Assembly (NCBI GenBank): GCA_009908845.1
Contig: JAAAOQ010000269.1
Span: 1-34,024 of the forward strand
DNA length: 34,024 nucleotides
Direction: 5' to 3'
From: Gammaproteobacteria bacterium
Lineage (GTDB): Bacteria; Pseudomonadota; Gammaproteobacteria; Chromatiales; Chromatiaceae
Below the pieces are notes generated by a model, which saw nothing but the letters and a program-made list of their open reading frames with translations, had not been told where the DNA came from and searched no databases. Of the stretch, positions 1-34,024 are shown piece after piece. Each line of letters starts with the position of its first letter. Position 1 is the first letter of the stretch. The translations under genes and the position numbers were made by a program.

Positions 1-311
1 GGATAGGCGCGCGCGATGCGCTGGCGGTCGTCGGCGGCCGGGCATTCCGGCGCGATAGACAGGTCGAAGGTCTGGATGTCACTGATCAGGTCAAGCCGGG
101 CGCGGGTCATGGCCGGGTCGCGGTCATGAGTCATCACGATCAGGGCGGCGTCACGGGCAATGGCGTTCGACAGGCGCTCGTTCACGGTGCGCAAATGGCC
201 GTCGAAGAAGAACCAGGTCATGCCGATCATGAGCGAGATGATCGGCACGAACATGATCAGCATGGCACGGGCATAGAAGCCCTTCGGCATGATATCGCGA
301 AGCCGGGTCAT
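1..311 (-). CDS. Sensor histidine kinase, EnvZ type, N-terminal part only
   Basis: This is the first ~103 residues of a membrane sensor kinase; the rest lies beyond the left edge. The ATG at 311-309 follows the response regulator stop by 14 bases. The protein begins with a short basic segment (MTRLRDIMPKGFYARAM), then one hydrophobic helix at about residues 17-36. A periplasmic-looking stretch follows (HLRTVNERLSNAIARDAAL). This layout is typical of OmpR-partner kinases: a first membrane helix, a sensor region, then HAMP, HisKA and HATPase domains, none of which is inside the window. Being directly downstream of an OmpR-family regulator supports a cognate pair. What it senses cannot be told. 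The style of the N-terminus resembles alphaproteobacterial EnvZ-like kinases more than gammaproteobacterial ones; this is an impression from memory of the families. Confidence 0.72.
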   Translation of the reverse strand, partial: MTRLRDIMPKGFYARAMLIMFVPIISLMIGMTWFFFDGHLRTVNERLSNAIARDAALIVMTHDRDPAMTRARLDLISDIQTFDLSIAPECPAADDRQRIARAY

Positions 312-325
312 GGATGCACCGTCGC

Positions 326-1021
326 CTAGTCGGCCACGAGCCGGTAGCCCACGCCGCGAACCGTCTGCAAGTGGACCGGCTCCTTGGGATCGGGCTCGAT
401 CTTGCGCCGGAGCCGCGTGACCTGGACATCGATCGAGCGGTCGGCGCCGGCGGAGGTGAGGTCGGCCAGCTCGGCGCGCGAGACCGGTTCGCCCTGGCGC
501 GAGGCGAGGATGGAGAGAAGCTGCGTTTCCGCCTCGGTCAGCCGGATCTTTTCCGCGCCATCGGACAGCTCGTTGCGTTGGGGATGGAAGGCGTAGCCCG
601 ACAGCGTCACCGGTCCGATCTCCAGCCTGTCGGGCTGGCGGCGCAGGATGGCGCCGACCCGGAGTGCGAGTTCCTCGGGGTCGAAGGGTTTGGGGAGGTA
701 ATCATCGGCACCGGCCTTCAGACCCTCGATGCGGTCGACACTGTCACCGCGCGCGGTGAGCAGGATGACGGGCGTGGACCGGCGCTCGCGCAGGGATTGG
801 AGCAGGCTCAGCCCGTCCTCGCCGGGCATCATGATGTCCAGCACGATGAGGTCGAAATCGAAGGTGGCGAGCATTCGCCGGGCCGCCGGGGCATCCCGGG
901 CGGCGGTGACCCTGTGGCCTTCCTTGTGCAGGAAACGTCGCACCAGGTCGCGGATGCGATCGTCATCATCGACGATCAGGATGTTGCGCCGCTGCTCCGG
1001 CGCTGGGTCAGTGCTGGCCAT
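326..1021 (-). CDS. OmpR/PhoB-family response regulator
   Basis: A 231-aa two-domain DNA-binding response regulator. The receiver domain (about residues 13-128) has the acidic pocket D19/D20, the phospho-acceptor D62 in LDIMMPGEDG, the switch T89 and the conserved K111 in LPKPF. The winged-helix effector domain (about 135-230) ends with the typical VTRLRRKIEPDPKEP and VRGVGYRLV motifs. The start at 1021 has a good ribosome site (AGGAG) seven bases upstream. It is the first gene of a pair with the sensor kinase, which starts 14 bases after its stop. The sequence resembles the alphaproteobacterial PetR-type regulators (NILIVDDDDRIRDL, MMPGEDGLSL, TARGDSVDRIEGLKAGADDYLPKPF), unlike the rest of this gammaproteobacterial window, so horizontal transfer is possible. 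The target genes are unknown. Confidence 0.93.
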   Translation of the reverse strand: MASTDPAPEQRRNILIVDDDDRIRDLVRRFLHKEGHRVTAARDAPAARRMLATFDFDLIVLDIMMPGEDGLSLLQSLRERRSTPVILLTARGDSVDRIEGLKAGADDYLPKPFDPEELALRVGAILRRQPDRLEIGPVTLSGYAFHPQRNELSDGAEKIRLTEAETQLLSILASRQGEPVSRAELADLTSAGADRSIDVQVTRLRRKIEPDPKEPVHLQTVRGVGYRLVAD

Positions 1022-1143
1022 CGCCGCTCTCCTGAGGATGCACTCCCGCCATCGCGCTTCGGGATCAGGCCTACTGGATCGGGTCTATCGGGTCGGGTCA
1101 GCGACCGAAACGAGGCGCTTCGATGCAGCAAGGGCTGAGCCCG

Positions 1144-1587
1144 TTACGGAAACTGCTCGAGCTGTTCCATAGCCTGCTCGTAACGGGCGCGCAGTTCGTT
1201 CCGCAGCTTGGCCTCCTTGGCGCCCGCACAGCCGCCCATGGCGCGCAGCCGCGCGAGAAAGTCACGCGTCATGCGATCCTGGACATCACGATAATACCCT
1301 TCTGGGAAAAGATCATCCTGAGCGTCGATCACCGTCATCCGGAACCCGCTCGCCAAGGCCTTATTGAGGTTCTCGGTACGACGCCCGGACCGATCCTGTC
1401 GGCAACGGCTGTTGTAGAGATCGAGCTCGAATGCCGCTTCGACCGCATCGACGATCAGCGCCTCGGTCTGCTCATCGAGCAGCGGTGCGGCACTGGATAA
1501 GACGGGGATAGCCCAAAGGGCCGATAGCAGCCCCCAAGCCGCCCAGGCACGCGCGGAGCGCACCCAATGGCATCGTTTTGAACGCAT
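1144..1587 (-). CDS. Secreted hypothetical protein (147 aa)
   Basis: I do not recognise a family. The chosen start (ATG at 1587) gives a classical Sec signal peptide: basic MRSKRCHWVRSAR, a hydrophobic core rich in W/A/L, and a likely cleavage in the VLSSAA region near residue 25. An AAGAG ribosome site lies just upstream. A longer reading frame would start at 1626 inside the preceding gene, but it would bury the signal peptide. The mature part is about 120 residues, mostly helical and charged, with two cysteines (in NSRCRQD and GGCAGAK) that could form a periplasmic disulfide. It lies 7 bases after the stop of the SDR gene on the same strand, so the two are probably co-transcribed. No catalytic motif is visible. 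Confidence 0.68.
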   Translation of the reverse strand: MRSKRCHWVRSARAWAAWGLLSALWAIPVLSSAAPLLDEQTEALIVDAVEAAFELDLYNSRCRQDRSGRRTENLNKALASGFRMTVIDAQDDLFPEGYYRDVQDRMTRDFLARLRAMGGCAGAKEAKLRNELRARYEQAMEQLEQFP

Positions 1588-1594
1588 GCTGCTC

Positions 1595-2305
1595 TTAGCT
1601 CCGGCCATAGACTGGCACGGCGGCACCGGTCACGCAGCGCGCTGCATTGGAGGCCAAGAAGAGCATCACGTCGGCCAGTGCTGCCGGCGGCACCCATTTG
1701 CTATGCTCTTGGTCGGGCATCGCGGCACGATTCTCAGGTGTATCGACGGTTCCTGGGAGAATACAATTCACCCGAATCCCCTGTTCCTTGTGCTCCTGCG
1801 CAAGCGATTCGGTCAGCGCGATCACACCGGCCTTCGAGGCACAGTACGGCCCCATGCGGCCTTTTGCATTGAGGGCGGCCCGAGCCGAGACATTGACGAT
1901 GGCCCCCGCTCCCTGTGTCAGCATGACCGGGACCGCCGCCCGGCAGCAGTGAAAGACGCTGCGAAGATTTAGATCCAGCATCCTGTCCCAGGTGCCGTCA
2001 TCGGTCTCGTGCAACGGCGGCCCCATCGCGAATCCACCGGCAACATTGGCCAGGATATCGATGCGGCCAAAGCGCGCCTTGACCGCGTCTATGACCCGCT
2101 CGGCCTCGCCGGCCGACAGCAGATCGACAGGAAAGGTGTCCCAATCGCCACCCGGCAGGGCCTCGGTGACCTCATCAAGACGCTCCGGACTGATATCCAG
2201 CATCGCCACCTTCGCGCCCTGCTCGAGCAGGGCGGTGCAGAGCGCCCGGCCCAGGTTACCTGCCGCACCGGTGACCACCGCAACCTGATCTGTGAATTGC
2301 CCCAT
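1595..2305 (-). CDS. Short-chain dehydrogenase/reductase (SDR) family oxidoreductase
   Basis: A 236-aa classical-type SDR. The Rossmann nucleotide-binding motif TGAAGNLG is at residues 12-19, NVAG at 87-90, the structural Asn at 113 and YCASK at 154-158, giving the catalytic Tyr154 and Lys158. The C-terminal PG motif (LPGTVDTP) is present. The usual catalytic serine lies 13 residues before the Tyr; here that place is Ala141, while a serine sits one place earlier (Ser140 in IVNVSARAAL). This may reduce or alter activity, or the neighbour may substitute. The acidic residue after beta-2 (LDIS) suggests NAD(H) rather than NADP(H). AGGAG precedes the ATG by seven bases. The substrate is unknown. 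It is divergent from lapB and followed closely by a small secreted protein. Confidence 0.88.
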   Translation of the reverse strand: MGQFTDQVAVVTGAAGNLGRALCTALLEQGAKVAMLDISPERLDEVTEALPGGDWDTFPVDLLSAGEAERVIDAVKARFGRIDILANVAGGFAMGPPLHETDDGTWDRMLDLNLRSVFHCCRAAVPVMLTQGAGAIVNVSARAALNAKGRMGPYCASKAGVIALTESLAQEHKEQGIRVNCILPGTVDTPENRAAMPDQEHSKWVPPAALADVMLFLASNAARCVTGAAVPVYGRS

Positions 2306-2698
2306 ATGAAGGCTCCTGACGCCAGCGGTTTGAACTCGGGTTGGGGCACAGGGCGGATAGCGCCACTCGACCCCGCTACCAACAACTTAAAGGCAGCGCG
2401 ACAGACTGTAAATGTCGCATTGCCAGAACCTTTGTGGCGCTTGCGCCGCTGACCACCATGCGACCCCCCATTGTTCTCTGTATCATGTGGGGTTGTTGTA
2501 ACGCAGGGTTCAGAGACTTGGCATTGCAGCGTAGACCGATAGCGGAAGGGCGTAGCGGTCGCGAGCGCTCGAAGCGCCTGCGGCTCAGCGCCGCTATGCC
2601 GCACTTCGCAGAGAGCGGGCTGACCGAAACCCCGCCCTCTGGGACGCGCGTTCCGACGATGCGCACCCTGTTTTAGGCTGCAACCAGGTCGGCATCCA
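2306..2698. other. Divergent intergenic region, SDR / lapB
   Basis: This is 393 bases between two divergently oriented genes and must hold promoters for both. I see no convincing -35/-10 pair, no RNA gene and no long inverted repeat. In many gammaproteobacteria a small membrane gene, lapA, sits directly before lapB; no lapA-like hydrophobic reading frame is visible here. Confidence 0.5.
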
Positions 2699-3910
2699 AT
2701 GCAGTGGCTCTTCCTCTTGCTACCGATCGCAGCCGCCTCCGGCTGGCTGGTCGCGCGACGCACCGGCGCCAGCCGGCGCACCTGCGCAAACGCCGGCAAT
2801 GCCGCCCCGGTCTTCTTTCGAGGGCTGAACTACCTGCTCAACGAACAGCCCGACAAGGCCATCGACGTCTTCTTGGAACTTGCCGAGATCGACGGCGAGA
2901 CGGCCGAGACGCATCTCGCGCTCGGGTCGCTCTTTCGCCGGCGCGGCGAGGTCGATCGTGCGATCCGTATCCACCAGCATCTGGTCGCACGCGGGACGCT
3001 GAGCAACGCGCAGCGTGGCTATGCCCTCTACGAGCTCGGTCGCGACTACATGCTGGCCGGCCTGTTCGACCGCGCCGAGAGCCTGTTTCAAGAGCTCGTG
3101 GAGCAGGGTCTCCAGGATCGGAATGCGCTGCGCAGCCTGATCGAGATCTATCAGGCCGAAAAGGACTGGCATCGCTGTCTGCAGACCGCCGATCAGCTGC
3201 AACGTCGGTCCGATCGTCCGATGCAGACCGAGATCGCGCACTATCATTGCGAGCTCGCCGAGGAGTGTCTTCGCCACCATCAGCACGATCAGGCGCGCGC
3301 GCACCTGCTCGATGCACAGGCGGTGGACCCGAACTGCATTCGTGCAACGATGATCCAGGCACAGATGGAGCTCGATGGGGGAGACACCGCCTCGGCCTTG
3401 ATGCTGTACCGACACCTGGTGCGTCGCGGGCCGGACTATCTGCCGGCGATGCTGCCGCAGCTCCTCCGATGCTGCGAGTGTCTCGGCCGCGACGCGGTCG
3501 CCAAAGAGCTCAAGGATCTCTTCAATACGCACCCCTCGCCGCCGCTGATGCTCGAGCTATCGCGGGCCATCGAGCGCGAATCCGGCCCTGAGGCGGTGCG
3601 CGAATTCCTTGTCGAGTATCTCGGTGCGCACGCCGATCTGGTCGGCGCTGAGCGTTTGCTCGAGCTGCGGCTCTCCTCTCAGTCGGTGCAAAGCGCCGAC
3701 GGCGATGCCCAGCTGCTCGAGGTGATTCGGTATCTGGTCTCCAGCCAACCGGGGTATCGCTGTGATCAGTGTGGGTTCGAGGCGCGTGCTTTGCATTGGC
3801 AGTGCCCAAGCTGCAAGCACTGGGGCAGTGTCAAGGCCGTTGCTCCGCCGCCGCTTGATCAATCCAGCAACGGGTTCGCCTCAGCGGCTTCAGCATGCAT
3901 CACCCACTGA
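2699..3910 (+). CDS. lapB: Lipopolysaccharide assembly protein B (TPR protein)
   Basis: LapB (YciM) is an inner-membrane, cytoplasm-facing adaptor. In E. coli it controls LPS synthesis by presenting LpxC to the FtsH protease. The 403-aa product fits the family length (about 390). Residues 1-20 form the membrane anchor (QWLFLLLPIAAASGWLV). Then come the family motif FFRGLNYLLNEQPDKAID and a run of TPR helices up to about residue 330. The C-terminus has a rubredoxin-like metal site: CDQC and CPSC, separated by 17 residues. The following gene is pyrF, the order conserved in gammaproteobacteria. The ribosome site is weak; the start is chosen because it gives the expected anchor. Identification is secure by architecture and synteny. 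Confidence 0.95.
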   Translation: MQWLFLLLPIAAASGWLVARRTGASRRTCANAGNAAPVFFRGLNYLLNEQPDKAIDVFLELAEIDGETAETHLALGSLFRRRGEVDRAIRIHQHLVARGTLSNAQRGYALYELGRDYMLAGLFDRAESLFQELVEQGLQDRNALRSLIEIYQAEKDWHRCLQTADQLQRRSDRPMQTEIAHYHCELAEECLRHHQHDQARAHLLDAQAVDPNCIRATMIQAQMELDGGDTASALMLYRHLVRRGPDYLPAMLPQLLRCCECLGRDAVAKELKDLFNTHPSPPLMLELSRAIERESGPEAVREFLVEYLGAHADLVGAERLLELRLSSQSVQSADGDAQLLEVIRYLVSSQPGYRCDQCGFEARALHWQCPSCKHWGSVKAVAPPPLDQSSNGFASAASACITH

Positions 3911-4013
3911 CGATCATGGCGGCCACCCCCTGGGAGAATGAGACGATCGCAGCCAGTGTTGCACGATAACGTCGCACCTGCCGCCGAGCCCCAACCTTGC
4001 TCATAGGCCCACT

Positions 4014-4736
4014 ATGCCGTCCTCACCTCAGACCCGCATCATCGTTGCATTGGATTTCGCCTCGGCCGAGGCGGCACTCGCGCTTGCCGACCGGCTCGAC
4101 CCCGCTCAGTGTCGCGTCAAGGTCGGCAAGGAGCTGTTCACTCGCGCCGGGCCAGCGGTGGTGGAGCAGTTGGTTTCGCGCGGCCTCGATGTCTTCCTCG
4201 ATCTCAAGTACCACGACATCCCCAACACCGTTGCCGGTGCCTGTGCCGCGGCCGCCGACCTCGGAGTCTGGATGCTCAATGTACACGCCGCCGGCGGGCT
4301 GGCGATGATGCAGGCAGCGCGTGAGCGACTCGCGCAGACCGCGGCGGCGCCGTTACTGATCGCCGTGACCGTGCTCACCAGCCTCGATACGGACGACCTT
4401 GCCGCGATCGGCTGCGCCGGCAGCCCGCGCGATCGTGTCCAGACGCTGGCCGAGCTGGCGCTGCAGGCCGGTCTCGATGGTCTGGTCTGCTCGCCGCAGG
4501 AGGTGGCCGTTCTGCGCGAGCGATTCGGCCCGCAGCCGCTCCTGGTCACTCCGGGTGTGCGCCCAGCCGACACGGCCAGTGGTGATCAAAAACGCACCAT
4601 GACGCCTGCTGAAGCGATCGCTGCCGGTGCGGACCACCTCGTGATCGGCCGCCCGATTACCGCCGCGCCCGATCCAATGGCGGCCGTCGAGGCGATTCGA
4701 GCCGAACTGAGCGCGCTTACAGCAGGGAGCGCCTGA
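4014..4736 (+). CDS. pyrF: Orotidine 5'-phosphate decarboxylase
   Basis: It catalyses the last step of UMP synthesis, removing CO2 from orotidine monophosphate. The 240-aa protein is a group I enzyme. It has the N-terminal substrate Asp in IIVALDFAS and the lysine in [10 protein letters not shown]. The catalytic Asp-Lys-Asp array lies in [13 protein letters not shown]. The phosphate-binding C-terminal motifs are VTPGVRP and HLVIGRPIT. The ATG at 4014 gives the standard N-terminus, although the ribosome site is poor. It follows lapB by 103 bases, the usual gammaproteobacterial arrangement, and is probably transcribed with it. galU follows 82 bases later; together they feed UTP and then UDP-glucose into envelope precursor synthesis. 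Confidence 0.97.
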
Positions 4737-4818
4737 CCACTCCACCAAGGTCCCTCCGTTCAGATCACCGGACGGAACCTCATCCGCGTATTCAACCAAC
4801 ACATCCACAGGAGTCCTC

Positions 4819-5691
4819 ATGGCCAAGATCAACAAGGCTGTCTTCCCCGTCGCCGGCCTCGGCACGCGCTTCCTCCCGGTCACCAAGGCCAGCCCGAAAG
4901 AGATGCTGCCTGTCGTTGACAAGCCCCTGATCCAGTATGCCGCTGAGGAGGCCGAGCAGGCCGGCGCGCAGCAGCTGGTCTTCATCACCGGCCGCCATAA
5001 GCGCTCGATCGAGGATCACTTCGACAAGGCGCCGGAGCTCGAGTCCGAGCTGCGCTCGGCCGGCAAGACCAAGCTGCTCGAGATCGTCCAGACGATCCTG
5101 CCGGAGCATGTCAACTGTATCTACGTGCGCCAGCCCGAGGCGCTCGGGCTCGGCCACGCGGTGCTCTGCGCCAAGCCCGTGGTCGGCAACGAGCCGTTCG
5201 CGATCCTGCTCGCCGACGACCTGATCGCCAACGACGGCGACGGCGTCTGCCAGCAGATGGCCGATCTGCATGGGCGCACCGGCGCCAGCATCCTCAGTGT
5301 CGAGGAGGTGCCGCCGAACGAGACCCACAAGTACGGCATCGTCGAGACCGAGACCCAGCCCGACGGTACCCTGCGAGTGACCTCGATCGTCGAGAAGCCG
5401 AAGCCGGCCGATGCACCGTCCAATCTGGCCGTCGTCGGGCGCTACCTGCTCACGCCGACGATCTTCGACAAGCTGGAGAACACGCCCGCCGGAGCCGGCG
5501 GCGAGATCCAGCTCACCGACGCGATCGCCGCGCTGCTCGAGCAGGAGACCGTGCTCGCCCATCCGTTCCAAGGCAAGCGCTACGACTGCGGCAGCAAGGA
5601 GGGCTATCTGGAGGCGACGGTCGAGCTCGCCCTCGACCACCCCGAGCTCGGCGAGTCCTTCCGCCGTTACCTGAAATCAATGGAACTCTGA
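4819..5691 (+). CDS. galU: UTP-glucose-1-phosphate uridylyltransferase
   Basis: It makes UDP-glucose from UTP and glucose-1-phosphate, a precursor for LPS cores, exopolysaccharide and other glycans. The 290-aa protein matches the family length. The N-terminal nucleotide-binding signature [19 protein letters not shown] is intact. Further conserved pieces are the LADDLI metal-binding region, the VEKPKP sugar-binding region, [10 protein letters not shown], and the C-terminal [16 protein letters not shown] strong AGGAG lies six bases before the ATG. It is the last plus-strand gene before the convergent efflux operon; the 87 bases between them hold no clear intrinsic terminator. Identification is secure. 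Confidence 0.97.
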
Positions 5692-5778
5692 GCAGGACCG
5701 GGCCATGCCAGGTCCGGCACCACGGTAGGGCCAAGACCCGAAAGGCGTCGCCTCGGCAACGCGCGCTCGGGACAGCGA

Positions 5779-8700
5779 TCAGGTCTCCGCGGCCGGCTGC
5801 GCCCGCGCAGCCGTGGCCGCCGGCCGCGCAAACCGCAAGGTCAGCGCCAACAGCGCCGGCATGAAGGTCAGGGTCACCAGGGTGCTGAACAGCAGCCCGA
5901 ACAGCACGATCGCGCCGAGGCCGCGATAGAGCTCGGTGCCGGCCCCGGGGTTGAGCACCAGCGGCGAGAGCCCGGCGACCGTGGTCACCATCGACATCAT
6001 GATCGGGCGCAGGCGCACCCTAACCGCATCGGTGATCGCATCGATCACCCGCATGCCGGCGTCACGCACGTTGCTCACGGCCCGCTCGGTGATCAGGATC
6101 GGGTTGTTGACCACAGTGCCGATCAGGACCAGGAAGCCGAGCATCGTGATCATGTCGAACGGCTGCTGGATCGGGTAGAGCCCGATGCTGTCGAGTTGGC
6201 CGCCGATCAGGTTCAACAGCGCCAGCCCGGCGATGCCGCCGCTGACCCCGATCGGCACGCTCGTCATGATCAGCAGCGGCCAGCCCCAGTGGCTGAACAC
6301 CGCGACCATCAGCAGGTAGGCGATCAGCAGCGCGACCGCGAAGAAGCCCGCGAGCGCATCGCGGGTCGCCTCCAGCCGGTCGCTGGCGCCGCTCAAGGTC
6401 AGCGCGATCTCGGTCGGCAGCTCGCCGTTCGCGGGCATGCCGGCGATAATCTGCTCGCGCACCAGCCGCACGCCCTTCTCCAGCGGCACCGCGCGCGGCG
6501 GGATGATGCTCAGCGTCACGGTGCGGTCGGCATCGACCCGGCGGATGGTCTCGGTGTTGACGGTCTCGACGAGCCGGGCGACCGCTGACAGCGGCACCAC
6601 CCCGCCAGCGGGCGTCGACAGCAGCAGCCGCTCGAGATCCTGTGGCCGCTCGATCGTGCCCTCGGTGCTATAGACGAAGAGATCGATCTCGTCGTCGCCG
6701 ACGAAGACCTCGTCGACGAAGGCGCCGTCGCTGAAGGCCCAGATCGCATAGCCGAGATCGCCCGGGGTGAGCCCGAGCTCAGCAGCACGCTCCCAGTCCG
6801 GGCGGACCTCGAGCATCGGCTGACCGAGCACCAGGCTCGAGGGCTCGGACTTGAGACGCGGCCCATCGAACAGCCCGCGCGCCTTGGCCTTGACCTGCCG
6901 CGCGGCCTCGAACAGGGTCGGCAGGTCCGGGCCGCTGATCTCGATGTTGATCGAGCGCGTGCCGCCGAAGTTGCTCGAGAAGATCGAACCGCGGCTCGAG
7001 AAGCTGCGCAGGCCGGGGAGCTGCTGGGTCTTCTCGCGGGCGACGTCCATCAGCGCCTCGGTGTCGCGGCGGTGGGTCGCCTCGCGCACCACGAACACCA
7101 GCCGCTCGCTGGCGAAGCCGATGGTGAAGTTGAGCGGCGGGACAGCGGTCTCGCCGGCCGCGAACGCGGACCGATCTTGACCGACCGCCGGATAGAAGTC
7201 GGCATCGACCCGCTGGAAGGCCTCGCGCATCATGTCGATGTTGTAGCCGGGCGGCGCGAACATCAGCGTGAAGACCTTGGCCTCCTCGCCCTCGGGCAGG
7301 TACTCGGCCGCCGGCGTCAGCCAGGCGATGATCCCCCCGGCGATCGCCAGCACCAGGGCGATCACCCCGACCGGCCGCGCCCAGCCGACACTGATCCAGC
7401 GCACCGCCGCGAGCACCGCCCGCGCGAAGGCGCCGCCGGCGCGGTCGAGCCAGCGCGTTGGGCGGCCGTCGGGGCCGCCACCGGGGCGGTCATCAGGGCG
7501 GTCATCGGTGTGACCGCCGAAGCGGTCATCAGGGCGGCTGTCGGAGCGGTCATCAGGATAGTCGCCGGAGCGATCCTCGGGGCGGCCCGCGGGACGGTCG
7601 GCGCGCGGCAGCCGCAGGAAGCGGCCGGACGCCGCCGGCACCAGCGTGATCGCGACCAGCATCGACATCAGGATCGAGGCCGAGATCGCCACCGCGATGT
7701 CGGAGTAGAGCTGGCCGGCCTCCTCCTCGACGAAGATCACCGGCAGGAACACCGCGACCGTGGTCAGGGTCGAGGCCAGCACCGCCGGCCAGACCTCGCG
7801 CACGCCCTGCAGCGCGGCGGTCATCCGGTCCTTGCCCTTGGCCAGATGCCGGACGATGTTCTCGAGCACGACGATGTTGTTGTCGAGCGTCATCCCGATC
7901 GCAAAGGCGACGCCGGCCAACGAGATCACGTTGATCGTACGCCCGGTGATCAGGATGCCGAGGAAGGCGGCGATGGTGCAGAGCGGGATGCCGATCGCCC
8001 CGATCAGGGTCGCCGGCACCGAGCGCAGGAACAGGAACAGCACCAGCACCGCCAGCACTGCGCCAATGGCCAGGTTGCGCTCGACCACCTTGATCGCATC
8101 GGTCACGTAGACCACATCATCGGCGGTGCGCACCAGCTTGAGCCCACGCGGATTCAACAGCCGCTGATTGAGATCGTCGACCGTCGCGAGCATCGCCTCC
8201 TTGATCGCGATGACATTGCTGCCGATCTGGCGATTGACCGCGAACGACAGGATCGGACGGCCCTCCGAGTAGGCAAAGCTGCGCACCTCCGCATAGCCGA
8301 GCTCGGCATGGCCGACATCCTCGAGCCGCACATAGGCGCCGTCGCGCTCGGCGATAACGAGCCGCTCGAGTTCTTCCGGGCCATCGAAGCGGCCGATCGT
8401 GCGCAGCAGGTAGCGGCGCTTGCCGCTGTCGAGGTCGCCGCCGGAGACATCCTGGTTGCGCGCCCGGATCGCTGCGCGCACCTGGCTCAGCGTGATCTCG
8501 CGCTCGGCGAGGCGTACCGGATCGACGAACACCTGCATCTGCCGCGGCGCGCCGCCGCGCAGCTCGACGCTGGAGACCCCGGGCACCCGCTCCATCGGCG
8601 TCAGCACGTACTCCTCGATCCAGTCACGCAGGGCGACGATCTCGTCCTCGGTGAACTGCCCGGTCTCCGGCATCAGCCGGAAGAACATGAACGAATTCGA

Positions 8701-9093
8701 CGAGAAGGCCTCGGCCCGAATGCTCGGCTGATCGACATTCTCCGGGTAGGTCGGCACCTGCGAGAGGGCGTTGTTGACGTTGAGCAGCGCCTCCTCGAGG
8801 CTGATCGAGAACGGGAACTCGAGCTCGATCGTCGCACTGCCGGTGCTCGCGGTCGCGACCATGCGCTCGAGCCCGGGGATACGCCCAAGGTACTTCTCCT
8901 GCTCGACGACGATCTCCTTCTCGACATCCTGCGGCGCGGCGCCGGGCCATTGGGTCTCGACCGTGACCACCCGCGCGTCCAGGTCCGGGATCATCTGCAC
9001 TGGCAGGTTGAAGATCGCCAGAATGCCGAACAGGGTCAGGATCAGGATGCCGACGGTCAGGATGACCGGCCGTTCGATCGCGAAGCGGAACAT
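5779..9093 (-). CDS. RND-family efflux transporter, inner-membrane pump
   Basis: A 1104-aa proton-driven exporter of the AcrB-like superfamily (HAE group rather than CusA type). It starts with the typical MFRFAIERPVILTVGILIL helix. Two large periplasmic loops follow TM1 and TM7. In TM4 the motif GMTLDNNIVVLENI keeps the first proton-relay Asp and has Asn at the second, as in a common HAE subfamily. TM10-12 are intact (GFLVLIGTVVNNPILI). It lacks the paired methionines expected of copper or silver pumps in any place I can recognise. About residues 497-545, in the cytoplasmic linker between TM6 and TM7, form an unusual Asp/Arg/Pro/Gly-rich repeat. It lies 107 bases after the adaptor gene; no outer-membrane channel gene is present. 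The substrate is unknown. Confidence 0.94.
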   Translation of the reverse strand: MFRFAIERPVILTVGILILTLFGILAIFNLPVQMIPDLDARVVTVETQWPGAAPQDVEKEIVVEQEKYLGRIPGLERMVATASTGSATIELEFPFSISLEEALLNVNNALSQVPTYPENVDQPSIRAEAFSSNSFMFFRLMPETGQFTEDEIVALRDWIEEYVLTPMERVPGVSSVELRGGAPRQMQVFVDPVRLAEREITLSQVRAAIRARNQDVSGGDLDSGKRRYLLRTIGRFDGPEELERLVIAERDGAYVRLEDVGHAELGYAEVRSFAYSEGRPILSFAVNRQIGSNVIAIKEAMLATVDDLNQRLLNPRGLKLVRTADDVVYVTDAIKVVERNLAIGAVLAVLVLFLFLRSVPATLIGAIGIPLCTIAAFLGILITGRTINVISLAGVAFAIGMTLDNNIVVLENIVRHLAKGKDRMTAALQGVREVWPAVLASTLTTVAVFLPVIFVEEEAGQLYSDIAVAISASILMSMLVAITLVPAASGRFLRLPRADRPAGRPEDRSGDYPDDRSDSRPDDRFGGHTDDRPDDRPGGGPDGRPTRWLDRAGGAFARAVLAAVRWISVGWARPVGVIALVLAIAGGIIAWLTPAAEYLPEGEEAKVFTLMFAPPGYNIDMMREAFQRVDADFYPAVGQDRSAFAAGETAVPPLNFTIGFASERLVFVVREATHRRDTEALMDVAREKTQQLPGLRSFSSRGSIFSSNFGGTRSINIEISGPDLPTLFEAARQVKAKARGLFDGPRLKSEPSSLVLGQPMLEVRPDWERAAELGLTPGDLGYAIWAFSDGAFVDEVFVGDDEIDLFVYSTEGTIERPQDLERLLLSTPAGGVVPLSAVARLVETVNTETIRRVDADRTVTLSIIPPRAVPLEKGVRLVREQIIAGMPANGELPTEIALTLSGASDRLEATRDALAGFFAVALLIAYLLMVAVFSHWGWPLLIMTSVPIGVSGGIAGLALLNLIGGQLDSIGLYPIQQPFDMITMLGFLVLIGTVVNNPILITERAVSNVRDAGMRVIDAITDAVRVRLRPIMMSMVTTVAGLSPLVLNPGAGTELYRGLGAIVLFGLLFSTLVTLTFMPALLALTLRFARPAATAARAQPAAET
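7455..7605 (-). repeat. Degenerate 12-base tandem repeat coding Arg/Pro/Asp-rich linker in the RND pump
   Basis: Inside the pump gene the plus strand shows repeated variants of gggcggtcatca, for example around 7485-7510, 7531-7545 and 7545-7560. On the coding strand these translate into repeated PDDR-like tetrapeptides (variants PEDR, YPDDR, RPDDR, TDDRPDDRP). The reading frame stays open because the period is a multiple of three. It falls in the loop joining the two halves of the transporter. Confidence 0.8.
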
Positions 9094-9200
9094 CGTGGTT
9101 GCCTGCTACCTGAGCCGGTCAAGCCGAATGGCTGGGGCGCATTGGGTGGGGTGAATTTGGTTGGGGCGCGGCTGGTTGGGACGCAAAGGGGCGGGCATCA

Positions 9201-10280
9201 TCATTGCGGGGCCACGCGCTCGTCGGGCTCGAGCTGCTCATTGCCCAAGAGCACGACTTGATCGCCGGGGCCCAAGGCGCTGCCCAGCACCTCGACCCGT
9301 CCGTCTTGGGCGCGGCCGAGCTCGACCGCGAGCGGCTGCGCCGTCGCCACCCCGTCGACCTGTTCCACCCGCCAGACCCGGCGCTCGCCGCCGACCTCGG
9401 CGACGATCGCATCACGCGGGACGGTGACGACCTGCTCGGTGCCGCTATCGGCCGCGACTCGGACGCGTGCCGACATCCCCGGCGCCAGCCGATGGCCGGG
9501 GTTGGGCAGGTCGATCAAGACCGGGAAGATCCGCGAGCGCGCATCGCCGGCCGCAATCTTCGCCACCACCTCGCCGTCGAAGACGGCGCCGGGAAACGCA
9601 TCGAAGCGCACCCGGGCCGGCGCGCCGGCGGCGATGCGGGCGTAGTCGCGCTGCGGCAAGGTCGCCCGCACCCGCAGCCGGTCCATCGCGATCAGCTCGA
9701 AGGCGGCCTGGTCGCGCTGCAGCCACTCGCCCTGTTCGGTGCGCTTGGCGACGATCACACCCGCGAACGGGGCGCTGAGCTGGTGGCGCGCGAGCAGTTC
9801 ACCCGCCCTTGCCACCTCGGCCCGCGCTGCTTCCACTGCAGCGGCCGCAATCTCGACCTGCGCGATCGCTGCTTGAATATCGGTCTCGGACGCATGCCGA
9901 CCCTCCTTCAGGCGCAGCAGTTCATCGCGCACCCGCACCGCGTCACGATAGCGCGCCTCGGCCTCGGCGAGACGCGCCTCGGCGGCATCGCGGTCGATCT
10001 CGGCGAGCTTGGCATCGAGTCGGAGCAGCAGCTCGCCGGCGCCGACCTCGACGCCTTCGTCGACCCGCAGCTCAACCACGCGACCTTCGACCTCGGGCGA
10101 CAGGGCCGAGCGGCGCACGGCCGTCAGGGTGCCGGTCAGCTCGACCTCGGCGCGCCAGGCCTCGCGGCGGACCTCGGCCAATGTGACCGGGGTCGGCTCG
10201 GTCCCGTCGCTGCGCGCGCCATTCGGCCAGCCAACCGACGCCAGCGCAAGCACCGCGGTCAGCAACAGCCCTAGTCGCAT
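9201..10280 (-). CDS. RND efflux periplasmic adaptor (membrane fusion protein)
   Basis: A 359-aa adaptor that would link the inner-membrane pump to an outer-membrane channel. Residues 1-25 form a signal peptide (MRLGLLLTAVLALASVGWP). The lipoyl-like first half is seen in LSPEVEGRVVELRVDEGVEVGAGELLLRLD, followed by an alpha-helical hairpin rich in Ala/Glu/Arg (about 90-165). The second lipoyl half is LSAPFAGVIVAKRTEQGEWL. The beta-barrel and membrane-proximal domains complete it. No N-terminal lipobox cysteine is seen, so it is probably a soluble or membrane-adherent adaptor. It is the first gene of the efflux operon. The ATG at 10280 has a G-rich ribosome site about nine bases upstream. A tandem repeat array sits 110-207 bases upstream of the start. 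Confidence 0.93.
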   Translation of the reverse strand: MRLGLLLTAVLALASVGWPNGARSDGTEPTPVTLAEVRREAWRAEVELTGTLTAVRRSALSPEVEGRVVELRVDEGVEVGAGELLLRLDAKLAEIDRDAAEARLAEAEARYRDAVRVRDELLRLKEGRHASETDIQAAIAQVEIAAAAVEAARAEVARAGELLARHQLSAPFAGVIVAKRTEQGEWLQRDQAAFELIAMDRLRVRATLPQRDYARIAAGAPARVRFDAFPGAVFDGEVVAKIAAGDARSRIFPVLIDLPNPGHRLAPGMSARVRVAADSGTEQVVTVPRDAIVAEVGGERRVWRVEQVDGVATAQPLAVELGRAQDGRVEVLGSALGPGDQVVLLGNEQLEPDERVAPQ

Positions 10281-10610
10281 GCGTGCACGCCCCTACCCAC
10301 AGAGAGACCTCGCCTGGTCATGCTGTTCTTCCCGATCATCCCAAGCGACAACGAGAGCCAATCGATCCAGAGGTCGAGAGGGCTACCCCTTGTGCTGCTC
10401 AACGGTTGCGGATCAACGTTTGCGGATCAACGTTTGCGGATCAACGTTTGCGGATCAACGTTTGCGGCTCAACGATTGCGAATCAACGAGGCTTCAAGGC
10501 CCATAAAAAAATTTGATTGCCACAGCCGGCCCGAGCGGTAGCATAGCGCACCGGGCGTAGCTTGCCCCTAACGAGCCCAACGGGTCATTCAGACGCGGAG
10601 ACGCCACCCA
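10281..10610. other. Divergent intergenic region with tandem repeats
   Basis: This is 330 bases between the efflux adaptor start and a small plus-strand gene. It holds the 14-bp repeat array (10390-10487), then an A-rich stretch (ccataaaaaaattt, about 10501-10514), which may be part of a promoter for the plus-strand small gene. No RNA gene was recognised. Confidence 0.5.
10390..10487. repeat. Seven-copy 14-bp tandem repeat
   Basis: The unit is gtttgcggatcaac. Copies start at 10390 (degenerate, 11 of 14 matching the 10460 copy), 10404 (one change), 10418, 10432, 10446 (three exact), 10460 (one change) and 10474 (two changes). The array is perfectly in phase with no spacers. Degenerate ends and an exact centre are typical of arrays that change copy number by slippage or recombination. 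Its place upstream of the efflux operon suggests repeated binding sites or a promoter-spacing element; that is inference. Confidence 0.93.
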
Positions 10611-10751
10611 GTGAAGAACTGCAAACTCTGCAAACTGAGCCAACATTGCAACGATCTGCCGGGGATCTGCATCCTGATCCCATACCTTACTGTGGCGCTC
10701 GTGACGGTAACGATAGGCTATCTGTTCGTCACCCAGGAGCTGTTGATCTAG
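10611..10751 (+). CDS. Small Cys-rich single-span membrane protein (46 aa)
   Basis: A short reading frame that is easily missed. It starts with GTG at 10611 and ends with TAG at 10749-10751. The N-terminal 20 residues carry four cysteines in a C-x2-C-x5-C-x6-C pattern (Cys4, 7, 13, 20; MKNCKLCKLSQHCNDLPGIC). They are followed by one hydrophobic helix of about 20 residues (ILIPYLTVALVTVTIGYLF) and a short polar tail. A GGAG lies ten bases upstream of the GTG. The codon use and the sharp split into a Cys-rich head and a membrane anchor argue for a real gene. The head could bind an iron-sulfur cluster or zinc, or be redox-active; on charge it would face the cytoplasm. The family is not one I can name. 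Confidence 0.68.
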   Translation: MKNCKLCKLSQHCNDLPGICILIPYLTVALVTVTIGYLFVTQELLI

Positions 10752-10856
10752 CGACCATGGTGACGCGCCAACCCAGAGAATGGAAGGTTCGCAGCCCTTG
10801 TTTCACAGCAACGATCAGGGTGGTGCACCGTCCCCGAGGATGGCCATTAGAACCGG

Positions 10857-11645
10857 CTAACGTGCCGCCGATGTCGCGCAGGCCGGTGCCATCCCTTCAC
10901 AGGTCTTGTCGCCGCGCTCACAGAAGTCGAAACAGGTAATGAGGCGGCCTTCGAAGGTCGCCTCGACATCGAGCCCCTCACGCGTGCGATCGACCCTAAA
11001 CCCCTCCTGACTCGCTGGCGTCTGGCCTACGAGCCGCAGTCGATCACTCGGGTAAGCGATCTGGAGCGCGACCCGCATCGGATAATAGCCGTCCAGGAAA
11101 CGCCGCATATAGGGGCCGTTGCGTAGACGGTACATCCCGTCGCCGAGCGACTGTAAGGCCCGGCTTTGGGCGCGGACGCAAAGTTCGGCATCGCGGCCGA
11201 CATTCTCGAGCTGGACGCTGTGGCCCTCGACCCAGGCTCGTCCGATATTCTCACTGCGATCGATCGCGAGCCCCCTTATCCCATCCTTGCGGAACAGTAT
11301 CTGGGCAGCCGGTACCGGATCGATATTCTCGTGGCACTGTTCCAAATCGACCCAACCGCGCTGCAAGCTCGCTTCGGTGATCGCGATCCGGTTCTGGTGA
11401 TAATGCGCCCCTTCGGCAGCGGGAGCGGGAATGAACTCGAGGTCACCCTCGTTCACCCGCGCGACCCGGGCTTCGAGGTCGGCCTCGTCGGGCCAGTCCT
11501 CCGGCCATTCCTCAGTGGCGGCAAAGGCTACCGAGATCATCAGACCCAGCAGCGTCATCGCCACTGCGGCGAGTCGCACCCATGAAGCGTCGCTGAATCG
11601 CTGAGCACGAGCGGACGAGGGGGCGTCGTGACCTGATGTCGCCAT
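10857..11645 (-). CDS. Exported hypothetical protein with C-terminal Cys cluster (262 aa)
   Basis: I do not recognise a family. After a polar N-terminus there is a hydrophobic segment at about residues 24-42 ending in SVAFAATEEW, an uncleaved anchor or signal peptide, so the body is periplasmic. An acidic segment follows (EEWPEDWPDEADLEARV), then a mixed region with YHQNRIAI, and a beta-rich second half with GMYRLRNGPYMRRFLDGYYPMRV. The last 25 residues hold four cysteines (C238, C242, C249, C256), which suggests disulfides or a metal site. GGAGG lies seven bases before the ATG. The gene is downstream of ferritin and a 28-aa Cys/Lys-rich protein on the same strand and may belong to that unit. 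Confidence 0.75.
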   Translation of the reverse strand: MATSGHDAPSSARAQRFSDASWVRLAAVAMTLLGLMISVAFAATEEWPEDWPDEADLEARVARVNEGDLEFIPAPAAEGAHYHQNRIAITEASLQRGWVDLEQCHENIDPVPAAQILFRKDGIRGLAIDRSENIGRAWVEGHSVQLENVGRDAELCVRAQSRALQSLGDGMYRLRNGPYMRRFLDGYYPMRVALQIAYPSDRLRLVGQTPASQEGFRVDRTREGLDVEATFEGRLITCFDFCERGDKTCEGMAPACATSAAR

Positions 11646-11766
11646 GGACAGTCCTCCGCGGGATCAATCGATGCAATCTTGCGTTGAAGCGTCGCGCAGC
11701 GCGGGTCGCCACTCAACGACCGCTACCGTATGCCGGCTGGCCCAAGCGGATACCCAGCATGACCTC

Positions 11767-11853
11767 TCATTTGCCGACATTGCGCTTCGGACAACTCTTA
11801 CAGCGCTTCCCTTCCTTGTACTTTTTGCAACATTTGCCGTTCTTTTTGGCCAT
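11767..11853 (-). CDS. Tiny Cys/Lys-rich basic protein (28 aa)
   Basis: A very short frame starting with ATG at 11853, 17 bases after the ferritin stop, and ending with TGA at 11769-11767. It has ten lysines and two arginines in 28 residues. Four cysteines are arranged CC-x8-C-x2-C (Cys8, 9, 18, 21; core KCCKKYKEGKRCKSCPK). So compact a Cys pattern is unlikely in random sequence of this GC content; its lysines use AAA/AAG although the surrounding DNA is GC-rich, making this an AT-richer island. The ribosome site is poor (GGGG 13 bases upstream), so translation may be coupled to ferritin. A metal-binding or nucleic-acid-binding role is a guess. No family is assigned. Confidence 0.6.
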   Translation of the reverse strand: MAKKNGKCCKKYKEGKRCKSCPKRNVGK

Positions 11854-11870
11854 CTGCGGCGTCTGCCCCG

Positions 11871-12395
11871 CTAACCTTCGGTCGCCGGTGCGGCACCTGC
11901 GATTCGCTTCGCCGCCCCCGCCAGCTCGTTGTCGATCATCAGCAATCCCTGACCCTGATCCCCAAACAGCCGCAGCCGGCCGAGGATGTCATTGACCGTT
12001 GCCTCCTCTTCAATCTGTTCGGTTACGAACCATTGCAGGAAGATGTGGGTGGCATGGTCCTTCTCTTGCGCAGCATGATCGACCAAGTCGTTGATGGCCT
12101 GAGTCACGGCGCGTTCGTGGCTGAGCGTACGCTCGAACATGTCCGTGATACCAGCGGTCTTCGCCGGCGGCGCCTCCACCGGGTCAAGCGCCACGATCGC
12201 GTCCTGGTCGAGCAGGTAACGATACATCTTCAGCGCATGGGTCATCTCTTCGCCGTGCTTGGCCATGAACCAGGCGGCAGTGCCCTTGAGGTTGCTGCTC
12301 TCGGCCTGCGCGGAAAGCCCGAGATAGAAGTAGGCGGAAAAGAGCTCACGGTTGATCTGCGCATTGATGCGCGATGCCATGTCGTCGGAAATCAT
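11871..12395 (-). CDS. ftnA: Bacterial non-haem ferritin
   Basis: It stores iron as a ferric mineral in the cytoplasm. The 174-aa protein has the four-helix ferritin fold and the usual ferroxidase ligands. These are Glu in INRELFSAYFYLGLSAQAES, Glu and His in KHGEEMTHALKMYRYLL, Glu in LSHERAVTQAIN, and Gln and Glu in FLQWFVTEQIEEEA. The C-terminal helix carries GQGLLMIDNELA, as in FtnA. It resembles FtnA and not bacterioferritin, since no haem methionine pattern is seen. The ATG at 12395 has GGAG ten bases upstream; a longer frame exists but has no support. A 28-codon Cys/Lys-rich gene follows after 17 bases. Confidence 0.94.
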   Translation of the reverse strand: MISDDMASRINAQINRELFSAYFYLGLSAQAESSNLKGTAAWFMAKHGEEMTHALKMYRYLLDQDAIVALDPVEAPPAKTAGITDMFERTLSHERAVTQAINDLVDHAAQEKDHATHIFLQWFVTEQIEEEATVNDILGRLRLFGDQGQGLLMIDNELAGAAKRIAGAAPATEG

Positions 12396-12878
12396 CGGTG
12401 GGAGTCTCCATGCTGGGTTGTTCGGAGCGGCTGCGCAGCCAGCGCAATACTGGCTCGTTGCCAAGCGAGCTGCTGCAGAGCACAAGCGGAAGGCGATATG
12501 AAGCAATCCGTGAGCCAGAAGCGACCCCATTCGCGCATCGGTTCGCTGAACTGAGAGATAGGTCACCTCTGTGTTTCGGTCAGTCGGTGCGCGAAGACCG
12601 CATCATCGCAACGGCAACAGGCCGCACCGGATCATGCAAGCCGAAGAGGTTGCGAATCTGGGTCGATTTTCAAGCCCGAGGCCTGCACGGCGGCCGCGAC
12701 CCTCCCCGCCTGGCCCAAGCCGCCGGGGTCCTCCTGACGCATCGGTCCGGATTGCGATCCGGCTGTAGAATTCGCACCGCACTGCCCGACCGTCGCCAAC
12801 CTGAGGCGAGCCGTGCGCCCCTGACAGCGCCCTCACCCAATTTCGTTCAACCCACCCTGTACCTGACCAACCTGAGTG
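12396..12878. other. Divergent intergenic region, ferritin / epimerase-like gene
   Basis: About 480 bases. It contains a perfect 12-bp palindrome (ggctgcgcagcc, 12429-12440) some 35 bases upstream of the ferritin start, a possible operator. I see no clear Fur box, RNA gene or conserved protein frame. Long open frames crossing this stretch lack family features and were not called. Confidence 0.45.
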
Positions 12879-14303
12879 ATGAGCCCACCCAAACGCAACC
12901 GGCCGCGCATCGCCGTCGCTGGCGCCAGCGGTTTTATCGGAACCGCACTCTGCCCGCTGCTCGCCGAGCACTTCGAGGTCATCGCGCTGACGCGTTCGCC
13001 AGCGCGGGCGCGCACACCAGACCTGGCCGGCCAAGTCGATTGGCGCCACTGCGACCTGTTCTGTGCGCCCTCCCTGAAGGCGGCGCTCACCGACATCGAT
13101 TACGCGGTCTATCTGGTGCATTCATTGGCCCCATCGTCCCGGCTCACTCAGGCCCGACCACGCGACATGGACCTGGTGCTAGCCGACAACTTCGCCCATG
13201 CCGCCGCTGCGAATGGTCTCCAGCAGATCGTCTTCGTCAGCGGCGTCATGCCCGAGAGCTTCCGCTTCTCGCCGCTGCTCTGGAGTCGACGCGAGGTCGA
13301 GATGGTCCTCGGCTCCCGCGGGACGCCGGTCACCGCGCTGCGCGCCAGTCTGGTACTCGGCCCCGGCGGCACCGGCCCTGGCCTGCTCCTGGATTTGGTG
13401 CACCGCCTGCCGGTACTGCTGCTTCCGCCAGCAGCCGCCTCGTCGACCCGTCCGATCGCGCTCGCGGATCTCGTGCGCGCCATCCTGCTCTGCCTTGGCC
13501 GACCCGAGGCGTTCACGGGGGCCTTCGATATCGGCGGCGCCGAGACCCTGAGCTACGAGGCGATGCTCCGACAGACCGCCGAGGTGCTAGGGCTAAGACG
13601 CCGCTTCGTCAAGGTGCCTGCGCTGCCGATAACGGTGGCCTCACTGACGGCCCGGGTCGTGAGCGGCGCGCCGCCGGCGATGGTCGGCGCCATCGTCGAA
13701 AGCCTGCCGCAGGACACGCTGATGCGCGACAATCCGGTGCAACGGGCAATCGCACCTGGCGCGCTCGGCTTTCGCGCAGCGCTTGAGGCCAGCATCGATC
13801 CCGCCACCGGCCGCCTGAGACCCAGCCCGCGACAACGCCTCAAGGACCAGGACCGCGAGGTCATGCGCGAGCAATCGCTGGTGCGCTCGATACAGCGCGC
13901 GCTGCTGCCGCCGGGCCAAGACGCCGCCTGGCTCGCCGGCAACTACTTCCGTTGGCTCGGTGAATGCTGCTGGCCGCTCGTGCGCAGCGCGGTCAACGCG
14001 AACGGCGACGTGGAGGTCTGGTCGCGGCTACCGCCGATACGCATGCTGGCGTTGCGGCACCTGGCCGACGAGAGCAGCCCCGAGCGCCAGGTCTACGAGA
14101 TCGCCGGCGGTCGGCTTGCCCGCAGCGGCGCCGGGCGCGCCCGCTTCGAGTTCCAGACCCTGCTCGACGGGCGTTATACGATGACCGCGATCCACGACTA
14201 TGCACCGGCGCTTCCCTGGTATCTCTATGTCGTGACCCAGGCCGCTGTCCACCTTGCCGTGATGCGCCGCTATCAGCGCCGGCTGGCACGTTTGGCGCGC
14301 TGA
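12879..14303 (+). CDS. NAD(P)-binding epimerase-like protein with extra C-terminal domain
   Basis: A 474-aa atypical/extended SDR-like protein. The nucleotide-binding glycine motif is near the N-terminus (IAVAGASGFIGTAL), followed by the NmrA/epimerase-like core: YAVYLVHSLA, QIVFVSGVMPE, ALRASLVLGPGGTGPGLLL and DIGGAETLSYEAMLRQ. After about residue 300 comes an additional domain ending in YLYVVTQAAVHLAVMRRYQRR. It is similar in style to the C-terminal half of SDR/DUF2867 fusions, but I cannot name it firmly. The classical Tyr-x3-Lys motif is not obvious, as in NmrA-like members, so it may bind NADP without classical catalysis. GTG at 12876 precedes the ATG in frame and either could be used. 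The substrate is unknown. Confidence 0.85.
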   Translation: MSPPKRNRPRIAVAGASGFIGTALCPLLAEHFEVIALTRSPARARTPDLAGQVDWRHCDLFCAPSLKAALTDIDYAVYLVHSLAPSSRLTQARPRDMDLVLADNFAHAAAANGLQQIVFVSGVMPESFRFSPLLWSRREVEMVLGSRGTPVTALRASLVLGPGGTGPGLLLDLVHRLPVLLLPPAAASSTRPIALADLVRAILLCLGRPEAFTGAFDIGGAETLSYEAMLRQTAEVLGLRRRFVKVPALPITVASLTARVVSGAPPAMVGAIVESLPQDTLMRDNPVQRAIAPGALGFRAALEASIDPATGRLRPSPRQRLKDQDREVMREQSLVRSIQRALLPPGQDAAWLAGNYFRWLGECCWPLVRSAVNANGDVEVWSRLPPIRMLALRHLADESSPERQVYEIAGGRLARSGAGRARFEFQTLLDGRYTMTAIHDYAPALPWYLYVVTQAAVHLAVMRRYQRRLARLAR

Positions 14304-14418
14304 CCCCGGGTCATCGGCGCAACGCCTGCCCCTCGTGCAGCAACCTCACAGCCCCGCCTAACGTTCATGGCGCGGTGCCCCCGGACGATGAATCGCGCGT
14401 GATTCACGGTAACCTCAG

Positions 14419-14447
14419 CCCGCGAGCCCGGCGCAAGCCAGCGCCGG
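14419..14447. repeat. REP-like hairpin, copy 1
   Basis: The core gcgagcccggcgcaagcc leads into a perfect stem: ccggcgc (14428-14434) pairs with gcgccgg (14441-14447) across a six-base loop. The same 29-base element recurs 80 bases downstream with four or so changes. Confidence 0.7.
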
Positions 14448-14498
14448 CGTTCTGGAGTACTCGCAGCGTTCTGAGGTCTTCGCAAGGTCTTGCCCCAG

Positions 14499-14527
14499 TC
14501 CGCGAGCCCGGCGCGAGCCGGTGCCGG
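14499..14527. repeat. REP-like hairpin, copy 2
   Basis: Same orientation as copy 1, sharing ccgcgagcccggcgc. The 3' arm is gtgccgg instead of gcgccgg, so the stem has one G-U type change that keeps pairing in RNA. A shorter third relative (cccggcgcaagcc) lies near 14678. Confidence 0.65.
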
Positions 14528-14729
14528 ATGAGAGGCCCGTCACGGTCGAGCGCTGCTGAGCCGGCCAGAAATCGGCATAATTGCTCGCGTGATCAAGCCA
14601 GCCTGCTGCGACGCATGGTCCTCTTTCATGACACAAGACGTTCGCCGGCGCAGTGGCGATCGTTAGGCGCCCGACCCGGCGCAAGCCAAACGAACAAGAT
14701 CGCGCCTGCTCCTGAGCGCGACAGATTCC

Positions 14730-14734
14730 GGAGG
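14730..14734 (+). promoter_or_regulatory. Ribosome binding site deciding a TTG start
   Basis: GGAGG eight bases before the TTG codon of the OmpA-domain gene. The only nearby ATG overlaps the site and is out of frame, so the TTG is the best start. Confidence 0.7.
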
Positions 14735-14742
14735 ATGACGCG

Positions 14743-16251
14743 TTGTCCGATTCGTCTCAGACTGTCTGGAAACCCCTCTTCTGGCTCGCATTGGCCGCAT
14801 TGATCGGCGTCTACCTCCTGTACAACTATCACAGTGACCAGCTAAGCCAAGCGATCAGCGATGAGCAACAGGCACTGCGCGCGCTCGACCAGGATCTCGG
14901 CTCGGCCACCGACGAGCTCGGGGCCGCGAAGCAGGCGTTAAGCGCCGCCAAGGCGCAGCTCAGATCACTGAAGCAGACCCAAGCGGACGAGATCGACGCC
15001 CTGCAGACGGCACACCGTGAGGCGCTCGCATCGGCCAAAACCGGCCATGCCGAGACCACGGCCTCACTCAAGCAGGCCCAGGCCCAGGAACGTGCCGAGC
15101 TCACCGAACAGCTCGACGCGGTGCGTGCAGAGCTTGATCGGCTCAAGCGCGCACGAGAAGAGCAGCCGCAGGATGCCGCGACCGATGTCGAGGCACGGGT
15201 CGCCGCAGCGCGGGCGGAGCTGCGCGCAAAGCTCGAAGCCGACCGCCAAGCACTGGAAGCCAAGCTATCCGACGCTGAGGAGCGTGTTCAGACGGTGCAA
15301 CAGCAACTGAGCGCCGAGCGGGATGCGCTCGAGCAGGAGCTAGCGGAGGCGAAGGCAGCGCAGGCTGCAGAACGCGAGGCGCTGCTGGCCGACAACGAGG
15401 CCCGTATCCAGGCCCTCGAGGACGAGCATGCGTCAGCCCTCGCGAAGCTCGAGCAGCGTCAAACGGCACGGCAGGAGGATCTGGCCGACGCGAACGCCCG
15501 CAGCCAGCGCCTGACCGACAAGCTGCAGGCGCTCAAGAGCGCCAACGCCCAGCAGGCTGCCGCGTTCGAAGACGAGCAGGCGGCGCTCAGGGCGCAGCTC
15601 GCTCAGGCCGAACAGTCGATCCAATCGCTCGAGCAGAGGCTTCAGGCACGTCATGACACACTCCGCAGCCAGTCTGCCGAGTATGAGGCGCGCGTCGCGC
15701 AGGCCGAGCAGGCGCTCGCGGCAATGCGGGCTGAGATGGAAACGACGCAGCAGGCCCTGGAGGATGCGCGGGCGCGGGTGCGCCAGACACGAGCGCAGGC
15801 CGCCGACGAAGCCGCGGACCGAGTCCATGCCTTCTATGACCGGTTCGCCACGTTTGATGCGCGCGTCACCGAGCGTGGACTCTTGGTTAATCTAACTGGC
15901 GAGGGCCTGGAGTTTCCGGTTGGAAGCGCCGTGATCCCGGCTAACGCCTCAGCGATGCTGGACCAGGTCGCCGCAGTGCTCGCGCAGCACCCGAGTCGCC
16001 CGATCCTGATCGAAGGCCACACCGACAGCACAGGCAGCGCCGAGCTCAACCGACAACTCTCGCAGCAACGCGCGGATGCGGTTCGCGAGGCCCTGATCGA
16101 CCGAGGGATCAACCCCGAACGACTGCGCGCCGAGGGAATTGGCGCCGCCAACCCGATTGCGAGCAATGCAACCGCGAGCGGCCGCCGACTGAATCGCCGG
16201 GTCGAGCTCTATATCGACCGCGAGCAGATCAATCCCGAACAGAGCGGTTGA
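14743..16251 (+). CDS. OmpA-domain envelope protein with long coiled coil
   Basis: A 502-aa protein in three parts. Residues 11-27 form a membrane anchor (PLFWLALAALIGVYLLY). Residues about 35-365 form a very long Ala/Glu/Gln/Leu-rich coiled coil. Residues about 375-500 form an OmpA/MotB peptidoglycan-binding domain with ILIEGHTDSTGSAELNRQLS, ALIDRGINPERLRAEGIG and NRRVELYI. It would span the periplasm from inner membrane to cell wall. The start is TTG at 14743, chosen because a strong GGAGG lies eight bases upstream; the ATG just after that site (14735) is in another frame. No family name is assigned. Divergent in role from true porin-type OmpA, since it has no beta-barrel. Confidence 0.87.
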   Translation: MSDSSQTVWKPLFWLALAALIGVYLLYNYHSDQLSQAISDEQQALRALDQDLGSATDELGAAKQALSAAKAQLRSLKQTQADEIDALQTAHREALASAKTGHAETTASLKQAQAQERAELTEQLDAVRAELDRLKRAREEQPQDAATDVEARVAAARAELRAKLEADRQALEAKLSDAEERVQTVQQQLSAERDALEQELAEAKAAQAAEREALLADNEARIQALEDEHASALAKLEQRQTARQEDLADANARSQRLTDKLQALKSANAQQAAAFEDEQAALRAQLAQAEQSIQSLEQRLQARHDTLRSQSAEYEARVAQAEQALAAMRAEMETTQQALEDARARVRQTRAQAADEAADRVHAFYDRFATFDARVTERGLLVNLTGEGLEFPVGSAVIPANASAMLDQVAAVLAQHPSRPILIEGHTDSTGSAELNRQLSQQRADAVREALIDRGINPERLRAEGIGAANPIASNATASGRRLNRRVELYIDREQINPEQSG

Positions 16252-16306
16252 GCCTCGCTCGGTGCCTACCGACCTCGGCGATAGAGACCGCACAGCAGTG
16301 GCGGTA

Positions 16307-17416
16307 TCAGTGCCGCCAGAGGGACTCGTCGATCAGCTCCTTGAGCCGCTGATGCGCCGGCGTCTCCATCGAGGTCAGTTCTAGACTCGTGCGAAAGCGT
16401 CCGGCTCGAGGCACACTCCGCAGCACGCGCGCATAGACATCACCCACAGAGGGCCCCCCTTGCTGTGGCGTCAGGTTGATCACGACATCGGCGGCGCGCG
16501 GCAGGCCCAACGGCAGATCAGCCGACAAGCCGTAGTAGCCGAGATCATTGATGAGCCCCGGAATCTGGCCGGGCCGGATGCGATTCTCATGGATCTGGCG
16601 GAAGGTGGCGCTCATCTTGACCGGGATGCGCGGTGCTCGGCGAACCTCGACCCTGGGCACCTCGAGCCGGTCGGGCCCGAGCACCGCCTGAAGCTCGTAC
16701 AACCGAACCGGGTTCGGGATGCCTTTGAAGCGCACCTCGTTCACCGCGCCGACCTCGATCAGGTCCCCGGCGGCGGTCCGGCTCGACTCACTGATCAAGA
16801 CCTGCCCGCGCATCGCGAAGGACTCCATCCGTGAGGCCAGATTCACCACATCGCCGATCACCGTATACTCGCTGTGCGTCGGCGCCCCGAAGCTACCGGC
16901 CACGAGCTCTCCGGTGTTGACCGCGATCCCGGCATAGATCCGTGGCATCCCTTGCGCATGATAGGCGCGGTTGAGCTTGAGCATCGCACGCTGCATCTCG
17001 ACCGCACAGGCCAAGGCGCGTGCCGAATCATCGCCGCGGGGCTCCGGGAGCCCGAAGAGGGCCATGACCGCGTCACCGACGAACTTGTCGACGACGCCGC
17101 CGAAGCGCTCGATGATCTCGGTCATCGCGACGAACCAGCGCTGCAGCACCGCGATCATGCTCTCGAGCGGTATCGACGCCATCAACGCCGTGAAGCCACG
17201 GATGTCGGCGATCAGCACCGTCGCATAGGCCTCGACGCGTGGCTGCGACTCGAGCAGGAACGCATCGAGGAGCGGATTCAGTCGCCTTGCGAGCTCATCC
17301 TCTCGCCCCGTTTCCACCAATTGCCCATCCGCAGGTGGCGATCCCGAAGCGCCATAGAGGTCTTCGACGACCTCGGTGATCGCTGAGACGAGCTGCGTCC
17401 TGTCTTGATGTTGCAT
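16307..17416 (-). CDS. Class III adenylate/guanylate cyclase with C-terminal PilZ-like domain
   Basis: A 369-aa soluble protein. The cyclase domain (about residues 62-245) has both metal-binding aspartates (D71 in LIADIRGFT; D115 in VDKFVGDAVMALFG) and the transition-state Asn192 and Arg196 in GDVVNLASRME, so it looks catalytic. cAMP is the likelier product. About residues 255-350 resemble a PilZ c-di-GMP receptor. The Arg-x3-Arg motif is present (R259, R263 in RRAPRIPVKMSATFR). The second motif, usually D/N-x-S-x2-G, reads D-L-G-Y-Y-G (291-296), with Gly in place of Ser. The N-terminal 60 residues match nothing I know. It lies 36 bases after the kinase-fusion gene on the same strand, likely one operon. 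The fusion suggests c-di-GMP control of cyclase output. Confidence 0.86.
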   Translation of the reverse strand: MQHQDRTQLVSAITEVVEDLYGASGSPPADGQLVETGREDELARRLNPLLDAFLLESQPRVEAYATVLIADIRGFTALMASIPLESMIAVLQRWFVAMTEIIERFGGVVDKFVGDAVMALFGLPEPRGDDSARALACAVEMQRAMLKLNRAYHAQGMPRIYAGIAVNTGELVAGSFGAPTHSEYTVIGDVVNLASRMESFAMRGQVLISESSRTAAGDLIEVGAVNEVRFKGIPNPVRLYELQAVLGPDRLEVPRVEVRRAPRIPVKMSATFRQIHENRIRPGQIPGLINDLGYYGLSADLPLGLPRAADVVINLTPQQGGPSVGDVYARVLRSVPRAGRFRTSLELTSMETPAHQRLKELIDESLWRH

Positions 17417-17452
17417 GCTGGCAGACCGCGGACGGAGGTTAAAGGAAGCGTA

Positions 17453-19057
17453 TCATTCGAAGCGCGTCTGATTGCACTCTTTCCCAACGATGCGTGCCAG
17501 CACTGACTCGATCTGAAGCGGATGCTCGGTATCGAGAAAGAGCGCAAACCGGCGCTCTTCTGCCGTCAGCGGCTCAGCACGCGCCAACTGCAGCTCGAGC
17601 ACGTCGATATCGGCGTCGGAGACATCCTGGCCGTCAGCATAACGTGCTCGTACACGCTCTCTCAGCACGGCAATCGGTGCCTCCGGGACCAGGATACGAT
17701 AAGGGCACCGCCGCTGTTGCGCCAGTGCCAGAAAGGGGGCGCGTTGGTCACGCCTCAGGAAGGTGGCATCGACCAGCACGCTGAAGCCCGAGCCGAGCAG
17801 GTTATCGGCGAGCTCGAGCAGCCGGCGGTAGGTGCGTTCGGTGGCCTGGGCCGAATAGAGCTGCTGACTTTGATGCGCCTGCGGCCGATGCTGCTCCGGC
17901 ACACCGAACAGGCGTTTACGCTCGATGTCCGAGCGCAGTTGGATAATCGGAAGATGCTCGCGAAGCAGATGCCCAAGGCCGGTCTTCCCGCTACCGGAAA
18001 GACCATGGGTGATGAACAGCTGCGGGCGATGGCGGCCGCTGCAGGTGCGGGCAAGCGCGAGATAGTGACCGATCGCAGCGCGCGGACCCGCCTGATCGCC
18101 TCCTGCCTCCGCCTGTTGACTGAGCTGGATCGCGCATACCTTGGCACGGACCAACGCCCGATAGACCTGGTAGAACCGCAGCAAGGCCAGGCCCCCGTGA
18201 TCGCCAGTCACTTCCAGGTAGCGGTTCAGGAAGCGGCGCGCCAACGCCTGCTCACCTACCTCGGCCAGATCCATCGTCAGGAAGGCGATCTCACTGATGG
18301 TATCGATCCAACGCAGGCTCGCGTTGAACTCGATACAGTCGAAGATCAGTGGCTCCCCGTCGATGACGACGATATTCCCGCGGTGCATATCGCCATGACA
18401 CTCGCGGATCGCGCCTTCGCGGCGTCGCGCCTCCAGCTGCCCGCGCAGCCGGCGAAACCGCTTATGCGTCCAGCGCTCCAGGCGCGTGAGCTGCAGCAAC
18501 AAGTCCCGTCGCTCCGCGTCGCCAGCCAGCGCGCGACGCAGGGGGCCAAAGTTGTCGAGCATCGGCGCGAGCACGGCATCGGGCTCGCCATAGGGCGAAT
18601 CCGGTGGGGCCGGTGTCAGGTTCAGATGAAACGCGGCAACCCGCTCGGCAAGCCGGTCGATCAGCTGTCCGTCCAGTTTCCGTGCCGAAAGCAGAGATTC
18701 CTGCGGAAACCGCCGCATCCGCACCGCATAGTCGATCACATCCCCCGCGCCCCCGATCTGCACCCGATCTTCCGACCGCGTGATCGGGACCACATCCAGG
18801 TAGAGAGGCCTTGCGAGCCGGCGGTTGAGACGGAGCTCCTCTTCGCAATAGAAGCGCCGCCGCATCAGGGTCGAAAAATCGACGAAGCCCAGCGAGACAG
18901 CGCGTTTGACCTTGTAAGCAAACTCATCGGCTAGAAAGACCTGCGAGATATGGGTGATCACGCGCTCCACGCGATCGACCGGGTGCGGATAGGCAGCCGG
19001 ATCGAGCAACGCCTCCAATGCCTGGGACTGTTCAGCCTCCACCTTATCCTCTGCCAT
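17453..19057 (-). CDS. Fusion of aminoglycoside-phosphotransferase-like kinase and P-loop ATPase
   Basis: A 534-aa two-domain protein of the family often annotated as bifunctional aminoglycoside phosphotransferase/ATP-binding protein. The N-terminal half (about 1-320) has the APH-type catalytic loop ECHGDMHRGNIVV and the metal-binding segment IFDCIEFNASLRWID. The C-terminal half (about 345-534) has a Walker A motif THGLSGSGKTGLG, RSDIERKRLFG and VLVDATFLRRDQR, as in zeta-toxin-like or gluconate-kinase-like P-loop kinases. Despite the name, antibiotic resistance is not implied. The start at 19057 (MAEDKVEAEQ) gives the usual N-terminus; an upstream in-frame extension is Arg-rich and unlikely. 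It is the first gene of a pair with the cyclase-PilZ gene. The true substrate is unknown. Confidence 0.88.
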   Translation of the reverse strand: MAEDKVEAEQSQALEALLDPAAYPHPVDRVERVITHISQVFLADEFAYKVKRAVSLGFVDFSTLMRRRFYCEEELRLNRRLARPLYLDVVPITRSEDRVQIGGAGDVIDYAVRMRRFPQESLLSARKLDGQLIDRLAERVAAFHLNLTPAPPDSPYGEPDAVLAPMLDNFGPLRRALAGDAERRDLLLQLTRLERWTHKRFRRLRGQLEARRREGAIRECHGDMHRGNIVVIDGEPLIFDCIEFNASLRWIDTISEIAFLTMDLAEVGEQALARRFLNRYLEVTGDHGGLALLRFYQVYRALVRAKVCAIQLSQQAEAGGDQAGPRAAIGHYLALARTCSGRHRPQLFITHGLSGSGKTGLGHLLREHLPIIQLRSDIERKRLFGVPEQHRPQAHQSQQLYSAQATERTYRRLLELADNLLGSGFSVLVDATFLRRDQRAPFLALAQQRRCPYRILVPEAPIAVLRERVRARYADGQDVSDADIDVLELQLARAEPLTAEERRFALFLDTEHPLQIESVLARIVGKECNQTRFE

Positions 19058-19221
19058 CACCAGCCGAGCGGGTACCAATATTGCGCTTGCAGGTGTACGC
19101 CGACGCCCGGGCCAGCGACGCCGACGCAAGACAGCGCGCTGCCGACTTGCGAAAACAGGCGGCGACTCAATAGACTATTAGGCATTATCCAGTAACAGTT
19201 TGTTGCTCTGAGGCACATCAC

Positions 19222-19422
19222 ATGACTATCGAACGTATCGTTTTCGCTGTTGCCGGGGCCTTCGTGCTGATCTCGGCGATCCTCGCCGCAACCGTCAGCC
19301 CATTATGGCTCTGGTTCACCGGTTTCGTGGGACTCAACCTCTTGCAGTCGGCCTTCACCGGCTTCTGCCCGCTTGCCGTGATCCTGAAGAAGATCGGCAA
19401 AGAGCCCGGCCCCGCCTTTTGA
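19222..19422 (+). CDS. DUF2892-type small membrane protein (66 aa)
   Basis: A two-helix inner-membrane protein of the DUF2892 (YgaP-like transmembrane) family. The first helix is [20 protein letters not shown]. The second contains [32 protein letters not shown], with the typical GFCP motif holding the single cysteine. The length matches stand-alone members. In many bacteria this domain is fused to or sits near rhodanese sulfurtransferases; no rhodanese is seen here, although a DsrC-like gene is 1 kb away. The ATG at 19222 gives the standard N-terminus (MTIERIV). Confidence 0.85.
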
Positions 19423-19489
19423 GTCGAGCGCTCAGGCCTAGGAATCGTCCGTCATTTGCTGTTTCTGGGCGGTCACCTAGGCTTGACGC

Positions 19490-20200
19490 TCAGCCAGCGA
19501 TCGAACCGACCGCGGCGCTGTCAGCAAGAACCGTGCTGTTCGCCGCCGCGGCCACCTCAGCGACCGGCAGCGCCGCGCCATCCCTCCACTCGGTTAGCGC
19601 ATCGGCCTTACCTCCACCGGTCACCAGGATCAGCACCTGCCGGCTATCGGTCAGCGCCGCCGGTGTCAACGAGACCCGCTCGGGTGGCGGCTTCGGGGCT
19701 GCGTGAACCGGGATCGCCAATCGATCATCCGGGACATCCCGGCCTGGGAACAGGCTGGCGGTATGACCGTCCTCGCCCATCCCAAGCAACACCAGATCGA
19801 ACGGCAGCGCCGCACGAACGATGGATTCGTAGGCCCGCGCACCCGCCTCGGCACCCGCCTCCGCCGGAATCGCCATCACCTGCGACCGCGGCACCGGCAC
19901 CTGTCCCAGCCAGGCTCGCTCAATAGCCAAGCTGTTGCGTGCCGGATCATCGGCGGCGACACAGCGCTCGTCGCCAAAGTAGATCCACCAACGCCCCCAG
20001 TCCGCATCCGTGCCAGCAAGCCGTTCATAGGCCGCTGTCGGCGTGGTGCCGCCAGCCAAGCACAACCGGAATTGCCCTGCTCGAGCGATTGCAGCGCGAG
20101 CTGCGTCCATGATGGTCTCTGCCGTCGCGCGGGCCACGGCCGCTTGATCGTCGAACAGCCTGAGCTTGGCACCGGGCAGGTCAATGGTCTCGGGATTCAT
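19490..20200 (-). CDS. pgl: 6-phosphogluconolactonase
   Basis: It hydrolyses 6-phosphogluconolactone in the oxidative pentose phosphate pathway. The 236-aa protein is of the DevB type. It has the sugar-phosphate-binding motif LCLAGGTTPTAAYERL, IYFGDERCVAADDPARNS, and the signature DLVLLGMGEDGHTASLFPG with the catalytic His. RVSLTPAAL and LVTGGGKADAL complete the fold. GAGGG lies about nine bases before the ATG. No zwf or edd gene is adjacent, so it appears to be transcribed alone. It converges with the DUF2892 gene and diverges from the DsrC-like gene. Confidence 0.95.
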   Translation of the reverse strand: MNPETIDLPGAKLRLFDDQAAVARATAETIMDAARAAIARAGQFRLCLAGGTTPTAAYERLAGTDADWGRWWIYFGDERCVAADDPARNSLAIERAWLGQVPVPRSQVMAIPAEAGAEAGARAYESIVRAALPFDLVLLGMGEDGHTASLFPGRDVPDDRLAIPVHAAPKPPPERVSLTPAALTDSRQVLILVTGGGKADALTEWRDGAALPVAEVAAAANSTVLADSAAVGSIAG

Positions 20201-20449
20201 CGTGCTGGACCCTCAATCTCAGATCGGCCCATGGTAAGCCTGCAGCGGGGCCTCCGGCCAGCGGCAGCCGCCGCCGCGAACAGGCCGATCGTTACGGCTG
20301 ACAGCAGGTCTGCCGCACCGCCCGGCAGTGCAGTTCGCGTTATGATCGCAGTGGGCCTGGGCGCCTCAGCGCCTCAAGCTTGACCTGATCCGCTCGACGG
20401 CGTAGTAACCCAACCACCATAAGCGACGGACTCTCGAGGAGACGCAGCC

Positions 20450-20812
20450 ATGCCAGAGACGATGCAGGACATCATGAATCCGGGGGCAGCGAGTCACGAT
20501 GACCGCTTCCCACATGCACCAAGCGACTGGACAGCGGAAGACGCGGAGCGAAGCGCCAGCGACGAAGGTCTGACAATGACCGACGATCACTGGGAGGTGA
20601 TCCGCTCGTTGCAAGCGTATTTTTTCGAGGGCGACGCGCATCCCAACACCCGCGTCTTGCACGACGCGCTGGACGAGCATTTCCACAGCCGCGGCGGCCT
20701 CAAGTACCTCTACGAGATCTTCCCGGGTGGCCCGGTTGCCCAGGGCTGCCGTCTCGCCGGCCTCAAACCACCTGCCGGTGCGGTCGATAGCTCATTCGGT
20801 AGCGTCAAGTAG
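20450..20812 (+). CDS. DsrC/TusE-family protein lacking the penultimate cysteine
   Basis: The 120-aa protein shows clear DsrC-family features. These are a DW motif, LTMTDDHWEVIRSLQAYFFE, a TRVLHDAL helix, KYLYEIFPGGP and the C-terminal arm GCRLAGLKPPAGAV. DsrC carries a sulfur-relay pair: CysB in the arm and CysA eleven residues later, next to last. Here CysB is present (C100) but the CysA position is Ala111, and eight extra residues follow (DSSFGSVK). It therefore cannot form the intramolecular trisulfide of DsrC, nor act as TusE, which uses CysA. Family members without the full pair have been proposed to be regulatory (RspA). GAGGAG lies eight bases before the ATG. No dsrAB or tus gene is adjacent. 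Confidence 0.9.
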   Translation: MPETMQDIMNPGAASHDDRFPHAPSDWTAEDAERSASDEGLTMTDDHWEVIRSLQAYFFEGDAHPNTRVLHDALDEHFHSRGGLKYLYEIFPGGPVAQGCRLAGLKPPAGAVDSSFGSVK

Positions 20813-20890
20813 AGGCCGCACTTGCCCCCTACTGAGCGGACTCGTACGCCCCCAGGTGGGCGCACAAGTCAGCGCTCGGGTACGCACCTG

Positions 20891-20979
20891 AAAGCCCTGT
20901 CAGAACGACCCCAGTCCGCACTATCCGCTGTTTCGATCGCCGCTGTTTCGATCGCGAAGGGGCCTTCTGCCAGGGCTTC
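20891..20979. repeat. Inverted repeat enclosing a 15-bp tandem duplication
   Basis: The arms aaagccctgtcagaa (20891-20905) and ttctgccagggcttc (20965-20979) are inverted copies with two or so mismatches. Between them cgctgtttcgatcgc occurs twice back to back (20926-20940 and 20941-20955). The element lies between the DsrC-like gene and the exchanger gene and could be a transcript hairpin or a small non-autonomous repeat. Confidence 0.65.
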
Positions 20980-21053
20980 TCAGTCTCCCTTCGGGCGGCA
21001 TTTGCTTGACCTTTCAACGTCGCCCTCGGACTGTCGAGGACCGGAGCCATCCG

Positions 21054-22082
21054 ATGATCACTGCCGTGCTCGTCTGGGGTCAATTCGCACTTTGCGTCGT
21101 CGTGATCGCGATCGCCGGCGTCAAGCTCACCGAGTACGGAGACGCCATCGCCGACAAGACCGGGATGGGCGGCACCTGGGTCGGGCTCGTGCTCATCGCG
21201 ACCGTTACCTCATTGCCCGAGCTGGCCGCTGGCATCACCGCCTCGGCGGTGGCGCTGCTCCCGAACATCGCCGCCGGTGATGTGCTCGGCAGTTGTGTCT
21301 ACAACCTCGCCATCCTCGCGATACTCGACCTGTTCACCCGCAATCAACCGGTGCTGGCCTTGGCGCGTCGAGAGCATGTGCTGTCGGGCGGCTTTGGGCT
21401 GGTGCTGATCGGTCTTGCAGGGCTCGGGCTGATCGCCGGGCAGGCGGGCCTGTCCGGATTCTCGGACCAGGTCTCCTGGATCACACCGCTACTGATCATC
21501 GTCTACATCGTGGCGATCCGCAGCCTGCACCGCTTTCAGGAGCAGGAGATCGAGCAGTTTACCGAGGAGGAGCCGGACCGCTACGCCGAGCGCTCGCTGC
21601 GCGAGATCGGTACCCGCTACGCGATTGCGGCCGGGTTCGTGATCGCCGCGGGCATCTGGCTGCCTTATATTTCGGAAGATATCGCCGAGGTCATGGGGTG
21701 GGGCGAATCCTTTACCGGCACCCTGTTCACCGCGCTGAGCACCTCTTTGCCCGAGCTGGTGGTCACCCTGTCGGCACTGCGCATCGGCGCCATCGACATG
21801 GCAGTCGGCAACATCTTCGGCAGCAACATGTTCAACATCCTGGTGCTCGCGGTCGATGACCTCTTCTACCTGCCCGGACCGATCTATGCCGATCTCGCAC
21901 TGGGCCATCTCACCTCGGTGCTCGCTGCCATGACGATGACCGGTGCCGTGGTGGTCGCCCTCTATTTTCGCCCCCGGGTGCGCGTGCTGCGACTCGGCGG
22001 CTGGGTGAGCTTCTCGCTGATCGGCCTGTTCGCGCTCAATTCCTGGCTGATGTTCCACCTCGGAAACACACCGCATGGCTAA
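21054..22082 (+). CDS. Sodium/calcium exchanger family protein
   Basis: A 342-aa membrane antiporter of the Na+/Ca2+ exchanger superfamily (YrbG/CaxA-like). Two inverted alpha repeats are visible. The first is ATVTSLPELAAGITAS with GDVLGSCVYNLAILAI. The second is TALSTSLPELVVTLSALR with VGNIFGSNMFNILVLAV. Both keep the Glu of the TSLPE ion-binding motif; the first has Ser-Cys where Ser-Asn is commoner. About ten membrane helices are expected. A hydrophilic Glu-rich loop lies between halves (FQEQEIEQFTEEEPDRYAER), the usual place for the cytoplasmic loop. The ATG at 21054 has GGAG nine bases upstream; an upstream extension is polar and unlikely. The next gene overlaps its stop by eight bases, implying translational coupling. 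Confidence 0.9.
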   Translation: MITAVLVWGQFALCVVVIAIAGVKLTEYGDAIADKTGMGGTWVGLVLIATVTSLPELAAGITASAVALLPNIAAGDVLGSCVYNLAILAILDLFTRNQPVLALARREHVLSGGFGLVLIGLAGLGLIAGQAGLSGFSDQVSWITPLLIIVYIVAIRSLHRFQEQEIEQFTEEEPDRYAERSLREIGTRYAIAAGFVIAAGIWLPYISEDIAEVMGWGESFTGTLFTALSTSLPELVVTLSALRIGAIDMAVGNIFGSNMFNILVLAVDDLFYLPGPIYADLALGHLTSVLAAMTMTGAVVVALYFRPRVRVLRLGGWVSFSLIGLFALNSWLMFHLGNTPHG

Positions 22083-22605
22083 GCCGGCGAGCGTTCCAGG
22101 GCAAGACCAGGGCAGCAGCCCGACACCGCCCGCCGACGCCCACCTGGTGCACCAGACCAGTCGGCGGATGCGCCTCAAGGTGCCCTCGCGGCGTCACGAT
22201 ACCGCCTTCTTCGAGCGACTCGAGCAACAGCTGGCAGCCATTCCCGAGATCGAGGCGACGTTGATGACGCCGGCGACGGCAAGCGTGCTGCTGCGATTCG
22301 CCGAGGGCGAAGGCGACGGCGTTGCAGCGGCGGTCGATGCGCTCGAGGGCATCGCGCTCGCCAAGCCCGACGCGAATCGGGCTGCCTCGCCCAACGAGAC
22401 GGCCGCCAACGAGGCCGCCGAGCCATCGCTCCAGCAGGGAAATGCAAGCGGTCGCGTCGACCGCCGCGCACTGGCGTTTACGGTGCTGGTCCTCTTATTG
22501 CTGCGGCAACTCTTGCGCGGTGGCTGGCTCGCGCCGGGCCTCGCGTTGGTCTGGTTCCTGTTCGAGGTGCTGCGCGCGCGGATGCCTGAGGACGAGGCCC
22601 GTTAG
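22075..22605 (+). CDS. HMA-like domain protein with C-terminal membrane helices
   Basis: A 176-aa protein. The section HLVHQTSRRMRLKVPSRR, IPEIEATLMTPATASVLLRF resembles the degenerate heavy-metal-associated folds found in proteins with an HQxxxRxRLxxP signature. No CxxC metal site is seen, so metal binding is unproven. After an Ala/Asn/Glu-rich linker there are one or two hydrophobic segments (LAFTVLVLLLLRQLLR and LAPGLALVWFLFEVL) and a polar tail. The gene overlaps the exchanger by eight bases (ATG at 22075, exchanger stop at 22080-22082), so the products may work together in ion handling. The family assignment is tentative. Confidence 0.72.
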   Translation: MAKPASVPGQDQGSSPTPPADAHLVHQTSRRMRLKVPSRRHDTAFFERLEQQLAAIPEIEATLMTPATASVLLRFAEGEGDGVAAAVDALEGIALAKPDANRAASPNETAANEAAEPSLQQGNASGRVDRRALAFTVLVLLLLRQLLRGGWLAPGLALVWFLFEVLRARMPEDEAR

Positions 22606-22662
22606 CAGCGGGGCTGGAGCTTCGGGGCGCCCTAGTACCGCGTTCCACCTTATTTTGCCGTC

Positions 22663-22683
22663 GTTCCGGCAGGATGCTGGAAC
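22663..22683. repeat. Short hairpin repeat
   Basis: gttccggca (22663-22671) and tgctggaac (22675-22683) are inverted with one G-T type change and a three-base loop. The setting cgtcgttccggcaggatgc resembles a dispersed repeat seen in many proteobacterial genomes. Confidence 0.5.
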
Positions 22684-22833
22684 CCCAGCGCCAAAGGCGT
22701 TCGCTCGCGGTCGGCACGGAGTGGCAAGATCAGCTGGAACGGTCTATTAGCATCTCGCCAGATCACCCCTCTAGTGGATCGCGTCAGCAATACCGAAAAC
22801 CCTTTTCCTGCAACCTGGCTCTCAGCGCTGTCG

Positions 22834-22895
22834 GAGCCCGCTTGCGGGCGATCTTCGCAGCCGCGCCCGCAGCGTGGTCGCCCGCAAGCGGGCTC
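22834..22895. repeat. Perfect 18-bp inverted REP pair
   Basis: gagcccgcttgcgggcga (22834-22851) and its exact reverse complement (22878-22895) face each other across 26 bases. Each arm is itself a hairpin (cccgc with gcggg). With one mismatch the match extends outward (gtcggag against gtaggag). The form is that of bacterial REP doublets (BIME-like). Confidence 0.9.
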
Positions 22896-22952
22896 CTACT
22901 CACGACCATTGCGGGCAGCGACAATCGGTCTCGGGATTGCCGCTGTCTTGCA

Positions 22953-23216
22953 CTAGCCGGATCGCCCGCCGCCAGAGGGGCCATCCTTGTCCGACGCGTC
23001 GGGCTCGCGCTGGCGCCCAGCCGCAACCTGCGGATCGTCTTCGGCGTCCGGGAAGCGCCGAGGGTCCTCGCGGTCGAGGTCTTCGTCCATCAGGATGCGC
23101 TGCCCATCGCCCTCGAGATCATCGAACTGGCCGCTGCGCGCCGCCCAGAACAGCACGCCGACCGCCACCAGACCGAGGATCAGCATGCCCGGGATCAGCC
23201 CGTAGATCACTTCCAT
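22953..23216 (-). CDS. ccoS: cbb3 oxidase assembly protein CcoS
   Basis: CcoS is a small membrane protein needed for cofactor insertion into cbb3-type cytochrome oxidase. The 87-aa product begins with the family pattern: one helix (MEVIYGLIPGMLILGLVAVGVLFWAARSGQ) then QFDDLEGDGQRILMDED, the hallmark FDDLEGxxxRIL stretch. The C-terminal tail is charged and longer than usual, rich in Asp, Arg and Gly. GAGG precedes the ATG by six bases. It follows ccoI by 21 bases, the conserved order ccoG-H-I-S. Confidence 0.93.
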   Translation of the reverse strand: MEVIYGLIPGMLILGLVAVGVLFWAARSGQFDDLEGDGQRILMDEDLDREDPRRFPDAEDDPQVAAGRQREPDASDKDGPSGGGRSG

Positions 23217-23237
23217 CGTTTACCTCACTTTCCCGTC

Positions 23238-25898
23238 TCAATGCCCTGTCGCGCCAGGAGCTCGGCCGTTCCGCTTGCCGGCCGGATCGACCCGGTCGTG
23301 CTGCCTCAACAGGCGTCCGTTCTCAGCCACGGGCGCTGCGATGCCGGCTGAGCCAGGCTGTCGTTTGAACAGGCCGCGCGGACGCGCCGAGTTGCCGATC
23401 ACCGCGAGCGAACTCAGCGGCATCGAGATCGCAGCGACCAACGGGGTGATCAGGGCGGCCATGGCCAGCGGCACCATGATCAGATTGTAGGTAATCGAGA
23501 GACCGATGTTCTGGCGGATCGTCCGTAACGTGCGGCGCGAGAGCGCCGCGGCATCGCAAACAGGCATCAGCTCACTGCGCATCAGCACGATATCGGCGCT
23601 CGCGATCGAGACATCGGTGCCGCTACCGACCGCAATGCCGACGTCGGCCTGCACCAGGGCCGGCGCATCATTGATGCCGTCCCCGACCATCGCGACCCGC
23701 TCGCCTTTTTGCTGAAGCCTCATGATCACCTCGGCCTTGTCCTCTGGACGCACCTGCGCGACGAAATCGGTGATCCCGAGCTGCGCGGCGATGCGCTGCG
23801 CAACGGCCTCGCGATCCCCGGTCAGCAGGGTCACGCTCAGCCCATCCGCTTGCAATCGCTGGATCACCGCGGTGGCGTCGGCGCGCAGATGATCGGCAAC
23901 GACCAGGCGCAGACGCTCGCGGCCGTCGACGGCACAGTAGAGCAGCGTGCCGGCCCGTTGCGGCTCATCCAAGCCAGGCGGCTCGATTGGGATACCGTTG
24001 GCGCACAGCCAGTCCGCGGTACCGATCATCAGACGATGGCCATCGACGGTCCCCGCAATCCCGGCCCCCGGCTCGACCGCGACATCGCAAACGTCGACCG
24101 CACTCAGCCGGGCCCCTGCGTCTCGGGCCAACTGCACCACGGCCCGGGCGAAGGGGTGCTCCGAAACCTGCTCCAGTGCAGCGACCAAACGCAGCAGGTC
24201 CCGCTGTGTCCCGCTCAGCGCCGCCACTCCGGCGTCTTCCTCCCAGGGGAGCTCGTCGAGAGCGTCGACCACCTCCAACCGGCTGACGAGTGGACGGCCC
24301 GCGGTGAGCGTCCCGGTCTTGTCGAACACGATCTGCTTGATCCCGGAGAGGGTCTCGAGCACGGCCCCGTGCTTGATCAGGATACCGTGCCGTGCACCAA
24401 GGCCAGAGGCAACCGCGATCGCCATCGGGGTCGCCAGCCCGAAGGCGCAGGGGCAGGTGATGATCAGCACCGAGGTCGCGGCCATCAGCGCCGTCTCGAG
24501 ATCCCGACCGGCCCAGATCATGAAGGTCGTCAAGGCCAGACCCAGGGTCAGCGCAACGAACCAGGGCACGATCCGGTCAGCAAGGGACTGAATCGGCGCC
24601 TTACTCGATTGCGCCTCCTCGACCAGCTGGATGATGCGCCCGAGCGCGGTATCGCGCAGCAGACCGGTCACCCGCACCTCGAACACGCCGGCACCATTGA
24701 GGGTGCCGGCGGCGACCGTATCGCCGACACCGCGCGCCACCGGCTCGGATTCGCCGGTGAGCATCGCTTCGTCGATCTCGCTCGAGCCCTTGATCACGAC
24801 CCCATCGGCCGGGATCGTCTCGCCGGGGCGCACGAGCAGTGTCTCATCGCATTGCACCGCCCGAATCGGCACCACCACCGGCTCGCCGTCGCGCATCAGG
24901 GTCGCGACTTTCGGCTGCAGATCGAGCAGTCTTTGGGTCGCGGCAACCGCGTGGCGCTTCGAGATCGCCTCCAGGAAGCGCCCGACCAGGATCACGAACA
25001 GGAAATTGACCACGGTATCCCAGTAGACCTGGCCCTGGCCGCTGACGGTGACGAAGAGCGAATACAGGTAGGTGATCGAAGCGCCGATCGCGATCGGCAG
25101 GTCCATCGTCAAGGCGCGTTGGCGCAGCCCGAGCCAGGCACCGTGGAAGAAGGGCCAGCCCGAATACAGCAGGGTCGGGGTCGCGATCGCGAGACCGACC
25201 CAGTGGAAGAGCGTGCGGAACTCGCCCTCGTCGGCGCCCGCATAGAGCGCGATCGAGACCCACATCAGATTCATCGCCGCAAAACCGGCGAAGGCCATCC
25301 GATAGAGGAGGCCCCGATTGCGCCGCTTCAGTGACCCTTCCGCGGCCTCGGGATCGAAGGGCACGGCCGCATAGCCGATCTCGGCCAAGCGCTGCAGCAA
25401 CGCTGAAAGAGGCTGCCGGCTGTTGTCCCACTTCAGACGCAAGCGGCGACCGGTGAGATTGACCCGGGCCTCCTCGACTCCGGGCATCTGCGACAGCCCG
25501 TTCTCGATCAACCAGACGCAGGCGGCGCAGTGGATGCCTTCGACGTGCAGGTTGATCTCACGCTGCTCGGTCGAGGTGTCGAGGTAGGCGGCCTGGACCT
25601 CATCAAGATCGTAGACACCGAGCTGCTTGGGCGGCTCGGGCGGCGGTCCGAGCACCTCACCCTCGGGCGTGCGGCGGTAGAAGCCTTCGAGGCCGGCCGC
25701 ATAGATCGCTTCACAGACAGCCCGACAACCGCCGCAGCAGAAAGAGCGGTCGCTGCCGTCAATCTCTGCGGACAGGACGTCGACCCCGTCCAGCGGCAAA
25801 CCGCAATGGAAGCAGCGCCCATTCAGGTCGACGGCCGCGGCAGTGGGGTAGGCGCTGGGGGCAGGCTCAGTGGGGCTAGCGCTGGGATTTGACGACAT
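23238..25898 (-). CDS. ccoI: Copper-transporting P1B-type ATPase CcoI
   Basis: An inner-membrane copper pump that supplies copper for cbb3 oxidase assembly. The 886-aa product has, in order: an N-terminal Cys-rich domain specific to the CcoI/FixI type (CFHCGLPLDG and SFCCGGCRAVCEAIY); an HMA domain with the metal site IHCAACVWLIE; eight membrane helices; the TGES motif (AMLTGESEPV); the CPC transport motif (ITCPCAFGLATPMA); the phosphorylation site VFDKTGTLT; the SEHPFA motif; and the hinge GDGINDAPAL. Two starts are possible: 25898 (MSSNPSA) is chosen, and 25925 would add nine residues. It lies between ccoH and ccoS in the usual order. Confidence 0.96.
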   Translation of the reverse strand: MSSNPSASPTEPAPSAYPTAAAVDLNGRCFHCGLPLDGVDVLSAEIDGSDRSFCCGGCRAVCEAIYAAGLEGFYRRTPEGEVLGPPPEPPKQLGVYDLDEVQAAYLDTSTEQREINLHVEGIHCAACVWLIENGLSQMPGVEEARVNLTGRRLRLKWDNSRQPLSALLQRLAEIGYAAVPFDPEAAEGSLKRRNRGLLYRMAFAGFAAMNLMWVSIALYAGADEGEFRTLFHWVGLAIATPTLLYSGWPFFHGAWLGLRQRALTMDLPIAIGASITYLYSLFVTVSGQGQVYWDTVVNFLFVILVGRFLEAISKRHAVAATQRLLDLQPKVATLMRDGEPVVVPIRAVQCDETLLVRPGETIPADGVVIKGSSEIDEAMLTGESEPVARGVGDTVAAGTLNGAGVFEVRVTGLLRDTALGRIIQLVEEAQSSKAPIQSLADRIVPWFVALTLGLALTTFMIWAGRDLETALMAATSVLIITCPCAFGLATPMAIAVASGLGARHGILIKHGAVLETLSGIKQIVFDKTGTLTAGRPLVSRLEVVDALDELPWEEDAGVAALSGTQRDLLRLVAALEQVSEHPFARAVVQLARDAGARLSAVDVCDVAVEPGAGIAGTVDGHRLMIGTADWLCANGIPIEPPGLDEPQRAGTLLYCAVDGRERLRLVVADHLRADATAVIQRLQADGLSVTLLTGDREAVAQRIAAQLGITDFVAQVRPEDKAEVIMRLQQKGERVAMVGDGINDAPALVQADVGIAVGSGTDVSIASADIVLMRSELMPVCDAAALSRRTLRTIRQNIGLSITYNLIMVPLAMAALITPLVAAISMPLSSLAVIGNSARPRGLFKRQPGSAGIAAPVAENGRLLRQHDRVDPAGKRNGRAPGATGH

Positions 25899-26020
25899 GG
25901 ATCGATAGCAGGATGCGTCGCGCATGGCGGCCGCTCGTCAGGATCTCAGCGCGCATACCTGAAGCGAGCGGAAGCACGATGCGGAACGGGCGCCCAGCGA
26001 CGCAACCGTTCTGACCTCGT

Positions 26021-26059
26021 TCTCTTCAGGTACTCTCTTCAGGCACTCTCTTCAGGATC
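26021..26059. repeat. Three-copy 13-bp tandem repeat after ccoH
   Basis: Units tctcttcaggtac, tctcttcaggcac and tctcttcaggatc start at 26021, 26034 and 26047. They end next to the ccoH stop codon (26060-26062). They lie in the 134-base gap (if ccoI starts at 25925) between ccoH and ccoI and are transcribed on the minus strand as repeats of cctgaagaga. Confidence 0.9.
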
Positions 26060-26626
26060 TCAGGGTGCACCAACGCTGATCCGCTGATCAAACACGACCT
26101 CCTGGTCACCGCTCTCAGCGGCCACCAAGGTATCCCAAACGCCGGCGATCGGGAAGCTCACCTCGACGGCGTAACGGCCGGGCGCCTCCTCGATCATCGG
26201 TTGGGAAAAATCGGCGGCCGCATCCGATGGACGATAGGCATAGTAGGTCACCGCATCGGGTCGGACCGGTTGACCGGCGGCATCGACGACGAAGAAGCGG
26301 ACCGTGGTCGGCCGGCCTTCGGCCAGATCACCCGGGGTATCAACGCTCATCGTCCACCCGGGTGCCTCCGCACGGCGGGTCGCCAAGGTCCGTTCGACCC
26401 GACGTCCGCGCTCGTAATAGTCGTCGACCACGAGACCGGGATTGGTCGCGAATGCCAGCACGATCATGGTCGCATTGACCGCCAAAACGATCGCCACCAG
26501 CGCGAGCCAGGCAATGACCCAGGGATTGCGCCAAGCGCTGCGAGGGCGCCGGTGCTCGGTCTCAAGATCAGACGCAGCGGTTGGTTGGGTGCCAGCGGCG
26601 AGCGAATCAGTCATCGAATCATCCAT
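26060..26626 (-). CDS. ccoH: cbb3 oxidase assembly protein FixH/CcoH
   Basis: CcoH is a single-span membrane protein that associates with cbb3 oxidase and its copper pump during assembly. The 188-aa product has a polar N-terminus, then the family pattern AWRNPWVIAWLALVAIVLAVNATMI (helix at about residues 32-58) and NPGLVVDDYYERGR, a hallmark of FixH. The rest is a periplasmic beta-rich domain ending in VSFPIAGVWDTLVAA. The ATG at 26626 is 15 bases after the ccoG stop; an in-frame ATG four codons later is also possible. It is part of the ccoG-H-I-S unit. Confidence 0.92.
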   Translation of the reverse strand: MDDSMTDSLAAGTQPTAASDLETEHRRPRSAWRNPWVIAWLALVAIVLAVNATMIVLAFATNPGLVVDDYYERGRRVERTLATRRAEAPGWTMSVDTPGDLAEGRPTTVRFFVVDAAGQPVRPDAVTYYAYRPSDAAADFSQPMIEEAPGRYAVEVSFPIAGVWDTLVAAESGDQEVVFDQRISVGAP

Positions 26627-26641
26627 CTCGGGTTATGAGAA

Positions 26642-28075
26642 TCAGCGCGAGGGACCGAAAAAGGCGTTTTCGCGCTCGGCGCTGACCTGGGTGCCATCCG
26701 GCAACTGCGTCGTCGCGACAAAGGTAACCGGCAGGCGCTCACCGTCGAGATCGGAACGCCCGATCTTGATGAAGACGATCGCCGGCGTGACCTCGCCGTG
26801 CTTGACCGCGATCGGTTCTTCGGCGCCCATCAGTGTCAGCGGCACCGGCGCCTCGGCGCTGATCCCGACCTTCAGATCCGTCTCACTCTTATTGAGGATC
26901 TTCAGCGTGTATTTGTTCTGGATCGAGCCATCCGAGAGCTGGACATATAACGGCGCCCGCTCATGGAGTACCTTGAGCTCGATGGCAGCGAGGGTCGACA
27001 GCCCGTAGATGATGCCGCTGAGCGCAAGCGCCAGGATAGCGGTATAGACCCAGACACGCGGCCGGAGCAGCATCGGTTTGACCGACTCACCCTCGAGCTC
27101 GTCCAAGGAGGCGTAGCGAATCAGGCCACGCGGACGCCCAACCTTATCCATTACCGCATTGCAGGCATCGATACAGAGCCCGCAGGTAATGCAGCCCTCC
27201 TGCTGACCGTTGCGGATATCGACCCCGGTCGGACAGACCGCAACGCACTGATTACAGTCGACACAGTCGCCGGTGGTGCGTGTCTCCTCGATCTCACCCT
27301 TCTTGACCCGGCCACGCGGCTCGCCCCGTGTGACATCATAGGCCGGCACGACCGTGGACTTATCGAGCATCACACCCTGGATACGGGCGTAAGGGCAGAG
27401 CCAGAAACAGACCTGCTCACGCAGCCATCCCGCCAGCAGATAGGTGCCGAATGTGAACAGCGCAACCGACGCATAGACGGCCGCGTTCGCCCCCCCAACG
27501 AAGAAATCCCTCCACAGCGGACCGGCACCATAGAACCAGGCGACGAAGCTGAATCCGGTCAAGAAGCCGATCACGAGCCAGATGGCGTGCTTGAGCACCT
27601 TGATGCGCAGCTTGCGCGCATCGACGGGTGCCTTGTCGAGCTTGCGTCGCTGTGGCGGGCTGCCCTCGAGACGCTCCTCGATCCAGGTGAACACGTCGGT
27701 CCAAACGGTTTGAAAGCAGAAGTAGCCGCAGTAGACGCGTCCAGCCAGGGCCGTCGCGACCGCCAGCAGGATCGCGAAGAACAGCAGCAGCAGCGATAGC
27801 ATCCAGAAGTCCTGCGGCAGGACGGTGACCCCAAAAAGGTGGTATTGGCGGTTCGGGATATCGAAGAGGACGGCCTGACGCCCATTCCACTGGACATAGG
27901 GCCCCAGGAAGAAGATCAGCCAGACCGATGCCGCAAGCCACTTGATGCGGCGCCATTTGCCCGGCATCCGTTTAGCATGGATCGTCTCGCCGCCGGTGTT
28001 GACTTCCCAGTGGTGGGCCTCGGCGTAGAGCTCGTCCATTGCCGCGTCAGAGCTGCGCGGAGCCGTTTGATTCAT
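26642..28075 (-). CDS. ccoG: cbb3 oxidase accessory ferredoxin-like protein CcoG
   Basis: A membrane iron-sulfur protein (RdxA/FixG) thought to reduce copper for cbb3 assembly. The 477-aa product has five or so membrane helices. The membrane-embedded Cys motifs are YCGYFCFQTVW and VCFWLCPYARIQGVM. Two 4Fe-4S ferredoxin motifs follow: CVDCNQCVAVCPTGVD and CITCGLCIDACNAVMD. The C-terminal third is a periplasmic immunoglobulin-like domain (YTLKILNKSETDLKVGI). The start at 28075 (MNQTAP) is chosen; an alternative 18 codons upstream (28129) is less likely. It starts a second transcription unit after a terminator that follows the structural ccoNOQP genes. Confidence 0.95.
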   Translation of the reverse strand: MNQTAPRSSDAAMDELYAEAHHWEVNTGGETIHAKRMPGKWRRIKWLAASVWLIFFLGPYVQWNGRQAVLFDIPNRQYHLFGVTVLPQDFWMLSLLLLFFAILLAVATALAGRVYCGYFCFQTVWTDVFTWIEERLEGSPPQRRKLDKAPVDARKLRIKVLKHAIWLVIGFLTGFSFVAWFYGAGPLWRDFFVGGANAAVYASVALFTFGTYLLAGWLREQVCFWLCPYARIQGVMLDKSTVVPAYDVTRGEPRGRVKKGEIEETRTTGDCVDCNQCVAVCPTGVDIRNGQQEGCITCGLCIDACNAVMDKVGRPRGLIRYASLDELEGESVKPMLLRPRVWVYTAILALALSGIIYGLSTLAAIELKVLHERAPLYVQLSDGSIQNKYTLKILNKSETDLKVGISAEAPVPLTLMGAEEPIAVKHGEVTPAIVFIKIGRSDLDGERLPVTFVATTQLPDGTQVSAERENAFFGPSR

Positions 28076-28176
28076 ATTACAGCAACCAGGTTCACGAACA
28101 TCTGTGTACCGGGGGAGACCGGCATCCATCAGGGCGTGCCGGCGAATTCGAGCACGAGATGATGGGTCGAAAAATG

Positions 28177-28210
28177 GTGAAAGAAAAAAGGGGGATACTC
28201 GATCCCCCTT
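28177..28210 (-). terminator. Strong intrinsic terminator between cbb3 structural and assembly genes
   Basis: On the minus strand a 9-bp perfect stem (aagggggat with atccccctt, plus-strand arms 28188-28196 and 28202-28210, five-base loop) is followed by a T-run (TTTTTTCTTTC, plus-strand 28179-28189). It lies 45 bases after the stop of the 44-aa gene and about 100 bases before the ccoG start. Confidence 0.92.
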
Positions 28211-28255
28211 CCCGTCCCTGACCCCTCCTAGACATCTCCTGAGGCCAACATCGCG

Positions 28256-28390
28256 CTACTGTTGTTCGCTCTTATGTCGTTCTGCGTCTTCATTCATCAG
28301 TCTGATCACCTTGTACACCAGGTAGCCGATAATGAATACAGCGATCGCAACGCTGACGATGGAACCCCAAAACACCGCATCGAGGTGCAT
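28256..28390 (-). CDS. Small single-span membrane protein downstream of ccoP (44 aa)
   Basis: A short frame with a strong GGGGAGG five bases before its ATG (28390) and TAG at 28258-28256. Residues 4-25 form one membrane helix (DAVFWGSIVSVAIAVFIIGY), followed by a charged tail (RLMNEDAERHKSEQQ). It is the last gene before the intrinsic terminator and lies 114 bases after the ccoP stop, so it belongs to the oxidase transcript. By size and shape it could be a fifth small subunit such as CcoM, known from some gammaproteobacterial cbb3 oxidases, but the similarity is too weak to name it. A second CcoQ-like protein is another possibility. Confidence 0.78.
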   Translation of the reverse strand: MHLDAVFWGSIVSVAIAVFIIGYLVYKVIRLMNEDAERHKSEQQ

Positions 28391-28433
28391 GTCATCCTCC
28401 CCATCCTATTCTGATTCCAGGAGGCCCTATCAA

Positions 28434-28493
28434 AATGCCCGCCTAACCTACGCAAGTTGCTGAGTTTTAGGCTGTAGAGGGCATTAGGTTAGG
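28434..28493. repeat. Two crossing inverted repeats after ccoP
   Basis: Pair one: aatgccc (28434-28440) with gggcatt (28479-28485). Pair two: cctaaccta (28442-28450) with taggttagg (28485-28493). Both are perfect, but their order is A, B, A', B', so they cross and cannot nest. In RNA they would be alternative hairpins or a pseudoknot. The position is the gap between ccoP and the 44-aa gene. Confidence 0.8.
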
Positions 28494-28504
28494 GCTTCTA
28501 AGGC

Positions 28505-29437
28505 CTATTGCCCTCCGCCGAGGCTGTGGACATAGACCGCCAGTTTCTTGATCTGGTCGGGCTCGAGCTTGCCGTCGAGACTGCCAGCGGCATCGCCGAA
28601 CGCAGGCATCACCGCATCGCGGGTCTGCTCCACAGCAGGCTGATTGACCCCATAGAGGATCGTATGCTTCGCGCTCTCATAGCCACCGGGGCGGAAACGC
28701 CAGATGCTGTCCCTGAGATTCGCAGCACCGACTGTGACGATACTGCCATCGGGCAGCTCCGCCAGCACGCCGTTGGCCTCAGCACCGTGACAGGCGTTGC
28801 AGCCCTTCTCGTTGTAGAGCTTCCATCCCGCTTCGCTCCCCCCCTCTCCCTGGGTCTCGCCCATCTCCACGACCCAATTCGCGAGGGTATCGGCCTCGGC
28901 CTCGGTCAGGATGTCTTTGTGCGCGGTCATGGCCCCCTTGCGTCCGTTGGTGATGCTCTCCTGAATCTTCGCCAGCGATCCACCATAGAGCCAGTTGTCG
29001 TCGGCCAGCACCGGATAGCCTGGATTACCCTGTCCGCCGCTGCCGTGACAGGCTGAACAATAGTCGCCGAACAGCACCTTAGCCGATGCCAGCGTGTACT
29101 GCGTCAGGCCCGGATCATCCAGGATCTCCTCGGCACTCATTCCGGCGATCTGATCCTCATACTGTGCGCGCACTTCCTCGACCTGCTCGACCCCCTGCTC
29201 GTATTCCTTGATCGAGCTCCAGCCAAGGATGCCCTTTGTAAAGCCGCCGCCTTCTTGGGATTGCCACGGCAAGACCGGAAACATCGGGTAGAGGATGCCG
29301 TATAGGATGAACCAGGCGAGCGATGCCCAGAGTGCGATCATCCACCACTGCGGCGGTGGGTTGTTGAGCTCGCGAATATTGTCATCCCAGAAGTGCCCGG
29401 TGTTGTTCTCGCCCGGGAAGGGGTTATGCTCGGCCAT
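28505..29437 (-). CDS. ccoP: cbb3 oxidase dihaem cytochrome c subunit CcoP
   Basis: CcoP passes electrons from soluble cytochromes to CcoO and the catalytic subunit. The 310-aa product starts MAEHNPFPGENNTGHFWDDN, the family hallmark for partner docking. It has membrane helices at about residues 28-55 (WWMIALWASLAWFILYGILYPMFP), then two cytochrome c domains with CSACH and CNACH haem sites. Axial methionines are likely in GAMTAHKDIL and VMPAFGD. GGAG lies eight bases before the ATG at 29437. Its start overlaps the ccoQ end by 14 bases. It is fourth in the ccoN-O-Q-P order. Confidence 0.97.
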   Translation of the reverse strand: MAEHNPFPGENNTGHFWDDNIRELNNPPPQWWMIALWASLAWFILYGILYPMFPVLPWQSQEGGGFTKGILGWSSIKEYEQGVEQVEEVRAQYEDQIAGMSAEEILDDPGLTQYTLASAKVLFGDYCSACHGSGGQGNPGYPVLADDNWLYGGSLAKIQESITNGRKGAMTAHKDILTEAEADTLANWVVEMGETQGEGGSEAGWKLYNEKGCNACHGAEANGVLAELPDGSIVTVGAANLRDSIWRFRPGGYESAKHTILYGVNQPAVEQTRDAVMPAFGDAAGSLDGKLEPDQIKKLAVYVHSLGGGQ

Positions 29438-29597
29438 CGTGATCTCCGCGGTCCTCGTTATCGTCTTCAAACGGGATATGCTTTTTTGCTTCGAGCTTGT
29501 CCCGATTCTTGGGCCGAAAGACCTGAAAGTAGGCCACGATCATCAGGACGAAGATGACAACGGTCAGGATGGTGCCGACCCAATCGGTCGCCGTCAT
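29424..29597 (-). CDS. ccoQ: cbb3 oxidase small subunit CcoQ
   Basis: A 57-aa single-span protein between ccoO and ccoP. One helix (WVGTILTVVIFVLMIVAYFQVF) is followed by RPKNRDKLEAKKHIPFEDD, the typical CcoQ tail. CcoQ stabilises the oxidase complex. The ATG at 29597 is used here. A GTG at 29639, overlapping the ccoO stop, would add 14 residues ([14 protein letters not shown]) and could be the true start through translational coupling. The gene ends inside the start of ccoP (14-base overlap). Confidence 0.88.
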   Translation of the reverse strand: MTATDWVGTILTVVIFVLMIVAYFQVFRPKNRDKLEAKKHIPFEDDNEDRGDHDGRA

Positions 29598-29631
29598 CGC
29601 AGCCCAGTCGGTCTCGAAGTATTCGGCCAAA

Positions 29632-30384
29632 CTACTCACGGTAATCGACGCCGGGCTCGAGCTTTGCCATGGTGCCGAGCACCTGCAGATAGGCGACCAT
29701 GGCATCCATCTCCGTCTTACCTTCCAATAGGGCCGGTGCCGCCTCAATATCACTATCGTTGTAGGGCACGCCGATGACCCGCAGACCCTTCATGTGTCGC
29801 TGCATCTTCTTCGGGTTGACCAGACGCTCGTCGAGCCATGGATAGGCCGGCATGACTGATTCCGGGACGACAGCCGTCGGCTCGCGCAGATGCTGGCGGT
29901 GCCACTCGTCCGAGTACTTGCCGCCGAGCCGTGCCATATCGGGACCGGTGCGTTTTGACCCCCATTGGAACGGGTGATCGAACATCGATTCCGATGCCAG
30001 CGAGTAATGTCCATAGCGCTCACGCTCATCGCGGAAGGGTCGCACCTGCTGTGAATGACAGAGGTAGCAGCCCTCACGCTGATAGATATCGCGCCCGGCC
30101 AGCTCCAACGCGGTGTATGGGCGCACACCGTCGCCTGGATTCCAATTCCACTGTTCCTGACCTTGCTCATTCACGGTCACGATCGGCTGTGAGCCGGGCG
30201 CATCCCGGTTCCAGACGATCTCTGGGAAGCGGTTCGCCTCTTCGGTGCTCTTCAGGTAGAAGAGCGGCACGATCTCGACGATACCGCCGACCGACAGCAC
30301 GATCGCGACCACGATCAACAGTCCCCAGATGTTGCGCTCCATGCGCTCCTGAATCCCCTTCGGTGGCGTGTTCTTCTCAGCCAT
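29632..30384 (-). CDS. ccoO: cbb3 oxidase monohaem cytochrome c subunit CcoO
   Basis: The 250-aa membrane-anchored cytochrome c of cbb3 oxidase, relaying electrons from CcoP to CcoN. Residues 18-45 form the anchor helix ([26 protein letters not shown]). The haem site is [18 protein letters not shown], a CcoO signature, followed by [12 protein letters not shown]. The methionine ligand lies in VMPAYPWL. The C-terminal part ([13 protein letters not shown]) is typical. It starts 39 bases after the ccoN stop codon and is followed by ccoQ with overlap or a small gap, depending on the ccoQ start. Confidence 0.97.
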
Positions 30385-30423
30385 GACGTACTCTCTCCTC
30401 GGGATTTCGGCGCTTCATTCAGC

Positions 30424-31875
30424 TCAGGCGGCCGCCACGGCAGTCGGGCCGCGCGCCTCGCGCAGACTCCCGGCGGATACCGACTTCCATACCGTCATCA
30501 GCACATTGAACAGCATGATCATCGCACCGATCAGGAAGATGCCGCCGCCGACCGCGCGCATCGCGTAGTACGGATGCATCGCCGCAACCGATTCGACGAA
30601 GGTATAGGCCAGGGTTCCGTACTCGTCATAGGCACGCCACATCAGACCCTGCATGATGCCGGAGACCCACATCGCGACGACGTAGATCACGGTGCCGATG
30701 GTCGCGGTCCAGAAGTGGACATTGACGAGCTTTTCGGACCACATCTCGGTGTGCCAGAGCCGAGTCATCAGGTGGTAGATCGCACCGATCGAGATCCCGG
30801 CGACCCAGCCCAGCGCGCCCGAATGCACGTGGCCGATGGTCCAGTCGGTGTAATGGGAGAGGGCGTTGACCGTCTTCAGCGACATGACCGGACCCTCGAA
30901 GGTCGACATCGCATAGAAGGCCAGCGCAATGATTAGGAACCGCAGCACATAGTCGGTCCGTAGTTTGTCCCAGGCGCCGGACAGGGTCATCATGCCATTT
31001 ACCGCACCGCCCCAGGACGGGATGATCATCGCCAGCGAGACCGCTGCGCCGAGCGAGCCGGTCCAGTCCGGCAAAGCGGTATACTGCAGATGGTGCGCAC
31101 CGAGCCAAACGTAGCCGAACATCAGCGCCCAGAAGTGGATCACCGACAAACGATAGGAGTAGATCGGGCGGTTCGCCTGCTTCGGCACGAAGTAGTACAT
31201 GATCCCAAGGAAGCCCGCGGTCAGATAGAAGCCGACCGCGTTGTGGCCCCACCACCACTGGATCATTGCGTCCTGCACCCCGGAAAAGAGGCTATAGGAC
31301 TTCATCAGGCCCACCGGGATCGACAGGCTGTTGACCACGTGCAGATAGACGATCATCACCATCATGCCGAGGAAGAACCAGTTCGACACATAGATGTGCG
31401 AGGACTTCCGGTTCGCGATGGTCATAATGAAGTTGAAGGTGAAGGCCAGCCAGACAACGGCGATCAGGATGTCGATCGGCCACTCGAGCTCGGCGTACTC
31501 CTTCGACTGTGTGAAGCCGAGCGGTAGCGTGATCACCGCGAGCAGAATGATCGCGTTCCAACCCCAAAAGGTGAACCAGGCGAGCTTGTTGCTCCAGAGG
31601 CTTACACCGCAGGTGCGCTGAACCGTGTAGTACGCCGTGCCCATCAGCGTGCAGCCACCGAACGCGAAGATAACCGCATTCGTATGAACGGGCCGGAGCC
31701 GACCGAACGAGATATATGGGTTATCGAAGTTCAGAAATGGCCAAGCGAGCTCGGACGCGATGTAGACACCGACGCCGGCACCCACGACGAGATAGACGAC
31801 CGCCATGATCGTAAACCAGCGGACGACATCGAAATCGTATTTGCGCTCCGCGGAATAGTCGGCTGTGGCTTCCAT
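30424..31875 (-). CDS. ccoN: cbb3 oxidase catalytic subunit CcoN
   Basis: The 483-aa haem-copper subunit that reduces oxygen and pumps protons, with about 12 membrane helices. Haem and copper ligands are visible. These are [12 protein letters not shown] (low-spin haem His), the copper His cluster in [13 protein letters not shown] and [14 protein letters not shown], and [12 protein letters not shown] with the paired haem histidines. The C-type family Tyr lies in [16 protein letters not shown]. The ATG at 31875 is preceded by GGGGGG three bases upstream; a longer frame starts in the promoter region and is rejected. It is the first gene of ccoN-O-Q-P. Confidence 0.98.
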
Positions 31876-31962
31876 AGACCCCCCAAACAGGCTGGGAAAA
31901 TGAGAGGAGTCTGGGCGTTCTGGCCCAGGTGTTGTGCAGCGCACCACCTTGGCGCGCGACCG

Positions 31963-31986
31963 CGCAATCACACTGGATTGATTGCG
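31963..31986. promoter_or_regulatory. Inverted repeat overlapping the ccoN promoter
   Basis: cgcaatca (31963-31970) and tgattgcg (31979-31986) are perfect inverted copies with an eight-base spacer. They cover the -10 and the spacer of the candidate ccoN promoter. The half-site ttgattgcg resembles the TTGAT half of FNR/Anr sites, but the other half does not fit the FNR spacing. Confidence 0.55.
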
Positions 31987-31995
31987 AAAAGTCAA
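31967..31995 (-). promoter_or_regulatory. Candidate sigma-70 promoter for ccoN
   Basis: On the minus strand TTGACT (31995-31990) and TGTGAT (31972-31967) are separated by 17 bases. This is a good -35 and a fair -10 (four of six). The transcript would have a leader of about 85 bases before the ccoN ATG. Confidence 0.5.
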
Positions 31996-32085
31996 GGCGA
32001 GCAGGACCGTTCGAACGGCTGCGAGCAGCATCTCATCGGCACGAAGCACAAGCGCTGTCGGGGCCACCGCACAACCACCAATAGA

Positions 32086-32101
32086 CGATAAGCCCTTATC
32101 G
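32086..32101. promoter_or_regulatory. Perfect palindrome in the rpoS-ccoN gap
   Basis: cgataag and cttatcg face each other across two bases. It could be an operator or a small hairpin. It lies about 210 bases upstream of ccoN and 140 bases after rpoS. Confidence 0.4.
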
Positions 32102-32243
32102 CTCAAACGAATGTCTGTCGAGGAATTTGGGCCGCGGAAACACGCCCAACGCCAGCGCGGGGCGCTCACAACCGCAAACGAAACATGGACTCAGTGCGCG
32201 TTGGCTGAAAGCGCCGCAGCAGCGGCGGGGGCCGGACCGAGGA

Positions 32244-33296
<1,053 letters not shown>

Positions 33297-33323
33297 GTAT
33301 CCCCCTCGAAGCAGTCGATCGGA

Positions 33324-34024
33324 TCACCTCGTTGCCGGCAGGAACAGCAACGGGTCGACAGTGGCTCCGTCGCGACGGATTTCGAAGTGCAGCATCGGTT
33401 GACCATCCGCCGACTGGCCGACCTCGGCGAGCTGCTGCCCACGCCTGACGCGCTCGCCCTCGCGAGCGATCACACGGCGGTTGAACCCGTAGGCACTCAG
33501 ATACCGCGGGCTGTGCTTGACGATAATAAGGTTGCCATAACCAGCGAGTCCACTGCTGCCGCTGTAGGCCACGGTCCCATCGGCGGCTGCCAAGACCGGC
33601 GCGCCGGTCGTTGCGGCGATCCGGATGCCTTGCCGGGTCCGGTCGCTGGCATGATACCGCTGTACGACCCGGCCAGACACCGGCCAGGCCCAATCCAACC
33701 CGGAAGCCGAGGCGGCGCTGCCTGGCTTCGCCGCCGAGCTGGCCGCCGACTTGGCGCTTCCTGCGCCTGTCCGCTTCTTTTTCGCTGTGGTCCCAGTCAC
33801 CGCAGGACGACGCTCGGGCCGGTTCCGAGCACCGCCCGGCGGCGGGGCGACCCGCAGCAGATCGCCGGCATAAAGAGGATAAGGCGGCCCGAGTTCGTTC
33901 CAAGCCGCGAGCCGGCTCATCCTGACGCGTTTGCGCTCAGCAACCTCGCTCAGCGTATCTCCGGGACGAACACGATAGTAACCGGGTGGAGCCGGGCCAT
34001 AACCCCGATCGACCACCGGCGCCA
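33324..34024 (-). CDS. nlpD: NlpD-like LysM/M23 murein hydrolase activator (5' end outside window)
   Basis: The frame stays open to the right edge, so the signal peptide or lipobox is not seen. The visible 233 residues have a LysM domain (YRVRPGDTLSEVAERKRV, YAGDLLRV), a Lys/Ala/Ser-rich linker, and a LytM/M23 domain (LDWAWPVSGRVVQRYH to PMLHFEIRRDG). Catalytic zinc ligands are partly lost: the first His is replaced in RQGIRIA and the middle one in YLSAYGFN, while the His in LHFEIR remains. This loss is expected in NlpD, which activates the amidase AmiC instead of cutting peptidoglycan. rpoS follows after 27 bases, the conserved order. Confidence 0.95.
   Translation of the reverse strand, partial: APVVDRGYGPAPPGYYRVRPGDTLSEVAERKRVRMSRLAAWNELGPPYPLYAGDLLRVAPPPGGARNRPERRPAVTGTTAKKKRTGAGSAKSAASSAAKPGSAASASGLDWAWPVSGRVVQRYHASDRTRQGIRIAATTGAPVLAAADGTVAYSGSSGLAGYGNLIIVKHSPRYLSAYGFNRRVIAREGERVRRGQQLAEVGQSADGQPMLHFEIRRDGATVDPLLFLPATR

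Follow-up and report, generated by a model that had tools for sequence, protein, structure and literature searches.

The window, a stretch of 34,024 nt from a purple sulfur bacterium, encodes a member of the DsrC superfamily that falls into a distinct clade, most members of which lack CysA. Within this known superfamily, the clade is a new and well-bounded variant: its members keep CysB, nearly always carry a small non-thiol residue in place of CysA, end in a conserved tail, and co-occur with reverse Dsr. We tentatively read them as a DsrC branch of accessory or regulatory docking partners and give this reading somewhat less than an even chance. The clade is one widespread group in sulfur-oxidising bacteria, and its function is putative. 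Several DsrC paralogs coexist in purple sulfur bacteria, and only DsrC itself is, to our knowledge, understood. No description of the clade was found in the open-licence PubMed Central literature, which does not imply its absence elsewhere.

The DsrC-like gene and its protein

The DsrC-like open reading frame (20450–20812, plus strand) starts with ATG, has a GAGGAG motif 8 bases 5' of the start and encodes 120 amino acids. The protein is a member of the DsrC superfamily, as it exceeded the curated cut-offs of both PF04358 (80.1 bits, cut-off 24.9) and TIGR03342 (74.7 bits, cut-off 53.5). Alignment with 13 canonical DsrC sequences showed that CysB and most of the arm are kept. The CysB position is occupied by C100 (TGC codon, 20747–20749, plus strand) and the CysA position by Ala111 (GCG codon, 20780–20782, plus strand), in agreement with an earlier sequence-only reading of this DNA. 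Nine residues, VDSSFGSVK (20783–20809, plus strand), follow Ala111 compared with one after CysA in DsrC, and the protein thus has an eight-residue extension. The eight-residue tail proposed earlier was therefore correct when counted from the usual DsrC end.

An AlphaFold2 model of the protein (pLDDT 82.7) was all helical, with the end of the tail predicted to be disordered (residues 117–120, pLDDT <50). The best Foldseek match of this model was A. vinosum DsrC (PDB 1yx3; E = 6.2e-4, TM 0.61), consistent with a predicted DsrC fold. The same structure was the best PDB match at the sequence level (E = 1.4e-16).

Several characteristics set the protein apart from DsrC proper: the absence of CysA, a C terminus that is eight residues longer and contains a conserved FG, and a separate position on the phylogenetic tree. 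The N-terminal DsrC segment and the lysine-rich patch are likewise not conserved in the clade. Several residues that are conserved in DsrC have been replaced (K69 to D72, K73 to E76, K95 to A97, R52 to Q55 and N81 to G83), and the mean net charge of the stretch 67–88 is −0.4 in the clade versus +5.8 in the 13 DsrC sequences. Escherichia coli TusE belongs to the same superfamily (TIGR03342) but shows the opposite pattern to the window protein, with CysA present and CysB absent. The window protein scored just 56.2 bits against the TusE model PRK11508 (cut-off 191) and has Ala111 where TusE has CysA. In line with the sequence-only reading, it is thus neither a DsrC with both cysteines nor a TusE with CysA, and the tree groups it with neither. 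A label such as "TusE/DsrC sulfur relay protein" should not be taken to mean sulfur relay.

The window's own genome contains nine PF04358 genes (L001–L009) with at least five different cysteine patterns. L001 is a canonical DsrC, L005 is a second two-cysteine protein, and L004 ends in CHSC. Unlike the window protein, which retains CysB, L002, L003, L007, L008, and L009 lack both cysteines. Phage DsrC-like proteins, too, can lack one cysteine. In one study (PMC8190135), 23 of 141 such proteins had both cysteines, 112 the second only, one the first only, and five neither; another describes a SUP05 phage DsrC that lost the second cysteine (PMC4164917). A single Cys-requiring pattern scan of IMG/VR viral contigs matched two stretches, neither of which was confirmed as a relative of the clade, and a phage origin was accordingly set aside.

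Conservation and phylogeny of the clade

We searched a clade profile (A2) that does not require the cysteine in 210 genomes of the order and 185 genomes of the class. As 39 of its 42 rows came from a Cys-requiring pattern scan, the profile is slightly biased towards Cys; its mean column identity was 61%. The searches separated the window clade (at least 124 bits) from the next set of sequences (at most 109 bits). Clade matches were found in 73 genomes in the order search and 17 in the class search, the latter including the window's own genome.

We read 88 clade sequences, the window protein among them, retrieved by profile searches without a cysteine requirement. Position 100 was Cys in 86 of them, Ser in one and Thr in one, while position 111 was Ala in 63, Ser in 20, Thr in three, Ile in one, Val in one, and Cys in none. 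The tail was similarly conserved (F116 in 85, G117 in 87, S118 in 82 and V119 in 82), with the consensus D-x-S/G-F-G-S-V. The arm stretch G-P-x-x-Q-G-C-x-x-A-G-L was intact, and the arm residues P92, G94, P95, G99, A103, G104, and P108 were invariant. The ortholog in one genome (L204, G038) ends after LDPS and lacks the FGSV end of the tail.

Two sequences within the clade score range were left out of the 88. One (L022) fits the clade pattern, with Cys100 and Ala111. The other is a second clade copy in genome G302 (L311, 124.4 bits), which has Thr100 and Cys111 and keeps the FG tail. It is the sole exception among the 90 clade sequences read; to say that CysA never occurs would therefore be inexact, and the FG tail does not exclude CysA. 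The cysteine pattern of L311 is the reverse of the window's, and its host genome has no dsrA match at E 1e-40.

The sequence-only reading would have been undone by a sequencing error at position 111 or by orthologs with CysA intact. An ortholog with Cys100 and Ala111 was found in seven of seven other genomes of the same genus, which excludes such an error, and among the 90 clade sequences read intact CysA was confined to L311. A related possibility, that the gene is a functionless decaying paralog or itself a sequence error, has only the absence of CysA in its favour. It is scarcely credible and was rejected, given that the pattern is common to 88 orthologs over many families and given the column identity of the profile.

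We sampled a wider set of relatives scoring at about 80–109 bits among the matches listed (58 chosen, 57 distinct after one duplicate). Both the F and the G of the tail were present in 55 of the 57, and Cys111 was present in none (two had no residue there). Position 100 was more variable: Cys in 22, Ser in 23, Leu in six, Met in four and Asn in two. As several other residues are thus tolerated at position 100, the tail is the more constant element of this wider set, whereas in the window clade neither the tail nor Cys100 varies much. L007 and L008 of the window's own genome belong here.

On a phylogenetic tree of 118 rows, comprising DsrC, E. coli TusE, and five other paralog groups besides the tail-bearing proteins, the 92 tail-bearing rows were split from all the rest with support of 99/88. 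The window clade (55 rows) was supported at 99/97. A core-only tree (residues 26–99, without CysB, the arm end, and the tail) kept both splits with SH-aLRT values of 93 and 100, obtained by a quick method from few columns. Two tail-less sequences of the wider set that had been omitted from both trees, L248 and L249, joined the tail-bearing side when added, with an SH-aLRT value of 94; presence or absence of the tail thus does not match the split exactly. They carry Asn in place of CysB, and their C termini read NRIANLVNK and NRIANLVKK. On this side of the tree, loss or gain of the tail may have taken place.

Reverse Dsr and gene neighbourhood

In the class sample, dsrA was detected in 16 of 17 genomes with the window clade versus 46 of 168 without it (Fisher p = 7e-8, not corrected for kinship and too small because the genomes are related to one another). 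In the order sample, the corresponding proportions were 70 of 73 and 116 of 137. Among 40 named genomes chosen from the best 80 of 160 relatives, dsrA was present in 28 and absent from 12, with completeness not given. Two genomes, G302 (90% complete) and G064 (94% complete), carry the clade gene and lack dsrA, and reverse Dsr is thus not required for the gene. The association is strong, not absolute. It supports the place in sulfur metabolism that had been suggested for the protein, in the form of a link to sulfur oxidation.

The divergent neighbour upstream of the gene is a 6-phosphogluconolactonase-like gene (19490–20200, minus strand, PF01182 match), which is the same in most loci of the genus. 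In the same-genus loci, the clade gene lies between this gene and a cbb3 oxidase cluster, which we take to be an inherited position. The window also contains a small gene (22075–22605, plus strand) with a weak match to a heavy-metal-associated domain (24.3 bits, cut-off 30), flanked by a Na/Ca exchanger gene and the cbb3 cluster. Named loci were taken as the best 80 of 160 relatives, found with a Cys-requiring pattern, and were kept out of the cysteine statistics. The closest named relative among them was a contig of Halochromatium glycolicum DSM 11080 (98% identical), which makes a Halochromatium-like member of the Chromatiaceae the probable host. No neighbour common to unrelated genomes was found in the flanks of these 80 loci. 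An operon-based function was therefore rejected, as no neighbour was shared beyond related genomes. In two loci (L116 and L135), clustering placed the neighbouring gene with the cbb3 copper ATPase, but on reading it was the start of a different P-type ATPase, and neither locus was counted. An alignment of eight loci revealed no convincing shared upstream site beyond the ribosome-binding region.

A two-domain TusA gene was found directly upstream in five of the 80 named loci (best 80 of 160), all from one betaproteobacterial lineage (L128, L130, L139, L143, and L144), and four of these also have a single-domain TusA gene immediately downstream. One of the clade copies in G302 has a TusA gene at a distance of about 1 kb. 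Overall, TusA was present in the fetched stretch of six of 108 loci scanned, some of which are the same place twice, and most loci had no sulfur gene nearby. At L130, a GCV_H-family gene next to the window-type gene may encode LbpA of the sHdr pathway or an ordinary GcvH. GCV_H-family matches occurred in 11 of 11 dsrA-less genomes and cannot tell LbpA from GcvH.

Candidate functions

The genome taken to be that of A. vinosum (G121) contains five PF04358 genes, at 28, 410, 855, 1443 and 1750 kb. Five have been published for A. vinosum: Alvin_0028, 0345, 0732, dsrC (1256), and 1508 (PMC3368242 and PMC11267869). From the order along the chromosome, we infer that the ortholog at 855 kb is Alvin_0732. 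On pyrite compared with sulfide, Alvin_0732 is up about 4-fold, dsrAB is down about 22-fold and dsrC is unchanged (PMC11267869). In A. vinosum DsrC, a persulfide forms only on Cys111, and Cys111 is needed for interaction with DsrEFH (PMC3397948). As both depend on a residue that is Ala here, the window protein can neither be persulfurated nor interact with DsrEFH in the manner of DsrC.

The accessory or regulatory reading, which we hold tentatively, draws on the near-constant F116 and G117, the near-constant Cys100, the invariant arm residues, the tree and the co-occurrence with dsrA. The TusA neighbours, the wider set with its constant tail and the opposite expression of Alvin_0732 and dsrAB on pyrite point the same way. 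According to this reading, the arm, including the intact stretch around C100, would still dock on a cytoplasmic sulfur-trafficking partner, candidates being TusA, DsrEFH/TusBCD, DsrAB or a heterodisulfide-reductase-like protein. The FG tail would take over from sulfur chemistry as a docking or locking element. C100, unable to form the intramolecular disulfide of DsrC, would be at most a redox- or persulfide-sensitive switch, and the protein would assist or regulate sulfur trafficking and not serve as a turnover carrier. The scarcity of TusA among the scanned loci, the 12 dsrA-less genomes among the 40 named ones and the retention of Cys111 alongside the tail in L311 count against this reading. 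A catalytic role could also explain why Cys100 hardly varies in the window clade.

In a competing explanation, the protein is a single-cysteine carrier whose C100 is loaded by TusA or DsrEFH with sulfur in persulfide form and passes it on. The mixed disulfide or persulfide on C100 suggested in the sequence-only reading may form. Conservation of Cys100 in the orthologs and the TusA genes adjoining the gene in the betaproteobacterial lineage and near one G302 copy speak for it. We nevertheless consider it doubtful, as 35 of the 57 same-tail relatives sampled among the matches listed have Ser, Leu, Met or Asn there instead of Cys, and as the one position at which A. vinosum DsrC carries its persulfide (PMC3397948) has been lost.

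DsrC has reportedly been found to bind DNA upstream of dsr. RspA is said to be a DsrC-like protein, named in a 2014 review and proposed to act as a regulator independently of CysA and CysB. The window protein could be an RspA-like regulator, as the sequence-only reading suggested, and would then act on sulfur genes by binding DNA. The published RspA group may include the window clade, whereas the conserved cysteines are not known to be needed in RspA and C100 is retained in 86 of the 88 sequences here. The opposite shifts of Alvin_0732 and dsrAB on pyrite (PMC11267869) agree with regulation. Against DNA binding stand the acidity of the protein (pI 4.79; clade median 5.13), the loss of positive charge in the stretch corresponding to the lysine-rich patch of DsrC, and the lack of a standout match to a DNA-binding fold, since all structural matches beyond two DsrC-family structures had E >1. 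These make direct regulation of this type rather unlikely.

The sequence-only reading had also proposed a decoy. As a competitor of DsrC, the protein would occupy DsrAB or DsrEFH without transferring sulfur. In keeping with that, the core and the arm of DsrC are conserved as far as position 110, and the clade co-occurs with dsrA. The proposal is weakened because the protein has lost the N-terminal segment and the lysine-rich patch and has gained a tail. K69, K73, K95, and R52, all conserved in DsrC, are switched as given above, and eight residues past the end of the DsrC arm should hinder the same insertion. We regard a decoy as improbable.

A broader form of the docking reading is more speculative, and we would put little weight on it: the tail-bearing proteins may constitute a functional branch of their own within the superfamily, in which a short FG docking tail has taken the place of the sulfur-carrying arm end and a sulfur carrier has become a thiol-sensitive gate. 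Such a gate would control how reverse Dsr and related pathways are supplied with sulfur by TusA or DsrEFH. With CysB fixed, CysA almost absent, and a tail added, the window clade offers a clean test of the roles of CysB and the arm apart from sulfur transfer. One ortholog lies in the presumed genome of A. vinosum, the organism in which the Dsr system has been studied by means of mutants (PMC3397948).
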